Below are positions 1 to 64,000 of a stretch of 64,000 nt of DNA, piece after piece; the first letter of the stretch is position 1; each line of letters opens with the position of its first letter. Under the pieces are notes generated by a model. That model had not been told where the DNA came from and did not search any database. It saw nothing but the letters and a program-made list of their open reading frames with translations. Source of the DNA: Planctomycetota bacterium. GTDB lineage: Bacteria; Planctomycetota; UBA1135; GCA-002686595. The translations under genes and the position numbers were made by a program. The stretch spans positions 1-64,000 of the forward strand of contig VGZE01000003.1 in the NCBI GenBank assembly GCA_016872755.1, given 5' to 3'.

Positions 1-380
1 CCGCTGGCGCCGCGGGCCTCGCGCTTGCCGAGGGCGGCTGCTCGCCGTGGAACGAGAAGGCGCTGCGCGGCTCGATGGGCAGCCTGTTGCGCCTGCCGGT
101 CGCGCTGGCCGGAGTGGACGAGCTCGCGCAGGCCTTCCGCGACGCGCGGCGCGAGCAGGTGCTCGCGGTCGCGCGCGGCGGCGCGCGCTACGACGAGCAT
201 GCGTGGTCGGAGCGCAGCGTGCTGTGGCTGGCCGCGGAGACCGGCGCGCTGCCCGCTGCGCTGAGCGGGATCGCCGGCGTGTCGATCCCGATGGCCGGCG
301 CGGCGGAGTCGCTCAACGTCGCGGTGGCGGGCAGCGTGCTGCTGTTCGAGGCGGCACGGCACCGCCGGAGCAGGCCGTGA
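1..380 (+). CDS. TrmH/SpoU-family RNA 2'-O-methyltransferase, 3' end only
   Basis: Only the last about 125 codons are present; the reading frame is already open at base 3 and ends at TGA 378-380. The visible residues include GGCSPWNEKALRGSMGSLLRLP-like sequence early on and VSIPMAGAAESLNVAVAGS near the end, which are the SAM-binding trefoil-knot signatures of SpoU/TrmH methyltransferases. Members transfer a methyl group from S-adenosylmethionine to a ribose 2'-hydroxyl in tRNA or 23S rRNA. The substrate cannot be told from this fragment. Its stop codon overlaps the GTG start of rarA, so the two are probably cotranscribed and translationally coupled. Confidence 0.85.
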   Translation, partial: AGAAGLALAEGGCSPWNEKALRGSMGSLLRLPVALAGVDELAQAFRDARREQVLAVARGGARYDEHAWSERSVLWLAAETGALPAALSGIAGVSIPMAGAAESLNVAVAGSVLLFEAARHRRSRP

Positions 381-1696
381 GCACGTCGTTCTTCGACCAG
401 ACCGAGCCGCCGGAAGCGCGCGAGGCCCCGCCCGTGCGGCCCGATGCGCCGCTCGCCGAGCGCATGCGGCCGCGCACGCTCGCGGAGTTCGTCGGCCAGG
501 CGCACCTGGTCGGTCCGGGCAAGATCCTCGCGCGCGTGCTCGCGGGCCAGGCTCCGCAGAGCCTGATCCTGTGGGGGCCGCCGGGCGTCGGGAAGACCAC
601 GCTCGCGCATCTGGTTGCGCGCGCCAGCGGCCTGCGCTTCGTGCCGTTCTCCGCGGTGCTCGCCGGCATCAAGGAGATCAAGGACGTGATGGCGCAGGCC
701 GAGCGCGAGCGGCGCGCCAGCGGTCGGCGCACGCTGCTGTTCGTCGACGAGATCCACCGCTTCAACAAGTCGCAGCAGGACGCCTTCCTGCCGTACGTCG
801 AGAAGGGCGACATCGTGCTGATCGGCGCGACGACCGAGAACCCGTCCTTCGAAGTCGTCAGCCCGCTCTTGTCGCGCGCGCGCGTGCTCGTGCTGCAGCC
901 GCTCGCGCACGACGAACTGGTCGCGCTGCTGGGCAGCGCGGTCGCGCTGCCCGAGCGAGGGCTGAGCGGCGCAGTGCGCGCGTCGCGCGAGGCGCTGTCG
1001 GCGATCGCCAATGCCAGCGACGGCGACGCGCGTCGCGCGCTGACGCTGCTCGAGAGCGCGGCGGCGATCGCGCTGGCCGAGCCGCCGGCTCCCGGCGGCG
1101 CCGCGCCCGAGCTCGGGCCGAGCGTCCTCGCCGAGGCGCTGCAGCGCAAGACGCTCGCCTACGACAAGCGCGGCGAACAGCACTACGACCAGATTTCGGC
1201 GCTGCACAAGAGCGTGCGCAACTGCGACGCCGACGCCGCGCTGTACTGGCTGACGCGCATGCTCGAGGCGGGCGAGGACCGCGACTACCTGCTGCGGCGC
1301 ATGGTGCGGATGGCGCTCGAGGACGTCGGCATCGCCGATCCGAGCACGCTGCGCGCGGTGCTCGACGCGGGCGAGGCCTGGCGCCAGCTCGGCAGCCCCG
1401 AAGGCGAGCTCGCGCTCGTGCAGGCGGCGGTGTTGCTGGCGCGCGCGCCGAAGTCGAACGCCACGTACAAGGGCTACGCGGCTGCGCGCGAGGACGTCGA
1501 GAAGACGGCGGCGGAGCCGGTGCCGCTGCACCTGCGCAATGCGCCGACCGGGTTGATGAAGGAACTCGGTTACGGCAAGGGCTACCGCTACTACCACGAC
1601 GATCCGAATGCGAAGAACGAGATGAAGTGCCTGCCGCCGGGACTCGAGGGCCGGCGCTATCTCGACGCGGCGGAAGAAGAGGAGAAGGGGCAGTGA
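377..1696 (+). CDS. rarA: Replication-associated recombination protein A (AAA+ ATPase)
   Basis: RarA/MgsA/WRNIP1-family clamp-loader-like AAA+ ATPase that acts at stalled replication forks. The 439-aa length is normal for the family. It begins with the GTG at 377 that overlaps the upstream TGA; an open extension further 5' is only the antisense-free GC-rich frame and is not homologous in character. Walker A GPPGVGKTTLA lies at about residues 67-76, Walker B LLFVDEIHRF at about 119-128, and sensor sequence IGATTENPSFEV follows. The C-terminal half contains the family motifs YDKRGEQHYDQISALHKSVRN and LRRMVRMALEDVG. The next gene starts inside its stop codon. Confidence 0.95.
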   Translation: MSTSFFDQTEPPEAREAPPVRPDAPLAERMRPRTLAEFVGQAHLVGPGKILARVLAGQAPQSLILWGPPGVGKTTLAHLVARASGLRFVPFSAVLAGIKEIKDVMAQAERERRASGRRTLLFVDEIHRFNKSQQDAFLPYVEKGDIVLIGATTENPSFEVVSPLLSRARVLVLQPLAHDELVALLGSAVALPERGLSGAVRASREALSAIANASDGDARRALTLLESAAAIALAEPPAPGGAAPELGPSVLAEALQRKTLAYDKRGEQHYDQISALHKSVRNCDADAALYWLTRMLEAGEDRDYLLRRMVRMALEDVGIADPSTLRAVLDAGEAWRQLGSPEGELALVQAAVLLARAPKSNATYKGYAAAREDVEKTAAEPVPLHLRNAPTGLMKELGYGKGYRYYHDDPNAKNEMKCLPPGLEGRRYLDAAEEEEKGQ

Positions 1697-3243
1697 TGAA
1701 CCGTCAAATGCTTGCGGCAGCTTGCGCCGTCGTGCTGCTGCTGCTCGTCGGGATCTGGTGGGGGACGCGCGCACCGAGCATCGCGCCCGCGCTGTCGAGC
1801 GGCGTCGAAGCGGCGCCGCCCAGCGAACCCGAAGTCGACGCGGTTCTCGAGGGCGGGGCGCGCAGCGCGGTCGACCGAGCGACGGCGACCGTCGCCGCGC
1901 CTGAGCCCCCGAGCCGACCCGCCGCGCCGGCCGAGCCCGCCGCGAGCGCGCCGGCCGCCGTCGAATTGCCGCCGAAGGACGCGCTGGGCGAGCTCATCGT
2001 GCACGTGACCGACAAGCAGAGCGCGCGCGGGGTTCCAGACGCCAGGTTGCGGATGTACATGCTGCGCCGCGGCGACGAACCGGGCAGCGCGTACTTCTGG
2101 CCCGAAGAGATTCCGGCCGAGGCGGTCACCGACGCGACCGGAACCGCGCGCCTGAGCTACCCGGCGTGGGTCGCGGGCCTGGGACTCACCTCGACGGTCG
2201 CGTTCATGCTCGAGCACGCCGAGTATCCGTCGCGCCGGGAAGAGTTCGAGATCACCGGGCTGCGCACCGAGCACTCGGTCGAGCTCGAATACGGCGGCTA
2301 CCTGATGGTCAGCGGCTGGATCGGCGATCCGACGCAGGTCGTGCGCGACGTCGAAGTGACGACGAGCCAACAGTCGGCGATCCGTGCGCGGGATTGGATC
2401 GCCGGGCGCGACGGTCGCCTCGCGACGAATCGCGCGAAGCCGGGACCGCACGCGCTCTCGATCGGCTGGACCTCACCGCAGGGCCAGCGCTACGAGAGTC
2501 GCGTGCTCGAGTTCGAGCTCGCAGCCGGGGAACAGCGCGAGCTCTCGCTCGAGCTCTTGCCGGCGCTGCGCCTGCGCGGACGCCTCGACCTTGCGGTGCC
2601 GCGGCCGATCGTGAATGGAGACGTCGTCGTGTGCGCGGTCTTCGGCGCGCGAGGCGACACGACGGGGCTGCGCCTGCACGGCGCGAAGGTCGCCGCCGAC
2701 GGGACCTTCGAGATCGTGAACCTGCCGCCCGCGCGCATCGAGCTGATCGCGATGTGCGATGGCTGGGCGGCGACTTACGAGCTCGAGCCGTATCGCTACG
2801 AGTACGAGGTGCCTGGACAGGCACAGAAGCAGGTAGCCGAAGGCGAGAGCTGGAGCATCCCAACCTTCGAGGCGATTCCAGAAGCCGAGCTCGTCGTGCC
2901 GATGACCCCGACGGCCGCCGTCGAGCTCGAGCTCGTCGACGAGGCCGGCGCGCCGATCGCCGGGGCGAGCTTCGCGATGTGGCCAAACGTGCACTGGCCC
3001 ACGAGCGGCTATTCACAGATCTATCTCGATCGCGACTGGAGCGCGATGACCGACGTCGCGGGCCGCGCCCGGCTCGAGAACCTGCCGGCGCACCTCGCGC
3101 CATGTGAAGAGAGCTATCGCGTGAGCAAGGGCGGCTACGAGCCCGTCGAGGACGGGCGCGACGGCGGCGCCGAGGGGCAAGTCGCGATCGAGCCGGGCGG
3201 CGTTGCCAGGCTGCGCATCGTGATGCGCGCGAAGCAGAACTGA
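1696..3243 (+). CDS. Membrane-anchored protein with carboxypeptidase-regulatory-like repeats
   Basis: Unrecognised 515-aa protein. The ATG shares its A with the TGA of rarA, giving a one-base overlap. Residues about 5-25 form a hydrophobic anchor or uncleaved signal (LAAACAVVLLLLVGIWW), followed by an Ala/Pro/Glu-rich linker to about residue 95. The rest looks like several transthyretin-like/CarboxypepD_reg beta-sandwich units: phrases such as VTDKQSARGVPDARL..TDATGTARLSYP and VDEAGAPIAGASFAMW..TDVAGRARLENLP are typical of that fold. Such domains are common on envelope proteins of Planctomycetota. No catalytic motif is seen. It converges with recD2, 13 bases away. Confidence 0.8.
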   Translation: MNRQMLAAACAVVLLLLVGIWWGTRAPSIAPALSSGVEAAPPSEPEVDAVLEGGARSAVDRATATVAAPEPPSRPAAPAEPAASAPAAVELPPKDALGELIVHVTDKQSARGVPDARLRMYMLRRGDEPGSAYFWPEEIPAEAVTDATGTARLSYPAWVAGLGLTSTVAFMLEHAEYPSRREEFEITGLRTEHSVELEYGGYLMVSGWIGDPTQVVRDVEVTTSQQSAIRARDWIAGRDGRLATNRAKPGPHALSIGWTSPQGQRYESRVLEFELAAGEQRELSLELLPALRLRGRLDLAVPRPIVNGDVVVCAVFGARGDTTGLRLHGAKVAADGTFEIVNLPPARIELIAMCDGWAATYELEPYRYEYEVPGQAQKQVAEGESWSIPTFEAIPEAELVVPMTPTAAVELELVDEAGAPIAGASFAMWPNVHWPTSGYSQIYLDRDWSAMTDVAGRARLENLPAHLAPCEESYRVSKGGYEPVEDGRDGGAEGQVAIEPGGVARLRIVMRAKQN

Positions 3244-3256
3244 GCCGCTCTTCCCC

Positions 3257-5551
3257 TCAAGCGCCCGAGCGCAGCAGCGCGCGCAGCCGATCTCGCAGCG
3301 CACTCTCGCGCCGGTTCTGCTCGGCGTTGTCGACCGCCATCTTCAGCGCGCGCAGCGAACCGACCAGCACCACGAGCTTCTTCGCGCGCGTGATCGCCGT
3401 GTAGAACAGGTGTCGCTGCAGCATCATGTAGTGCTGCGTGACGAGCGGGATCACGACCGCGGGGAATTCGCCGCCCTGGCTGCGGTGCACGGTGATCGCG
3501 AAGGCGAGCTGCAGGTCGCCCAGATCCTCGGGCTCGTACAGCACTTCCTGCTCGGGGAACTGCACGAACAGCCCGTCCTCCTCGGAGGGGATGCGCGAGA
3601 TGCGCCCCATGTCGCCGTTGAAGACCTGCCGGTCGTAGTCGTTGCGCGTCTGGATCACGCGGTCGCCGACGCGCCACGTGCGCCCGCGCAGCACGAGCTC
3701 GCGCGAGCCGCGCCGCCGCTCCGAGCCCGCGGCGCGCAAGCGCTCGTTCAGGTTGTCGACGCCGCAGTCGCCGCGGTACATCGGCGAGAGCACCTGCACT
3801 TCCTCGAGCCAGTCGAACCCGAAGCGCTGCGGGATCCGCTCGGTCACGACCTCGACGACGCGATCGGCCGCGGCAGCGTCTTCGTCGGCCGGGAAGAAGT
3901 AGAAATCCGACAACGCCGCGCCGCGCTCGGGGAATACCGGCATCTCCCCCCGCAGGATGCGGTGCGCGTTCTCGACGATCAGGCTTCGCTCGTCCTGCCG
4001 ATAGATGCGCGTCAGGCGCCAGGTCGGCAGGCAGCCGCTGTCGAGCAGGTCCGCGAGCACGCTGCCGGCCATCACCGACGGCAGTTGATCGGGGTCGCCG
4101 ACGAACACGACGCGCGTGTCGGGTCCGATCGCCTTGACGAGCTGGTGCGCCAGCGTCACGTCGAGCATCGACAGCTCGTCGATGACGATCAGGTCGGCCT
4201 TGAGCGGCCGCTTCTCGTCGTGCGTGAACCCGTGCTCGAGCGGGTCGTAGCCGAGCAGCCGGTGGATCGTCTTCGCCTCGCGGCCGGTCGCCTCTGCGAG
4301 TCGCTTGGCCGCGCGGCCGGTGGGGGAGGCGAGCGCGACCTTCGCGCCGGCGCCCTCGGCGAGCTGCACGACGAGGCGCACGATCGTCGTCTTGCCGACG
4401 CCGGGGCCGCCGGTCAGCAGCGCGACGCGCGAGGCGAGCAGGCCGAGCACGGCTTCGCGTTGCAGCGGGTGCAGCTCGATGCCCATGCGGCGTTCGGCAT
4501 CGGCGAGCTCGCGCTCGCCCGCCAGCGGGCGTGCCCGGCCGCCTTCGGTCGCGACGAGCCGCGCCACGTTGCGCGCGAGCGCGCTCTCGCAGGCGTGCAG
4601 CATCGGCGAGTAGACGAGTCGCGCGCCGAAGCGCGCCTCGGTCTCCTGCACGAGCTCGCGCCCGGCGACGAGCTCGTCGAGGCCGCGCTCGAAGTTCGCG
4701 GCGGGCATCTCGCCGCGCAGCAGGCGATCCGCGGAGCGCAGCAGTTCCTCGCGCGGCAGGCACGTGTGTCCGTTCGACTCGGCCTCCTGCTGCGCGAACA
4801 GCATTCCGGCCCGCGCGCGCTCCATCGAGTCGCGCGGCATGCCGAGGCGCTGAGCCGCGCGGTCGGCGATCTGGAAGCCGATGCCGCTGACGCCGTGGGC
4901 GAGCCGATAGGGATTCTCGCGCAGCAGCGCCTCGCAGTCGGCGCCGTGGCGCTCGAGCACCGCCTCGACCTGCCGCGGGCCCAGGCCGAGCCCGTGCAGG
5001 AACGCGCGCGACCGGTGCGCGGCGAGTTCGCTGCGCACGCGCTCGACGAGTTCCGCCCGCACGTCGGCGCGCAGCCCGGGGATGCCCGACAACTGCGCCG
5101 GATCGTCACGGATGGTCTCGAGCGTGCGCTCTCCCAGGCGGCTGACGATGCGGCCGGCCAACACCTCCCCTACGCCTGGGAACGCACGCGACGACAGGTA
5201 GCGGACGAGACCGTCGGTATCGCTCGGCGGCAGCACGCTGGCGGCCTCGAACTCGAATTGTCGGCCGTGCTTGCGGCTGTTCGACCAGCGGCCGAGCAGG
5301 CGGACGCGCAGGCCCTCGAGGGGTTCGGGCAGCGGACCCACGGCGGCGACCCGTGCACCGAACAGGTCGCCGGAAAACGGCTCTGGATCCTCGTAACCTT
5401 TTTCAGGAGCGATCTTTAGAACCGAGTACAGCGTCTCCTTCGAGTGAAAGGTGACCAGCTCGATCGTGCCCTGCAGCACCTGCTGCGCGGCCTCCGGGTC
5501 GCCGCCAGGGAACCCGGGGTCCTGCGGCGAAGAGGCGGACGCGGCGGCCAT
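3257..5551 (-). CDS. recD2: ATP-dependent DNA helicase, RecD2 type (SF1B)
   Basis: 764 aa, close to the usual RecD2 length. N-terminal OB-like region, then tandem helix-hairpin-helix sequence (SGIPGLRADVRAELVERV, ENPYRLAHGVSGIGFQIAD) typical of RecD2. The motor domain has Walker A TGGPGVGKTTIVR at about residue 383, DELSMLD (motif II) and VFVGDPDQLPSV (motif III), and it ends with the UvrD-like VHRSQGGEFPAVVIP and YTAITRAKK motifs. RecD2 unwinds DNA 5' to 3' and acts in repair outside RecBCD; no recB or recC is adjacent. The start ATG gives MAAASASSPQDPGF; its promoter region is shared divergently with rpsU. Confidence 0.93.
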   Translation of the reverse strand: MAAASASSPQDPGFPGGDPEAAQQVLQGTIELVTFHSKETLYSVLKIAPEKGYEDPEPFSGDLFGARVAAVGPLPEPLEGLRVRLLGRWSNSRKHGRQFEFEAASVLPPSDTDGLVRYLSSRAFPGVGEVLAGRIVSRLGERTLETIRDDPAQLSGIPGLRADVRAELVERVRSELAAHRSRAFLHGLGLGPRQVEAVLERHGADCEALLRENPYRLAHGVSGIGFQIADRAAQRLGMPRDSMERARAGMLFAQQEAESNGHTCLPREELLRSADRLLRGEMPAANFERGLDELVAGRELVQETEARFGARLVYSPMLHACESALARNVARLVATEGGRARPLAGERELADAERRMGIELHPLQREAVLGLLASRVALLTGGPGVGKTTIVRLVVQLAEGAGAKVALASPTGRAAKRLAEATGREAKTIHRLLGYDPLEHGFTHDEKRPLKADLIVIDELSMLDVTLAHQLVKAIGPDTRVVFVGDPDQLPSVMAGSVLADLLDSGCLPTWRLTRIYRQDERSLIVENAHRILRGEMPVFPERGAALSDFYFFPADEDAAAADRVVEVVTERIPQRFGFDWLEEVQVLSPMYRGDCGVDNLNERLRAAGSERRRGSRELVLRGRTWRVGDRVIQTRNDYDRQVFNGDMGRISRIPSEEDGLFVQFPEQEVLYEPEDLGDLQLAFAITVHRSQGGEFPAVVIPLVTQHYMMLQRHLFYTAITRAKKLVVLVGSLRALKMAVDNAEQNRRESALRDRLRALLRSGA

Positions 5552-5622
5552 GCGCGCGAGGATCGCAGGAGCCCGCGGGGGATTCCAGCATCAGGAGTTG
5601 CGCACGCCGGCCCGGCGGATCC

Positions 5623-5651
5623 TTGGCAGGCACGGGTCCGGGAGGCATACT
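5623..5651 (+). promoter_or_regulatory. Predicted sigma-70-type promoter of rpsU
   Basis: TTGGCA at 5623-5628 and CATACT at 5646-5651 are separated by 17 bases and match the TTGACA/TATAAT consensus at 5/6 and 4/6 positions. Transcription would begin near 5658, leaving a leader of about 27 bases before the rpsU ATG. It is the only convincing pair in the short gap between recD2 and rpsU. Confidence 0.5.
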
Positions 5652-5684
5652 GCTCGGCCCTTTTCGTCCAGGGACATTTTCCGC

Positions 5685-5903
5685 ATGCCCGTCAAGGTCC
5701 AAGTTCGTCCTCACGAGTCGCTCGAAGCGGCTCTCAAGCGCTTCAAGCGCCAGTGCAACTCCAGCGGCATCTTCCGTCGCGCGCGTGCCAACACCTGGTA
5801 CGAGAAGCGCTCGGACAAGCGCCGCCGGGAGCGCCGCGAGCGCATCCGAACGATCCTGCGCGGCGGCCGCCGCCCGATCCGCGAGAAGGCCCCGCTGTAT
5901 TGA
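5685..5903 (+). CDS. rpsU: 30S ribosomal protein S21 (bS21)
   Basis: 72-aa, very basic protein starting MPVKVQVRPHESLEAALKRFKRQC, the bS21 signature, with the characteristic GIFRRARANTWYEKRSDKRRRER middle and an Arg-rich tail. It binds the 30S platform near the anti-Shine-Dalgarno region of 16S rRNA and helps initiation. It is transcribed alone, from a promoter just upstream, and is followed by an exceptionally long hairpin at 5937-6013. The length is normal for the family. Confidence 0.95.
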   Translation: MPVKVQVRPHESLEAALKRFKRQCNSSGIFRRARANTWYEKRSDKRRRERRERIRTILRGGRRPIREKAPLY

Positions 5904-5936
5904 TCGGTGCCGAGCCCGCCTCGAATCCGGCGGCTC

Positions 5937-6013
5937 GGCATGAAATGAGCCCGCCTCGATTCCGTCGCTTCGCCGAACGAAGTGATGGAACCGAGGCGGG
6001 CTCATTTCATGCC
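5937..6013. repeat. 36-bp-stem inverted repeat (hairpin) downstream of rpsU
   Basis: Positions 5937-5972 pair with 5978-6013 around a 5-base loop (5973-5977). There is one A-C mismatch (5959/5991) and two G-U pairs in 36. A partial direct copy of one arm (GAGCCCGCCTCGAATCCGG) sits just upstream at 5912-5930. No T-tract follows, so it is not a textbook intrinsic terminator, although so stable a hairpin 34 bases after the rpsU stop may end or protect that transcript. It could also be a REP-like palindromic repeat or a remnant of a palindromic insertion. Confidence 0.8.
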
Positions 6014-6078
6014 AGCGCGCCAAAATCGAAGCGGGCCTCGCACCGCCAAGCGCCGGTCTCGAGTCGGGCCCCGTTCCT

Positions 6079-7140
6079 GTGAGCCTGCTTCCCAAAGATC
6101 GCGACCTCTCGAAGACGCCTGAGCACGTCGAGTTGGTCGTGCGCGCCAGTGACTTCCGCTGCGCGGTCGAGGAACTCGAGCTCCGGCTCGACGCGTTCCT
6201 CGCGCACCACCTCGACTGGCGCTCGCGCTCGTCGATCCAGCAGCTGATCCGGGACGAGCACGTGCTCGTGTCCGCGCCCGGCCCCGAGCAGCGCGCGGAG
6301 GACGTGCCATTCGCCGTCGAGCGGCGCCCGGGCCGCTACCTGCGCCACGGCGCGCGCGTGCGAGTTCTGATCCCGGAGGCCTCGCGCCTGGAGGCGACCA
6401 CCAGCGCACCCGGCGACCTTTCCATCCTGTACGAGGACGACGAAGTGCTCGCGATCGACAAGCCGCCATTGATGGCGGTGCATCCGTCGGGGCGCTACCT
6501 GACCGGCACGCTGATCCAGCGCGTGCATGCGCGCTACCGCCGGCACGACGACGAGCGCGTCCCGATCCGGCTATGCCACCGGCTCGATCGCGAGACCAGC
6601 GGGATCGTGCTCCTGGCGAAGGACCCCGATTGGCATCCGCGCGTGATGGCGCAGTTCGAAGACCGCGAGGTCGAGAAGGATTACCTCGCGCTCGTGCGCG
6701 GGCAACCCGATCGCGACGAGGGGCTGGTCGATCTGCCGCTCGGGTCGGCGCGCGCGAGCGCCGTGATGATCAAGATGACGGTGCGCGAGGACGGGATGGA
6801 GTCGCGCACCGGCTATCGCGTGCTCGAGCGGCGCAAGGACTGCGCGCTCGTGCTGTGCCGGCTGCACACCGGTCGCCAGCACCAGATCCGCGTGCACATG
6901 GCGGCGATCGGGCATCCGCTCGTCGGGGACAAGCTCTACGGCGAGGACGAGGGCATCTTCCTGCGCGATCTCGCCGGCGAGCTCACCGAGCAGGACCGCG
7001 CGGCGTTGGACCTGCCGCGCCAGGCGCTGCACGCGCACCGGCTGGTGTTCACGAGTCCCAAGTCCGGCCGCCGCGTCGAGGTCGTCAGCCCGCTGGCGCC
7101 CGACATGCGCGAGTGGTTCGAGCGGCGGCCGCCGGCGTAG
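6079..7140 (+). CDS. RluA-family RNA pseudouridine synthase
   Basis: 353 aa, starting at GTG 6079; no in-frame ATG fits better. Residues about 30-100 hold an S4-like RNA-binding region (LRLDAFLAHHLDWRSRSSIQQLI). The catalytic domain has the RluA motif CHRLDRETSGIVLLAKD, with the nucleophilic Asp at residue 170, and later the conserved HTGRQHQIRVHMAAIGHPLVGDKLYG. It isomerises specific uridines in rRNA or tRNA to pseudouridine; whether it is RluC-, RluD- or RluA-like cannot be decided by eye. It stands alone between the long hairpin and an SGNH hydrolase gene. Confidence 0.9.
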   Translation: MSLLPKDRDLSKTPEHVELVVRASDFRCAVEELELRLDAFLAHHLDWRSRSSIQQLIRDEHVLVSAPGPEQRAEDVPFAVERRPGRYLRHGARVRVLIPEASRLEATTSAPGDLSILYEDDEVLAIDKPPLMAVHPSGRYLTGTLIQRVHARYRRHDDERVPIRLCHRLDRETSGIVLLAKDPDWHPRVMAQFEDREVEKDYLALVRGQPDRDEGLVDLPLGSARASAVMIKMTVREDGMESRTGYRVLERRKDCALVLCRLHTGRQHQIRVHMAAIGHPLVGDKLYGEDEGIFLRDLAGELTEQDRAALDLPRQALHAHRLVFTSPKSGRRVEVVSPLAPDMREWFERRPPA

Positions 7141-7327
7141 GCGTCGCGCGCCGGGATCCGGGCCCCTGTCGGCCGCCTCGCGTTGCGAATCGAAGCCGCA
7201 GCGGGTGCCTGCGCCTTGCCGAGCTCTCCGGCGGCACTACGGATCGGGGACATGGTCCCCGAAGTGCAGGACGTTGGACGCCTCGGCAGGATCGAACCGG
7301 CCGAGCGACGCGTATAGAGTGAGTCGG

Positions 7328-8383
7328 ATGAAGCCCCTTCTACTGCGCGCCACGCTTGCGCTGTGCATGCTGCCAGTCGCGTGGCTCGCGGCCGAGGGCA
7401 TCGGCAGCCTGTCGCTCGCCTGGAAGGCCTCGCGCACGCCGATCGTGCTGCGCGAACAGTTTCACTGCGAGTACGACCCGGACCTCGGCTGGATGAACAA
7501 GCCGAATTGGCGCGCGCCGAACGTCTACGGGCCGGGCATCGACCTGAACACGAATTCGCAGCGGCTGCGCGGCACGCGCGAGCACGCGCTCGGCAAGCCC
7601 GCGGGCACGTACCGCGTGCTGTGCCTCGGCGACTCGTTCACGATGGGCTACGGCGTCGCGGACGACGAGAGCTACCCTGCGCGCCTCGAGCAGGCTTGCC
7701 CGGGGCTCGAGGCGATCTGCATGGGCCTGGGCGGTTTCGGCCTGGATCAGGCGTACCTGTGGTACCGGCGCGACGGCGTCAAGTTCGAGATCGACACGCT
7801 GCTCGTGGCGGTCATCGATGGCGACTTCTATCGGATGGTCGCACTCGAGAAGGCGACCGAGAGCCCCAAGCCGCAGCTCGAGCTGCACGAAGGCCGGCTG
7901 GTCGTCACGAACGTGCCGGTGCCGAACTACTTCGTGCGCCCCGAGACGTTCAGCGGTGGGATGAGCTTGTGGAAGGCGTCGGCGCTGTACCGCTGGATCT
8001 CCGGCAGGTCGAAGCCCGCGTCCGCGCCCGCGGCGCCGGTCGCGTTCCGGGACATGCCGTTCGCGCCGCTCGCGCGCGCGGTGTTCGAGCAGTTGCGCGA
8101 CCTTTCGCGAGAGCGCGGGCAGCGGCTCGTCGTCGTGTACCTGCCGGTGCGCAACGAGGCGGTGATCGGACGCACGCCGCTGTGCGACGAGTGGCTCGCG
8201 CCGATGCTGCGCGAGCTCGGCATCGACCTCGTCGAGCTGATCCCCGACTTCAAGGCGCTGACGCCAGGCCGGCTGAACACGCACTACCTGGCGGACGGCC
8301 ACTACAGCGAACTCGGCAACACGCTCGCGGCGGCGGTCCTGCTGCGTGAGCTGCGCCGGCTCGATCCGGGCGTGCCGCGTTAG
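7328..8383 (+). CDS. Membrane-anchored SGNH/GDSL-type hydrolase-like protein
   Basis: 351 aa. The chosen ATG is the one directly before an N-terminal hydrophobic segment (LLLRATLALCMLPVAWLAAEG, residues about 4-24), a signal peptide or anchor. Block I is LCLGDSFTMGYGV with the putative nucleophile Ser103; block V is LADGHYSELGN with the D-G-H pair near residues 323-325. These fit SGNH hydrolases, which deacylate lipids, polysaccharides or peptidoglycan; the substrate is unknown. A TATAGA sequence ends about ten bases before the ATG, so the transcript may have almost no leader. Two further SGNH-type genes occur in this window (16028-17098 and 24282-25799). Confidence 0.75.
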   Translation: MKPLLLRATLALCMLPVAWLAAEGIGSLSLAWKASRTPIVLREQFHCEYDPDLGWMNKPNWRAPNVYGPGIDLNTNSQRLRGTREHALGKPAGTYRVLCLGDSFTMGYGVADDESYPARLEQACPGLEAICMGLGGFGLDQAYLWYRRDGVKFEIDTLLVAVIDGDFYRMVALEKATESPKPQLELHEGRLVVTNVPVPNYFVRPETFSGGMSLWKASALYRWISGRSKPASAPAAPVAFRDMPFAPLARAVFEQLRDLSRERGQRLVVVYLPVRNEAVIGRTPLCDEWLAPMLRELGIDLVELIPDFKALTPGRLNTHYLADGHYSELGNTLAAAVLLRELRRLDPGVPR

Positions 8384-8616
8384 CGCGCGCCGTCGTGCGC
8401 CTGCCTCGGCCAGCCGATCCGATCGGCGATTCGAGACTCGGCGGGCGCCCCCACTAACCGGCCGAGTGGGACGAGTTTGATCGGCGCGCCCGGCAGGAGC
8501 ACGCCGGCCATCGCGGCGATTGACGATGGCGCGTAGTCGGGCCCGTAGGCCGCAACCACGAAGTGACCTTGCTGCCCCGCGGCCTCGACGTTCGCGAGCT
8601 GGCCTTCGCGCACGAC
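8380..8616 (-). pseudogene. Possible 3' remnant of a coding gene in the 380-bp gap
   Basis: The gap between the SGNH gene and the next plus-strand gene (8384-8763) has no intact gene. On the minus strand the last about 78 codons before TAA at 8382-8380 have the GC-rich third positions of genuine genes here and read sensibly (for example GHFVVAAYGPDYAPSSIAAM, LLPGAPIKLVPLGRL). Upstream of about 8620 this character is lost and no start is found. It may be the tail of a gene broken when the odd neighbouring gene arrived. It could also be chance. Confidence 0.3.
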
Positions 8617-8763
8617 CGATCGCCAGGGCACTCTCCACCCGCCGCAACTCCCCAACGAGCCGAACCCAAGGCATGATCGCGCCAAAGGTCGTCTGCATGG
8701 CAGTCCCATCCGCCGGCTCTTGCTGGCGGGGGCCTTGGCTTTCGTGTTCTCTCCATGTGACTC

Positions 8764-10143
8764 ATGAGACCCTCTTGGATCGTTCACTTGACCCTCTTGG
8801 GTCTGCTGCCGGGACTTGGCGCTCTGGAGCCCCACCGAATCCGCGTGGTGGATGAGGAGAACGGCTGGCCCGTCCCGCTCGTCGAGTTGCGGACGACGCA
8901 CCAGATTTCCTTTCTTACCGACAATGCCGGGGTCGTCGCCTTCGACTTGCCCGAGCTGATGGGCGTCGAGACCTGGCTCCATCTCGAGTCGGACGGCTAC
9001 GAGGCCCGGGCCGATGGCTTCGGAATGCGGGGAGTTCGCTTCACGCCGGAGCCCGGCGGGAAGCTGGAGGTGAAGGTGTCTCGGAAGATCATCGCGAAGC
9101 GGCTCGGTCGGATCACCGGCGGGGGGCTTTTCGCTGAGAGCGGGAAGCTCGGGGAAGAGGCGGGATGGACGGAGAGCGGAGTCCTCGGATCCGACAGCGT
9201 GCAGAACACGGTCCATCGCGGACGGATGTTCTGGGCCTGGGGCGACACGAATGTGCCGCGCTATCCGCTGGGACTCTTCCACATGACGAGCGCCACGACG
9301 GCGGTGCGGCCGCTCGCCACCTTCGAGCCGCCCTTGCGCCTCGCGCTCGACTATTTCCGCGACGAGGGGGGGCGCGTCCGCAATGTCGCAAACCTCTTCG
9401 CTGACGACCCGGGGCCGACATGGATCAGTGGTTACGTCAGCTTGCCGGATGAGAAGGGTGCCGAGCGGCTCGTCGGTTGCTATTCGAAAATCGAGCCGCC
9501 GATGAACGCCTATCGGGTCGGCTTGTGTGTTTGGAATGACGTGACGGAAAATTTCGAGTCTGTCGAGGTGTTGTGGGACAAGAAGGACGGCGGGGCGGAG
9601 CCGAAGCTACAGCCGGTGGGACATCCATCTTTCTGGATGGATGAAGAGGGCGGGCGCTGGTTGCTTTTCGGAGATCCCTTTCCCTCGATCCGCATGCCGG
9701 CGACTTTCGAGGGCTGGCGCGACCGGAGACGATGGGAGTCGATCGACTCGCCCAAGTCTCTGACAGGGAGCGATGGGCGCACCGTGAAGCCGCACCGGGG
9801 CTCGATCGCCTGGAATGAGTACCGGGGAACGTGGGTGACGGTCTTTTGTGAGATGGGGGGCGATCCCTCACCGCTCGGTGAGCTCTGGTATGCGGAGGCG
9901 GCGTCTCCATTCGGCCCGTGGGGAAGAGCGGTGAAGGTGCTCAGCCATCGGAAACTCACTTTCTACAACCCGCGGCTTCACCCGGAATTCACTCCGGCAG
10001 ATTCGCCCGTCTTGTTGTTTGAAGGCACCTACACGCACAGTTTCTCGGGCGAGCCTCGTCAGACGCCCCGCTACGACTACAATCAGATCCTCTATCGCCT
10101 CGATCTGGACGATCCGAAACTGGCTCCGGCGCGCGGCGGGTGA
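8764..10143 (+). CDS. Secreted beta-propeller-like hypothetical protein
   Basis: 459 aa with a signal peptide (MRPSWIVHLTLLGLLPGLGALE). Residues about 24-100 look like a CarboxypepD_reg-type sandwich (RVVDEENGWPVPLVELRTT). The remainder contains repeated WGDTNVPRYPLG, FWMDEEGGRWLLFGDP and FYNPRLHPEF..PVLLFEGTYTHSFSG blocks ending YDYNQILYRLDLDDP, which resemble five-bladed propeller proteins related to glycoside hydrolase clans and are frequent in Verrucomicrobiota and Planctomycetota. Activity is unproven. Codon use differs from its neighbours (more TTT, TCT, AAT, AAA and GGG), which suggests transfer. Confidence 0.75.
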   Translation: MRPSWIVHLTLLGLLPGLGALEPHRIRVVDEENGWPVPLVELRTTHQISFLTDNAGVVAFDLPELMGVETWLHLESDGYEARADGFGMRGVRFTPEPGGKLEVKVSRKIIAKRLGRITGGGLFAESGKLGEEAGWTESGVLGSDSVQNTVHRGRMFWAWGDTNVPRYPLGLFHMTSATTAVRPLATFEPPLRLALDYFRDEGGRVRNVANLFADDPGPTWISGYVSLPDEKGAERLVGCYSKIEPPMNAYRVGLCVWNDVTENFESVEVLWDKKDGGAEPKLQPVGHPSFWMDEEGGRWLLFGDPFPSIRMPATFEGWRDRRRWESIDSPKSLTGSDGRTVKPHRGSIAWNEYRGTWVTVFCEMGGDPSPLGELWYAEAASPFGPWGRAVKVLSHRKLTFYNPRLHPEFTPADSPVLLFEGTYTHSFSGEPRQTPRYDYNQILYRLDLDDPKLAPARGG

Positions 10144-10281
10144 GCGCCGGGTCCGCCGGAATTCGGGCCCCGAGCGGCCGCCCCGTGCTACGGTTCGAGG
10201 GCGCAGGGGCCGCCCTCGCTGGCCCAGCCGCACGGCCCCGCGCACGCGCCCGAGATTCGCATCCGAAGGAGTCGTACTCGC

Positions 10282-12993
10282 ATGCTGGCCTCTCCGCTCC
10301 ACCGTTCGCGCCGCGCCCCGGTCTCCCTCGCCGGGTCGATCCTGCTCGCCGTTCTAGCACCCGTCACCGCCCCTCTCGCCCAGGAGAGCGCCACGTACTT
10401 CGACACGCCGCTCATCGTCGTGGACGGCATGCACCGCTTCGAGCGCACGCTCGATCTCAACAATGACGGCTATGCCGATGCGGTCGGTTGGTACTGGAAG
10501 GACAACTACTACGGCGAGGCGAAGGTGCGCGCCTACTTGAATGATCAGACGGGGCGCCTCGTTACGCAGCCCTGGACCGCAACCGTGTTCGGCACGTTCG
10601 ACATAGGTAGCGCATCGGCCTCGGCAGTCGCCGATTTCAACCTCGACGGGCGCGACGACTGGGCGCTCGCGATCGCCTCCGAGGTACGCGTGTTCCTCTC
10701 GAATGGAGCGGCTGCCCCGACGGTGATCGTGATCAGCGATACGGTCTTTCAGTCGCGCGGACTCGCCGCCGGCGATTTCACCGGGGACGGCTGGCCCGAC
10801 CTCGCGCTGGTACAAGACAGCTGGCCGGGCGACGACGAGCTGAGACTCCATGTCAATCAGGGAGCGGCGGGCGGCTTCGCGCCCGGCGCCTCGATGCCGG
10901 TGGGGCCAAGCGTCGATCACATGATGACCGGCGAGGTGGATGGCGATGGAGTGGCGGATCTGATCGTCAACAACGCTGGCACGAGCCTGATGGTCACGGC
11001 GGTGGGTGGCAACCTGTCGCGCGGGACGGGCTTCTCGCACGGCTACACGACGAAGGCGATGCCGGCCTACGGAGACATCGACGGCGATGGCGACTCGGAC
11101 ATCGTCGTGTTCGGCATGACCAACTACCGCGTGCTCCGCCGCACCGGCCCCGCGAGCTGGTCGCTCGAGCCGGCGGTCGTGGGCGGGCCGGCCACCGGCC
11201 TGGCCGACATCGACCGCGATGGTGACCTCGACGGCGTGTGCTGCGGCAGCGGCGGCCCGACCGAGGTCTTCAATACGGCGAACTCGCATTTCGAGATCGC
11301 GATCAATGCGGGCGACGGGACCTTCGCGCCGTCGTTCCGCATCCAGGGCCTGGGCAGCCACCATCTGGCCGGCGCCGTCGACCTCGATCACGACGGCGAT
11401 ACCGATCTCGTCGCGGGACGTTGCGTCTACTACGCGCGCGGCGCCATCACCGCCGATCCCGTCCTCGATCTTGGTCTGCCTTCTTCTTCTGCGGTGCCGA
11501 CGCCATCGCCGCAGAGCGCATTCGACGCCGAGAGCGATGGTGACATCGACTACGTCGCCGGCACCAACGTGCAGTACTTGAACCGCGGCGATGGAAAGAC
11601 GTTCGCCAGCTCCGCCGTCATCAGCGGCACGCCAGCGGGCATGCAGTACGACGGGCCCGGCTTCAACGGCGATTTCGATGGCGACGGCATCGACGATCTG
11701 ATCGTCGCCATGTCGAACGGAACCGTGTTCCAGTCGATGCGCATGCTGAAGGGCAATGGCGGTGGCGGCTGGGAAGACGTCGGGAACGCCGGTGCCCCGG
11801 GCATCAACTTCAATCTGGGCGAGTGCCTCCTGTGCGCACCGCCCAAGCCCCACGATCCGGCGCTCGGACGCGTGGCCGACGTCGACAACGACGGCGACCT
11901 CGACCTGGCGACGAACCGGCCCGGCTGGTCATCGGACAGCAGGCTGTGGCTGAACAACGGCAGCGGGTACCTGACGCTGTGGGGCGCGGTCGGCGGGCAC
12001 ACCGTCGTCGATGTTGGCGACTTCAACGGAGACGGCAAGGCGGATCTGTTGACGTCGAATTCGTCGAAGCTCGGCTTCTTCCCGGCGCAGACCGGCGCGA
12101 GCTGGGGGGCTTGGGTGATCATCGGTAACTATCAGGTGAAGCAGATCGATCAACCCGCCGTGGCGGATCTGGACGGTGACGGCGATCTCGACATCACGAC
12201 CGCCGAGTACGTGAGCGTCTACTCGTCGGACTCGATCGTACTGTGGAACAACGGACTGGGAGCGTTCACGAAAGAGGTGCTGCCGCAGATGTACGTCAGC
12301 ACCTACGGCACGAGCTACCCGCACGCGCGCCGCGCCTGGGCGCGCGATATCGACGGCGACGGGCAGCTCGATCTCGTCCTCTATCGCGCGCTCTACAACA
12401 TCTGGCCGGAGACTGTTCCGAGCGTGTGGATCCTGCGCCGCGCTCCGGGCGGAGCCGGCTGGCTGCCGCCGCTCGCGCAGCTCGCGGATCCGACGCTGAT
12501 CGACGACGTCGATGGCGACGGCGATCTGGATCTGATTGGAAACAAGGTCACGCTCGCCACGCGCTGGACCGCGCCGCAAGACGGCGCGCGCCTGCAGTAC
12601 GGCACGGCCAACGCGGGCAGCGGCGGAATGCGCCCGACGCTCGGCGCCAAGGGCCCGTTCCGCCCCGGTGAGACCCCGCAGGTCCGGCTGCGCGGAACGC
12701 TCGGCGGCGCGCCGAACTTCCTGCTCGTCGGATCCGGTTCGACCGCGCAGCCCGGCTTCCCGGTGGCCGACGCGACGTTGTGGGTCGACCTCGCCCTGCC
12801 CGGCTGGGTTCTGGTCAAGGTGCCCAGCGCGGGAACGGCTGGGGCCGTGGGAGGCGGTTCGTTCACGATCCCGGTCAATGTCGACGCCGGGTTGATCGGC
12901 GGGACGTTCTACCACCAGGGCTTCGCGATCGACGTCGGTGCGCCGAACCTGGTGACGGCGAGCAACGGTCTGATCCTGACCTACGGCAACTGA
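10282..12993 (+). CDS. Secreted FG-GAP/VCBS repeat protein with conserved C-terminal domain
   Basis: 903 aa; ATG preceded by GAAGGAG about ten bases upstream, one of the few clear ribosome binding sites here. A signal peptide (SLAGSILLAVLAPVTAPLAQ) is followed by at least 14 calcium-binding loops of the form D-x-D/N-x-D-G-x-x-D (DLNNDGYAD, DIDGDGDSD, DVDNDGDLD, DFNGDGKAD, DVDGDGDLD), spaced as in integrin-like FG-GAP propellers. The final about 130 residues (from about GTANAGSGGMRPTLG to NGLILTYGN) form a separate beta-rich domain related to the C-terminal ends of the proteins at 14785-15210 and 17300-19546. Probably a surface or secreted adhesion-type protein. Confidence 0.85.
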   Translation: MLASPLHRSRRAPVSLAGSILLAVLAPVTAPLAQESATYFDTPLIVVDGMHRFERTLDLNNDGYADAVGWYWKDNYYGEAKVRAYLNDQTGRLVTQPWTATVFGTFDIGSASASAVADFNLDGRDDWALAIASEVRVFLSNGAAAPTVIVISDTVFQSRGLAAGDFTGDGWPDLALVQDSWPGDDELRLHVNQGAAGGFAPGASMPVGPSVDHMMTGEVDGDGVADLIVNNAGTSLMVTAVGGNLSRGTGFSHGYTTKAMPAYGDIDGDGDSDIVVFGMTNYRVLRRTGPASWSLEPAVVGGPATGLADIDRDGDLDGVCCGSGGPTEVFNTANSHFEIAINAGDGTFAPSFRIQGLGSHHLAGAVDLDHDGDTDLVAGRCVYYARGAITADPVLDLGLPSSSAVPTPSPQSAFDAESDGDIDYVAGTNVQYLNRGDGKTFASSAVISGTPAGMQYDGPGFNGDFDGDGIDDLIVAMSNGTVFQSMRMLKGNGGGGWEDVGNAGAPGINFNLGECLLCAPPKPHDPALGRVADVDNDGDLDLATNRPGWSSDSRLWLNNGSGYLTLWGAVGGHTVVDVGDFNGDGKADLLTSNSSKLGFFPAQTGASWGAWVIIGNYQVKQIDQPAVADLDGDGDLDITTAEYVSVYSSDSIVLWNNGLGAFTKEVLPQMYVSTYGTSYPHARRAWARDIDGDGQLDLVLYRALYNIWPETVPSVWILRRAPGGAGWLPPLAQLADPTLIDDVDGDGDLDLIGNKVTLATRWTAPQDGARLQYGTANAGSGGMRPTLGAKGPFRPGETPQVRLRGTLGGAPNFLLVGSGSTAQPGFPVADATLWVDLALPGWVLVKVPSAGTAGAVGGGSFTIPVNVDAGLIGGTFYHQGFAIDVGAPNLVTASNGLILTYGN

Positions 12994-13134
12994 CCAGCCG
13001 CTCGCGGGCGCGTAGTTGCGTCATTGGACGCGGCGGAGTCCCGTCGCGGTGCGTTCGTTGCCTTCCCGGCAACGCCGCTCATCGTGTCGCCCACACTGGG
13101 AATCCAGTCGCGGTCGGCGCTACCGTGTGAGGTC

Positions 13135-14706
13135 ATGAGCTCGACACCTCCGGCCCGCATGCCGCGGCAGATCCCGTTCATCATCGCGAACGAGGGCTGC
13201 GAGCGCTTCAGCTTCTACGGGATGCGCAACATCCTGACGGTGTTCCTTGCCTCGACGTTCTTCGCGACGCTGCCCACGGCGGAAGCGCAAGGCGAGGCGA
13301 AGGAGATCTTCCACGTGTTCGTGGCCGGCGTGTACTTCTTCCCGCTGCTGGGGGGATGGATCTCGGACCGCTATTTCGGCAAGTACGCGACGATCCTGTG
13401 GGTGTCGCTGGTCTACTGCCTCGGACACGCGTTTCTCGCGATCTACGAGGACGAGCCCAAGGGCTTCTACACCGGGTTGTTCCTGATCGCGCTCGGATCG
13501 GGCGGCATCAAGCCGCTTGTCTCGTCCTTCATGGGGGACCAGTTCGATCAGTCGAACAAGCACTTGGCGAAGGTCGCTTTCGACGCCTTCTACTGGATCA
13601 TCAACTTCGGTTCGTTCTTCGCTTCGCTCTTCATGCCGAAGCTGTTGCAGGGCGCGGGGCCGGCCGAGTGGTGGGGCTGGCCCGCGGCCTCGGTTGCGTT
13701 CGGCATCCCGGGCGTGCTGATGCTGTTCGCGACCGTGTTCTTCTGGATGGGGCGCAAGCGCTACGTGAAGGTGCCTCCGGCGCCGCCCGATCCGAACTCG
13801 TTCACGCGGGTGGTTCACACGGCGCTGACGGCGCGCGGAGGAGCCACGCCCGGACTCGTGATCGCCATTGCCGGGTGCGTGCTGGCGGTTGCGTCGGTCG
13901 CGATGATCCCGCTGCTCGGCTGGAAGCTCGTGATCGGGCTGTGTCTCGCGCTCGTGCTCGTGTTGTCGGGCGTGGGCCTGGGGGCGTGGATCCAACTCGA
14001 GGATGCGCGCGGCAGGCACCCCGATGTGGCCGTCGACGGCGTGCGTTCGGTCCTGCGCGTGCTCGTGATCTTCGCGCTCGTGACGCCGTTCTGGTCGTTG
14101 TTCGATCAGAAGGCCTCGACGTGGGTGTTCCAAGCCGACGCGATGACGAAGCCGTCCTGGTTCAGTCCGGCGCAGATGCAGGCGCTGAATCCCGCGCTGG
14201 TCATGCTGATCATCCCGTTCAACAACCTGATCGTGTATCCGTGGCTGCGCAGGCGCGGCAAGGAGCCCAGTCAGCTCGGGCGGATGGGGTTGGGGATCGC
14301 GCTCGCCGGCGTGTCGTGGATCGTCGTGGGCCTGATGCAGCTCGTGATCGACGGCGGAGAAGCCATCTCGATCGCCTGGCAGGTGCTGCCGTACGTGCTG
14401 CTGACCGCCGGCGAGGTGCTGGTCTCGGCAACCGGGCTCGAGTTCGCCTACAGCCAGGCGCCGGCGTCGATGAAGGGCGCGATCATGAGCTTCTGGAGCC
14501 TGGCCGTGACGATCGGGAACTTGTGGGTGCTGATCGTCAACGTCAGCGTCAAGAACGACGTCGTGCTGGGCACGATCGAGCGCTCCGGGATCAGCACGAT
14601 CGCATTCCAGATGTTCTTCTTCGCCGCCTTCGCGCTGGTTGCGGCGCTCGTGTTCCACCTGGTCGCGCGGCGCTACCGCGAAGTCGACCACTATCGGCGG
14701 GCCTGA
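13135..14706 (+). CDS. POT/PTR2-family proton-coupled peptide transporter
   Basis: 523-aa major-facilitator protein. The start ATG at 13135 gives MSSTPPARMPRQIPFIIANEGCERFSFYGMRN; the E-x-x-E-R-F-x-Y-Y/F-G motif on helix 1 is the POT proton-coupling signature (here EGCERFSFYGMRN). The FYWIINFGSFFASL motif of PTR2 families and about 12-14 hydrophobic helices are present. The family imports di- and tripeptides with protons. A hairpin (13056-13074, GTTGCC/GGCAAC arms) precedes the gene. A strong intrinsic terminator follows at 14729. Confidence 0.9.
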   Translation: MSSTPPARMPRQIPFIIANEGCERFSFYGMRNILTVFLASTFFATLPTAEAQGEAKEIFHVFVAGVYFFPLLGGWISDRYFGKYATILWVSLVYCLGHAFLAIYEDEPKGFYTGLFLIALGSGGIKPLVSSFMGDQFDQSNKHLAKVAFDAFYWIINFGSFFASLFMPKLLQGAGPAEWWGWPAASVAFGIPGVLMLFATVFFWMGRKRYVKVPPAPPDPNSFTRVVHTALTARGGATPGLVIAIAGCVLAVASVAMIPLLGWKLVIGLCLALVLVLSGVGLGAWIQLEDARGRHPDVAVDGVRSVLRVLVIFALVTPFWSLFDQKASTWVFQADAMTKPSWFSPAQMQALNPALVMLIIPFNNLIVYPWLRRRGKEPSQLGRMGLGIALAGVSWIVVGLMQLVIDGGEAISIAWQVLPYVLLTAGEVLVSATGLEFAYSQAPASMKGAIMSFWSLAVTIGNLWVLIVNVSVKNDVVLGTIERSGISTIAFQMFFFAAFALVAALVFHLVARRYREVDHYRRA

Positions 14707-14728
14707 GGCCGCCGCCCGCGTTTTCGCT

Positions 14729-14755
14729 GCCGCGACCCCGACGCGGCTTTTTCTT
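14729..14755 (+). terminator. Rho-independent terminator after the POT transporter
   Basis: GCCGCG (14729-14734) pairs perfectly with CGCGGC (14742-14747) around a 7-base loop, followed at once by TTTTTCTT. This is the clearest intrinsic terminator in the window and begins 23 bases after the transporter stop codon. Confidence 0.8.
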
Positions 14756-14784
14756 GTCGGGTTGCGGCTTGTGCGCGCGTTTCG

Positions 14785-15210
14785 GTGGGCAACGGAGCGT
14801 TTCTATACGCGGACTCGGGCGCGGGCGGCGTGAACGTCGTCCAAACCGGATGCGGCGGCTTCTTCGAGCCGCTGATCACGCTGTCCGGCGCGCCGATCAT
14901 CGGGTCGCACGTGCAGGCGCTGGTCCTCGGCAGTGGCTCGCCGCTGATCGTGCTCGGCCATGTCAGCGCCGTGCCCGTTCCGCTGTGCCCGACCAGCGGA
15001 GGCTGTCAGCTCGGGGCGTTTCCGTTCATCCAGCTCTTCGCGACGAACACGAAGACCTTCCAGATACCACTCGATGCGACTCTGGTCGGTCAAAAGGCCG
15101 CACTGCAAGGCGTGCGAACGAATCCGCTGACCACGGGGCCGGTTTGCGGGCCGCCCGAATACCCGTTCCCGTTCCGCACCAGCGACACGCTCGTGCTCAC
15201 TTTCCAGTAG
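14785..15210 (+). CDS. Stand-alone copy of the secreted-protein C-terminal domain (possible remnant)
   Basis: 141 aa from GTG 14785 to TAG. The frame is open upstream only to 14707 and contains no other start. There is no signal peptide. The sequence (VVQTGCGGFFEPLITLSGAPIIG... ending DTLVLTFQ) matches the pattern of the C-terminal domains of the FG-GAP protein at 10282-12993 and the esterase at 17300-19546. It could be the surviving 3' end of a decayed secreted-protein gene, or a small protein starting with a non-ATG codon. It sits directly after an intrinsic terminator and has no recognisable promoter. Confidence 0.5.
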   Translation: MGNGAFLYADSGAGGVNVVQTGCGGFFEPLITLSGAPIIGSHVQALVLGSGSPLIVLGHVSAVPVPLCPTSGGCQLGAFPFIQLFATNTKTFQIPLDATLVGQKAALQGVRTNPLTTGPVCGPPEYPFPFRTSDTLVLTFQ

Positions 15211-15317
15211 GCCTGCGCCGTGCCGAGAGCCGCGCGGTATCCTCGGTGGAACCAGGGGGGGCGGGCGCGTCGGCGGCCCGCCGCGCGACCGACCACCACC
15301 GAGCACGAGCGACCTGC

Positions 15318-15920
15318 ATGGGAACCCGCGATCCGCGTGTCGATGTCTACATCCAGAAGGCGGCACCCTTCGCTCGCCCGATCCTCGAGCACATCCGCGA
15401 GGTCGTGCACAGCGGCTGTCCGGACGTGACCGAGCAGATCAAGTGGGGCATGCCCCACTTCGACTACAAGGGCATGTTCTGCGGGATGGCCGCGTTCAAG
15501 CAGCACGCCGTGTTCGGCTTCTGGAAACACGAGCTGCTGCTGGACCCGCGCGACCCGAAGTGGAAGGAGGCGATGGGCAGCTTCGGTTGCCTGAAGTCCG
15601 TTCGCGATCTGCCTGCCAAGGTCGTTTTGAAACAGCTCGTCAAGCGCGCGATGAAGCTGAACGACGAAGGCGCCAAGGCGCCGTTGTCGAAGCGCGGCAA
15701 GCGCGCGCCGATTCCGACGCCGGCGGACCTGAAGGCGGCGCTCGCGAAGAACGCGAAGGCGCGCAAGACCTACGAGGCGTTCCTGCCGAGCGCGCAACGC
15801 GACTACAACGAGTGGATCAGCGAAGCGAAGCAGAACTCGACGCGCGCGAAGCGCCTGGCGACGACGCTCGAGTGGCTCGCCGAGGGCAAGCGCAGGAACT
15901 GGAAGTACGAGAACTGCTGA
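15318..15920 (+). CDS. DUF1801 / YdeI-OmdA-like protein
   Basis: 200 aa. The first about 120 residues (RVDVYIQKAAPFARPILEHIR..IKWGMPHFDYKGMFCGMAAFKQHAVFGFW) are a DUF1801 (YdhG/IscU frataxin-like) domain; the C-terminal part (IPTPADLKAALAKNAKARKTYEAFLPSAQRDYNEWISEAK..RAKRLATTLEWLAEGKRRNWKY) is the bacteriocin-protection OmdA/YdeI domain. The two-domain arrangement is common; the biochemical role is not established. Start ATG chosen because homologous sequence begins directly after it. It converges with the SGNH gene at 16028. Confidence 0.85.
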   Translation: MGTRDPRVDVYIQKAAPFARPILEHIREVVHSGCPDVTEQIKWGMPHFDYKGMFCGMAAFKQHAVFGFWKHELLLDPRDPKWKEAMGSFGCLKSVRDLPAKVVLKQLVKRAMKLNDEGAKAPLSKRGKRAPIPTPADLKAALAKNAKARKTYEAFLPSAQRDYNEWISEAKQNSTRAKRLATTLEWLAEGKRRNWKYENC

Positions 15921-15956
15921 GCGCGCCGCGACGGGCTCGCGCACGAAGCATCAGCC

Positions 15957-15972
15957 GTGCCGTGCGCGGCAC
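15957..15972. terminator. Weak hairpin between convergent genes
   Basis: GTGCCG and CGGCAC pair perfectly around TGCG in the 107-base gap between the convergent genes ending at 15920 and 16028. There is no T-tract on either strand, so a terminator role is only suggested by position. Confidence 0.3.
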
Positions 15973-16027
15973 TCGCCGGCACGAGTAGGTGCAGTACCGC
16001 TGCCCGAAGCCCGCCTGGAAGGACCGT

Positions 16028-17098
16028 TCACTCCGGCGCCGCGATTCCCGCCCGATGCAGCGCGGCGGCCGCCTTGCGCGCGATGATCGAATTGCCGAGC
16101 GCGTTGAAATGGCCGTCAGCCTTCGAGATCACGACACCGCGCGCCCATTCGGCCGGGCTGAAGCAGACGTCTGCATACGGGATCGCGTTCTGATCGCACC
16201 AGGCGCGCAACGCGCTGATGCGCGGCACAGTCGCGTCGAGCACGAGCAGAGGCAGACGGCGCTGCGCGCACCACTCGCGCACGCGCTCCAGCGCCGCCTG
16301 CGATGCCGGCCAGCCGTTGGCGTACTCCGGCAGCGCCTCGACCGGAGGATTCGCGCGGCCGGCCGCGCGCGACAACTCGCGCTGCACGCCGGCGATCGTC
16401 ACGAGCCCATGGAGGCCGAAGAACGTCTCGCGCAAGCTCGTGCCGATGCGCGCGAGCGGGCCCGGATCGGCGGCCGCGGCGGCTGCGGCCTGCTCCATCA
16501 ACTTGAGGTAGGTCCCGTACTGATCCTCGATGTCGTTGACGACGTAGGTCAGCACGACCGCGTCCGGCTCGAGCGCGTCGCCGTGCACGGCGAGCCAGTC
16601 AGCTTCCTGGATCGTGTTGTACTTCGGGTGCCCGGCGTTCAGGCACTCGAGCGCGCGGCCGTCATGTGCTCGTGTCGTGCGCTCGACCACGCGCACCCAA
16701 CCGTCGCGCTCCTCGACGCCCCAGGCGAAGGTGACTGAATCGCCCAGGAACAGCGCGCGCAATGGACGATCCGCGGACTGCGGACGCGGCACGCTCGGTG
16801 CCGCGCCCGCGTCCGCCAGGCGCAGGCCGTGCGCGTCGGTGTGCAGCGTGAACTCGCTGAATTCGAGAGCCAGGTGCTTGCGGTGCTCGAACAAGCGGCC
16901 CAGCGGCTGCTGAGCGCCGGACGGCAGCTCGATGGCCTCGTTCACGTAGCGGATGTTGTCGCGGTACAGGCAGATCCCGAACGGATTGGCGAGGCGCGCC
17001 CACGCCTCGACACCCAGCAGCGCGACGCCGGTCACCGCCACGAACAGGGCCACGCGCAGCAGGCACGAGAGCGGGCGAATGGGCCGCATCGCCCGCAT
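16028..17098 (-). CDS. Membrane-anchored SGNH/GDSL-type hydrolase-like protein
   Basis: 356 aa. An N-terminal hydrophobic segment (LSCLLRVALFVAVTGVALLGVEAW) anchors or exports it. Block I is LFLGDSVTFAWGVEE, the oxyanion-type Asn is probably in LTYVVNDIEDQYG, and block V is KADGHFNALGN. This is the SGNH arrangement seen in the 7328-8383 protein, but the two differ elsewhere and are distant paralogues at best. Substrate unknown; related planctomycetal proteins are linked to envelope or polymer acyl groups. The inverted-repeat element at 17126 begins 28 bases upstream of its start codon, so the element may carry or disrupt its promoter. Confidence 0.75.
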   Translation of the reverse strand: MRAMRPIRPLSCLLRVALFVAVTGVALLGVEAWARLANPFGICLYRDNIRYVNEAIELPSGAQQPLGRLFEHRKHLALEFSEFTLHTDAHGLRLADAGAAPSVPRPQSADRPLRALFLGDSVTFAWGVEERDGWVRVVERTTRAHDGRALECLNAGHPKYNTIQEADWLAVHGDALEPDAVVLTYVVNDIEDQYGTYLKLMEQAAAAAAADPGPLARIGTSLRETFFGLHGLVTIAGVQRELSRAAGRANPPVEALPEYANGWPASQAALERVREWCAQRRLPLLVLDATVPRISALRAWCDQNAIPYADVCFSPAEWARGVVISKADGHFNALGNSIIARKAAAALHRAGIAAPE

Positions 17099-17125
17099 GC
17101 TACCAGCGCAGCCGCGTGCACCCGG

Positions 17126-17303
17126 CTAGCAGTCCGTTGAACAAGTCGCGTCGCGAGGCGCAGCACGCGTTCGTGATGCAAGGAGAGCGACAGAGGGCCG
17201 GCGCAGGCGGCCTTTCTGGCCGCTGAGCACGGCCCGACGAGCTCGACGCCGCAGCGCGAGCGCGTGCTGCGCCGCAGTAGCGACTTGTTCAACGGGCTGC
17301 TAG
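17126..17303. mobile_element. 178-bp MITE-like element with inverted ends
   Basis: The outer 23 bases (17126-17148 and 17281-17303) are inverted repeats with a single mismatch: CTAGCAGTCCGTTGAACAAG on the left against CTAGCAGCCCGTTGAACAAG read inward from the right. After a few unmatched bases a second block, GGCGCAGCACGCG, is again shared (17157-17169 and complement of 17261-17273). Both ends are CTAG, which might be a duplicated 4-bp target. No transposase is encoded, so this looks like a non-autonomous insertion sequence derivative. The right end supplies the TAG stop of the adjacent esterase gene. Confidence 0.65.
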
Positions 17304-19546
17304 GGCTGGATCGTCACCGCGACCCCGCGCGAGGCCGATAGCCCCGCGGGTCCGCACGCGTCGAGCCATGCGCTCTGCGCGAACAGGGTCAGACCGGCGA
17401 GCCCGGCGTCATTGGGAATTCCGATCGGCTTCTGCGCGAGCCCGGTCGGACCCGCGAGCGCGGGGTAGAGCAGCGCCGGCGGCGTGAAGACCTCGATGTT
17501 CGCGGTGATGCCGAGCAGCGTCAGGCTCGCGGGCGCCGAACCGACCGCGAACACGCCGGGCGCGTTCGGCGCGGTGTTCGTCGTCGCCAGTGCGAAGCCC
17601 GGAGTGTTCACTTTCGGCACCGTGTTCGCCGCCAGCACCGGCGCGCCCGCGCAGCCGTTCGTCGCGACCCCGTAGGGCACGAGCGGGCCGCCCGCCTCGA
17701 CGCGCTCGACCGACAGCCGCAGCTCCGCGGGGCCGAAGGGCAGGTTCGGGATCGTCAGGACGCCGCTCGCGTCGGCCTGGATCGCGGCCGAGAAGACGAT
17801 CGTGAACGGCGCGTTGACGAGCGCGAGCTCGACCCAAGCCGGTTCGTGCGGCGCGAGCGCGAACGTCTGCAGCCTGCGCAGCGTGACGCTCGCGCGCGCG
17901 GTCGGCGCCGGCGCATTGTCGGCGGGAAAGGCAGCCGTCGTTTCGAGCCACAGCTCGCAGGACCAGGCATCGGCGGTGTCGACGATCGAACTCGTGTCCC
18001 AGTCGAACCAGCCGCCCCAGGAGCCCCACGGCGCGCCATTGGCGGGCACCACCGGATCGCCCGGATCGGGTTGTTGCTGCGGCACCGCGAGGTTGTGGTC
18101 GACGTCGTGGAAGGCCGGGAACGACTGGTCGTTGCGATAGCGCGTCAGGTACTGCGCGGCGAACTTCGGCGAGCCGTTGAAGTGCGCGCCGGCCCAGCCG
18201 GTCGGGCTTCCGGCGGTGTGGCCGCGCTCGTCCCACCAGATCGCTCCGCCCATGCGCCATGCATTGAACGCGTCGTAGCTCGGCGGCTTGCCGTCCCACA
18301 AGGCCTTCGTGTCGGTCGTGCCGTCGACGAAGCGCTGGTACGGGAGGTCGACGGTCGCGTACAGCGTCGTCGGCAGGTAGATGTCGTAGAAGCCGATCGC
18401 TCCTGGCAGCGTCGTCGGCAAGTTCTGCTCGAACGTGCCGAACATCGCCGGGCCGTCGTCGTTCATCACGTTCGTCGGCATCACGTACGACAGGCTCGCG
18501 GACAGCCGCTCGGGGTACGCGCGAGCGAACAAGTGCGTGCCGCGGCCTCCCCCGGACAGGCCCGACAGCGCGGTGCGCTGCGGATCGACGCCGCGAGCAT
18601 CCTGCATCCAGTCCATGATCCAGTTGAGGCGCCGTTGCGAGTAGTTGGCGACGAGCGTGCCTTCGGCGGGCACGAGCGTGATGTCCTCGAAGCGGTCGTA
18701 GTTGTCGCAGTGGCCGAACCACCCGGCGGTGTTCGACACGACGTTCGAGCCGACGCGCAGGTACATGTGCGAGTCGGGCGTCACGTACAGACCGTTCTCG
18801 ACGTGCTGGTTCATCTGGTGCGCGCCGCTCGTCGACGGCCGGTAGTTCCAGTACGAGCCGCCGCCGCCGTGCAGGAAGACCACGCCCGGCATCGGCGCGG
18901 CGGGCAGGCCGATCGTCGGCTCGAACACCGTGAACAGGTGCGCGGTGCCGTTGCCGGAGGCGCTCTCCATCACCGGGAAGTCGGCGCGGCCGGACTCGTG
19001 ATCGTCACGGCCGTCGACCCACAGCGCGAGGATCTCGTACGGATGGCCGGCATCGAAGCCGGTCTTCTGCACGTGCGGCACGACCTCATCGAGGTTCTGC
19101 ACGATTGGGCCGGTGCTCGTGAACGGGCCGGTCGCGAAGTTCTCCGTCTTCACGACCGCGAAGTACTCGGGTACGGCCTCGTGCGGCGTGTAAACGAACA
19201 GGCCCTGGCCGGACAGCAGCGCGAGCGGCGCGCCACCCGCGTCGGGGATCGTCCAGGTGGCGCCAGGATGCGACTGATTGAGCCGCGCGGCCTTCCAGTC
19301 CTGCGGATAGAGCCGACCGATGCGCTCGGCGGCCTGCAACTCGCCCAGCGTCGAGATCGGCGCGCTCGAGCGGTAGATCGACACGCTCTCGGTGCCCGTG
19401 AAGGTCAGGTTGTCGTCCCAGACCAGCCAGGTCTGGCCGTCACGGTTCCAGCCGGACAGGTTCTGCTGGGCGGCGCTGGAGCCGGCGAGCAGCAGCAAGG
19501 GCAGGGCGCGGGCGAGTGAGGATGCGAAAGAACTGGAGATCTTCAT
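17300..19546 (-). CDS. Secreted serine esterase/PHB-depolymerase-like hydrolase with conserved C-terminal domain
   Basis: 748 aa. Start ATG at 19546 chosen because it begins a signal peptide (SSFASSLARALPLLLLAGSSAAQ). A central alpha/beta-hydrolase region has PGVVFLHGGGGSYWNY (oxyanion loop) and the nucleophile elbow TALSGLSGGGRGTHLF (G-x-S-x-G). VDHNLAVP may hold the catalytic His. Such secreted esterases hydrolyse polyester, feruloyl or acetyl groups; the substrate is unknown. The last about 120 residues (from GVATNGCAGAPVLAAN) are the C-terminal domain shared with the FG-GAP protein and the protein at 14785. Its TAG stop lies in the end of the inverted-repeat element, so the extreme C-terminus may have been altered by insertion. 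Confidence 0.8.
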   Translation of the reverse strand: MKISSSFASSLARALPLLLLAGSSAAQQNLSGWNRDGQTWLVWDDNLTFTGTESVSIYRSSAPISTLGELQAAERIGRLYPQDWKAARLNQSHPGATWTIPDAGGAPLALLSGQGLFVYTPHEAVPEYFAVVKTENFATGPFTSTGPIVQNLDEVVPHVQKTGFDAGHPYEILALWVDGRDDHESGRADFPVMESASGNGTAHLFTVFEPTIGLPAAPMPGVVFLHGGGGSYWNYRPSTSGAHQMNQHVENGLYVTPDSHMYLRVGSNVVSNTAGWFGHCDNYDRFEDITLVPAEGTLVANYSQRRLNWIMDWMQDARGVDPQRTALSGLSGGGRGTHLFARAYPERLSASLSYVMPTNVMNDDGPAMFGTFEQNLPTTLPGAIGFYDIYLPTTLYATVDLPYQRFVDGTTDTKALWDGKPPSYDAFNAWRMGGAIWWDERGHTAGSPTGWAGAHFNGSPKFAAQYLTRYRNDQSFPAFHDVDHNLAVPQQQPDPGDPVVPANGAPWGSWGGWFDWDTSSIVDTADAWSCELWLETTAAFPADNAPAPTARASVTLRRLQTFALAPHEPAWVELALVNAPFTIVFSAAIQADASGVLTIPNLPFGPAELRLSVERVEAGGPLVPYGVATNGCAGAPVLAANTVPKVNTPGFALATTNTAPNAPGVFAVGSAPASLTLLGITANIEVFTPPALLYPALAGPTGLAQKPIGIPNDAGLAGLTLFAQSAWLDACGPAGLSASRGVAVTIQP

Positions 19547-19635
19547 GGCGTTGATCCTGGTAGAGGCGGCTCGTGCGCCGCTGCTCCGAATTGGCTTCGA
19601 AATTCGCACGAACCCGCGTGCGTCAGGTGCCGATT

Positions 19636-21915
19636 CTAACGCACATACTCGAAAGGCACGGTCGCGTCGATCTTGCCGTACCACAGGACGTCGTACTGCG
19701 TCGAACGCAGCGCGACATCGCGGTCGCTCTCGAAATACACGCGCATGCGCAGGTCCTGCGATTCGAGCGCCCGCTGCACCTCATCACGACCCTCCCGCGG
19801 AATCGGCGACATGCGGAGCGCAAGCGTCAGCTCGAGCCGCGCGCCGGCATCCACCGCGCTCAGCGGCGCTGCATCGAGCTGGAACGTGCCGCTGGCCAGC
19901 GGAGCCTCCGCCCCCTCGAGGAACAGCATGACCCGGCCCGCGAACGGAGCCGGCCGCAGCATGCTCGGCAAGTGCAGCGTGCAGATCGCGCCCTCCTCGC
20001 CCGAGGGGTCCTCGCGCAGCTCGATGCGTCCGCCGAGCGGCGCCAACGCAGGCTGCATCAGTTCGTCCAGCCCGACGACGGCCTTCGGATAATCAGCCGG
20101 ATACGTCGGATGCACGATCAGGCCCCCGTGCTGCAACGGCACGCGGATCAGCGTGCCTGTCGTGCGGCCCGGACGGCACACGCGCACCGTCACCTCGTGC
20201 TGCAGCGTCGTCGAGATCGGCGCGTTGCTCGCGAGCTCGGATGCCGACAGACCGAGCACCTGCGCCGTGTCGAGCGCGAAGCGCAGCTCGCACGTGCGCA
20301 CCGCGATGTTCGGAAACACCTGCTCGCCCGTCGAGAAGTGCGGCGCCCTGCCGTCTCGCGCGATCGAGATCCAAGCGCTGACCTCGACGTCAGGGGGCAC
20401 GTTCTCGGCCACGTCCACCCGTACCGGCACCTCGTAGAGGAGCGGCAGGTCTCGCGCGAGCACCGAGCGCAAGTCGAGATCGATCCTCGTCACCTCGTGC
20501 AGTCGGCGCACACCGGCAGGATGCTGTTCGTCCGCGAGCTCCGCGAGCTCGGTTGCGCTCAGCGGTCCGATCCGTCGCGCGAGCTCCGCGGTCGCGAGCG
20601 CTTGCAGCTGCTGCTCTTCCGCGGCGCGCCTCGCGGCAGCGGCGGCTTCGAGCTGACGCGCGGCCGAACTGCGATACAAGAAGAACAGGAGTGCGAATCC
20701 GAGCAGCATCGCCGCGGCGCCGAGCCACAGCAGCGTCGTCCAGCGCAGACCACTGCGCCTGCTCCCCGCCTCGCTCGACGCATTCGCGCCGGCCATGGCG
20801 GCCGGAAGCGACGGCGGAACGATGCGGGCGGCTGGTGCGGCCGGCGCGGCCGGGGCGAGCGTCGCGGCGCGCTCGAGCTCGTCCCAGCGCGCGGCCAGGT
20901 CGCGCAGGTCGGACGCGAACGCGGCCGCCGACGGGTAGCGCTGCTCGGGTTGATGCGCGAGCGCGCGCAGGAGCACCTGCTCCAGCGCCGGCGTGATCGC
21001 CGCCTCGACCGCGCGCGGCGGCACGATCCGTCCCTCGGAGACCTCCGACAGGTACTCGCTGCTCGTCTCGCCGCGGTACGGGAAGCGCAGCGTGACGAGC
21101 TCGTAGAGCGTGACGCCGAGCGAGTACACGTCGCTGCGCCCGTCGATCGGCTGCACGCGCCGGAAGGCCTGCTCCGGGCTCATGTAGCGAGGCGAGCCGA
21201 AGATCTCGCCCGACAAGGTCAGCGTGTCACGCCCCTCCTCCGACGCCAGTCCGAAATCGGTCAGTCGCGGCGTGCCATCCTGCTCGAGCAGGATGTTCGC
21301 GGGCTTCACGTCGCGGTGCACGATGCCCTGGCCGTGCGCGTAGGCGAGCGCCTCGGCGACCCGCGCGGCCAGTTCGACCGACCAGCGCCGACGCATCGAC
21401 GGCTCGCTCGGCAACGCGCCGACCACGCCCGCGCGCAGGTCGGCGATCACGGCGGCCAGCGAACGCCCTTCGACGAGCTCGAGCGCGAAGAACGGCGTGC
21501 CGCTGACCTCGCCATACGCATAGACCGGCACGATGCCCGGGTGGCGCAGGCGCGCTGCCGCCTCGGCCTCGCGTCGAAAGCGCAGCGCGAGTGCGCTGCT
21601 GCCGCCCAGCGCCGGCGGCAGGATCTTCAGCGCGACGCGGCGCTTGAGCGAGAGCTGCACGGCCTCGTAGACGATGCCCATGCCGCCGCGGCCGAGCTCG
21701 CGCACGATCTCGAACTCACCCAAGCGCGCGGGCGGTGTCACCGGCGCGCTGTCGGCCGAGGCCGGCGCCTCGATCGCTTCGAGCACGCGGAAGAATCCGT
21801 GCAGCGCGGCCGCGTGCTCCGGATGGGCGGCCAGCAGCGCGGAGCGGTCGACGAGCTCGCCGCGGTGCAGCGCGTCGAGCACGGATTCCTGGATGGCTTC
21901 GAGGGTCTCGCTCAT
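19636..21915 (-). CDS. Membrane Ser/Thr protein kinase (PknB/Hanks type)
   Basis: 759 aa. Start ATG overlaps the sigma-factor stop by 4 bases (ATGA). After an N-terminal helical region the kinase domain starts at about residue 67: glycine loop RELGRGGMGIVYE (71-83), VALKIL lysine, catalytic loop GIVHRDVKPANILL (about 197-210), DFGLASE, and YMSPEQAF. A single transmembrane helix (LLWLGAAAMLLGFALLFFLY) lies near 392-412, followed by a short coiled segment and an about 340-residue exported beta-rich region with no recognised domain. It probably senses an envelope signal and phosphorylates cytoplasmic targets, plausibly the coupled ECF sigma factor, as known for planctomycetal ECF-kinase pairs. 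Confidence 0.9.
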   Translation of the reverse strand: MSETLEAIQESVLDALHRGELVDRSALLAAHPEHAAALHGFFRVLEAIEAPASADSAPVTPPARLGEFEIVRELGRGGMGIVYEAVQLSLKRRVALKILPPALGGSSALALRFRREAEAAARLRHPGIVPVYAYGEVSGTPFFALELVEGRSLAAVIADLRAGVVGALPSEPSMRRRWSVELAARVAEALAYAHGQGIVHRDVKPANILLEQDGTPRLTDFGLASEEGRDTLTLSGEIFGSPRYMSPEQAFRRVQPIDGRSDVYSLGVTLYELVTLRFPYRGETSSEYLSEVSEGRIVPPRAVEAAITPALEQVLLRALAHQPEQRYPSAAAFASDLRDLAARWDELERAATLAPAAPAAPAARIVPPSLPAAMAGANASSEAGSRRSGLRWTTLLWLGAAAMLLGFALLFFLYRSSAARQLEAAAAARRAAEEQQLQALATAELARRIGPLSATELAELADEQHPAGVRRLHEVTRIDLDLRSVLARDLPLLYEVPVRVDVAENVPPDVEVSAWISIARDGRAPHFSTGEQVFPNIAVRTCELRFALDTAQVLGLSASELASNAPISTTLQHEVTVRVCRPGRTTGTLIRVPLQHGGLIVHPTYPADYPKAVVGLDELMQPALAPLGGRIELREDPSGEEGAICTLHLPSMLRPAPFAGRVMLFLEGAEAPLASGTFQLDAAPLSAVDAGARLELTLALRMSPIPREGRDEVQRALESQDLRMRVYFESDRDVALRSTQYDVLWYGKIDATVPFEYVR

Positions 21916-22547
21916 GAGGGGGGTCCGGAGGACTGGGGGTCCGGAACTCCCAATGGCGCCGCGGGTGCGCGTGGAGGCGCACATTCCGAGGAATCCGCGT
22001 CCAGCCGGCCCGCGAGCTCGCCGAATGCGCGCGCGACGAGCGCCTTGACCGCCGTTTCACTGCGCCCCATGCGCGCGGCGACCTCCGCGGTCGACAGTCC
22101 TTCCAGATAGCGCAGTCTCAGCGCCTCCGCCTGCGCTTCGGGCAGCTCCAACAGCGCCGCGCGCACTCGGTCTGCGCGCTCGGCGCGCGCGGCCGCGCGG
22201 GTCGGCGAGGTGATGCGGCCGGTCGGGTCGCGCACGAGCGGTTCGGCGCCGCCGCGCTTGTCGGCGGACTCGGCGCGCTGTGCTTCCGACAGCTTGTGGC
22301 GCGCGATGCCGACCAACCAGGCGTAGAACGAGCGCGGTCCGCGCGGCTCGAAGCGGTCCAGCTTGCGCGCCGCCTCGAGCAGCGTCTCCTGCGCCAGGTC
22401 CTCGGCCGGCACGCGCCGGGTGAGCGCCGGCGGTGCGGCCAACGCGATCCACGCGACCAACCGACTGCGGTGACGGCGAAAGACCTCATCGAGCGCGGAG
22501 CGCTCGCCGCCCAACGCGCGCGCGACCCAGTGCTCGGTGTCGCTCAT
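21912..22547 (-). CDS. ECF-type RNA polymerase sigma factor (kinase-linked)
   Basis: 211 aa. Region 2 is visible as LDEVFRRHRSRLVAWI..PAEDLAQETLLEAARKLDRFEPRGPRSFYAWLVGIARHKL and region 4 as LLELPEAQAEALRLRYLEGLSTAEVAARMGRSETAVKALVARAFGEL, a helix-turn-helix binding the -35 element. ATGA overlaps at both ends couple it to the GNAT gene upstream and the Ser/Thr kinase downstream. No anti-sigma gene is adjacent, consistent with control by phosphorylation, as described for kinase-associated ECF groups. That is inference for this protein. The C-terminal about 30 residues are Pro/Ala-rich and variable. Confidence 0.9.
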   Translation of the reverse strand: MSDTEHWVARALGGERSALDEVFRRHRSRLVAWIALAAPPALTRRVPAEDLAQETLLEAARKLDRFEPRGPRSFYAWLVGIARHKLSEAQRAESADKRGGAEPLVRDPTGRITSPTRAAARAERADRVRAALLELPEAQAEALRLRYLEGLSTAEVAARMGRSETAVKALVARAFGELAGRLDADSSECAPPRAPAAPLGVPDPQSSGPPS

Positions 22548-23143
22548 GAGTGGGTGCGAAGGCGCTCGCGCTCGAGCACGGCTCGACCTCTGCCGGACGC
22601 GAGCACTTCCGCGGCACCGCGCAGGGGGATCGGCGCCGCGCCGGTGATCCCGAGCCTGCACTGCCACAGGCCCGTGTCGTGCCACGCGCCGTGCTTGTGG
22701 CCGGCAGCGCGCAGCACGCCGACCGGCTCGAATCCCAGCGCTTCGTGCAGCGCGATGCTGGCGTCGTTGGGCAGGCTGATCACGCCGAGCGCGCTGTGGA
22801 ATCCCTGCAGCCGCATCAAGTCGAGCAGCGCGCGATACAGCGCGCGGCCGATGCCGCGGCGCTGAGCAGCGTGTGCGACGTACACGGTCACTTCGGCCGT
22901 CCAGTCGTAGGCGGGTCGCGCGCGATAGCGCGAGCCGTACGCGTATCCGAGGACTTGCCGCGCCTCGTCGACGGCCAGCAGCCACGGTGCGTGCTTCGAG
23001 TATTCGCGGATTCGATGCGCCATCTCCTCCTGCGCGGGGGCCTCGAGCTCGAAGGTGACGCAGGTGTCGCGGACGTACGGCGCGTAGAGCTTCGCGCAGG
23101 CGGCTGCGTCGGCTTCGGTCGCGGCGCGCAGGCTCACGCTCAT
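22544..23143 (-). CDS. GNAT-family N-acetyltransferase (phosphinothricin acetyltransferase-like)
   Basis: 199 aa. The fold begins LRAATEADAAACAKLYAPYVRDTCVTFELEAP and has the acetyl-CoA pyrophosphate-binding motif AHAAQRRGIGRALYRALL, followed by NDASIALHEALGFEPVGVLRAAGHKHGAWHDTGLWQ, the usual ending of PAT/bar-type GNATs that acetylate small amines or methionine sulfoximine-like compounds. The start ATG is the first after a long GC-rich frame and matches the family start. It overlaps the sigma-factor ATG by 4 bases, so it leads the GNAT-sigma-kinase operon; why an acetyltransferase is coupled to a signalling pair is unclear. Confidence 0.88.
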   Translation of the reverse strand: MSVSLRAATEADAAACAKLYAPYVRDTCVTFELEAPAQEEMAHRIREYSKHAPWLLAVDEARQVLGYAYGSRYRARPAYDWTAEVTVYVAHAAQRRGIGRALYRALLDLMRLQGFHSALGVISLPNDASIALHEALGFEPVGVLRAAGHKHGAWHDTGLWQCRLGITGAAPIPLRGAAEVLASGRGRAVLERERLRTHS

Positions 23144-23511
23144 GGCCGCCCAAGGTAGCGCGCCCGTGGCGCCGCGGTGTCTCGCTCGCGCCCGCAGAAG
23201 AAAGTGGGCGGTGGAGCCGGCTGGCGCCACCGCCCTGGGCCCCCCCGGGCCACTATGGACTCCGTCAGCGTCACCCTTGGGCGTGCAAACGGGTCGCGAG
23301 TTCGTCCAGAGCTTCGCAACCCCCGTGCCGTCAGCCGGAGCCCCTGCGGGGCGGGATGTGGGCCAGGCCGCGTGGCGCGAGCGACACAACGGTGCGCGGA
23401 TGCGGTTTTCGACAGGCTATCCACAATCTGTTGTGGTCCGTTGCCCATCCAAACCGCCATGGGTAGATTGCCCGCGCCCCACCCCCCAGCACCTCGGATC
23501 CGTCCTTCCCG
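23144..23511. other. 368-bp divergent intergenic region
   Basis: This gap separates the minus-strand GNAT-sigma-kinase operon from the plus-strand P-loop gene, so it should hold promoters for both. I see a palindrome and a possible plus-strand promoter at 23421-23469, listed separately. The first 250 bases show nothing I can support: no coding character, no tRNA, no clear minus-strand promoter. Confidence 0.6.
23421..23469 (+). promoter_or_regulatory. Palindrome and possible promoter upstream of the P-loop gene
   Basis: CCACAATCTGTTGTGG (23421-23436) is a perfect inverted repeat with 6-base arms and a 4-base centre. Four bases later come TTGCCC (23441-23446) and TAGATT (23464-23469) with a 17-base spacer, matching the sigma-70 consensus at 4/6 each. 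Transcription would start near 23476, about 36 bases before the ATG at 23512. The palindrome would be well placed as an operator. CTATCCACA within it resembles a DnaA box but stands alone. Confidence 0.35.
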
Positions 23512-24177
23512 ATGTCCGCCCCGCTGCGCATTTACCTCGTAGGAGCCCACTCGACCGGCAAGACGACGCTCGCCCGTTGGGTGCGCGACAACTACCAGGT
23601 TCCGATGATCTCGGAAGTCGCGCGCGGTGTGCTGGCCGAGATGGAGGCCAAGCTCGAAGTGCTGCGCAGCGACATCGACCTCGTCAATCGCTATCAGGTC
23701 GAGGTCTTCCGCCGGCAGATCGAGGCCGAGGAGCAATACAAGGGCTCGTTCGTGTCCGACCGCGCCTTCTGCAACCTCGCCTATGCCGCGCACCACGCGA
23801 CGATCCTGGGCGAGATCGCGACCGATCCGCTGCTGCGCCGCTACATGCAGTCGGTGCAGAGCGGGATCGTGTTCTTCGTGCGCCCGCACCGCGAATTGCT
23901 CACCCAGGACGGAGTGCGCGCGAGCGTCGAGTGGGAAGAGGTCGTGCGCATCGACGGGATGGTCAAGCTGCTGCTCGAGATGTTCAGCATCCCGTACATC
24001 CCGATGGGATCGCTGTCGATGCAGGAACGCGTGCGCTTGATCGAGCGCGTGCTCGCGCTGGCCGGCCTGCACCCGAAGACGCGCACTCCGGAGAAGCTCG
24101 AGCGCGAGCACGACGAAGACGACGGCAACGGCAACGGGAACGGCTCGCGACACGGCAAGATCGGCGGGCTGCGCTGA
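23512..24177 (+). CDS. P-loop ATPase/kinase, NadR-like (AAA_28)
   Basis: 221 aa. MSAPLRIYLVGAHSTGKTTLARWV places the Walker A motif GAHSTGKTT at residues 11-19, as in the ribosylnicotinamide kinase half of NadR and AAA_28 proteins. SEVARGVLAEM and FVSDRAFCNLAYAAHH fit the nucleoside-binding and Walker-B-like positions of that group. There is no nucleotidyltransferase domain. The acidic, Gly/Asn-rich tail (EHDEDDGNGNGNGS) looks disordered. It may phosphorylate a nucleoside-like metabolite, but the substrate is not known. Confidence 0.75.
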   Translation: MSAPLRIYLVGAHSTGKTTLARWVRDNYQVPMISEVARGVLAEMEAKLEVLRSDIDLVNRYQVEVFRRQIEAEEQYKGSFVSDRAFCNLAYAAHHATILGEIATDPLLRRYMQSVQSGIVFFVRPHRELLTQDGVRASVEWEEVVRIDGMVKLLLEMFSIPYIPMGSLSMQERVRLIERVLALAGLHPKTRTPEKLEREHDEDDGNGNGNGSRHGKIGGLR

Positions 24178-24210
24178 ATCGCGCCGGGCGCGGCACCGGC
24201 CTGGGACGCC

Positions 24211-24252
24211 GCGCTAGACTGACACGCGGCGCTAGAATGGGACGTCGCGCTT
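24211..24252. repeat. 18-bp period short tandem repeat upstream of an SGNH gene
   Basis: GCGCTAGACTGACACGCG (24211-24228) is followed by GCGCTAGAATGGGACGTC (24229-24246) and a partial third unit GCGCTT (24247-24252). Each full unit holds a -10-like hexamer (TAGACT, TAGAAT). It lies 30 bases before the TTG start of the next gene, so it may be promoter or operator DNA. Confidence 0.5.
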
Positions 24253-24281
24253 CGTGCGCGCCCTGAGCCCCCCTGAGACCC

Positions 24282-25799
24282 TTGGCCGAGCCGCCTCGAA
24301 CGACCGCGCTCTCGCGCCTGTGCTGGCTGCTGCTGCCGACCGTGCTCGCGCTGTGTGTCTGCGAGCTGGCGCTGGCGCTGCTCGGCCTGGGCGCGGCGGA
24401 GCAGCAGGTCGGGCGCGGCTTCAGCCGCGACGTCTCCTACCTACTCCCGGACCCACAGCGAGCGGGAGCCTGGCGCACGCAGATGTTCCAGGGCGAAGAG
24501 CCCGAGATCTCGATCGCACCCAAGGGCGACGCGCGCCGAGTCGTTCTGTTCGGAGGATCGAACACGGCGCGCTTTCCGGGTGGGAACCTGCGGCAGTTCC
24601 TCGACGCCGCGGGCCCGGATCGCTGGGAGGTGGTCAATCTCGGCCGCAGCGGTTACGGCAGCGCGCGCGTGCTCGTGTTGTTCGAGCAGGCGCTCGCGCT
24701 CGAGCCGGATCTCGTCGTGATCTACTCGGGCCACAACGAGTTCGTCGAGCTCGGCTTCGAGATGCAGATCGAGCGCGAATGGGGCGCGCTCGAACGTCCG
24801 CTGGTGACGGCCGCCTCGAAGCTGCGCACCTTCCACGCGCTGGTGGCGGCCTTCGAGACCGGCGCGACGGCGCCCGCCGGGCGATCGCCGGTCGCTCCTG
24901 AACGCTCGGCCTTCGAGCACGACAAGTTCCGCTCGTTCCAGTACGCGCAGACGCTGCGGCGCCTGCAGGCCTACGAGGCCAATCTCGATCGCATGTGCGC
25001 GCTCGCCCACGAGCGCGGCGTGCCGGTGCTGCTCGGAACCCTGTTCTCGAACGACCTGTCCGCGCCCTTCGTAAGCAACATCGATCCCGCGCTCGGAGCG
25101 GAGGCGCGCCGTCTTGCGATCGAGGGCCTGATGCGCGTGCATGCGGCCTGGCCGGCGCGCTGGAAGGAGATCCTCCCGCGCGAGCCGCCGGTCGTGTTGA
25201 ACCTCGGTGACTGGGAGTTCGGCGACGGCTCCGGCGGCGCGGCACCGGCGCTGCGCGCGCTGCCCGAACCGCTCGCCGCGCGCGGGCCGCTGTGGGCCGA
25301 TCCATCGAAATGGCGAGCGCGAACGCACGAGCTGATGAGCGCTTGGGCTCGCTTTCATGCCGGCCCGACGCCGGACGAGCGGGAGGCGCTGCCGAAGCTC
25401 GCTTCCGAACTCGAGGGCGTGCTCGCGCGCGTGCCCGACCATCCGCTCGCCCACTACCTGCTGGGCCTGTGCCGACTGGCCTCGGGGGAGCCGGAGCGAG
25501 CGCGCGAGTCGCTCGAGCTGGCCGCGCGCTACGACCGCGCGCCGCTCAAGGCGAGTTCGCTCACGAACGAGATCGTGCGGCGCGTCGCAGGCCGCCATCC
25601 CGGTGTCGCTTTGTTCGACTTCGACGAGCTCGTGCGCGCGCGGTCGCCCGATCGGATCGTCGGATTCGAGTTGATGCAGGACCACTGCCACGCGCACGCG
25701 GACACGTACTTGATGCTGATGCGCGATCTCGCGGAGATCATCGCGCGCGAATGGGCCGCGTCGAGCGGGGCGCGCGCAGCAGCGGGAGGCCGGCGATGA
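24282..25799 (+). CDS. SGNH/GDSL-type membrane protein with DUF5989 partner
   Basis: 505 aa, start TTG 24282: no ATG precedes the hydrophobic N-terminal segment (LCWLLLPTVLALCVCELALALL), which must be kept. Block I is atypical, VLFGGSNTARFPG, with Ser in GGS; block III-like IYSGHNEFVELGF and a late DHCHAHAD complete an SGNH-like set. A tetratricopeptide-like stretch (AHYLLGLCRLASGEPERARESLELAARYD) lies near residues 385-425. This architecture (SGNH plus TPR) recurs in Planctomycetota and is thought to act on envelope polymers; the reaction is unknown. Its TGA overlaps the ATG of the DUF5989 gene by four bases. Confidence 0.75.
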   Translation: MAEPPRTTALSRLCWLLLPTVLALCVCELALALLGLGAAEQQVGRGFSRDVSYLLPDPQRAGAWRTQMFQGEEPEISIAPKGDARRVVLFGGSNTARFPGGNLRQFLDAAGPDRWEVVNLGRSGYGSARVLVLFEQALALEPDLVVIYSGHNEFVELGFEMQIEREWGALERPLVTAASKLRTFHALVAAFETGATAPAGRSPVAPERSAFEHDKFRSFQYAQTLRRLQAYEANLDRMCALAHERGVPVLLGTLFSNDLSAPFVSNIDPALGAEARRLAIEGLMRVHAAWPARWKEILPREPPVVLNLGDWEFGDGSGGAAPALRALPEPLAARGPLWADPSKWRARTHELMSAWARFHAGPTPDEREALPKLASELEGVLARVPDHPLAHYLLGLCRLASGEPERARESLELAARYDRAPLKASSLTNEIVRRVAGRHPGVALFDFDELVRARSPDRIVGFELMQDHCHAHADTYLMLMRDLAEIIAREWAASSGARAAAGGRR

Positions 25800-25939
25800 T
25801 CGGCTCGCTGCTGCGCTCGGCGCGCGCGCACCTGTGGTGGTGGCTGCCGCCGTTCGTGCTGACCTTCGCGCTGCTCGCGTACCTGGCCTGGAAGCAGGCG
25901 CACGCAGCCTCGAATCCGTTCACCTACGACTTGGGCTGA
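25796..25939 (+). CDS. DUF5989 small membrane protein
   Basis: 47 aa, translationally coupled (ATGA) to the SGNH gene. It has one hydrophobic helix (LWWWLPPFVLTFALLAYLAW) and ends in NPFTYDLG, the position of the PFIYTLF-type ending of DUF5989 proteins. These tiny proteins sit beside SGNH hydrolases or carbamoyltransferases in envelope-polymer gene clusters; their role is unknown. The last 16 bases overlap the 3' end of the convergent ABC permease gene. Confidence 0.75.
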   Translation: MIGSLLRSARAHLWWWLPPFVLTFALLAYLAWKQAHAASNPFTYDLG

Positions 25940-27390
25940 GCAATCGGCGGCGCGCGAAACGCGAAGGCGACCGCGATCGCGAGGACGAGCGCGGCTCCCA
26001 GCGCGGCCCACGGCGCTCCGAGCAGTTTCCACGCCGCCGCCGCGACGATCGCGGCGCCGAAGGCCAGCCCGCCGAGCAGACCGGCCCAGTCGAACGGCGC
26101 CTCGAGCTCGTTCGGCGCGATCGACAGCGGAGCATCGTGCGCGCACTTCGAGTACAGCGCCCGCAGCGCGAGGACCGCGGTCAGGAACGCGACCGGCGCG
26201 AGGCGCGCCGCGAAGCCCGCACCGATCGTGGCCGCGACCAATGCGAAGAGCGCGACGTAGAGCGGCACCAGGAAGCGCACGACCAGCGCCTTGCAGGCCC
26301 CCAGCTCGATGTCGCTGCGCTCGACCGGCGCGTTGTCGACCAGCCAGCGCGCGGACGACGAATCCGAGCACGGCACCTGTGCGAGCAGCACCGGCAGGTA
26401 CACGACGACCGAGAACAACAGCAGCGAGCCGAAGGCCTGCGCGCGCGCCGGGTCGGCATCGCGACCGCCGAGGACGAGGAACGCCAGCGGCAGTCCGAAC
26501 AGCGGATAGACGCGCAGCGCGAATTCGCGCTCGCGCGGAAGAGCCAGCGTGACGAGCTCGTAGGCGCCGCGCTCCGCTCTGCGGACCCAGGTGCGCCGCA
26601 CGAGGTGAGTCAGCGGCGAGAGCAGCCGATCGAGCAGGCCGGCACCCGCGCGCGGCGCCGCGCCGGACACGGACGGGGCGACGCACAACGCGAGCACGGC
26701 GAGCAGCGCGACCGCCGTCGGCACGAAGATCCACCAGCTCGGCGCGCGCTCGTGCAGCGCGGCGGCGAACCAGGCCGGTGGAAGCCAGGCGATCGCGGCG
26801 GGAATCCACTCGTCGCCGGAGCTCGCCGCGAGCTCGCGCACGAAACCGATCCGGCGCAGGCCGAGGATCAGCCCGACCAGGACCCCAACGACGAGCAGCG
26901 TCTGCAATCCGACCAGCAGGCTCTCGGCGCGGCCGCCGAGCAGGGCCTGCGCGAGCAGCAGCAGCGCGGCCAGGCACAGCACCTCCGCGCAACCCAGGCC
27001 GAACAGCGCCAGGCGCGTGTCGAAATCGGCGCGCATCAACAGCGCCGCCGGCAGCAGCGACGCGCTCGCGACGAGCAGCAACAGCAGCAGCACGTGGATC
27101 ACGCGGGCCAGCCCGAGCTCGCGTCGCGTGATCGGCTGGGCCTCGATCCAGGCCTGCGCGGCGTCGCGGCGCAGGATGCTCCCGAGGTCTCCGAGCAACG
27201 GGATCGCGGCCAGCGCCGCGCAGAAGGAGAGCGCGCACAGCGCATAGCCCCACGTGTCGAGCTCGTCGCGCACCAATCCGCACAGCAGCGCGGACAGGCC
27301 GGCATGCGTCATCAGCGGCGCAATCGGGGCGCCGCCGGCGGCTTCCGCCTTCCAGCGCGCGCGCAGCAGCAGCAGGACGCGTCGCAGCAT
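25924..27390 (-). CDS. ABC-type exporter permease, multi-pass membrane protein
   Basis: 488 aa with about ten hydrophobic segments in two groups, one at residues about 30-190 and one at about 215-480, typical of ABC-2-like exporter membrane subunits in Planctomycetota. The sequence DAAQAWIEAQPITRRELGLARVIHVLLLL resembles the cytoplasmic coupling region of ABC-2 permeases. It has no ATPase of its own; the nearest on the same strand is 29476-30246, separated by four genes. Substrate unknown. Its 3' end overlaps the convergent DUF5989 gene by 16 bases. Confidence 0.65.
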   Translation of the reverse strand: MLRRVLLLLRARWKAEAAGGAPIAPLMTHAGLSALLCGLVRDELDTWGYALCALSFCAALAAIPLLGDLGSILRRDAAQAWIEAQPITRRELGLARVIHVLLLLLLVASASLLPAALLMRADFDTRLALFGLGCAEVLCLAALLLLAQALLGGRAESLLVGLQTLLVVGVLVGLILGLRRIGFVRELAASSGDEWIPAAIAWLPPAWFAAALHERAPSWWIFVPTAVALLAVLALCVAPSVSGAAPRAGAGLLDRLLSPLTHLVRRTWVRRAERGAYELVTLALPREREFALRVYPLFGLPLAFLVLGGRDADPARAQAFGSLLLFSVVVYLPVLLAQVPCSDSSSARWLVDNAPVERSDIELGACKALVVRFLVPLYVALFALVAATIGAGFAARLAPVAFLTAVLALRALYSKCAHDAPLSIAPNELEAPFDWAGLLGGLAFGAAIVAAAAWKLLGAPWAALGAALVLAIAVAFAFRAPPIAQPKS

Positions 27391-27411
27391 GTCGTCGCGC
27401 CGAGGGCGCGG

Positions 27412-28266
27412 TCAGACCAGCAGCACCATCTGCAGCTGGTAGCGGTACTTCACGGTCAGCGGATGGTCCGCGCCGAGCGCGCCGAAGGCCTCGAGCATCG
27501 CTTTCTTGGCCGCGCCGCCGTCGAAGGACGGCTGCGACTTGACCAGCTCGAGCAGCGCGCCGAGCCCTTCCTCCTCGCGCTTCGCGCCGATCAGGCTGCG
27601 CGCGTGCTGGATCCGCGCGGCGACGTCATTGGGATTCTTGAGGATCGCGGCCGCGGCGCTGTCCAACTCCGAGGCCTGCCGCGTCAACGCGAGCTGCGCG
27701 GCCAGCGCCTTGGCCGGTTCCTTGGCGCGTGCGTCCTCGGGCAGCTTGTCGTAAACCGCCTGCGCCTCGCTCGTCCGGCCGGCATTGCACAGCATGGTGC
27801 CGAGCAGCACGCGCGCTTCGTGGTGCTCGGGCATCTCGACCAGGATCTCGCGCAGCAGTCCGAGCGCCTGTTCGAGCTCGCCTTCCGCGGCCATCTCGCG
27901 CGCGATCGCCAGCGGATCCATCTGCTTGCCGACCAGGTTGTCGAGGAACTTGCGCACGTCGCGCTCCGGAAGCGCGCCCTGGAAGCCGTCGACGATGCGC
28001 CCGTCCTTGACGGCCATGACGGCCGGGATGCCTTGGATCTGGAAGGCCTGAGCGAGCTCGGTCTCCTTGTCCGTGTTGACCTTGGCGAGCACCCAGGCGC
28101 CGGCTCCTTCGGCCACCAGTCGCTCGAGCACCGGCGTGAGCTGCTTGCACGGACCGCACCAGGGGGCCCAGAAGTCGATCAGGACCGGTGTCTTGCGGGA
28201 GCGCTCGACGACCTCCTTCTGGAAGGTTGCCGCGGTGACGTTCACGACGTGGACGGAGTCAGCCAT
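27412..28266 (-). CDS. cnoX: Thioredoxin-TPR co-chaperone (CnoX/YbbN family)
   Basis: 284 aa. The thioredoxin domain (residues about 1-110) has the complete active site FWAPWCGPCKQL and the cis-Pro IQGIPAVMAVKDG. A TPR-like helical half follows (ELEQALGLLREILVEMPEHHEARVLLGTML..), the arrangement of YbbN/CnoX, a chaperedoxin that protects substrates from overoxidation and passes them to GroEL or DnaK. E. coli YbbN lacks the first active-site Cys; here both Cys are kept. The start ATG at 28266 gives MADSVHVVNVTAATFQKEV; upstream sequence is not conserved in character. Confidence 0.88.
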   Translation of the reverse strand: MADSVHVVNVTAATFQKEVVERSRKTPVLIDFWAPWCGPCKQLTPVLERLVAEGAGAWVLAKVNTDKETELAQAFQIQGIPAVMAVKDGRIVDGFQGALPERDVRKFLDNLVGKQMDPLAIAREMAAEGELEQALGLLREILVEMPEHHEARVLLGTMLCNAGRTSEAQAVYDKLPEDARAKEPAKALAAQLALTRQASELDSAAAAILKNPNDVAARIQHARSLIGAKREEEGLGALLELVKSQPSFDGGAAKKAMLEAFGALGADHPLTVKYRYQLQMVLLV

Positions 28267-28360
28267 GTCGATAACGTAGGACGTGCGCGCGGCAGGCGCC
28301 ACTTCGCGTCCGGAGGATCGAACGACGCTGGAACGGCGCGGTCTGCGCTACGCTACTGGA

Positions 28361-29050
28361 ATGGAAGTGTCGGTACCGGGCCCGGCCGGGCGCCTCGAGG
28401 CGCTGTGGTGGGACGTGCCCGCGGGCGTGCGCCCGCGCGCGCTCGCCGTGGTCTGCCACCCGCATCCGCTGTTCGGCGGCACGCTGCACAATACGCTCGT
28501 GTTCCGCTGCGCGCGCGCGCTGCGGGCGTGCGACGTGGCCGTGCTGCGCTTCAACTTCCGCGGCACCGGCGCCAGTGAGGGCTCGCACGACGGCAACGGA
28601 GCCGAGGAGGACGACGCCTCCGCGGCCTTCGACTGGGTCCGTGCGCGGCATCCGGGCGTCGAGCTGTGGGGCGCGGGCTTCTCCTTCGGCGCGCGGACGA
28701 TGGGGGCGCTGGCCGCGCGAGACCTGCGCATCCGGCGCGTGATCCTGATGGCGCTGCCGATCAAGCGCTTCGCGTGCCCCGGCATCGAGCGGTTGACCCA
28801 GCCGGGATACCTGTTGTTCGGCGGCAAGGACGAGTTCGGCACGCGCGCCGAATTCGTCGCGCGGCATCCCGACCTGCCGCCGCAGCTCGAGCTCGACGAA
28901 GTGCCGGAGGCCACGCACCTGTACCACGGCTGCACGCCGCTGCTGGAGCAGCGCGTGCTCGCCTACGCCCAACGTTCGCTGGGTCTGCCCGTCACCAAGC
29001 CGGCCGAGCGCGCCGCCGTGCCCGTCGATTCCGGTGGGGGGGCCGCATGA
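28361..29050 (+). CDS. Alpha/beta hydrolase of the YcjY/dienelactone-hydrolase-like group
   Basis: 229 aa. Features in order: AVVCHPHPLFGGTLHNTLV (the HPHP oxyanion motif), LRFNFRGTGASEGSHDGNGAEEDDASAAFDWV, nucleophile elbow WGAGFSFGARTM with Ser in G-F-S-F-G, and VPEATHLYHGC with the catalytic His. This set defines the small CocE-like/KTN-type alpha/beta hydrolases. The substrate is unknown, probably a small ester or thioester. Its TGA overlaps the thioesterase ATG by four bases, so the two act together. Confidence 0.85.
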   Translation: MEVSVPGPAGRLEALWWDVPAGVRPRALAVVCHPHPLFGGTLHNTLVFRCARALRACDVAVLRFNFRGTGASEGSHDGNGAEEDDASAAFDWVRARHPGVELWGAGFSFGARTMGALAARDLRIRRVILMALPIKRFACPGIERLTQPGYLLFGGKDEFGTRAEFVARHPDLPPQLELDEVPEATHLYHGCTPLLEQRVLAYAQRSLGLPVTKPAERAAVPVDSGGGAA

Positions 29051-29469
29051 GCCCGGACGATCTGCCGCCCGACGATCTCGAGCCGCCGCGCGGACGCGAA
29101 CCGGCGATCCGCGTCGTGATGATGCCGCGCGACACGAACGCGCTCGGCACGATCTTCGGCGGCGTGATCCTGTCGCACATCGACCTCGCGGCCGCGATCG
29201 AGGCGCACCATTACCACCATGGGCGGGTCGTGACCGTCGCGATGGACGAGATCGTGTTCAAGAAGCCGGTGCTCGTGGGCGATCTCGTGTCGTTCTACAC
29301 GGAGACCGTGCGCGTCGGCACGACCTCGGTGACGGTCAAGGTCTCGGTGTGGGCGCGCAGGCGCTTCGGTTCGAGCGAGTACGTTCCGGTGACCGAGGCG
29401 CAGGTGACGATGGTCGCGGTGGACGACCAGTTCCAAAAAGTGCCGATCCGCCGGCGCGAGTCGCCCTGA
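29047..29469 (+). CDS. Hotdog-fold acyl-CoA thioesterase (YciA/BFIT type)
   Basis: 140 aa. RVVMMPRDTNALGTIFGGVILSHIDLAAAIEAHHY is the YciA-type hotdog signature with the active-site NxxGxxFGG and D motif; VTVAMDEIVFKKPVLVGDLVSFYTETVRVGTTSVTVKV continues the fold. These enzymes hydrolyse medium to long acyl-CoA. It is coupled to the upstream alpha/beta hydrolase by ATGA and converges with the ABC ATPase gene, six bases away. Confidence 0.9.
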   Translation: MSPDDLPPDDLEPPRGREPAIRVVMMPRDTNALGTIFGGVILSHIDLAAAIEAHHYHHGRVVTVAMDEIVFKKPVLVGDLVSFYTETVRVGTTSVTVKVSVWARRRFGSSEYVPVTEAQVTMVAVDDQFQKVPIRRRESP

Positions 29470-29475
29470 GCGCCG

Positions 29476-30246
29476 TCATTGCCCGAGGATCCGCCGCGCC
29501 GTCGCGACCGGATCCTCGGCGTGCGTGAGCCGCGCGAATACCTGCTCCAGCGGGCCCGCGCCGCCCGATTGCGCCCGCAATTCGTCGAGCGAGCCCGCGG
29601 CGATGCACTCGCCGCCGTCGACGACCACCATCCGGTCGCACACGCGCTCGACGACATCGAGCAGGTGCGACGTGTACAGCACGGCGCCGCCGCGATCGGC
29701 CCACAGGCGCAGCACTTCCTTGAGCGTGGCCGTGCTCGGCGCGTCCAGTCCCGTGAGCGGCTCGTCGAGCACCAGCAGGCGCGGTCGCGGCAGCAGCGCG
29801 CACGCGATCGCGAGCTTCTGCCGCATGCCGCGCGAATACGCGCCCACGGCGCGAGCGCGATGCTCGACGAGCTCGAAGCCGGCAAGCAACCGCTCCGCCT
29901 CACGCGCGGACTCGGCCGGATCCAGCCCGTGCAGGGCGGCGACCAGGCGCAGGTGCTCGTCGGCCGACAGGTTCGCATACAACGGTGCGCCATCCGGCAC
30001 GTAGCCGAGCGCGCGTCGCGCCGCGATCGGCTCACGCGCGACATCGTGGCCGTCGATCACCGCTTGGCCGGCATCGGGCGCGAGCAGGCCGCACAGAATG
30101 CGCACGGCGGTGGTCTTGCCGGCACCGTTGGGCCCGAGCAGTCCGAACACCTCGCCCGCGCGCACCTCGAGCGACAATTCGCGCAGCGCGCGGCGCTCGC
30201 CGAAGGACTTCGACACGCGCTCCAGACGAGCGAGGACGTTCGACAC
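29476..30246 (-). CDS. ABC transporter ATP-binding protein (ABC-2/CcmA type)
   Basis: 256 aa. Walker A LLGPNGAGKTTAVRIL, signature SRGMRQKLAIACAL (an ABC-2-type variant of LSGGQ), Walker B RLLVLDEPLTGLD and switch His TSHLLDVVERVCD are all intact. It begins MSNVLARLERVSKSFGERRAL. It very likely energises an ABC-2 exporter; the permease at 25924-27390 on the same strand is the obvious partner although four genes lie between. Direction is export by family. Confidence 0.9.
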   Translation of the reverse strand: MSNVLARLERVSKSFGERRALRELSLEVRAGEVFGLLGPNGAGKTTAVRILCGLLAPDAGQAVIDGHDVAREPIAARRALGYVPDGAPLYANLSADEHLRLVAALHGLDPAESAREAERLLAGFELVEHRARAVGAYSRGMRQKLAIACALLPRPRLLVLDEPLTGLDAPSTATLKEVLRLWADRGGAVLYTSHLLDVVERVCDRMVVVDGGECIAAGSLDELRAQSGGAGPLEQVFARLTHAEDPVATARRILGQ

Positions 30247-30287
30247 GGTTGCGCGTCAGCGTAGCGCGGTCGCGCGCGAAAGCGCGA

Positions 30288-30998
30288 CTACAGCTCGCCG
30301 ATCCACTGGATCGGCGCGCCGGTCTTTTCCGTCACCTTGGCGGCGATCTCGTCGAGCTTGGACTTGGCCGGGGCCTTGCGGCCCTTGGTTCCCTTGGCCG
30401 GCACCGCCAGCTGCACCTGCGCGGGGCGCACGCGAGCCAGGATCGCGAGCCAAGCGCGCTGTTCCGCGTCCGTGACATTGTCGATGTCACCCTGGGACAG
30501 GCAGGCTTGCACGACGAGGCGCGGATGCTCGACCGCGGCCAACTGCTCGATGCAGTCCTTGAGCGCCTTGGCCTTGCTGCCGTGCAGCTGCGAGAAGACC
30601 TTCTGCGTGCCCGCGTCGATGCGCACGAGCATGCGCTCGTACGTCGCGCAGGCGTGGCGCGCGTCGGAGTTCTGCAGGTTGAGCATCGACGCGACCAGGC
30701 AAAGCGGCACCTTGGGGTACCACTTCTTGCCGAGCTCCTTGAGGTTCTCCGTGATCTCACGGAAGTCGCGGTGCGCGAGCGGATCGATGGTCCCGGTGAC
30801 CGCGATGGCCTCGAGCTTCTCGGACGCCTTCGACATCTCGATCAAGCGGCGCGCAGCGGTCGTGACGATGATCGCCTGGCCGGGGTAGACCCCTTCGCGG
30901 CCGGTGTCGGCGGTCGGCAGGATCTCGAGCGCGTTGCCGATGCCGGCGAGCTTGGACGGTCCGCGGACGACTTCGAGTTGGAGCAGGGCGAGAGCCAT
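30288..30998 (-). CDS. Radical-SAM-like protein lacking the CX3CX2C cysteines
   Basis: 236 aa from ATG 30998. The order of segments follows short radical SAM proteins: GPSKLAGIGNALEILP near the N-terminus, AIAVTGTIDPLAHRDFREITENLKEL (compare the GEPTLHP..EI..I+EL block), LVRIDAGTQKVFSQLHG (compare SLDAG/AD..TF..IN), and PRLVVQACLSQGDIDNVTDAEQRAWLAIL..VRPAQVQL. At the place of the CxxxCxxC cluster motif the sequence is TGREGVYPGQ, with no Cys. If the assignment is right, the TIM-barrel fold has lost its 4Fe-4S site. The C-terminal Lys/Ala-rich part is variable. A TATAAT lies about 145 bases upstream on the same strand. Confidence 0.55.
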   Translation of the reverse strand: MALALLQLEVVRGPSKLAGIGNALEILPTADTGREGVYPGQAIIVTTAARRLIEMSKASEKLEAIAVTGTIDPLAHRDFREITENLKELGKKWYPKVPLCLVASMLNLQNSDARHACATYERMLVRIDAGTQKVFSQLHGSKAKALKDCIEQLAAVEHPRLVVQACLSQGDIDNVTDAEQRAWLAILARVRPAQVQLAVPAKGTKGRKAPAKSKLDEIAAKVTEKTGAPIQWIGEL

Positions 30999-31141
30999 GG
31001 AGGGTGGTGGAGCGGGCTGAGGCCGTCTTGAAGTGGGCCCAGGCTGGGGCGAGGGGCCAGCCAACCCGACAGGCGGCGATCTCGACGCTGAGGGCGAGTG
31101 CGACGGTGGGCCTGGACGCACGCAGCGCGGACCGGTCCAGC

Positions 31142-31147
31142 ATTATA
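31142..31147 (-). promoter_or_regulatory. Consensus -10 element for the radical-SAM-like gene
   Basis: The minus strand reads TATAAT exactly (ATTATA on the plus strand). The hexamer 17 bases upstream, CTGGGA, is only 3/6 to TTGACA. Initiation here would give a leader of about 137 bases before the ATG at 30998. Confidence 0.4.
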
Positions 31148-31423
31148 AGAACAGCAGGCCGGAATCCCAGCGCCAACCTCGGGCGTGGTGTGAGGCGCGC
31201 CCGTTGAGTCTTGGGTAGTTGAAAACCACTTGAGCATCCGTGGCGATGGCGAGACCCCAAATGAAGGCCATATAAATGCCAATTAGAATCCATTGTGGCG
31301 GTTGATGGGCGCCTTTGCCCGGTGCGAGCGTCCGCTCGCCCCTCCATCGCCTCGTACAGGCCCGAGTTCGCCTGCTGGGGCGCACTGTCCAGGCCGCGAG
31401 GCTCCTGAGTGCCCTTGCGTTGC

Positions 31424-31476
31424 TTGACCCCCCCGCCGCCGCGTCTCTATGCTCCGCCGTTGCCTGTCGCAACAGG
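31424..31476 (+). promoter_or_regulatory. Predicted promoter and leader hairpin of the nuo operon
   Basis: TTGACC (31424-31429) and TATGCT (31448-31453) are 18 bases apart and match the consensus at 5/6 and 4/6. Transcription would begin near 31460. The leader then starts with a hairpin, CCTGT (31463-31467) with ACAGG (31472-31476) around CGCA. About 160 leader bases remain before nuoA. Confidence 0.45.
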
Positions 31477-31621
31477 TTTCGTCGAGCCCAGTTCCGAGCC
31501 CCTCGGAGCCCCCCCTCGACGGGTCCGTGGGGCGCCAGCTGAGCGCGCATCGCTCGTCCGACCGCCCCCTCCAGCAGGGGGTGCTCCGGCAGCGTGCGCC
31601 CTGCCGCGCCCACCTCCCCCG

Positions 31622-32161
31622 ATGTACTTCGACTACTTCACAGTCCTCGTCTTCGCCAGCGTCGGACTGGCGTTCGTCTTCGCGAACCTGCTGATCGCGT
31701 CGGTGCTGCGACCCCAGCGCACGCAAGATGAGGGCCTCGAGACCTACGAGTGCGGCGAGGTCACGATCGGCGAAGCCTGGATCCAGTTCGACATCCGGTA
31801 CTACACAGTCGCGCTGGTCTACGTGGTGTTCGCCGTCGAGATCGCGTTCCTCTTCCCGTGGGCCATCGTGCTGAAGGAGGCCTACGCCGGAACTGGAGCC
31901 GGCGCCGGCGCGGGCATCGGCATCTTCGCCCTGATCGAGGGCGTGATCTTCCTCGCCGTGCTCGCGCTCGGCCTCGCCTACGTGTGGGCCAAGGGGGATC
32001 TGGACTGGGTGCTCACGTACAGCGCGCAGCCGTACCAGCCGGCCGGCCGCGAATCGTCCAATCTCCCGCTCGTGCAGGAGCTCGAGAAGGAACAGGAACG
32101 CCTCGCGGAAGAGCGCAAGAAGGCCGCTGCCGCGGCGGCCAGCTCAGAAGCGGCGGCCTAG
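31622..32161 (+). CDS. nuoA: NADH-quinone oxidoreductase subunit A
   Basis: 179 aa, three membrane helices. MYFDYFTVLVFASVGLAFVFANLLI begins helix 1; ETYECGEVTIGEAWIQFDIRYYTVALVYVVFAVEIAFLFPWA is the conserved loop with the ND3-type Cys and helix 2. Start ATG 31622 fits family starts; the open frame upstream is not NuoA-like. An about 45-residue Lys/Glu/Ala-rich tail after helix 3 makes it longer than E. coli NuoA (147 aa). It forms part of the membrane arm near the quinone site. First gene of the operon; preceded by CCTCCCCCG rather than a Shine-Dalgarno sequence. Confidence 0.95.
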   Translation: MYFDYFTVLVFASVGLAFVFANLLIASVLRPQRTQDEGLETYECGEVTIGEAWIQFDIRYYTVALVYVVFAVEIAFLFPWAIVLKEAYAGTGAGAGAGIGIFALIEGVIFLAVLALGLAYVWAKGDLDWVLTYSAQPYQPAGRESSNLPLVQELEKEQERLAEERKKAAAAAASSEAAA

Positions 32162-32224
32162 CCGTCTCTCCACGATCCCCGATCTCCGCAGCCGATCCCC
32201 TCCCGACGCCCGACCCGCACATCC

Positions 32225-32725
32225 ATGGGAATCCTCGAGAAGCAGTTCGAAGAAAACGTGCTGACCACGCGCGTCGATTGGCTGATCAACTGGGCGCGCC
32301 TCTCGAGCATCTGGCCGATGACGTTCGGTCTGGCCTGCTGCGCGATCGAGATGATGGCCGTCGGCGCGGCGCACCACGACATCGATCGCTTCGGCGCGGG
32401 CGCGTTTCGCGCGACTCCCCGGCAGGCCGATCTGATGATCGTGGCCGGTACGGTCAACTTCAAGATGGCCGAGCGCATCCGGCGCCTGTACGACCAGATG
32501 CCGGGCCCCAAGTACGTGATCGCGATGGGCGCGTGCGCGACCGGCGGCGGCCCCTACTACAAGTACGGATACACGGTGGTGAAGGGCGTCGACCGCGTCG
32601 TGCCCGTGGACGTGTACATCGCGGGATGTCCGCCGCGCCCGGAAGCGTTGCTCGAAGGCCTGATGCTCCTGCAGGAGAAGATCCGCCGCTCCTCGGTGGT
32701 CCGTCGGCCCGCGCGCCTGGCCTGA
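32225..32725 (+). CDS. nuoB: NADH-quinone oxidoreductase subunit B
   Basis: 166 aa. It carries the N2 cluster: the tandem Cys of LACCAIEMM, the Cys of [13 protein letters not shown] and that of [11 protein letters not shown] are present in the right order. N2 is the last iron-sulfur cluster before quinone, at the junction of the peripheral and membrane arms. [25 protein letters not shown] is a typical start. It lies 63 bases after nuoA and 35 bases before nuoC. Confidence 0.97.
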
Positions 32726-32760
32726 ACGTCCCGCCCACAACACGATCCAGAACACCCTGC

Positions 32761-33279
32761 ATGGACTTTCAAGCCATCCACGACCGACTGCGGGTGCTGC
32801 GCGCGCCGGGTCTGCTGGGCAGCGACGAGCCGCGGCCCGCCGATCCCAAGGACAAGCACTCCAAGGGCCGCGCCGGTGATCCGTTCCTGCTCGTCGACGC
32901 GCAGAAGCTCGTCGATTTCCTGGTCGTGTGCCGCGACGACGCGCGCTTGTCCTTCGAGATCCTGGCCGACCTGAGCGCGACCGATCCGTCCAAGGACGCG
33001 GCGGACCTTTGGATCAACGTCAACCTGCTGTCGGTGCGGCACAAGCACCGGTTGGCGATCAAGTGCACGCTGGCCAAGCAACAGGCGCGCATGCCGAGCT
33101 CGGTGCGGGCCTACCGCGCCGCGCAGTGGGCCGAGCGCGAGTGCGGCGAGATGTTCGGCATCGAATTCACCGGGCACCCCGATCCGCGCAACATCCTGTT
33201 GCCGGACGACTGGATCGGTGCGCCGCTGCGCAAGGACTACGAGTTCCCCAAGGAGTATCACGGCATCTCCTGCGTGTAG
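32761..33279 (+). CDS. nuoC: NADH-quinone oxidoreductase subunit C
   Basis: 172 aa, not fused to NuoD. Signature WAERECGEMFGIEFTGHPDPRNILLPDDWIGAPLRKDYEFPKEYHGI is intact; it packs against NuoD in the peripheral arm. The N-terminal part (residues 20-45, SDEPRPADPKDKHSKGRAGD) is a charged linker not typical of the family. The ATG at 32761 is used because homologous sequence begins soon after. Confidence 0.95.
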   Translation: MDFQAIHDRLRVLRAPGLLGSDEPRPADPKDKHSKGRAGDPFLLVDAQKLVDFLVVCRDDARLSFEILADLSATDPSKDAADLWINVNLLSVRHKHRLAIKCTLAKQQARMPSSVRAYRAAQWAERECGEMFGIEFTGHPDPRNILLPDDWIGAPLRKDYEFPKEYHGISCV

Positions 33280-33298
33280 CGGGAGCAAGAGGAACACG

Positions 33299-34525
33299 AT
33301 GGCCCAGACCGCACCGGACTCCAAGCAGGGCGCGAGCCCGTCGATGTCGCTCGACGAGGCGCGCGTGCTGCCCAGTGGCGAGCGCGAGTTCATGCTCGAC
33401 GTGCGCACGCAGGACATGGAGCTCAACATGGGGCCGCAGCACCCCGCGACCCACGGCGTGATGCGCATCCTGCTGCGCGTCGACGGCGAGATCGTCACGG
33501 GCGCGCAGCCGCATCTGGGGTATCTGCACCGCTGCGCGGAGAAGATCGGCGAGAACGTCGAGTGGCTGCAGTACCTGCCGTACACCGACCGGTACGACTA
33601 CCTGTCGTCGATGAACAACAATCTCGGTTACAGCATGGCCGTCGAGGCGCTGATGACCGGGCTGGAGATCCCGCGCCGCGCGCAGATGCTGCGCATCATC
33701 TGCGCCGAGCTCAACCGCATCGGCAGCCACTTGATCGCGTACGGAACGTACGGCCTCGACATCGGCGCGTTCACGCCGTTCTTCTACGCGTTCCGCGAGC
33801 GCGAATGGATGATGGCGCTGTTCGAGAAGATCTGCGGCGCGCGCCTGACCTACTCGTACATCCGCATCGGCGGCGTGTTCAACGACGCTCCTCCGGGATG
33901 GCTCGGCGAAGTCGAGCGCTTCTGCGACGTGTTCGAGCAGAAGTGGGTCGAGTACTACGACCTCTTGATGGAGAATCACATCTTCGTCAAGCGCACCGCC
34001 GACGTGGGCGTGATCTCGCGCGAGATGGCGCTGGATTTCGGTCTGACCGGTCCGATGCTGCGCGGGTCGGGGGTCGACTGGGACCTGCGCCGCGACATGC
34101 CCTACTCGCTCTACGGCGAGATCTGGAAGGACGGCGCCTTCAAGATCCCCGTCGCACGCGGGGAGAAGGGCTCGCTCGGCGACTGCTGGGACCGCACCTG
34201 GGTGCGCGTGATGGAGATGATGGAATCGATCAAGATCGTGCGCTGGTGCCTGGCGCACATCGAGCCCGGTCCGATCATCGGCGACGTGCCCAAGGTGCTG
34301 CGCGTGCCGACCGGCGAAGCCTACGTGGGCATCGAGAATCCGCGCGGCGAGCTCGGGCACTACGTGGTGTCCGACGGCGGCAAGGTCGCGATTCGCGTGC
34401 GTGTGCGCGGCCCCAGCTTCGTCAACGTCGCCGTGACCGAGGCGCTGATGACCGGCACGTTGTTGTCCGACGCGGTCGCGATCGTCGGTTCGACCGACGT
34501 CGTGATCGGGGAGACGGACCGCTAG
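33299..34525 (+). CDS. nuoD: NADH-quinone oxidoreductase subunit D
   Basis: 408 aa. The family signature LNMGPQHPATHGVMRILLRVDGEIV is at residues about 41-66 and the quinone-site region NMGPQHPATHG His and later Tyr/Asp positions (YTDRYDYLSSM) are intact, as is the ending TEALMTGTLLSDAVAIVGSTDVVIGETDR. It forms the quinone pocket with NuoB. A good ribosome-binding site (AAGAGGAAC) precedes ATG 33299. The 30-residue N-terminal extension is likely disordered. Confidence 0.97.
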   Translation: MAQTAPDSKQGASPSMSLDEARVLPSGEREFMLDVRTQDMELNMGPQHPATHGVMRILLRVDGEIVTGAQPHLGYLHRCAEKIGENVEWLQYLPYTDRYDYLSSMNNNLGYSMAVEALMTGLEIPRRAQMLRIICAELNRIGSHLIAYGTYGLDIGAFTPFFYAFREREWMMALFEKICGARLTYSYIRIGGVFNDAPPGWLGEVERFCDVFEQKWVEYYDLLMENHIFVKRTADVGVISREMALDFGLTGPMLRGSGVDWDLRRDMPYSLYGEIWKDGAFKIPVARGEKGSLGDCWDRTWVRVMEMMESIKIVRWCLAHIEPGPIIGDVPKVLRVPTGEAYVGIENPRGELGHYVVSDGGKVAIRVRVRGPSFVNVAVTEALMTGTLLSDAVAIVGSTDVVIGETDR

Positions 34526-34528
34526 CCC

Positions 34529-35728
34529 ATGCTCGCCGTCACTGAAACGCCGCTCGCCGCGCCGGCTCCCGTCGGCGACGGGAACCTGGTGCTCGACCTG
34601 CTCACCGGCCTGCGTCCCGAGAGCGTGCCGCTGTGGGCCGTCATGGCAACCTCCGCGCTGATCGCCGTCGGCTTGGCCGTCGCGCTGATCTCGCTGATCG
34701 CGATGTTCTCGACCTGGATGGAGCGCAAGGTCGCCGGCCACATCCAGTGCCGCTACGGCCCGATGCACGTCGGTTGGCACGGCTGGCTGCAGCCGATCGC
34801 GGACGGCGTGAAGCTGTTGCTCAAGGAGGACATCATCCCCAAGGGCGCGGACAAGGTGCTGTTCGTGCTCTCGCCGGCGATCGTGCTGGCGAGCCTGCTC
34901 GGCGCGATGGCGGCGCTCGCGCTGTCGCCGAACTTCTTCTTCGCCGACATCGACCTGGGGGTCTTCTTCATCCTCGCGATGACCTCCACCACGACCATCG
35001 GCGTCGTCATGGCGGGCTGGGCATCGAACTCGAAGTGGTCGCTGTACGGCTCGATGCGCGAGGCCGCGCAGGTGATCGCGTACGAGGTTCCGCTGGGCAT
35101 CTCGCTGATGGTGCCGCTGATCGTCGCCGGGACGTTCAATCTGCGCGAGGCCAGCGCGGCGCAAGGCGGCTGGTACGGCATGCACTGGTTCGTGTTCCAG
35201 AACCCGTTCATGCTCCCGGCCTTCCTGCTCTTCTTCACGGCCGTGCTCGCCGAGACCAAGCGCGCGCCCTTCGACTTGCCCGAGTCCGAGTCCGAACTCG
35301 TCTCGGGCTTCCTGACCGAGTACTCGGGCATCCGCTGGTCGTTCTTCTTCATGGAAGAGTACGCGGCGATGTTCCTGTACTCGGCCGTCGGCGCCTTCTT
35401 CTTCTTCGGCGGCTTCGAGAGCCCGTTCACCTGGGCCGTCGCGCAGATGGCGCCGCACACGATCGATCTCGGCGAGACGATCGGCACGCTGAAGCTGCTC
35501 GGAGAGGGCAGCCTGCTGCACAACCTCGTCGCCGTCGCGACCATCGTCGTGAAGGCCTTTGCCGGCGTGTTCCTGATGATGTGGGTGCGCTGGTCGTTGC
35601 CGCGCATCCGCATCGATCAGGTCATGACGCTCGGCTACAAGTACCTGACGCCGCTTTCCATGGTGTGCGTGCTCGGCGCGGCGCTCTTCGAGCTCGCCTG
35701 GATCCGCTTCTTCGGAGGCGCGAGCTGA
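34529..35728 (+). CDS. nuoH: NADH-quinone oxidoreductase subunit H
   Basis: 399 aa, about eight or nine membrane helices. Conserved loops are visible: FSTWMERKVAGHIQCRYGPMHVGWHGWLQPIADGVKLLLKED and ETKRAPFDLPESESELVSGFLTEYSGIRWSFFFMEEYA, which line the quinone channel and the E-channel. It is longer than E. coli NuoH (325 aa) because of an N-terminal extension and an insert before the last helices. It starts three bases after nuoD. Membrane arm. Confidence 0.96.
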   Translation: MLAVTETPLAAPAPVGDGNLVLDLLTGLRPESVPLWAVMATSALIAVGLAVALISLIAMFSTWMERKVAGHIQCRYGPMHVGWHGWLQPIADGVKLLLKEDIIPKGADKVLFVLSPAIVLASLLGAMAALALSPNFFFADIDLGVFFILAMTSTTTIGVVMAGWASNSKWSLYGSMREAAQVIAYEVPLGISLMVPLIVAGTFNLREASAAQGGWYGMHWFVFQNPFMLPAFLLFFTAVLAETKRAPFDLPESESELVSGFLTEYSGIRWSFFFMEEYAAMFLYSAVGAFFFFGGFESPFTWAVAQMAPHTIDLGETIGTLKLLGEGSLLHNLVAVATIVVKAFAGVFLMMWVRWSLPRIRIDQVMTLGYKYLTPLSMVCVLGAALFELAWIRFFGGAS

Positions 35729-35779
35729 GCCGAGGCCGGTTCCCACCGCGGCGCCAACCACTCGAACGACGAGAGCCCG

Positions 35780-36325
35780 ATGAACGCAACTGCGAAATAC
35801 GCGAAGAACGTCTGGGACGGTCTGAAGTCCTCCCTCGTGGGGATGCAGATCACCGGCAAGTACCTGCTGCAGAAGCCGATCACGGTGCAGTACCCGCTGG
35901 AGCGCCTGCCGATCCCCAATCGCTACCGCGGCATCCACTACCTCGAGCAGGAGAAGTGCATCAACTGCCTCGCCTGCGCGCGCGCCTGCCCGATCGACTG
36001 CATCGAGATGGACGCGGTGCGCCACGGCAAGGAGCTCGAGTGGGTCAGCTTCACGCTCGACTACCAGAAGTGCATGTTCTGCGAGCTGTGCGTCTATCCC
36101 TGCCCTAAGGACTGCATCCACATGGGCACCGAGTTCGCGTTCGTCAGCTACGACCGCAGCGAGTTCAAGCACGACCTCCTGTCGTTCAAGGGCATGGCGC
36201 GCGAGGCGAAGATCCGCATGCTCGAGGCCGAGGAGAAGAAGAAGCGCAAGGAGGCGGCCAAGGCCGCCGGGCAAGAGGTGGCGGACGAGCCCGAGAGCGA
36301 CGCGGACGCGGAGGCGGAGAGCTAG
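35780..36325 (+). CDS. nuoI: NADH-quinone oxidoreductase subunit I (two 4Fe-4S clusters)
   Basis: 181 aa. Two ferredoxin motifs, CINCLACARACPIDC and CMFCELCVYPCPKDC, bind clusters N6a and N6b, which pass electrons to N2. A Lys/Glu-rich helical tail (EAEEKKKRKEAAKAAGQE and acidic end) of about 40 residues goes beyond the E. coli protein. Usual start MNATAKYAKNVWDGLKSSLVGMQITGKY. Four bases separate it from nuoJ. Confidence 0.97.
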   Translation: MNATAKYAKNVWDGLKSSLVGMQITGKYLLQKPITVQYPLERLPIPNRYRGIHYLEQEKCINCLACARACPIDCIEMDAVRHGKELEWVSFTLDYQKCMFCELCVYPCPKDCIHMGTEFAFVSYDRSEFKHDLLSFKGMAREAKIRMLEAEEKKKRKEAAKAAGQEVADEPESDADAEAES

Positions 36326-36329
36326 GCCG

Positions 36330-36980
36330 ATGGTTCCAGCGAGCTCCGGCCCGGGCCCGATCGGCGGCGACCCCAACCTGCAGCGCCTGTTCTACGGGGC
36401 GCTGGCCCTGCTCGGCCTGGTTGCGCTCGTCGCGGGCGGACTGCGCGCGGGCGCGCCGGGCGTCGCGTTCGGGTTGATGGCGCTGCTGACGGTCGGCGGC
36501 GCTCTCGCCTGCGTCTGGGAACGTTCGGTCGTGCGCAGTGCGTTCGCGCTGATGGCGACGTTCATGGGCACGGCCGGCATCTTCGTGTTGCTCGAGGCCG
36601 ATTTCCTCGCCATGGCGCAGGTGCTGATCTACGTCGGCGGCATCCTGGCGCTGCTCCTGTTCGGCGTGATGCTGACTCCGCCCGATCTCGGCGAGCGCAA
36701 GCTCACGCGGGTGCTCGGCGGCCTCGCGGTCGTCGGCGCCGCGACCATCTGGATCGGCATGCAGGTCGCCGGGAGCGCGAACTTCTCGGGGCAGCCCGTG
36801 CTGACTCCCGGCGAGACCGCGGATCCGGTCACGGCGAAGGACATCGGTGTCGGTTTCCTCGCCTACGACCAATACGTGATCCCGTTCGAGCTCGCGGCGG
36901 TGCTGTTGACGGTGGCGTTGGTCGCCTCCGTGTACATCGCGCGCCGCAAGCGCTCGGACTACGCGGAGGAGCGCCGATGA
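36330..36980 (+). CDS. nuoJ: NADH-quinone oxidoreductase subunit J
   Basis: 216 aa, five membrane helices. Helix 3 region VLIYVGGILALLLFGVMLT contains the pi-bulge Tyr/Gly pattern of ND6/NuoJ. The frame ends in TGA that overlaps the ATG of a 54-codon gene. NuoJ couples quinone reduction to the antiporter-like subunits. Slightly longer than E. coli NuoJ (184 aa) by an N-terminal extension. Confidence 0.95.
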   Translation: MVPASSGPGPIGGDPNLQRLFYGALALLGLVALVAGGLRAGAPGVAFGLMALLTVGGALACVWERSVVRSAFALMATFMGTAGIFVLLEADFLAMAQVLIYVGGILALLLFGVMLTPPDLGERKLTRVLGGLAVVGAATIWIGMQVAGSANFSGQPVLTPGETADPVTAKDIGVGFLAYDQYVIPFELAAVLLTVALVASVYIARRKRSDYAEERR

Positions 36981-37141
36981 AGCTCGCCTCCGCCATCGCT
37001 TTCGCGCTCGTCGGTTGGGGCGCACTGCTGCTCCTGACGCTGGCCAGCGCGCGCTTCGCGCGCGGCCTGCGGCTGGCCTGGCGCGAGTTTCACTGTGCCG
37101 CGCTCGGCCGCGCGCCGTCGACCAAGCGGAGGAACGCCTGA
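36977..37141 (+). CDS. 54-aa membrane protein coupled between nuoJ and nuoK
   Basis: A previously easy-to-miss frame. ATG 36977 overlaps the nuoJ stop by four bases (ATGA) and its own TGA shares the A of the nuoK ATG at 37141. Residues 5-24 (SAIAFALVGWGALLLLTLAS) form one membrane helix; the rest is basic with one Cys (ARGLRLAWREFHCAALGR..PSTKRRNA). Third positions are GC-rich as in true genes here. Coupling on both sides makes it very likely translated. It does not resemble any canonical Nuo subunit; it may be an accessory or assembly subunit of this complex I. Function unknown. Confidence 0.75.
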   Translation: MKLASAIAFALVGWGALLLLTLASARFARGLRLAWREFHCAALGRAPSTKRRNA

Positions 37142-37461
37142 TGAGCCTGGGTGCCTACGTCGCCGTGTCGGCCGCGTTGTTCGCGATCGGGATCGTCACG
37201 ATCGTCACGCGCCGCAACATCCTGTACGTGCTGATGGGCATCGAGATGGTGCTCAACGCTGCCAACATCAACTTCGTCGCCTTCGGCCGGCACTATGGCG
37301 GCCTGCCCGGCGGGGGGGGCGGCCTCGAAGGGAAGATGTTCGCGATCTTCACGATCATCCTGGCCGCGGCCGAGGCCGCCGTCGCGCTGGCGATCGTGCT
37401 CAACGTGTTCCAGGCCTTCAACTCGGTCAAACCCAGTGAGGCAGATCAGCTGCGCGAGTAG
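37141..37461 (+). CDS. nuoK: NADH-quinone oxidoreductase subunit K
   Basis: 106 aa, three helices. RRNILYVLMGIEMVLNAANINFVAFGRH is the signature helix 2 with the conserved Glu (IGIEM-type, here MGIEM), and AAAEAAVALAIVLNVFQ holds the second Glu in helix 3. A Gly-rich loop (GLPGGGGGLEGK) replaces the usual short loop. The start shares one base with the stop of the 54-aa gene. Confidence 0.96.
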   Translation: MSLGAYVAVSAALFAIGIVTIVTRRNILYVLMGIEMVLNAANINFVAFGRHYGGLPGGGGGLEGKMFAIFTIILAAAEAAVALAIVLNVFQAFNSVKPSEADQLRE

Positions 37462-37512
37462 CTCCGTCGCGGATCCTGATCTTCGGTCCACCTTCCGTCC
37501 CCAACTCCCCCG

Positions 37513-39879
37513 ATGCTCCAGTTCGACCCCGCGATCGACTTCAAGCTGCTGCTCGCGGTGCCGCTGATCCCGTTGTTCGGGTACGCGATCCAGATCTTTT
37601 TCGGCAAGTACCTGCCGCGCAAGGGCGACTGGCTGCTCCTCACGGGCATGTTCGTCGCGATGTGCATCACGCTGTACATGGCGGCCAAGGCGATCAGCGC
37701 CGGCTACGCCGGCGAGGAGTTCCGGCACAACTCGCTGGACCATGGCTGGGGCTTCCGCTGGCTGTACTCCGATCGCGGCTCGGAGGCTGGCTCCGGGAAC
37801 ATCGTCGCCGGCATCTTCTATGACGGCCTCGGAGCGGGAATGCTCGCCGTCGTCGGCGTCGTGTCGTTCTTCGTGCACCTGTTCTCGGTCGGGTACATGC
37901 ACGGCGACCGGCGCTACCACATCTTCTTCGCGAACATCAGCCTGTTCACGTTCGCGATGCTCGGGTTGGTCCTGTCGGACAACCTGCTGTTCCTGTTCAT
38001 CTTCTGGGAGCTGATGGGCCTGATGAGCTACCTGCTCATCGGCCACTTCAGTCACGACCCGAACAGCCCGCGCATCAAGTTCGCCGCATCGGCGTGCAAG
38101 AAGGCCTTCCTGACGACGCGCGTCGGCGACACATGCCTGTTCATGGGCATGGCGATCCTCTACTACAAGTTCGAGACGCTGCGTTTCACGGAGCTGTGGG
38201 AGCTCGTGCGGGTGACCGTCGAGCAGAACGGCGGCGAGTACCCGGGCTGGTTGACGGCGGCGGGTCTGTTGTGCCTGGGCGGCACGATCGGCAAGTCGGC
38301 GCAGTTCCCGCTGCACATCTGGCTGCCGGACGCGATGGAGGGCCCGACTCCGGTCTCCGCGATGATCCACGCGGCGACGATGGTCGCCGCCGGCGTGTTC
38401 CTGACCGGCCGCCTCTACCCGGTGTTCAGCCCCGAGGTGCTGGAGGTCGCCGCCATCGCGGGCGGCGTCACCGCGCTGTTCGCGGCGACGATCGGCACGA
38501 CGATCAACGACATCAAGGGAGTGCTCGCCTATTCGACGATCTCGCAGCTCGGCTTCATGGTCGCAGCTGTCGGCGTGGGCGGCGTCGTGCCAGGCATGTT
38601 CCACATGCTCACGCACGCGTTCTTCAAGGCCTGCTTGTTCTTGTGCGCCGGCTCCGTGATCCACGGCTGCCACCACGAGCAGGACATGCGGAAGATGGGC
38701 GGGTTGCGCAAGTTCATGCCCATCACGTTCGTGTGCATGCTCTTGTCGACGATCGCGATCGCGGGCATTCCGCTCTTCTCGGGCTTCTACTCGAAGGACC
38801 AGATCATCGCCGCGGCCTTCGAGCGCAACATGCTGCTGCCTTCGAGCACGGCGACCTTCGTGTCGATCGCGCTGCCGGCGGCCGCCCTGCTGACGGCGTT
38901 CTACATGTTCCGCCTGATCTTCATGACCTTCTTCGGCACGTACCGAGGGGGTCAGGCCGAGCACCACGTTTCACTGGCGGCAGCCGGACACGCGCACGTC
39001 GGGCATGCTCACGACGAGCACGGTGGCGGCCACGGTCACGCTCACGGCGGCCACGGTCATGGTGGTCACGGTCATGGCGGGCATGACCACGCCCACGGCG
39101 GCCATGGGAACGATCACTCCGGCCACGGCCATGATCACGATCACGGCCACGGCGGCCATGCCCACACGCCGCACGAGTCGCCGCTGCCGATCACGCTCGC
39201 GCTGATGGTGCTCGCCTTCCTCGGCGTGTTCGGCGGCCACTTCTGGCCGGCCACGCCGACCGATCCGCTGGCTCACCACGGCACCTGGTTCCAGAAGGTC
39301 GTCAGCCACGACTCGCTCTACGGCGAGAAGGTCGCGCGATTCGTCGAGGCGCGGCAACACCACGCGCTCGGCCCCCAGGCCGTCCCGCATGATCCCGAGC
39401 ACATCGAGCACGCCAAGCACGCCGCGCACGGCAAGGCCGTCGTCGTGTCGCTGTCGGTGGCCGGCGCCGGCATCCTGCTCGCCGCGCTGATGTACCTGTG
39501 GGGCAAGATCCGCCCGGAGAAGGTGGTCGGCGTGATCCATCCGCTCTACGAGCTGGTCGCGCACAAGTACTACTGGGACGAGATCGTGAACCTCCTGGTG
39601 ATCAAGCCGACCATGGCGCTGGCGAACTCGCTCAAGTGGATCGACGAGAAGCTCGTCGACGGATTCGTGCTGCTGGTCGGATTCACGCAGCGCGCGTTCG
39701 CATTCTTCTGGGCCTGGTTCGATCGCACGATCGTCGACGGCCTCGTGAACTTCGTCGGCCTGGTTTCGCAGTCGCTCGGCGCGATCACGCGCCTCGTGCA
39801 GACCGGGCGCATCCAACAATACGCGGCATTCGCGATGGGCGGCGGCCTGCTCGCGGCGGCCTGGCTCATCCTCAGCTAG
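37513..39879 (+). CDS. nuoL: NADH-quinone oxidoreductase subunit L with His-rich insert
   Basis: 788 aa, much longer than E. coli NuoL (613 aa). The antiporter core is intact: LFIFWELMGLMSYLLIG with the essential Glu, the Lys of TRVGDTCLFMG, GKSAQFPLHIWLPDAMEGPTPVSAMIHAATMVAAGV and YSTISQLGFMVAAVG. Residues 493-554 are an insert holding 25 His in 62 residues with Gly, Ala and Asp, just after helix MFRLIFMTFFGTYRGG. The C-terminal part has the long lateral helix and final anchor. NuoL pumps protons at the distal end of the membrane arm. The insert suggests metal binding. Confidence 0.96.
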   Translation: MLQFDPAIDFKLLLAVPLIPLFGYAIQIFFGKYLPRKGDWLLLTGMFVAMCITLYMAAKAISAGYAGEEFRHNSLDHGWGFRWLYSDRGSEAGSGNIVAGIFYDGLGAGMLAVVGVVSFFVHLFSVGYMHGDRRYHIFFANISLFTFAMLGLVLSDNLLFLFIFWELMGLMSYLLIGHFSHDPNSPRIKFAASACKKAFLTTRVGDTCLFMGMAILYYKFETLRFTELWELVRVTVEQNGGEYPGWLTAAGLLCLGGTIGKSAQFPLHIWLPDAMEGPTPVSAMIHAATMVAAGVFLTGRLYPVFSPEVLEVAAIAGGVTALFAATIGTTINDIKGVLAYSTISQLGFMVAAVGVGGVVPGMFHMLTHAFFKACLFLCAGSVIHGCHHEQDMRKMGGLRKFMPITFVCMLLSTIAIAGIPLFSGFYSKDQIIAAAFERNMLLPSSTATFVSIALPAAALLTAFYMFRLIFMTFFGTYRGGQAEHHVSLAAAGHAHVGHAHDEHGGGHGHAHGGHGHGGHGHGGHDHAHGGHGNDHSGHGHDHDHGHGGHAHTPHESPLPITLALMVLAFLGVFGGHFWPATPTDPLAHHGTWFQKVVSHDSLYGEKVARFVEARQHHALGPQAVPHDPEHIEHAKHAAHGKAVVVSLSVAGAGILLAALMYLWGKIRPEKVVGVIHPLYELVAHKYYWDEIVNLLVIKPTMALANSLKWIDEKLVDGFVLLVGFTQRAFAFFWAWFDRTIVDGLVNFVGLVSQSLGAITRLVQTGRIQQYAAFAMGGGLLAAAWLILS

Positions 39880-39919
39880 CCGCCGCCCCAGCCAGCCCTC
39901 GAGAGGGACAACTCAACAC

Positions 39920-41446
39920 ATGCAAGAGCACATCCTGTCCTGGATCACCTTCCTCCCGCTCATCGGGATGGCGGCGATCCTGTGCGTCCCCCGGACCAAC
40001 ACCGGCCTGATCAAGGCGATCAGTCTGGCGGCGACGGGCATTCCGTTCGTGCTGGCGACCTGGCTCTACTTCGATCTGTTCGACAAGAGCTCGGCGAACC
40101 TCCAGTTCGTCCAGCGCCTCGACTGGATCACCTCGCTCGGCGCCTACTACTACGTCGGAGTCGACGGACTGTCGCTAGCGTTGGTGTGGCTGACCACGCT
40201 GCTTTTGTTCATCGCGGTGCCCGCGAGCTTCGGCATCGAGAAGTCGCAGAAGTCCTACTACGCGCTGTTGATGTTGCTGGAGGTCGGCATCATCGGCGTG
40301 TTCGTCGCGCTCGACTACTTCCTCTTCTACGTGTACTGGGAGGTGATGCTCCTCCCGATGTACTTCCTGATCGGGATCTGGGGCGGCCCGCGGCGCGAGT
40401 ACGCGGCGATCAAGTTCTTCCTGTACACGCTGGCCGGATCGGTGCTGATGCTCGTCGCGATCGTCGCGCTGCGCCTGCAGGCGGGAACGTTCTCGATCCC
40501 CGAGCTGATGGCGCTGGCCCAGTCCGGCGCGATGGACGGCAGCAAGCTGCCCGGCGGCGGCGAGCTGCTCGGCATGGGCTTCCAGACCTGGGTCTTCTGG
40601 TTCCTGTTCGTCGGCTTCGCGATCAAGGTCCCGGTGTTCCCGTTCCACACCTGGCTGCCCGACGCGCACGTGCAGGCGCCGACGCCGATCTCGGTGATCC
40701 TGGCGGGCATCCTGCTCAAGCTCGGCGGCTACGGCATGCTGCGCGCCTGCTTCCCGATCGTGCCCGACGCGTTCCGCGCCAATACCTACGTGCTCGGCAT
40801 TCTCGGCGTGATCAGCATCGTGTACGGCGCCTACGTCGCGCTCGGACAGAGCGACTTCAAGCGCATGGTCGCCTACAGCTCGGTCAGCCACATGGGCTAC
40901 GTGCTGCTCGGCATGGCCGCGCTGACCGAATGGGGCATGACCGGCGCGGCGCTGCAGATGTTCAACCACGGGACGTCGGCGGCCGTCCTGTTCCTCGTGG
41001 TGGGAGTCATCTACGACCGTGCCCACCACCGCGATCTGAACGGCTTCGGCGGCATCAGCCAGGTGATGCCGAAGTACTGGGCGCTGACGACCTGGGGTTT
41101 CTTCGCCGCGCTCGGGCTGCCGACGCAGGCGGGATTCGTGTCGGAAGCGATGACGCTCTTGGGCGCCTACCAGTCGGCGGACACGCGCTTCCAGGCGCTG
41201 GTCGTGATCTCACTGATCGGCATCGTGCTCACCGCGGCGTTCCTGCTGTGGGCCATGCAGCGCGTGTTCCTCGGCACGCTGAACGCGAAGTACAAGGACT
41301 ACGGCGACATGAACGCACGCGAGGTCTTCTGCCAGGCGCCGTTCCTCGCGCTGTGCCTGATCCTCGGCGTCTTCCCGTGGTTGCTCACGGATTGGATGGC
41401 CCCCACGATCAAGTTGGTCGTCGGCACGCTCTCCAAGTCGGCCTGA
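39920..41446 (+). CDS. nuoM: NADH-quinone oxidoreductase subunit M
   Basis: 508 aa, 14-helix antiporter-like subunit. Features: FLFYVYWEVMLLPMYFLIGIWGGPRREYAAIKFFLYTLAGSVLML with the proton-path Glu, VPVFPFHTWLPDAHVQAPTPISVILAGILLKLGGYGML, and SVSHMGYVLLGM. All key charged residues appear present. Normal length for the family. It starts 40 bases after nuoL, with GAGAGGGA upstream. Confidence 0.97.
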   Translation: MQEHILSWITFLPLIGMAAILCVPRTNTGLIKAISLAATGIPFVLATWLYFDLFDKSSANLQFVQRLDWITSLGAYYYVGVDGLSLALVWLTTLLLFIAVPASFGIEKSQKSYYALLMLLEVGIIGVFVALDYFLFYVYWEVMLLPMYFLIGIWGGPRREYAAIKFFLYTLAGSVLMLVAIVALRLQAGTFSIPELMALAQSGAMDGSKLPGGGELLGMGFQTWVFWFLFVGFAIKVPVFPFHTWLPDAHVQAPTPISVILAGILLKLGGYGMLRACFPIVPDAFRANTYVLGILGVISIVYGAYVALGQSDFKRMVAYSSVSHMGYVLLGMAALTEWGMTGAALQMFNHGTSAAVLFLVVGVIYDRAHHRDLNGFGGISQVMPKYWALTTWGFFAALGLPTQAGFVSEAMTLLGAYQSADTRFQALVVISLIGIVLTAAFLLWAMQRVFLGTLNAKYKDYGDMNAREVFCQAPFLALCLILGVFPWLLTDWMAPTIKLVVGTLSKSA

Positions 41447-41476
41447 GCCCCGTTCCCACCGAAAGGCGCGGCCCCC

Positions 41477-42979
41477 GTGTCGAACTACCTGCAATCCCTG
41501 CCCAGCATCGCGCCTGAGATCGCGATGACGGTGCTGCTGTGCGCCGTGCTCGTCGTCGACCTCCTCCTCAAGGGACGCGACTCGCGCAAGGTCGGCTACC
41601 TGACGCTGGGCGGTCTGGGAGTCGTGGCCTGGTTGCTGCTCGGCCAATGGGGCGAACTCGGATCCGCCGGCGCGGCGAAGCGCGTGTTCGGCATGATCGA
41701 CATCGATCGGTTCAGCACGTTTTTCAAGCTGTTCACGGTCGGCTCGTTGGCCGCCGTCGTGCTTTTCGTGCTGCTCGATCGCCGCGAGCGCCGGCACGGG
41801 ATCGGCGAGTACTACCTGCTGCTGCTCGGCGCGGGTTTGGGGATCTTCTTCATGGTCAGCACGAGCAATCTGCTCCTGCTGATGCTCGGGTTGGAGCTGC
41901 TCTCGCTTGCGTCCTACTCGCTGGCCGGTTTCCACAAGGGAGACAAGCGCTCGGCCGAGGCGGCGATGAAGTACGTGGTCTTCGGCGGCTTGTCCGCCGG
42001 GGTCATGCTGTACGGCATCAGCCTGCTCTACGGCATCACCGGGACCATCGACCTGACCGAGATGGCGAGCGGGCCGCACAGCCTGGCCGCGCAGTTCAGC
42101 AGCGGCCCGGTGCCGGTGGCCGTCGCGATCGTGCTCGTGCTCGCGGGCTTCGCGTACAAGGTCTCGGTCGTGCCGTTCCACTTCTGGACGCCCGACGTCT
42201 ACGAGGGCGCGCCCACCCCGGTCACGAGCTTCCTCGCCGTGGCCTCGAAGGCCGCCGGCTTCGCGGCCCTGTTGCGCTTCGTCGGCAAGCTGTTCCTCGT
42301 CGACGGGGCCGATGGCGCGGTCCAGCAATACGGGGCGCGCATCGGCGCGCTGCTCGCGATCCTGTCCGCGCTCACGATGACGCTGGGCAACCTGGCCGCA
42401 CTGCGCCAATCGAGCATGAAGCGCATGCTCGCGTACTCGTCGATCGCGCACGCCGGCTACGTGCTGATGGGCATGGCCACGATGGAGTCGAGCGGGTGGA
42501 ACGCGGCGATGTTCTATCTCGCTGCGTACTACCTGATGAACCTGGGCGCGTTCGGATTCGTGCTCTACTTCGAGTCCGTCACCGGCTCGGACGATATCGC
42601 GAGCCTCAAGGGCCTCGGCGCGAAGGCGCTGTGGGTCACCGTGCCGATGGTCGTGTTCCTGGTCAGCCTGACCGGATTGCCGCCGACCGTCGGCTTCACC
42701 GGCAAGTACATGCTGTTCGTGGCGGGCGTCGACAACGGGCTGTTGTGGTTGTCGCTGGTGATGGCGCTGAACTCGGTCGTCAGCCTCTTCTATTACTTCC
42801 GCATCGTGAAGGCGCTGTTCCTGGCGGAGCCGGCCGAGCGCAGCATGCCCGGCCAGTCCGCACTGGCGGGTTCGATCTTCGTGCTGGCAGTGTTGACCGT
42901 GCTGTTCGGGCTCTACATCGCGCCGCTCCAAGCCTGGTGCGACGCGAGCGTGGAGAGCCTGCGCCTCGGCGCGGGTTGA
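41477..42979 (+). CDS. nuoN: NADH-quinone oxidoreductase subunit N
   Basis: 500 aa, start GTG 41477 with GAAAGG upstream. Antiporter-like: LLMLGLELLSLASYSLAGFHKGDKRSAEAAMKYVVFGGLSAGVMLYG, YKVSVVPFHFWTPDVYEGAPTPVTSFLAVASKAAGF and YSSIAHAGYVLMGMAT. Last gene of the operon; nothing resembling nuoE, nuoF or nuoG is within the window. A small imperfect hairpin with a TTTTT loop follows the stop. Confidence 0.97.
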   Translation: MSNYLQSLPSIAPEIAMTVLLCAVLVVDLLLKGRDSRKVGYLTLGGLGVVAWLLLGQWGELGSAGAAKRVFGMIDIDRFSTFFKLFTVGSLAAVVLFVLLDRRERRHGIGEYYLLLLGAGLGIFFMVSTSNLLLLMLGLELLSLASYSLAGFHKGDKRSAEAAMKYVVFGGLSAGVMLYGISLLYGITGTIDLTEMASGPHSLAAQFSSGPVPVAVAIVLVLAGFAYKVSVVPFHFWTPDVYEGAPTPVTSFLAVASKAAGFAALLRFVGKLFLVDGADGAVQQYGARIGALLAILSALTMTLGNLAALRQSSMKRMLAYSSIAHAGYVLMGMATMESSGWNAAMFYLAAYYLMNLGAFGFVLYFESVTGSDDIASLKGLGAKALWVTVPMVVFLVSLTGLPPTVGFTGKYMLFVAGVDNGLLWLSLVMALNSVVSLFYYFRIVKALFLAEPAERSMPGQSALAGSIFVLAVLTVLFGLYIAPLQAWCDASVESLRLGAG

Positions 42980-43060
42980 GCCGGCGAGTCGGAAGGTTTT
43001 TCCGCCTTCGAGCTCGAGTGCGGTTCGCGGCTTCCGCGACGCCCAAGGGGGGTAGTCTTG

Positions 43061-43555
43061 ATGCGTCGACACCGAGGTCCCCGCCACCCGCACTCGTCGC
43101 AGCCCATGAGTCAGCCAGAGGAACAGCCCTTTTCCGAATCGCACCTGGAGTCGCCCGCCTATCGCGAGCGGCTGATGCGCAAGCTCAACTGCCTGATCGC
43201 AGTGCTCGAGGTCGCGTGCGCGAAGGTGCGTCAGTCGCTGTCCTCGCCCGCGGCGGATACCGAGCGCCTGCTGCGGATCCAGAAGAACCTGACCGACACA
43301 CTCGAGGTTTGCCAGCGGGCGCGCCGCGCGCTGACCAACCACGAGGAACTGCCCGGCGACATCTCTCAGCAGCTCGGCCTCGTGGCGAGCGAGCCCGCTG
43401 TATCCAACTCACCGGCTCGCATGCGTCGACCACGAATCGCCGGCGACATCAGCTCGACGGAAGAGGCGCAGCGCTTCGAGCGCCTCGGTCCGATCCGCTC
43501 CGCCGATCTGGGCAGCATCGACTTCGACGCACTCGCGCGCTTGCTGCAGGGCTGA
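43061..43555 (+). CDS. Hypothetical helical protein
   Basis: 164 aa. ATG 43061 is preceded at nine bases by AAGGGGGG, a good ribosome-binding site; ATG 43106 (MSQPEEQPFSE) is an alternative start. Residues about 30-95 form amphipathic helices (YRERLMRKLNCLIAVLEVACAKVRQSLS..LLRIQKNLTDTLEVCQRARRALTN). The C-terminal part ends SADLGSIDFDALARLLQG. A FlgN-like export-chaperone character is possible but not demonstrable by eye. It follows nuoN by about 80 bases and converges on the hairpin at 43574. Confidence 0.7.
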   Translation: MRRHRGPRHPHSSQPMSQPEEQPFSESHLESPAYRERLMRKLNCLIAVLEVACAKVRQSLSSPAADTERLLRIQKNLTDTLEVCQRARRALTNHEELPGDISQQLGLVASEPAVSNSPARMRRPRIAGDISSTEEAQRFERLGPIRSADLGSIDFDALARLLQG

Positions 43556-43573
43556 GACAGCGCCGAAAACACA

Positions 43574-43608
43574 GGAACGCGTCAGCCCTGTCGGGGCCGA
43601 CGCGTTCC
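43574..43608. terminator. Bidirectional terminator hairpin
   Basis: GGAACGCGTC (43574-43583) pairs with GACGCGTTCC (43599-43608); inside, GCCC pairs with GGGC after one mismatch. On the minus strand the hairpin is followed by TGTGTTTTC, a modest T-tract for the gene at 43643; on the plus strand by GTCGTTTCC. It lies exactly between two converging genes. Confidence 0.65.
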
Positions 43609-43642
43609 GTCGTTTCCAGCGTGAGCCGGCGGAGTCTCTTGC

Positions 43643-44053
43643 TCAGCTCGGCTCGGACTCGCCGAGCAGGCGGCGCGCGGCTCGCTCGAGGCGCTCGGCG
43701 GAGTAGAGGCGGCCCGAGTCATGCTCCTCGCGCAGTTCGCTGACGCGGCGCTCGTAGACTTCGTCCTTGCGGGTCGTCGCGGCGGCCAGCGCACGCGCGC
43801 GCTCCGAGAACTCCATCCGGTCGGCGTTGCGATCGCGCCCGCGCTGCTCGGCGCGCTGCGTCGACTCGTCGCGGCCGAGCAAGATCTCGTCGCGGCCGAC
43901 GCGGGCCCCTTCGCCCATCGTCTGGCGGAATTCCCGCAGTTGCCGGGCGGCGGCCTCGGTGCGTGCGCGAATCGACTGGATCACCTCGGCGCGCTGTTCC
44001 TCCAGGCGCTCGGGCCTGACTGGCTTGATCGGTCCTTCTCGATAGATCTCCAT
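43643..44053 (-). CDS. Small charged helical protein with FlgM-like C-terminus
   Basis: 136 aa from ATG 44053, with AAAGGAG seven bases upstream, one of the best ribosome-binding sites in the window. The sequence is almost wholly helical and rich in Arg and Glu (RPERLEEQRAEVIQSIRART..). The last 35 residues, RVSELREEHDSGRLYSAERLERAARRLL, resemble the sigma-28-binding end of FlgM anti-sigma factors (short helix, glycine turn, Y-S/A-E-R..A..LL). There are no flagellar genes nearby to support this. It is divergent from the M1 peptidase gene. Confidence 0.65.
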   Translation of the reverse strand: MEIYREGPIKPVRPERLEEQRAEVIQSIRARTEAAARQLREFRQTMGEGARVGRDEILLGRDESTQRAEQRGRDRNADRMEFSERARALAAATTRKDEVYERRVSELREEHDSGRLYSAERLERAARRLLGESEPS

Positions 44054-44208
44054 GCTTGGCTCCTTTCCCGCATCCGGGAGAAAAGAATCTGCTGTCCAGT
44101 TATCGGCGCGTCGGATGCGCAACTGAGCCAATTGCCATAGAATCGAAAGCTCGTCCCGTGTCCAGGCTGGACCAGGCCGAGCATACGGGTTTCAAGTACT
44201 TGCGAACA

Positions 44209-46590
44209 ATGCAGTTACGTAATGCCCCCAGGCTGGTTCCCGCAACGCGCTGGGGCCTGTCGAGCCTGCTGCTCTGGGCCCTGGCCGGCGCTTCGGCCCT
44301 CGGACAGCCGGGCCGGGAGCCGCAGGGCGGCCAGCGCGAAAGGCAGTGCCGGGTCGACTACGAAATTTCTGCACGGCTGGAGGACGCCGGCGGCCGCCTC
44401 GAAGGTCGCGAGCGGGTGCGCTGGTCCAACCGCAGCGCGGATCACGTCGACACGGTCGAGCTGCACCTGTACTTGAACGCATTCGCCAACACGGCTTCGA
44501 CCCACCTCGCGGCGTCGGGGGGCGTGCTGCGCGGCTTGCGCATCGAGGACGGCTGGGGGTGGATGCGCCTGACGGCGGCCTCGCGGATCGAAGCGGGCGG
44601 CGCGCAGGACCTGTTCGGCACGCTGAGCTACGCGAGCCACCCGGACGGGAGCAGCGAGGATCGCACGGTAGCGGTGCTCCGGTTGTCCCGACCCGTCGCG
44701 CCGGGAGAGGTGCTCGAGCTCGACCTCGCGTGGGAATCCCAATTGCCGCGCGTGCGTCGCCGCACCGGCGTCAAGGGCGACTTCATGCTGGTCGCGCAGT
44801 GGTTTCCGAAGCTCGGCGTGTACGAGTCGGGCCGCGGCTGGAACTGCAAGCCGTTCTTCACGAACACCGAGTTCTTCTCCGACTACGGAACATACCGCGT
44901 GACGCTCGACCTTCCGGCCTCGTACGAAGGCCGGGTCGGCGGCGGAGGGGTGCAGGTGCAGTCGCTGCGCCGACCCGACGAGCGACTGATCGTTGCGTTC
45001 GAATCCCCGAGTCCGGCCGACAAGCGCACATACGACGAGACCGCCCGCGAGCGAGTGGTGCACGACTTCACGTGGACCGCCGATACGGACACGCTCGTCG
45101 TGCGAGAGACGTTTCGCTGGAGCGACTGGGCAGAAGCGTATACCGACGAAGTCGCGCGAGTGCGCGCCGCCTTGGGCGTCGAACCCACCGGCCGCGATGT
45201 CGACGTCACGCTGCTGATCCAGCCCGAGCATGCCGAACAGGCCGAGCGCCATTTCCGCGCCACGTCCGCGGCGCTGTTCTTCTACGGCCTGTGGTTCGGC
45301 GCCTATCCGTACGAGCACATCACGGTTGTCGACCCGGCCTGGGGGGCCGGCGCCGCGGGCGGCATGGAGTACCCGACGCTGTTCACCTGCGGCACGTCGA
45401 TGTTCACGCGTCCCGACTCCGGCTCTCCGGAGGGAGTCACCGTTCACGAGTGCGGGCACCAGTTCTGGTACGGCCTGGTCGGCAACGACGAGGTCGAGCA
45501 CAGCTGGCTCGACGAGGGATTCAACTCGTTCACCGATTCCGAGGTGATGCAGCTCGTCTACGGGCCGAGTCGCGCCTCGACGCGCTACGCGTCGCTGCCG
45601 ATGCCGGGTGCCGGCTTCGCCGGCGAACCGGGCGGCGGAGCCTTGGCCGATGCGCTCGCGCTGCGGCGGCTCCGGCTGCCGTTGCTGGGCACGGTCGAAC
45701 TGCTGCGCGACAGCGGTTTCGTCGACTGGTGGCAGGAGCAGCCGTACCTCGCGGCCTGCGCGCAGATTTCGCACCCGCGCATGGAGGATCGCGTCGGTTA
45801 TCTGCGCAGCCCGTCCAGCGATGCGATCGACACGCCCGGTTGGCGCTATGTCGACCGCGAGTCGTACCGCAACAACTCCTACCCGCGAACGGCGACCGCG
45901 CTGCGCACGCTGAAGGGCCTCGTGGGCGAAGCCGCCTTCCTGCGCGGCATGCGGCACTTCGCGCTGAGTTGGCGCTACGCGCACCCCGAGCCCGACGACT
46001 TCTTCGCCGCCTTCCAGGCAGGCGACGGCCTCGACGCGGACCTCTCGTGGTACTTCCAGCAGCTCTTCCGCTCGACCGACACGGCGAACTGGAGCGTCTG
46101 GGCGGAGAACCGCAAGGTCGATGCTCCGTTCGGGATGTTTCCGGGCGAGGACGGCCGCTACGAACTGCGCGAGCGACCGCGCGACGGGCTCTTGGATCGC
46201 ATCGGTGCCGCCAGCCGTCCACGCGACGCGCAACCCGACGTGCCCCGCGACGCTCGAACGCGCGACCTCGCGGAAGTCGTGGTGCGCCGCCATGCGCCGA
46301 TCGCCCTGCCGCTGGCGGTCCGCGTGACCTTCGACAACGGTGAGGTGCACGAGGAGACGTGGACACGCGAGGAGCAGCTCGAGCGTGCGTGGAAGCGCTG
46401 GGAATTCGAAGGGCGCGGGCGCGTCGTCTCCGCCGAGCTCGATCCCGGCCGGCTTCTGCCGATCGACTCGGACCTGTCGGACAATCGGTGGCTGGAACGG
46501 AAACCGGAGTGGGTCGGAGCGCGCTATGGCGAACGCGCATTCGGCCAGTGGGTGCACCGACTGGCGTGGTACGCGGGGCTGGGCGGGTGA
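44209..46590 (+). CDS. Secreted M1-family zinc metallopeptidase
   Basis: 793 aa, start ATG 44209 directly before a signal peptide (WGLSSLLLWALAGASALG). The beta-rich N-terminal domain (VDYEISARLEDAGGRLEGRERVRWSNRS) is followed by the gluzincin domain: GGMEYPTLFTCG (the GxMEN-like motif with Glu), and H413-E-C-G-H417 with the third zinc ligand E436 in HSWLDEGFNSFTDSE. All metal ligands and the catalytic Glu414 are present. It probably trims peptides in the periplasm. A TAGAAT (44138-44143) is a possible -10. A membrane-protein gene follows at once. Confidence 0.92.
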   Translation: MQLRNAPRLVPATRWGLSSLLLWALAGASALGQPGREPQGGQRERQCRVDYEISARLEDAGGRLEGRERVRWSNRSADHVDTVELHLYLNAFANTASTHLAASGGVLRGLRIEDGWGWMRLTAASRIEAGGAQDLFGTLSYASHPDGSSEDRTVAVLRLSRPVAPGEVLELDLAWESQLPRVRRRTGVKGDFMLVAQWFPKLGVYESGRGWNCKPFFTNTEFFSDYGTYRVTLDLPASYEGRVGGGGVQVQSLRRPDERLIVAFESPSPADKRTYDETARERVVHDFTWTADTDTLVVRETFRWSDWAEAYTDEVARVRAALGVEPTGRDVDVTLLIQPEHAEQAERHFRATSAALFFYGLWFGAYPYEHITVVDPAWGAGAAGGMEYPTLFTCGTSMFTRPDSGSPEGVTVHECGHQFWYGLVGNDEVEHSWLDEGFNSFTDSEVMQLVYGPSRASTRYASLPMPGAGFAGEPGGGALADALALRRLRLPLLGTVELLRDSGFVDWWQEQPYLAACAQISHPRMEDRVGYLRSPSSDAIDTPGWRYVDRESYRNNSYPRTATALRTLKGLVGEAAFLRGMRHFALSWRYAHPEPDDFFAAFQAGDGLDADLSWYFQQLFRSTDTANWSVWAENRKVDAPFGMFPGEDGRYELRERPRDGLLDRIGAASRPRDAQPDVPRDARTRDLAEVVVRRHAPIALPLAVRVTFDNGEVHEETWTREEQLERAWKRWEFEGRGRVVSAELDPGRLLPIDSDLSDNRWLERKPEWVGARYGERAFGQWVHRLAWYAGLGG

Positions 46591-46594
46591 ACCG

Positions 46595-47644
46595 ATGAGC
46601 GAGCGCACAGCGAGTTCAGCGGCGGAGGAACGCCAGCAGGCACCGCGCATCCCACGCAGCCTGAGCGCGCTCGCCCGTTCCATGCGCCTGCCCGGCGCGT
46701 GGATCCCGTTCGCGCTCGTGCCGCTCGCGCTCGCGCTCGCTCCGGCGCTGGGCTGGATTCGTTGGTTCGAGAGCCCCGCTGCCCAGCGCTACTCCGAGAC
46801 CGAGCTGCTGCCCGCGCTCGACGAGACCTTCCGCTTCGATCATCGGCTGGACCTGGCCGATCTCGCGGCATCGACGGGCGCGCTCGGCGCGTGGCTGGCA
46901 TTGCTCGCGGTGTTGCTCGGCTGCGCGTGCGCAGGCGGCGCGCTGGCGCTCCTGGCCGCCCCCGCGGGTGAGCGTTCGATCGCACGCTGGGCCACCGGCG
47001 CCACACAGACCTGGTGGCGCTTCGTTCGCGTCGTGCTGGTCGAGCTCGCGCTGCTCGCTGCGCTCGGTTGGCTGCTCTACGGCCTGCCCTGGCGCGTGCT
47101 CGTGCTCGAGCTCTGGTGCGGGTTGCCGGGCGGCGATCCGCAGGAATTCGCGTCCGAGGCGAGCGCGGTGCGGATCGGCTGGCTGCGCGACGGGCTGTAC
47201 GCACTGGGCTTTGCCGGCATCGGCCTCGCGGCCGTGCACGCGCGCACGCGCATCGCGCTGGGGGACTCGCGTTCGGCGTTCGTGGCGAGCGCGCGCTCGG
47301 CGTGGTTCCTGCTCCGGCATCCGCTGCGCGCTGTGCTGCCGGCAGCGCTGCTCGGCGGCGCGCACGTGTTCGCGGTCTTCGCGCTCGGCGCGTTCTCGAA
47401 TGCGCGCAACCACGCGTTCGAGACCGAGGGAGCCGGATTCCAGATCGGAGTCCTGCTCGTGTGCACGCTGCTCGCGATCCTGATCGGCGCCATCGCGCGC
47501 GTCGCGCAGTACGCGCTCGCGCTCGAGCTCTTGCCCGAATTCGAGCCCCGGCTCGCGTCCACGCGTGACTGGCCGCCGGCCGTGGGCGCCCCCGGTGGCG
47601 CGCAGTACCCGATCGATGGGGACGAGTTCGGCGTGTCGGTCTGA
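46595..47644 (+). CDS. Multi-pass membrane protein of unknown function
   Basis: 349 aa, starting four bases after the peptidase stop, so probably cotranscribed. About six hydrophobic helices: AWIPFALVPLALALAPALGW, a run at about 90-125, VVLVELALLAALGWLLYGL, YALGFAGIGLAAVH, VLPAALLGGAHVFAVFALGAF and GVLLVCTLLAILIGAIARV. No conserved family recognised. The arrangement (peptidase plus integral membrane protein) suggests a role in export or anchoring of the peptidase, which is only inference. Confidence 0.75.
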   Translation: MSERTASSAAEERQQAPRIPRSLSALARSMRLPGAWIPFALVPLALALAPALGWIRWFESPAAQRYSETELLPALDETFRFDHRLDLADLAASTGALGAWLALLAVLLGCACAGGALALLAAPAGERSIARWATGATQTWWRFVRVVLVELALLAALGWLLYGLPWRVLVLELWCGLPGGDPQEFASEASAVRIGWLRDGLYALGFAGIGLAAVHARTRIALGDSRSAFVASARSAWFLLRHPLRAVLPAALLGGAHVFAVFALGAFSNARNHAFETEGAGFQIGVLLVCTLLAILIGAIARVAQYALALELLPEFEPRLASTRDWPPAVGAPGGAQYPIDGDEFGVSV

Positions 47645-47709
47645 GACGCTCGCGACCGTGCCGAACTCTTACCCGCGGGCCGCGCCGGCGGTGTTAAGGT
47701 GGTGCAGCC

Positions 47710-49116
47710 ATGTTGCTCACCAGCCTGTTCTTCTCGCTCGTCTCCATTCCGGGTCCCGGCGTGCTCGACGCCGCCGATGTCAAGTCCTCGGACGTCGTCG
47801 CGACGAACAAGGCACGCGCCGCGAACGGCGCGCCGTACTGCGGGCTCGGCAAGGAGTTTCATTCCGGCCGCCGCTCCGAACTGCGCAAGCGCCTCGGCAA
47901 GGGCTGGGTGCTCGTGCGCGGCCTGCCCGACACACGCGACTACACGGCGTTCCGGCAGGACAAGGTGTTCTGGTACCTGACCGGCATCGAGACGCCCAAC
48001 GCCGCGCTGTTGATGAACTGCGACAGCGGCGAAGAGCTCTTGTTCCTGCCGCGCCCCGACAAGCGCAACGAGAGCTGGGAAGGGGAGAAGTGGGACAGCC
48101 GTGACGGATGGGTGGCGGAGCTCGCCGGTTTCACCGACGTGCGTGAGAACGACACGCTCGTCGCGGCCGTCAAGGAAGCGCTCGAGCGCGAGAAGCAGGT
48201 GTGGATCAGCATGCACCCGACGGTGATCCTGTCCGGCTCCATCGATCGCGCCGGTCCGTTCGACAATGCCCAGGCGAAGGATCTGCTCGACGGGCGCACG
48301 AGCCGCGAGAAGGCGCTCAAGGAGCAGCTCGAGCTGCTGGGCGCCGAGCCGAAGGACATGGCGAGCGAGCTCAGCGAAATGCGCCGCGTCAAGCAACCCG
48401 AGGAGATCGACGCGCTGCGGCGTTCGTGCCGCGCGGGCGCGCTGGCGATGATGGAGGCGATTCGCTCGACGCGCGCGGGCATCTACGAGGGCGACCTCGG
48501 CGCGCTGATGGGGTTCGTGCAGCAGCGCGAGGGCGCCGACGGGCCGGGCTACCAGCCGATCACCGGCGCGGGCCCCAATTCCTGCGTGCTGCACTACTCG
48601 GGCCAGCACCGCAGGCTCGGCGCGGGCGAAATGATGTTGATCGACTTCGGGCCCGAGCTCGACCACTACGTGACCGACATCACGCGCGCCTGGCCGGTCG
48701 ACGGGAAGTTCACGCCGCGCCAGCTCGAGATGTACGAGGCGGTGCGCGCGTCGCAGGCGGCCGGGATCGCGGTGATCAAGCCCGGCGCGAAGATCCGCGA
48801 CGTCGAGAAGGCCTGCAGGGAGGTGCTCGTCGCGCGCGGCTTCATTAGCATGATCAAGCACGGTGTATGCCACTTCGTCGGGCTCGAGGTGCACGACGTC
48901 GGCGACTCCGGCAAGCCGCTCGTTCCGGGCGTGACCTTCGTCGTCGAGCCGGGCCTGTACGACGTGGAGACGGGCATCGGGATCCGCATCGAAGACGTGG
49001 TCGTCGTGACCGAAACGGGCTGCGACGTGTTGACGAGTGAATGCCCACGCGATCCCGCGGAGGTCGAGCGGCTCATCGCGGAACAGGGCATCCTCGAACT
49101 CGATCGAGGACGGTGA
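47710..49116 (+). CDS. Xaa-Pro aminopeptidase (M24B metallopeptidase)
   Basis: 468 aa. An N-terminal hydrophobic stretch (LLTSLFFSLVSIPGPGVLDA) is a likely signal peptide, so it is probably secreted. The creatinase-like N-terminal domain (RRSELRKRLGKGWVLVRGLPDTRDYTAFRQDKVFWYLTG) precedes the pita-bread domain with metal ligands in LIDFGPELDHYVTDITR (two Asp), HFVGLEVHDVG (His), TFVVEPGLYD (Glu) and RIEDVVVVT (Glu). It removes N-terminal residues before proline using two metal ions, typically Mn. All five ligands are present. It stands alone before the prfB promoter. Confidence 0.92.
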   Translation: MLLTSLFFSLVSIPGPGVLDAADVKSSDVVATNKARAANGAPYCGLGKEFHSGRRSELRKRLGKGWVLVRGLPDTRDYTAFRQDKVFWYLTGIETPNAALLMNCDSGEELLFLPRPDKRNESWEGEKWDSRDGWVAELAGFTDVRENDTLVAAVKEALEREKQVWISMHPTVILSGSIDRAGPFDNAQAKDLLDGRTSREKALKEQLELLGAEPKDMASELSEMRRVKQPEEIDALRRSCRAGALAMMEAIRSTRAGIYEGDLGALMGFVQQREGADGPGYQPITGAGPNSCVLHYSGQHRRLGAGEMMLIDFGPELDHYVTDITRAWPVDGKFTPRQLEMYEAVRASQAAGIAVIKPGAKIRDVEKACREVLVARGFISMIKHGVCHFVGLEVHDVGDSGKPLVPGVTFVVEPGLYDVETGIGIRIEDVVVVTETGCDVLTSECPRDPAEVERLIAEQGILELDRGR

Positions 49117-49141
49117 CGCGGCCGGGGTGGATCCGTAGAAT
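49113..49141 (+). promoter_or_regulatory. Predicted promoter of prfB
   Basis: GTGACG (49113-49118) and TAGAAT (49136-49141) are 17 bases apart and match the consensus at 4/6 and 5/6. Transcription would start near 49148, 15 bases before the prfB ATG. The -35 overlaps the 3' end of the aminopeptidase gene. Confidence 0.45.
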
Positions 49142-49162
49142 CCGCGGCCCCGAGCCCGCCCT

Positions 49163-50288
49163 ATGCCCTCCGCACGCGACCACCAAGACCAGAACGAGGC
49201 CTCCAAACAACGGCTGGCGCAGCTGAAGGAGAGTCTTTGACTACGCCAAGAAGCGACAGCGCCTGGCGGAGATCGAGGACATGCAGAGTCGGCCCGACTT
49301 CTGGTCGGACCAGGCCAAGGGCCAGCGCGTCGTCGGCGAGCTGAAGCTGATCCGCAGCTTCACCGAGCCGGTGCAGCGCGTCGAGCGCCTGCAGGCGGAC
49401 ATCGACGCCTGCCTCGAGCTGGCCAAGGAGTTCGGCGAGTCGGAAGTGCTCGCCGACCTCGAGCGCCTCGGCCCCGAGCTCGCGCGTGAAATCGAGGCGC
49501 TCGATCTGCGCGTGCTGCTCGGCGAGCCGCACGACGGTGACAACGCCTTCGTCTCGATCAACGCCGGCGCCGGCGGCGTCGACGCGTGCGACTGGGCGCG
49601 CATGCTGCTGCGCATGTACCTCGCCTGGGCCAAGGCCAAGGGCTTCGAGGTCGAGGAGGTCGAGCTCGCTTCCGAGTCCGAAGGCGGCATCCGGTCCGCT
49701 ACGATCGAAGTGCGCGGTCCGCTGGCCTTCGGCTACTTGAAGGCCGAGACGGGCGTGCATCGGCTCGTGCGCATCAGCCCATTCGACAGCCAGGCGCGCC
49801 GCCACACCGCGTTCGCATCGGTCGACGTGACGCCCGAGCTCGAGGACGAGGCCGAGATCGAGGTCAAGGAAGCCGACCTCGAGGTCGAGACGATGCGCTC
49901 GGGCGGCGCCGGCGGCCAGCACGTCAACAAGACGGAATCGGCCGTGCGCATGCGCCACCTGCCCAGCGGCATCGTCGTGCGCTGCGAGACGCAGCGCAGC
50001 CAGCACAAGAATCGCGAGGTCGCGCTGAAGATGATCAAGGCCAAGCTGCTTGCGCTGCAGGTCGCCGCGCGCGACAAGGAGATGGCGGCGTTGTACGGCC
50101 AGAAGGGCGAAGTCGCCTTCGGCAGTCAGATCCGCTCCTACGTGCTGCATCCGTACCAGATGGTGAAAGACCACCGGACCGAGCACGAGACAGGCAACAT
50201 CCACGCCGTGCTCGACGGCAAGATCGATTCCTTCATCGAGGCCTGGTTGCGCCAGCGCAGCCAGAAGGCCAAGTCCGCTACCACCTGA
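49163..50288 (+). CDS. prfB: Peptide chain release factor 2, expressed by programmed +1 frameshift
   Basis: RF2 ends translation at UGA and UAA. The gene starts at ATG 49163 and reads 25 codons (MPSARDHQDQNEASKQ...LKESL) to an in-frame TGA at 49238-49240; synthesis of RF2 needs a +1 slip of CTT, after which the frame 49239-50288 runs to TGA, giving 374 aa. The SPF tripeptide that reads the stop codon is in RISPFDSQ and the GGQ peptidyl-hydrolysis loop is in RSGGAGGQHVNKTES. Internal ATGs after the slip site (for example 49281) would lack the conserved N-terminal helix and should not be used. Autoregulated by RF2 level. Confidence 0.95.
49226..49241 (+). promoter_or_regulatory. prfB programmed +1 frameshift site
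   Basis: AAGGAG (49226-49231), AGT, CTT (49235-49237), TGA (49238-49240), C. This is the standard prfB arrangement: an internal Shine-Dalgarno sequence three bases before the CUU slippery codon and the poor terminator UGAC. When RF2 is scarce the ribosome slips forward by one. Confidence 0.93.
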
Positions 50289-50293
50289 TCCAC

Positions 50294-51955
50294 ATGTCCG
50301 TCCCTCCGACCCCCACTTCGGCGCAGGCCGGCGCCGCGAATGCCGTCATGTCGAACAAGACCGAGCTGCACAAGGTAGGGCGCGCCCTGGTTTCGCTGTC
50401 AGACAAGAGCGGCGCCGAGAACTTCGTGCGCGCGCTGGCGCAGCGGGGGATCGAGATCCTCTCGACCGGCGGCACGGCGGCGATGCTGCGCAAGGCGGGC
50501 ATCGCGGTGCGCGAGGTGAGCGAAGTCACCGGCTTCCCCGAGATGATGGACGGGCGCGTGAAGACGCTGCATCCGAAGGTCCACGGCGGGCTGCTCGCGC
50601 TGCGCGACGACGCCGGCCACACGGCGAGCATGCGTGAGCACGGCATCGGCGGGATCGATCTGCTCGTGATCAACCTGTACCCGTTCGAGGCGACGATCGC
50701 CAAGCCCGGCGTCACGCGCGAAGAGGCGATCGAGAACATCGACATCGGCGGACCCGCGATGGTGCGCTCGGCCGCCAAGAACCACCGCTTCGTCGGCGTG
50801 GTCACCGACCCGGACGACTACGGGCGAGTCCTCGACGAGCTCGAGAAGCTGGGTGGCGGATTGTCACTGGAGTTCAAGCGCGAGCTCGCGTTCAAGGCCT
50901 ACGCGCTGACCGCGCGTTACGACGCCGCGATCTCTCAGTGGCTGTGGCGACAGGAGCTCGCCACCGGCCGGCAGGCGAGCCCGTTCCCACCTTCGATCAG
51001 CCTGGCTGCCCGCAAGGTCTCGGACTTGCGCTACGGCGAGAACCCGCACCAGCTCGCGGCCTTCTACCGCGTCGATGGAGCGACGGAGGTCGGCGTCGCG
51101 ACGGCCGAGGTCCTCGGCGGCAAGGCGCTCTCGTTCAACAACCTGGTCGATCTCGACAGCGCGCTCGCGCTGGCCAAGGAGTTCGACGAGCCGTTCGCCT
51201 GCGTGATCAAGCACAACAATCCTTGCGGCGCCGCGGCGGCCAAGACGATGGTGGACGCGCTGGAGCGCGCGTGGTCCGGCGACGCGCTCTCGGCCTTCGG
51301 CAGCGTGCTCGCTCTCACGCGACCGCTCGACAAGGCCTGTGCGGAGTTCCTCGTCTCCGGCAGCCGCTTCGTCGAGGCCATCATCGCGCCATCCTTCGAG
51401 CCCGCGGCCGTCGAGCTGCTGACGACGAAGCCCAAGTGGGGCAAGAGCGTGCGCCTGCTCGCCTGCGGCCCCTTCACGCCCGCCTCGCGCCGCGCCGACG
51501 AGCTCGAGCTGAAGCCGTTGGTCGGGGGCATGCTGTTGCAGCAGCGCAACCTCTCCTCCGAATCGCGCGCCGCGTGCAAGGTGGTCACGCGCACCGAGCC
51601 GACGGGCGCGCAGTGGGAAGGCATGCTGTTCGCCGCGAAGGTCGGCAAGCACGTGAAGTCGAACGCGATCGTGCTGGCGCACGGCAAGCAGATCGTCGGC
51701 GTCGGTGCCGGCCAGATGAGTCGAGTCGACTCCGTGCACCTGGCCCTGCGCAAGGCCGGAAAGCGGGCACAGGGTTGTGTGCTGGCGTCCGACGCGTTCT
51801 TTCCGTTCTCGGACGGTGTGACGGTCGCGATGGATGACGGGGTGGCGGCCCTGCTGCAGCCCGGCGGCTCGGTGCGCGATGCGGACGTGATCGCCGCCTG
51901 CGATGCGCGCGGCGTGCCGATGGTGTTCACCGGTCTGCGGCACTTCCGCCACTAG
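50294..51955 (+). CDS. purH: Bifunctional AICAR formyltransferase/IMP cyclohydrolase
   Basis: 553 aa from ATG 50294, or 535 aa from ATG 50348 (MSNKTELHKVGRALVSLSDKSG); neither has a clear ribosome-binding site and the shorter one is nearer the usual 520-530 aa. The IMP cyclohydrolase half (GRALVSLSDKSG..ILSTGGTAAML..TGFPEMMDGRVKTLHPKVHGGLL) is followed by the AICAR transformylase half with LRYGENPHQ and CVIKHNNPCGAA, holding the catalytic Lys-His. It makes the last two steps of purine synthesis. It lies five bases after prfB and no other pur gene is adjacent. Confidence 0.96.
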   Translation: MSVPPTPTSAQAGAANAVMSNKTELHKVGRALVSLSDKSGAENFVRALAQRGIEILSTGGTAAMLRKAGIAVREVSEVTGFPEMMDGRVKTLHPKVHGGLLALRDDAGHTASMREHGIGGIDLLVINLYPFEATIAKPGVTREEAIENIDIGGPAMVRSAAKNHRFVGVVTDPDDYGRVLDELEKLGGGLSLEFKRELAFKAYALTARYDAAISQWLWRQELATGRQASPFPPSISLAARKVSDLRYGENPHQLAAFYRVDGATEVGVATAEVLGGKALSFNNLVDLDSALALAKEFDEPFACVIKHNNPCGAAAAKTMVDALERAWSGDALSAFGSVLALTRPLDKACAEFLVSGSRFVEAIIAPSFEPAAVELLTTKPKWGKSVRLLACGPFTPASRRADELELKPLVGGMLLQQRNLSSESRAACKVVTRTEPTGAQWEGMLFAAKVGKHVKSNAIVLAHGKQIVGVGAGQMSRVDSVHLALRKAGKRAQGCVLASDAFFPFSDGVTVAMDDGVAALLQPGGSVRDADVIAACDARGVPMVFTGLRHFRH

Positions 51956-52092
51956 TCTCTGCTGTTCAGCGGCCCGAGTACCGGAAGGCCAGCACGCACA
52001 CAGACTCGTTTCGAGGGCTACTTCGGGACTCTCAGCGCGTGGTCGCGAACGAGCGCCAACGCACAGCTCCGCGCTGGCGTTCCGGGCTCGCC

Positions 52093-53310
52093 TCAGCGCG
52101 GGGCCGACGCGACGATCGGTTTCGCGGCCGGGGCGCCCGCGAGGTGCCCGTAGCCGACGCCGTCGAGCCACGCGTAGACCTTCGTCAACGGCACGACCAG
52201 TCCCATGTGCGGCACCACGGTCGGTCGCGAAGTGCCGTAGTTGTAGATCTTCGAGAAGATCCCGATCAGCTCGTGCGTCTGCGCATCGAAGATGCCGCCG
52301 CCGGAATTGCCGATGTACGTCGGCGCGTTGATCATCCAGTAGCTCTTGCCATCGACCTCGTGCTGGATCGAGGAGATCTCGCCCAGCGTCGGGATCGGGT
52401 CGTTCCCCAGCGGGCAACCGACCGCGTAGATCGGCTGGAAGACCGATACCTGCGCGAGCCGCTCGCGCGAGGCCAGGCCGGCTCCGACGGTGAGACGCTC
52501 GTTGTGGTCGAGTTCCAGCAGCGCGGAATCCACGTCGGCGTCGTATTGAAGCAGGCGCGCCTTGAGCTCCTTCTTGGAGCCGTCGCGACCATAGAGCGTG
52601 ACCGGCACGGGCATCGTGCGGTCCTTGCTGTCGCCTTGGATGTCGCGCACGACGTGCCAGGCGGTCAACAAATAGTTGTGGTAGGCCCCCTCCTCGTTCG
52701 CGCGCGAGGCGAGCAGCACGCCGCTGCCGATGCTGTTCTCTCCGGAGATCTGCACGGTCGGCCCCATCAAGTCCTGCCAGCGCGACTCGAAGTCCTGCTC
52801 GCGCTGCTCGCGCTGTTCGAGCTCGGTGACACGATTCTCCGCGCGCCGACCGGAGTCGACGGCTGCTCGCACGAGTTCGTCGAGCTTCTCGCGACCCGAG
52901 CGCAGGTTCGATTCGAGCTCGGCCAGCTTGTTGTTCAGAGGATCCGACTCCAAGCGCCCGCGCAGCGCTTGCAACTCGTCGAGATCCGCATTCTGTTGGT
53001 CGAGCGTCGCGTGGAACTCCTTCAACGAGTTCTCGAGCTCGGCGATGCGCGTGCGCAGCGCAACCGTGTCGGCGCTGGTGCTCTCCAGGCGGGCAGCCTC
53101 CGCCTCGAGCCCGCCGAGCTCGTGCTGGAGCGCGGCGAGGTCCGCGCGCAGTTGGCTGCTCGCGAGCATTCCCTCGACTTCCGCCGACTCGAGTTCGGCC
53201 ACCCGCTGGTGGAACACGTCGATCCCGGTGTAGCCGGCCCAACCGCCGGCGAGGGTCAGGGCGGCGCAGGCGTAGACGGGGAAGCGTCGGATCAGGGGGA
53301 GATTCAGCAA
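52093..53310 (-). CDS. Membrane-anchored coiled-coil trypsin-like serine protease
   Basis: 405 aa. An N-terminal hydrophobic segment (VYACAALTLAGGWAGYTGIDVF) is followed by an about 150-residue coiled coil (RVAELESAEVEGMLASSQLRADLAALQHELGG..RVTELEQREQREQDFESRWQDL), then a trypsin-like domain: TAWHVV (catalytic His), DVDSALLELD (Asp) and GNSGGGIFD (Ser336). The triad is complete. No PDZ domain is present, unlike DegP/HtrA. The coiled coil probably holds oligomers in the periplasm. The C-terminus is a short Pro/Ala tail. Confidence 0.82.
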   Translation of the reverse strand: MLNLPLIRRFPVYACAALTLAGGWAGYTGIDVFHQRVAELESAEVEGMLASSQLRADLAALQHELGGLEAEAARLESTSADTVALRTRIAELENSLKEFHATLDQQNADLDELQALRGRLESDPLNNKLAELESNLRSGREKLDELVRAAVDSGRRAENRVTELEQREQREQDFESRWQDLMGPTVQISGENSIGSGVLLASRANEEGAYHNYLLTAWHVVRDIQGDSKDRTMPVPVTLYGRDGSKKELKARLLQYDADVDSALLELDHNERLTVGAGLASRERLAQVSVFQPIYAVGCPLGNDPIPTLGEISSIQHEVDGKSYWMINAPTYIGNSGGGIFDAQTHELIGIFSKIYNYGTSRPTVVPHMGLVVPLTKVYAWLDGVGYGHLAGAPAAKPIVASAPR

Positions 53311-53551
53311 GGTGTCGCCTCCAGTGGATCTGGCAAAGCAGGGCCAAGGCTAGGTATCGGATTTCCGCCGGCGGCCCGGCGAATCGAGTTCTCCACTTTT
53401 TGCAGCGACCCGGAGAACAGCCACAAGACGATTATTTACAACGACTTCGAGCCGGAAGCCGGCACTTGTCCACAGGCCCTCGACGCCTCGTCCACCGCGT
53501 TTCCCCAGCTCTTCCTCGCGTTCTCCACGCGCGGATGTCCGCTGCGGGAGG

Positions 53552-55768
53552 TCAGCGCGACGCGACCCTGAGCTCGACGATCGCCAGGATCCGGTCGCCG
53601 ATTTCGAGGCGATCGAGCACGTCCGCGCCCGCGCGCAGATCCCCGAAGGCCGTGTAGCGGCCGTCCAGGTGAGGTGTCGCGCGATGCGTGATGAAGATCT
53701 GGCTGCCCCCGCTGTCGGGATTGTCATTGCGCGGCATGCCCAGCGTTCCGCGAGCGAACTTGCGCGGCGTGAATTCGTTGCGGAGCGAATCGCCGCGCCA
53801 GGAGGCACCGCCGTTTCCATCGCCGCGCGCATCCCCGCCCTGCACCACGAAGTCCGGCACGACGCGATGGAAGGGCGTGTCCTCGTAGAAGCCGGCGCGC
53901 GCCTTGGTCAGGAAGCTGTGCACGTGCAGCGGACACTCGGCCGGGTAGAGCTCGAAGACCAGCGATCCGCGCGTCGTGTCGATGCGCACCAGCGGATTGC
54001 GCGCCGGACGCTCGAGCCGCGGCTCCGCGGGCGGCGCCGAGATGGGGGCCGCGGGCGGACCGTCCTCGGGAACGTCGAAGCGCTCGAAGCACGTGGAGCG
54101 GGCGACGCTGCGCACATAGGCATCCTCGTGGGCGGCGAGCGCCAGGCACAACCGGCGCGCCTCCTCGCCGCCGATGCGGCCGAGCAGCCGGGCCGTGTTG
54201 AACGCGATCTCCGGCTCGATCTCGCCGCTCGCCAGCGTGAGCGCCTGCTCGAGCAGCGGAACGTCTTGTGGGTTGGCTGCCTCGCCCAGGGCCATCACGG
54301 CGGCAAGGCGCACGCCGTCGTCGGCGCCGACGAGTGCAGCGCGCACGATCGACAGCGCCTCCGGAGTGCCGAGCTTGCCCAGCTCTTCGATCGCCGCGCC
54401 CGCAACCAGCGGGTGCTCGTCCGAAGTCAGTTCCGCCAGCAGCGTGACCGCCTCCGGGGCGGGGAGCAGCGCGCTCGCCGTGGCCGCTGCGACGCGCAAG
54501 TGGGGGTCCGCGGCGCGCATCCACTCGCGCAGGTGGTCGTGCGCGCTGCGCGCGGGCGCGAGGGTTCGAGTGCTCTGGCGCGCCTGTGGCTCAGCGTCCG
54601 ATGGCTCCAGGAGATCCAGGCGCGTTCGCGCGATCAGAGCGCCGCCGCGCACGGCCGGCGAGACATCGCGCAACGCGCGCTCGACGCCTTGCACCGCCAG
54701 CTCGCGAGACTGCGCAGAGGCCCGCTCCACGCAGCGCGGCAGCGCGAGAGCGGCGGCGCGGCGTACGTGCGAGCTGGCGTGCTCGATCGAGCGCGACAGT
54801 GCGGCGGTGGCGCCTTCGGTTGGGCGCGCCTCCAGCGCCAGCGCCGCCTCGCAGGCCACGCGCCAGTCGAGGTCGTTCAGCGCAAGCTGCAACGTGGCGC
54901 CGATCTCGGCATCCGTCGCGAGGGTTGCGAGGCCCTTCATTGCAAAGATGCGGGCGAGCGGATTGCTGCTCTGCGCGCCGGTCAGGAACGCTGCTCGGCC
55001 CAACGGGCTCGAGCGCCGCGAGAGCGCGAACAGTGAGGCTGCTTCGAAATCGAGTGTCTCGTTCGCGGCCGCCCCCGCCGCGCCGCCCGGCGCGGCCGCG
55101 CGCTGCCTGTTCGCCAGCGCCGCGATCAGCGCCTGATCGGCGGCCTCGCCTCCGGGAAGATCGCGCTTCCACCGCGCGATCCCCAGCGCGGCCTCGACGC
55201 GCACGCGCGGGTCGGGATCCTGGAGCGCGGCGAGCACCGCGGAGCGCGCGAACTCGTCATCGTGCCGGCTCGCGGCTTCGACGAGCCGCGCGCGCACCTC
55301 GATGTCGGATGCCGCGGGAATCAGGCTGGCCAGGATCGGTCCGGAGCCTGCTTCGGCGCGCAGCCCCAGCGCGAAGGCCGCGCTCGCGCGCACGCCTATG
55401 TCCGCGTCCGCCAACCGCGCGCAAAGCAGCGGTCCGATCGGCGGCTCCGCCCTCGGCGCGCCGGGCAGGTTCGGGCAGCGTCCCAGCGCCAGGCAGGCAC
55501 GCGCGCGCACGCGCGCATCGGCGTGCTCGAGCAACTGCTGAAGTCGGCCCGACGTGTCGCGCGCGTCCTCGAGCCGCGCGATCTCGTCGAACTCCGCGCC
55601 GCGCGGCCACGCGATCGGACTACCGACGAGCACGCGCGTGTCCGGCGTCGGCAAGAGCTGGGTTTCCACGCGCATCGGACGCGCTGGCGCGCAGCACAGG
55701 CACAGCAGGCCTGCGAGCAACGACCAGCTCGGGCCGCGCCGGCGCACCGAATTCGATCTGCGTTCCAT
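53552..55768 (-). CDS. HEAT-repeat protein with C-terminal cyclophilin (peptidyl-prolyl isomerase) domain
   Basis: 738 aa. The N-terminus (PSWSLLAGLLCLCCAPARP) is a lipoprotein-like signal. Residues about 50-540 are alpha-helical HEAT/armadillo-type repeats (VRARACLALGRCP, VRASAAFALGLRAE, VRVEAALGIARW, VRRAAALALPRCV, VRLAAVMALGEAA). The last about 165 residues are cyclophilin: FHRVVPDFVVQGGDARGDGNGG, RGTLGMPRNDNPDSGGSQIFITHRATPHLDGRYTAFGDL, including the catalytic R-x-x-F-x-x-x-Q-G-G and QIFIT motifs. It isomerises X-Pro bonds, likely on exported proteins held by the repeat domain. Confidence 0.88.
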   Translation of the reverse strand: MERRSNSVRRRGPSWSLLAGLLCLCCAPARPMRVETQLLPTPDTRVLVGSPIAWPRGAEFDEIARLEDARDTSGRLQQLLEHADARVRARACLALGRCPNLPGAPRAEPPIGPLLCARLADADIGVRASAAFALGLRAEAGSGPILASLIPAASDIEVRARLVEAASRHDDEFARSAVLAALQDPDPRVRVEAALGIARWKRDLPGGEAADQALIAALANRQRAAAPGGAAGAAANETLDFEAASLFALSRRSSPLGRAAFLTGAQSSNPLARIFAMKGLATLATDAEIGATLQLALNDLDWRVACEAALALEARPTEGATAALSRSIEHASSHVRRAAALALPRCVERASAQSRELAVQGVERALRDVSPAVRGGALIARTRLDLLEPSDAEPQARQSTRTLAPARSAHDHLREWMRAADPHLRVAAATASALLPAPEAVTLLAELTSDEHPLVAGAAIEELGKLGTPEALSIVRAALVGADDGVRLAAVMALGEAANPQDVPLLEQALTLASGEIEPEIAFNTARLLGRIGGEEARRLCLALAAHEDAYVRSVARSTCFERFDVPEDGPPAAPISAPPAEPRLERPARNPLVRIDTTRGSLVFELYPAECPLHVHSFLTKARAGFYEDTPFHRVVPDFVVQGGDARGDGNGGASWRGDSLRNEFTPRKFARGTLGMPRNDNPDSGGSQIFITHRATPHLDGRYTAFGDLRAGADVLDRLEIGDRILAIVELRVASR

Positions 55769-55882
55769 GGGGAATCCCCGGCTGTACGGGTGGGCCCACT
55801 ATCGCGATCGCCGCGCTCGAGGGCCAGCGCGGTACATTGATGGGCAAGGCGGGACGTCGATCCCGCGCACAAGTCCACCCCG

Positions 55883-57139
55883 ATGCCGATTCAACCCAGT
55901 CCCATTCCCGAGATCCTCGACGAGCTGCGACGTGGTCGCATGGTGATCCTGGTCGACGATCCCTCGCGCGAGAACGAGGGCGACCTCGCCATGCTCGCCG
56001 AGTTCGCGACGCCCGAGGCCGTCAATTTCATGGCGCGCGAGGCGCGCGGCCTGATCTGCCTGCCGCTGTCCGGCGAGCTGTGTGACAAGCTCGAACTCGC
56101 CCCACAGGTGCAGAACAACAAGAGTCGCATGGGCACGGGCTTCACGGTCTCGATCGAAGCGGCCAGCGGCGTCACGACCGGCATCAGCGCGCACGATCGC
56201 GCCCATACGATCCGCACCGCGGTTCGCGCCGATGCGCAGGCCGCCGACGTGGTCAGTCCCGGACACGTGTTCCCGCTCCGGGCGCGGGACGGCGGCGTGC
56301 TCGTGCGCGGCGGCCAGACCGAGGGCATCGTCGACCTCGCCCGGCTGGCGGGCGCCCGGCCGGCCGGCGTGATCTGCGAGATCATGAACGAGGACGGCAC
56401 GATGTCGCGCATGCCGGAACTCGAGCGCTTCGCGCTCAAGCACGGGCTCAAGCTCTGCACGATCGCCGACATCATCGCGTGGCGCCGGCAGAACGAGCGC
56501 CTGGTCGAGCCCGTCGAGATGGACGTGCCGCTGCCAACGCGGCACGGTCAGTTCGCGGCGCACCTGTTTCGTTCGAAGATCGATGGTCAGGAGCACATGG
56601 CGCTGACCATGGGCATGCCCGGGCCGGGCTTGGACGGTCCGCGCCAAGCCGTCAGCGACCCGGTGCTCGTGCGCGTCCACTCCGAGTGCCTGACCGGCGA
56701 CATCTTCGGCTCGCTGCGCTGCGATTGCGGGCCGCAACTCGACCTCGCGCTCGACAAGATCGGCCGCGAGGGCCGCGGCGTGTTGATCTACATCCGCAAC
56801 CACGAGGGCCGCGGCATCGGGCTGGCGAACAAGCTGCGCGCGTACCAGTTGCAGGACCGCGGCATGGACACCGTCGAGGCGAACGTGGCCCTGGGCTTTC
56901 CGGCCGATCTGCGCGAGTACGGAATCGGCGTGCAGATCCTGGCTTACCTGGGGGTGCGCCAGATGCGCCTGCTGACGAACAACCCGAAGAAGATGGCCGG
57001 CCTGAGCGGGCACGGCCTGCAGGTGGTCGACCAGGTGGCCCTGATCACCGACCCTAACCCTAGTAATTACAAATATTTACATACGAAGCGCACGAAGCTG
57101 GGCCACTTGCTCGATGAGCTCGCCCCGCCGCGCTCGTAG
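55883..57139 (+). CDS. ribBA: Bifunctional DHBP synthase / GTP cyclohydrolase II
   Basis: 418 aa. The RibB half has [18 protein letters not shown] (substrate and Mg-binding Asp/Glu) and [40 protein letters not shown]. The RibA half has the zinc-binding Cys set [16 protein letters not shown] and the [20 protein letters not shown] motif. It makes both precursors for riboflavin. The C-terminal tail [13 protein letters not shown] is standard for RibBA. No FMN riboswitch can be recognised in the 114-base gap upstream. Divergent from the HEAT-cyclophilin gene. Confidence 0.95.
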
Positions 57140-57146
57140 ACCCACC

Positions 57147-57893
57147 ATGCCCACGCATTCCTCACCGGGGGGGAGGGAAGGGGGCCGGCGGCCCACCGGG
57201 CCCGAGCAGGCGGAAGAAACCTCGGCGGCGGGCGTCCACCCCAACGTGGGACCGGTCGCCCGAAAGTCGATGTCAGCAGCCGCGCCATCGGCGCGCCCAT
57301 CGTCCTCGTCCAAAGCGGAAGAGCGCGACGAGGACGATGCCCTCGTAGCCCTCGTGCTCGGCGGTGATTCGCGCGCGTTCCAGGCCCTGGTCGAGCGGCA
57401 CCAGCAGCGCATCTTCGCGCTGGTCCGGCACTATGCGAGCGCGGCCGATGTCGAGGACATCGTCCAGGAGACCTTCCTCAAGGCCTTCCGGCGGCTCGAC
57501 AGCTTCCAGCGCCAATCCTCGTTCTCGACCTGGATCTACCGGATCGCGGTGAACTCGGCGCTCGACTACCTGAAGCGCCGCGGGCGCTCGCCGGTGCAGG
57601 TCGCCGAGGATCCCGAGGCCGACGTCACGCCCGCCGCGCGCGTGCTCGCGCCGGATGCGCGCCTGCAGCGCGAGGAGATCGCTGCCGTCACGCACGATGT
57701 GCTCGCCTCGATGCCGGAGATCTTCCGCACCGTGCTCGTGATGCGCGAGTTCGAGGGGCGCGCCTACCAGGACATGGCCGACTTGCTCGGACTTTCGATC
57801 GGCACCGTGGAGTCACGGCTGTTCCGCGCTCGCGCGCGCTTCCGCGACCTGCTGATCCAGCGACACCCCGAATTCGCGGCGAGCGAGGGCTGA
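57147..57893 (+). CDS. ECF-type RNA polymerase sigma factor
   Basis: 248 aa from ATG 57147; the ATG at 57270 (MSAAAPSAR) would drop about 41 low-complexity residues and is an alternative. Neither has a clear ribosome-binding site. Region 2: DSRAFQALVERHQQRIFALVRHYASAADVEDIVQETFLKAFRRLDSFQRQSSFSTWIYRIAVNSALDYLKR. Region 4: LASMPEIFRTVLVMREFEGRAYQDMADLLGLSIGTVESRLFRARARFRDLL. This is a RpoE-type ECF sigma factor. The next gene encodes its likely zinc anti-sigma factor. Confidence 0.9.
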   Translation: MPTHSSPGGREGGRRPTGPEQAEETSAAGVHPNVGPVARKSMSAAAPSARPSSSSKAEERDEDDALVALVLGGDSRAFQALVERHQQRIFALVRHYASAADVEDIVQETFLKAFRRLDSFQRQSSFSTWIYRIAVNSALDYLKRRGRSPVQVAEDPEADVTPAARVLAPDARLQREEIAAVTHDVLASMPEIFRTVLVMREFEGRAYQDMADLLGLSIGTVESRLFRARARFRDLLIQRHPEFAASEG

Positions 57894-57917
57894 GGCCGAG
57901 TTCCGGCGGAGACGAAC

Positions 57918-58523
57918 ATGCGACGAGACGACGATCATCCAAACCCAGAACCCGGCGAGCCGGTCGAGCTCGGTTGCGCCTCCGCGCTGCAGCTCGTTCC
58001 GGGCTACCTCGACGAGGAGCTGTCCGAGGAGCAGGCCGCGCCGCTGCGCCGACACCTGCTGGCGTGCCATGCCTGCCGCGAGGAGGCGCAGGCCGAGCGC
58101 GCGCTGCGTCGCTGGTTCGTGCCGAGTGAGCCGGTGGCGGTGCCCGAGGGCTTCGCGGCGCGCGTGACCCAGCTCGCCTTCTCCGGTGCGACGAGCGTGT
58201 CGGCGCGCCCGCTGCCGCGCGCGGTGCCGGCCGCCGCCGCGCTGCCCGCGAGCCCCCGCGATTTGCAGCGCTTCGTGCTGCGCCTGGTTGCGGTCGCGGC
58301 CGCCGTGCTGCTCACCTTCGCCCTGGCGCTGCACTGGCGCAACCGTCCGGCGGGCGAGGAGCTGTACGCCGACGAACTGCCCGCGATGTGGAGCGCGCCT
58401 GCCGTGCAACAGCCGCAGCCGTCCCCGATCCGCGCATCCCGCAAGGCGCAACCCCGTCCGAACGCGGACTCGGCCACGGGCTCGTCCGCTACGCCCGCCT
58501 CCCAACGGCCCTCCGGTCAGTAG
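57918..58523 (+). CDS. Zinc-type anti-sigma factor, membrane-anchored
   Basis: 201 aa. The N-terminal part carries the ZAS motif H-x3-C-x2-C (RRHLLACHACREEAQ) preceded by LVPGYLDEELSEEQ, typical of putative zinc-finger anti-sigma factors that trap ECF sigma in the cytoplasm. A single membrane helix (VLRLVAVAAAVLLTFALALHW) lies at about 120-140, followed by a Pro/Ser/Ala-rich exported tail. It follows the sigma gene by 24 bases. Its release signal is unknown; the next gene encodes a Spy-like protein. Confidence 0.85.
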   Translation: MRRDDDHPNPEPGEPVELGCASALQLVPGYLDEELSEEQAAPLRRHLLACHACREEAQAERALRRWFVPSEPVAVPEGFAARVTQLAFSGATSVSARPLPRAVPAAAALPASPRDLQRFVLRLVAVAAAVLLTFALALHWRNRPAGEELYADELPAMWSAPAVQQPQPSPIRASRKAQPRPNADSATGSSATPASQRPSGQ

Positions 58524-58538
58524 CGGGCCGGCGCTCAG

Positions 58539-58919
58539 ATGCTGGATTCCCTGCGCGGTTGGATCGTGTTGCTCGCGGCGACGAGCTTTCTCGCCGGGGT
58601 CGCGGCCGGCGTGATCTTCGGCCTGGAGGTCGCTCCGGCCCCGCCCGAGCGCGGCCCTTTCGACGAGTACCAGGCGCGCCTGGGGCGCGCGTTCCAGCTC
58701 GACCGCGAACAGCAGCGAGTCCTCGCGCTGCGCCTCGACCAGTACAGGCGCGAGATCGAGGCCGTGCAGTCGAAGTACATGCCGGGCATGGAGGCCGAAC
58801 TCGTCAAGGCCGGCCTGGGGTGTCGAGACTACATCCGCGATAGAGTGTTGCCCCCCGCCGAGCGCAAGCGCTTCGACACGCTCGTACAGACCGGGCAGCT
58901 TCCCGAACCGACCTTCTGA
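58539..58919 (+). CDS. Spy/CpxP-like periplasmic small protein
   Basis: 126 aa. An N-terminal membrane helix (IVLLAATSFLAGVAAGVIFGL) precedes a helical region with LTxxQ-like character (FQLDREQQRVLALRLDQYRREIEAVQSKYMPGM), as in the Spy/CpxP/heavy-metal-resistance family of periplasmic chaperone-sensors. It follows the anti-sigma gene by 15 bases. It could present the signal that relieves the anti-sigma factor, but this is inferred from gene order only. Confidence 0.7.
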   Translation: MLDSLRGWIVLLAATSFLAGVAAGVIFGLEVAPAPPERGPFDEYQARLGRAFQLDREQQRVLALRLDQYRREIEAVQSKYMPGMEAELVKAGLGCRDYIRDRVLPPAERKRFDTLVQTGQLPEPTF

Positions 58920-58959
58920 TCCGCTCCTCGCGAGCCAACGCTCCAGCGCCTCTCCGAAC

Positions 58960-60672
58960 ATGGCAAGATCCTGCGGCATCCGCCTGGGCCAGCAACGCTT
59001 CGAGATCGTCGTGCTGGAAGGCAGCTCGAAGAAGGCGAAGGTGATCGCGGCCGGCTGCGGAGAGATCCCGGCCGGGCCCGACCCGCTCGCCGCGACCGTG
59101 GACGCACTGCGCGAGGCCGCCAAGCGCATGGGCGTGACCTCCGAGAACGTCGGCCTGGCCGTCGACACCGGCATGGCCGCCTTCCGCAACGTCACGTTGC
59201 CGTTCGACGACCGCGCCAAGATCGAGGAGGTCATCAAGTTCGAGGTCGAGAGCCAGCTGCCGCAGTGGAGCATCGACGAAGTCGTGATCGACTTCCTGTC
59301 GCTGTCGACCAAGCCCGCCGAGTCGCGCCTGCTCGTCACCGCCGTTCCGAAGGCCGGCCTGCGGCAGCTGCTCGATGCGTGCGAGCGGTCCGGCCTGCCG
59401 GCCTTCGATGCGGAGCTCGAGGCCACGGCCGTGCTGAACGCCGCGCATGCCGCCGGGTTGTTCGAAGCCGACGGCGCTCAGATCCTCGTCCACGTCGGCG
59501 AATCCGCCTCCGCGATCATGGTGGTCGACGGCGGCGTGTTGCGCTCGATGCGCGCGATCCACATCGGCGGGCTGCCGCCGCGGCTGCCCGCCGTGCCCGA
59601 GAGCGAGGAAGCGGCGCCGAGTACGGAGGACGACAAGGCCGGAGATGCGCCGAAGCCTGCCGAGCGCCCGCTACCGACGGCGCAGGAGAGCGCCGCGCGC
59701 CTGCGGCGCGAGCTCGGGCGCACGATCCTGGGCACGCAAACCGACCAGCCACTGCGCGCGGTCTACTGCGCGGGCATCGAGATCGAGGGCCTGCTCGACG
59801 AAGCCGCGGTCGGCGCGCCGGTGCGCCGGTTCGAGCCGTTCCAGGCCGGCGAGGGCGGCGCCGAGGGCGCGCCCAGCCAGTACGCGGCGGCCTACGGCGC
59901 GGCCCTGGCCAGGCTCGGCGAGGTGTTCCACCGCGCGCACCTGCGCCGCGAGGATCTCGCGTACTCCGGCAAGTTCGAGCGCCTCGAACTGCCGCTGGCC
60001 GTGGCCGGCCTGCTGCTCGTCGCGTTCCTCTCGGTCTTCCTGATCATCAACTATCGCGTGATCAACAATCGCGAGGCCGAGCTGTACTGGTACCTCGCCT
60101 CGATCAAGGAGTACGTGATGGGCAACCCGAAGAAGGGCACGCCCGGCTACCTGAAGCGTCCTCCGGAGAATCTGCAGAAGTACTTCACCGATGCGCTCGA
60201 GGACAAGGACGTCGAGCGCACGCGTTTCGAGCAGATCGGGCGCACGAAGACGATGATCTCCAATGAGATCATCGCCAAGCAGAAGCTGCTCGGACAGGAC
60301 AAGGACATCGCCAAGCCGCAGTCGGCGCTCGAGGGGCTGACGCTCGTGCTCGGCGTGCTATCGGAAATGGGCGATCGGGTCGGGCGCGTCGGGCTGCGCG
60401 AGATGGCCTCGGATTACAGCGCCGGCAGCGGCAACAAGCCCGATGCGGTGACGGTCAAGATCTCGCTCTCCTTCTACGCCGACGACGCGCTGATCGCGAC
60501 CGAGCACTACAACGCGTTCCTGAACGAGGTGCAGTCCAAGCCCTGGTGCACGGATGCGCCGTCGAAGCAGACGAAGCCGCTCGACTCGGGCGGCGGCATC
60601 TACGTGGAGGGACTCACCGTGACCCTCGATCTGTCCAAGCTCCAGCGCGAGGAGGTCGTGGCGGCCAAGTAG
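58960..60672 (+). CDS. PilM/GspL-like actin-fold protein with membrane and periplasmic domain
   Basis: 570 aa. The N-terminal about 340 residues are an actin-like ATPase fold of PilM type (CGIRLGQQRFEIVVLEGSS..VGLAVDTGMAAFRNVTLPFDDRAKIEEVIKFEVESQLPQWSIDEVVIDF). A membrane helix at about 344-364 (LPLAVAGLLLVAFLSVFLIINY) leads to a periplasmic coiled and beta-rich region. This is the GspL/PilM-PilN fusion layout of type II secretion or type IV pilus inner-membrane platforms. No secretin, pilin or ATPase gene is adjacent. An unusual acidic/Pro-rich insert (PESEEAAPSTEDDKAGDAPK) lies at residues about 210-230. Confidence 0.8.
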   Translation: MARSCGIRLGQQRFEIVVLEGSSKKAKVIAAGCGEIPAGPDPLAATVDALREAAKRMGVTSENVGLAVDTGMAAFRNVTLPFDDRAKIEEVIKFEVESQLPQWSIDEVVIDFLSLSTKPAESRLLVTAVPKAGLRQLLDACERSGLPAFDAELEATAVLNAAHAAGLFEADGAQILVHVGESASAIMVVDGGVLRSMRAIHIGGLPPRLPAVPESEEAAPSTEDDKAGDAPKPAERPLPTAQESAARLRRELGRTILGTQTDQPLRAVYCAGIEIEGLLDEAAVGAPVRRFEPFQAGEGGAEGAPSQYAAAYGAALARLGEVFHRAHLRREDLAYSGKFERLELPLAVAGLLLVAFLSVFLIINYRVINNREAELYWYLASIKEYVMGNPKKGTPGYLKRPPENLQKYFTDALEDKDVERTRFEQIGRTKTMISNEIIAKQKLLGQDKDIAKPQSALEGLTLVLGVLSEMGDRVGRVGLREMASDYSAGSGNKPDAVTVKISLSFYADDALIATEHYNAFLNEVQSKPWCTDAPSKQTKPLDSGGGIYVEGLTVTLDLSKLQREEVVAAK

Positions 60673-60689
60673 CCGCACGAGGCGACACC

Positions 60690-61253
60690 ATGAAACAATT
60701 CTTCGCGAGCCTGAACTTCCCGCGCGCCGTGATCCTCGGCAGCGTGGTGCTGTCCGCGATCCTGGCATTCTTCGCGTGGCAGGCCCACTCGCGGCGCGTC
60801 GAGCTCACCGATCAGTGCGAGAAGCGCGTCAAGAAGCTCTCGACCGAGATCCTCGACCTCGCGCTGCAGCTCAACCAGTACGACCAGCGCGTCGACGCCG
60901 ATCAGTTCGGCAAGGCCCGCGATCCGGAGTCCTACATCCGGTCGGTGGCCTATGAGCCGAACGTCGCGATCGGCGATGTCGACATCACGCCGAAGCCGGT
61001 GCCTTTGCGCACCGGGTTGGTTGACAAGCGCTTCATGATCAAGCCGAAGAACCGGCAGCAGCCGTTCACGCGGCGCGAGATCTCGAACTTCCTGTACCGA
61101 CTCGAGGAGAAGAGCCGGCGCGTGCGGATCACGCACGTCAAGGTCGAGCCGCAGGGGAAGGTCAAGCCCGACGAGATCCACAAGGACGTGTGGACCTTCG
61201 ACGCGGAGATGACCTCGCGCGAGACGACGGACGAGGCGCCGAAGAAGAGCTAG
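60690..61253 (+). CDS. PilO/GspM-like inner membrane protein
   Basis: 187 aa. An N-terminal helix (VILGSVVLSAILAFFAWQAH) is followed by a coiled segment (CEKRVKKLSTEILDLALQLNQYDQRVD) and a ferredoxin-like periplasmic domain (FTRREISNFLYRLEEKSRRVRITHVKVEPQGK), the layout of PilO and GspM, which pair with PilN/GspL. It follows the PilM/GspL-like gene by 17 bases. The two probably form a complex. A hairpin terminator follows. Confidence 0.75.
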   Translation: MKQFFASLNFPRAVILGSVVLSAILAFFAWQAHSRRVELTDQCEKRVKKLSTEILDLALQLNQYDQRVDADQFGKARDPESYIRSVAYEPNVAIGDVDITPKPVPLRTGLVDKRFMIKPKNRQQPFTRREISNFLYRLEEKSRRVRITHVKVEPQGKVKPDEIHKDVWTFDAEMTSRETTDEAPKKS

Positions 61254-61282
61254 CCCGGTCTGGCTGGTTGCCAGGGCCGGGC
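61253..61282. terminator. Hairpin terminator between converging genes
   Basis: Positions 61253-61264 pair with 61270-61282 with one bulged G: arms GCCCGG..TGGC and GCCA..CCGGGC around TGGTT. It lies between the PilO-like stop and the convergent carB stop. There is no T-tract, so it is a probable but not canonical terminator. Confidence 0.55.
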
Positions 61283-61295
61283 AGGCCCCCGACCG

Positions 61296-64000
<2,705 letters not shown>

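Follow-up and report, generated by a model that had tools for sequence, protein, structure and literature searches.

A one-helix small gene at the nuoJ-nuoK junction of an 11-gene complex I operon in a planctomycete: a candidate lineage-specific accessory subunit

A nuo operon of a planctomycete carries an additional small gene between nuoJ and nuoK, and we consider it somewhat probable (roughly 55%) that its product is a lineage-specific single-helix accessory or assembly-stabilising subunit on the membrane arm of an 11-gene complex I. Genes of the same kind in three relatives suggest an overlooked lineage-specific accessory part of this enzyme. Bacterial complex I is usually regarded as a minimal complex, built from 11-14 conserved subunits. 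If our reading is true, the repeated gain of a lineage-specific one-helix subunit at one site would illustrate how supernumerary subunits first arise, and would provide, in bacteria, a system for direct comparison of close relatives that have or lack the gene.

The small gene and its operon

All genes described here lie on the forward strand of the window, that is, the whole stretch of 64,000 nucleotides analysed. The genes nuoA (31622-32161), nuoB (32225-32725), nuoC (32761-33279) and nuoD (33299-34525) were assigned by homology across the operons of the family, with approximate starts, and nuoH and nuoI (together 34529-36325), nuoL (37513-39879), nuoM (39920-41446) and nuoN (41477-42979) were taken from the gene map. 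As nuoH begins 3 nt after nuoD, there is no nuoEFG in this operon, which is of the 11-gene type (nuoABCDHIJ-x-KLMN, where x is the small gene) also found in the insert-bearing relatives. A second, divergent nuo cluster is present in the same genome (G000) on contig C34 (L117, L118) and contains the sole NuoF-family match of the genome. Thus, with an operon lacking nuoEFG and a NuoF in the second cluster, the small gene belongs to the 11-subunit enzyme type, for which the literature leaves the electron donor unresolved and does not exclude additional subunits (PMC11238625). The nuoD and nuoH matches of the C34 cluster are about 14 kb apart.

The small gene (36977-37141) encodes a product of 54 aa, MKLASAIAFALVGWGALLLLTLASARFARGLRLAWREFHCAALGRAPSTKRRNA, with a single hydrophobic stretch, one Cys (C40) and a net charge of +8. 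Its ATG (36977-36979) overlaps the nuoJ stop codon TGA (36978-36980) as ATGA, and the A of its own TGA (37139-37141) is the first base of the nuoK ATG (37141). The earlier note had described a 54-codon frame overlapping both neighbours, which proved exact, and its picture of one membrane helix, a basic tail and a single Cys was borne out by the translation. Shine-Dalgarno-like sequences precede both starts: GGAGGAG (36965-36971) within nuoJ, 5 nt upstream of the small-gene ATG, and GGAGGA (37128-37133) within the small gene, 7 nt upstream of that of nuoK. AlphaFold2, run on the single sequence, gave one helix over residues 4-43 with a mean pLDDT of 76. Residues 25-42 are basic and partly amphipathic (hydrophobic moment 0.63), with a permutation P of 0.02 that is optimistic because the segment was chosen for its high moment.

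Both neighbours are complete by Pfam: nuoJ (36330-36980; 216 aa) matches PF00499 over profile positions 1-146 of 146 (3.6e-30), and nuoK (37141-37461; 106 aa) matches PF00420 over positions 2-94 of 95 (2.1e-22). The small frame is therefore an addition and not debris of either gene.

Two further features of the operon were observed. At the start of NuoJ (36330-36450), an extra N-terminal hydrophobic segment lies ahead of the canonical first helix; it is present in all family members checked and absent from the few NuoJ proteins of other families that were examined (L023, L025 and L027). NuoL contains a His-rich insert (about 38960-39170) with 24 His in 60 residues; tracts of 21-23 His also occur in G005, G104, G066, other g26 genomes and G034, and are absent from G002 and G008.

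The same junction in relatives and the coding signal

We examined the nuoJ-nuoK junction in all 44 family genomes with a strong match to the window NuoK, the relatives being Planctomycetota metagenome assemblies. In 40 of the 44, the two genes are separated by -1 to +4 nt without any insert, which agrees with the earlier claim that such a gene is normally missing here. The remaining four are the window and three of its 43 relatives, namely G005 and G104, congeneric species with inserts of 45 aa each (47% identical), and G066, with an insert of 38 aa; these relatives represent two sister genera. The four inserts share one layout: they begin at the stop codon of nuoJ, code for a single hydrophobic helix and then a C-terminus of net positive charge, and have a stop codon that overlaps the nuoK ATG. 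The search of related genomes that the earlier note had proposed had a divided outcome: one-helix ORFs of 38-45 aa stand at the same position in G005, G104 and G066, but the window protein has no sequence relative. Since the gene is missing from most of the family, it is not needed for this enzyme generally.

No separate small gene was found at this junction in 44 further genomes (18 of the order and 26 across the phylum). Most of the wider gaps outside the family (L079-L081, L083, L139, L155, L160, L162-L164 and L166) read as in-frame lengthening of the NuoK N-terminus and not as separate ORFs; in the related family f7 (L079-L081, L083, L160, L162-L164 and L166), NuoK seemingly gains as many as about 55 residues in this way. 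Gaps between nuoI and nuoJ in G034 and G025 were also considered and contained no convincing helix-coding frame. In addition, several genomes of the family, including those of genus g65 of family f1 (G095-G103), had no NuoK match, and complex I may therefore be absent or very divergent there; G095 is a single contig.

Whether the small frame is coding was assessed with dinucleotide shuffles (n = 4000). As 72.9% of them remained open in this G+C-rich DNA, openness alone is no evidence. On the other hand, only 1.3% both stayed open and encoded any helix of KD ≥ 1.6, and none of the 4000 matched the observed helix (KD 2.11), even before a further factor of 1/3 for the frame. Across the four insert-bearing genomes (frames of 38-54 codons), 60-73% of shuffles were open, and 0 of 4000 in each combined an open frame with the observed hydrophobicity. 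The G+C content at the three codon positions of the small gene (0.69/0.61/0.91) fits a coding sequence (permutation P = 0.0005), and 0 of 2000 permutations reached the observed pattern for the inserts of G005, G104 and G066. It should be noted that both kinds of test bear on coding and not on function. The small frame is very probably a genuine protein-coding gene.

These data also bear on the possibility that the junction is a spacer without coding function, or that NuoK is extended N-terminally in another frame. Such extensions do account for the wide gaps in related families, and the NuoK frame of the window is open upstream; however, that upstream frame gives a non-hydrophobic Arg/Ala-rich stretch, the G+C pattern by codon position agrees with the small ORF, and nuoK starts at an ATG of its own with a Shine-Dalgarno-like sequence. 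We regard this explanation as very improbable.

Origin, selection and history

Searches with the window protein in 81 genomes of the family and in Pfam, NCBIfam and PDB detected no sequence relative. Weak matches in G085, G017 and G013 (E 0.0016-0.003) were partial, covered mainly the basic half (residues 16-53) and were judged to be noise. By alignment, clear homology among the four inserts exists only for the G005/G104 pair, and homology across genera is not demonstrable by sequence comparison. A profile of this pair recovered only itself above noise in the family search, and a g5-type protein moved elsewhere was looked for and not found in g26 genomes. Several possible origins were rejected. 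Duplication of the end of NuoJ or NuoK received no support from alignments compared with shuffles. A split NuoJ, with its C-terminal half as a separate ORF, disagrees with the full-length profile match of NuoJ, and the ORF aligned with NuoJ of the same genome at shuffle level. A TatA/E-type protein was also considered; the window ORF has no TatA_B_E profile match, and the G066 ORF scored 14.1 bits, below the cut-off of 21.

Purifying selection, for which the earlier note had proposed a test, was analysed in the G005/G104 pair only; the sole other genome of the window genus, G001, could not serve as a same-genus control because its contig C46 breaks off inside nuoK. The result was mixed. The dN/dS ratio was high (0.89) across all 45 codons and 0.53 within the helix, values that would not decide the matter by themselves. 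Neutral simulations matched for the number of changes kept both substitution conservatism and hydrophobicity in only 0.02-0.35% of runs (P 0.0002-0.0035) and thus reject drift of the helix. What is kept in this pair appears to be the helix rather than exact residues.

It is quite unlikely, in our view, that an insertion at this junction is simply tolerated only if translatable, such that the open frame and its overlaps are selected and the peptide does little. The ease with which frames stay open here (60-73% of shuffles) and the high dN/dS in G005/G104 fit this explanation. However, hydrophobicity is not required of a spacer, yet in each of the four genomes not one of the 4000 shuffles matched the observed helix, and retention of the helix exceeds the neutral simulation.

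In a tree built from NuoI, NuoJ, NuoK and the first 420 residues of NuoL, the G005/G104 genus and the genus of G066 were sisters with full support, and G066 was the first branch within its genus. The simplest account for this group is one gain on the stem and loss in the six other members of the G066 genus. The window lineage is placed elsewhere in the family, so its gene would be either an independent gain or what is left of an ancient gene after many losses. On this tree, the small gene was gained at least twice, or once long ago and then lost many times. A tentative and rather doubtful extension is that unrelated one-helix proteins were independently recruited at least twice within one planctomycete family to the same junction of the 11-subunit operon, and might represent convergent supernumerary subunits of the membrane arm at a recent stage.

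Proposed role and known systems

In the proposed mechanism, ribosomes that finish nuoJ would pass on by termination-reinitiation to the small gene and from there to nuoK, and the product may be made in equal stoichiometry with the Nuo subunits. The small protein would insert with its N-terminus outside and its C-terminus inside, an orientation predicted by charge only, leaving the basic, partly amphipathic residues 25-42 as a cytoplasmic stretch, and it would most likely pack against the membrane arm and stabilise it, by analogy with NdhP and NdhQ in NDH-1L. By inspection, residues 1-25 could also pass for a signal peptide, with LASA|R as the A-x-A site, and cleavage after ASA-25 would release a short basic secreted peptide. 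We consider this highly improbable: one basic residue before the helix versus about nine after it favours a C-inside orientation, and inspection of the G005, G104 and G066 proteins shows no site of this kind.

The exact overlaps with their Shine-Dalgarno-like sequences, the helix and codon-position signals, the repeated position, the helix kept in G005/G104 beyond neutral simulation and the 11-gene operon with NuoF elsewhere all count for an accessory subunit. Against it count the lack of a sequence relative, absence from most of the family, inserts that are not demonstrably homologous across genera and the dN/dS of 0.89 in the pair. A real small membrane protein might also be merely housed in the operon, as a regulator or a membrane-stress or quality-control peptide, and not be bound to complex I. 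Many one-helix proteins of bacteria are regulators, for example MgrB, and the patchy distribution (4 of 44) and lack of a conserved motif would suit such a role; however, separate lineages have same-kind genes at exactly this internal junction, each overlapping both of its neighbours, which argues for co-production with NuoJ and NuoK, and we hold the housed peptide to be unlikely. The accessory-subunit reading is plausible, and the genes at the same position in relatives lend it some additional weight; in this reading the protein would bind complex I.

Extra ORFs at this junction have another known source. In methanogens, a split fpoJ/nuoJ results in an extra ORF between nuoJ and nuoK. L069, in which a 275-bp gap follows a short NuoJ-like protein of 113 aa, is a possible case of this kind; unlike in L069, the window NuoJ is full length. 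Another operon for comparison is nuoABCDHIJKLMN of Desulfitobacterium hafniense, which encodes an 11-subunit complex I-like enzyme whose authors stated that additional subunits were 'not excluded' (PMC11238625). It has the same 11-gene order without nuoEFG, but, unlike the window operon, is listed without a gene between J and K (PMC11238625).

Cyanobacterial NDH-1L, with 11 core subunits, contains the single-helix peptides NdhP and NdhQ of less than 5 kDa (PMC4131877, PMC6992706), which flank NdhD (PMC6992706); NdhP has a predicted N-lumen/C-cytoplasm orientation and is essential for NDH-1L assembly (PMC4131877). The window operon likewise encodes an 11-core-subunit complex I-like enzyme without an NADH module, and the small protein of 54 aa (under about 5-6 kDa) resembles both peptides (about 5 kDa or less) in size and in having one helix (residues 4-43 in the model, KD 2.11), and NdhP in the N-out/C-in orientation predicted from the basic C-terminus. 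No sequence similarity was detected, and the proposed likeness is one of function. To our knowledge, ndhP does not lie within the ndh core operon. With the window ORF as query, phmmer gave no match up to E 10 among PDB sequences, which should include the NDH-1L entries 6HUM and 6NBY (PMC6992706), and the G005/G104 profile gave no relevant match. For very short helices this is a weak test, since they rarely show homology.

A further parallel is subunit IIa of B-type cytochrome oxidases, a one-helix protein of about 40 aa that is encoded in the operon of its enzyme, as the small gene is, and is often missed by annotation (PMC3128077). It differs in belonging to another enzyme and in that its presence in the complex has been shown by mass spectrometry (PMC3128077). 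One-helix accessory subunits are thus already known as a kind, and under the accessory-subunit reading the small gene is a new lineage-specific example.
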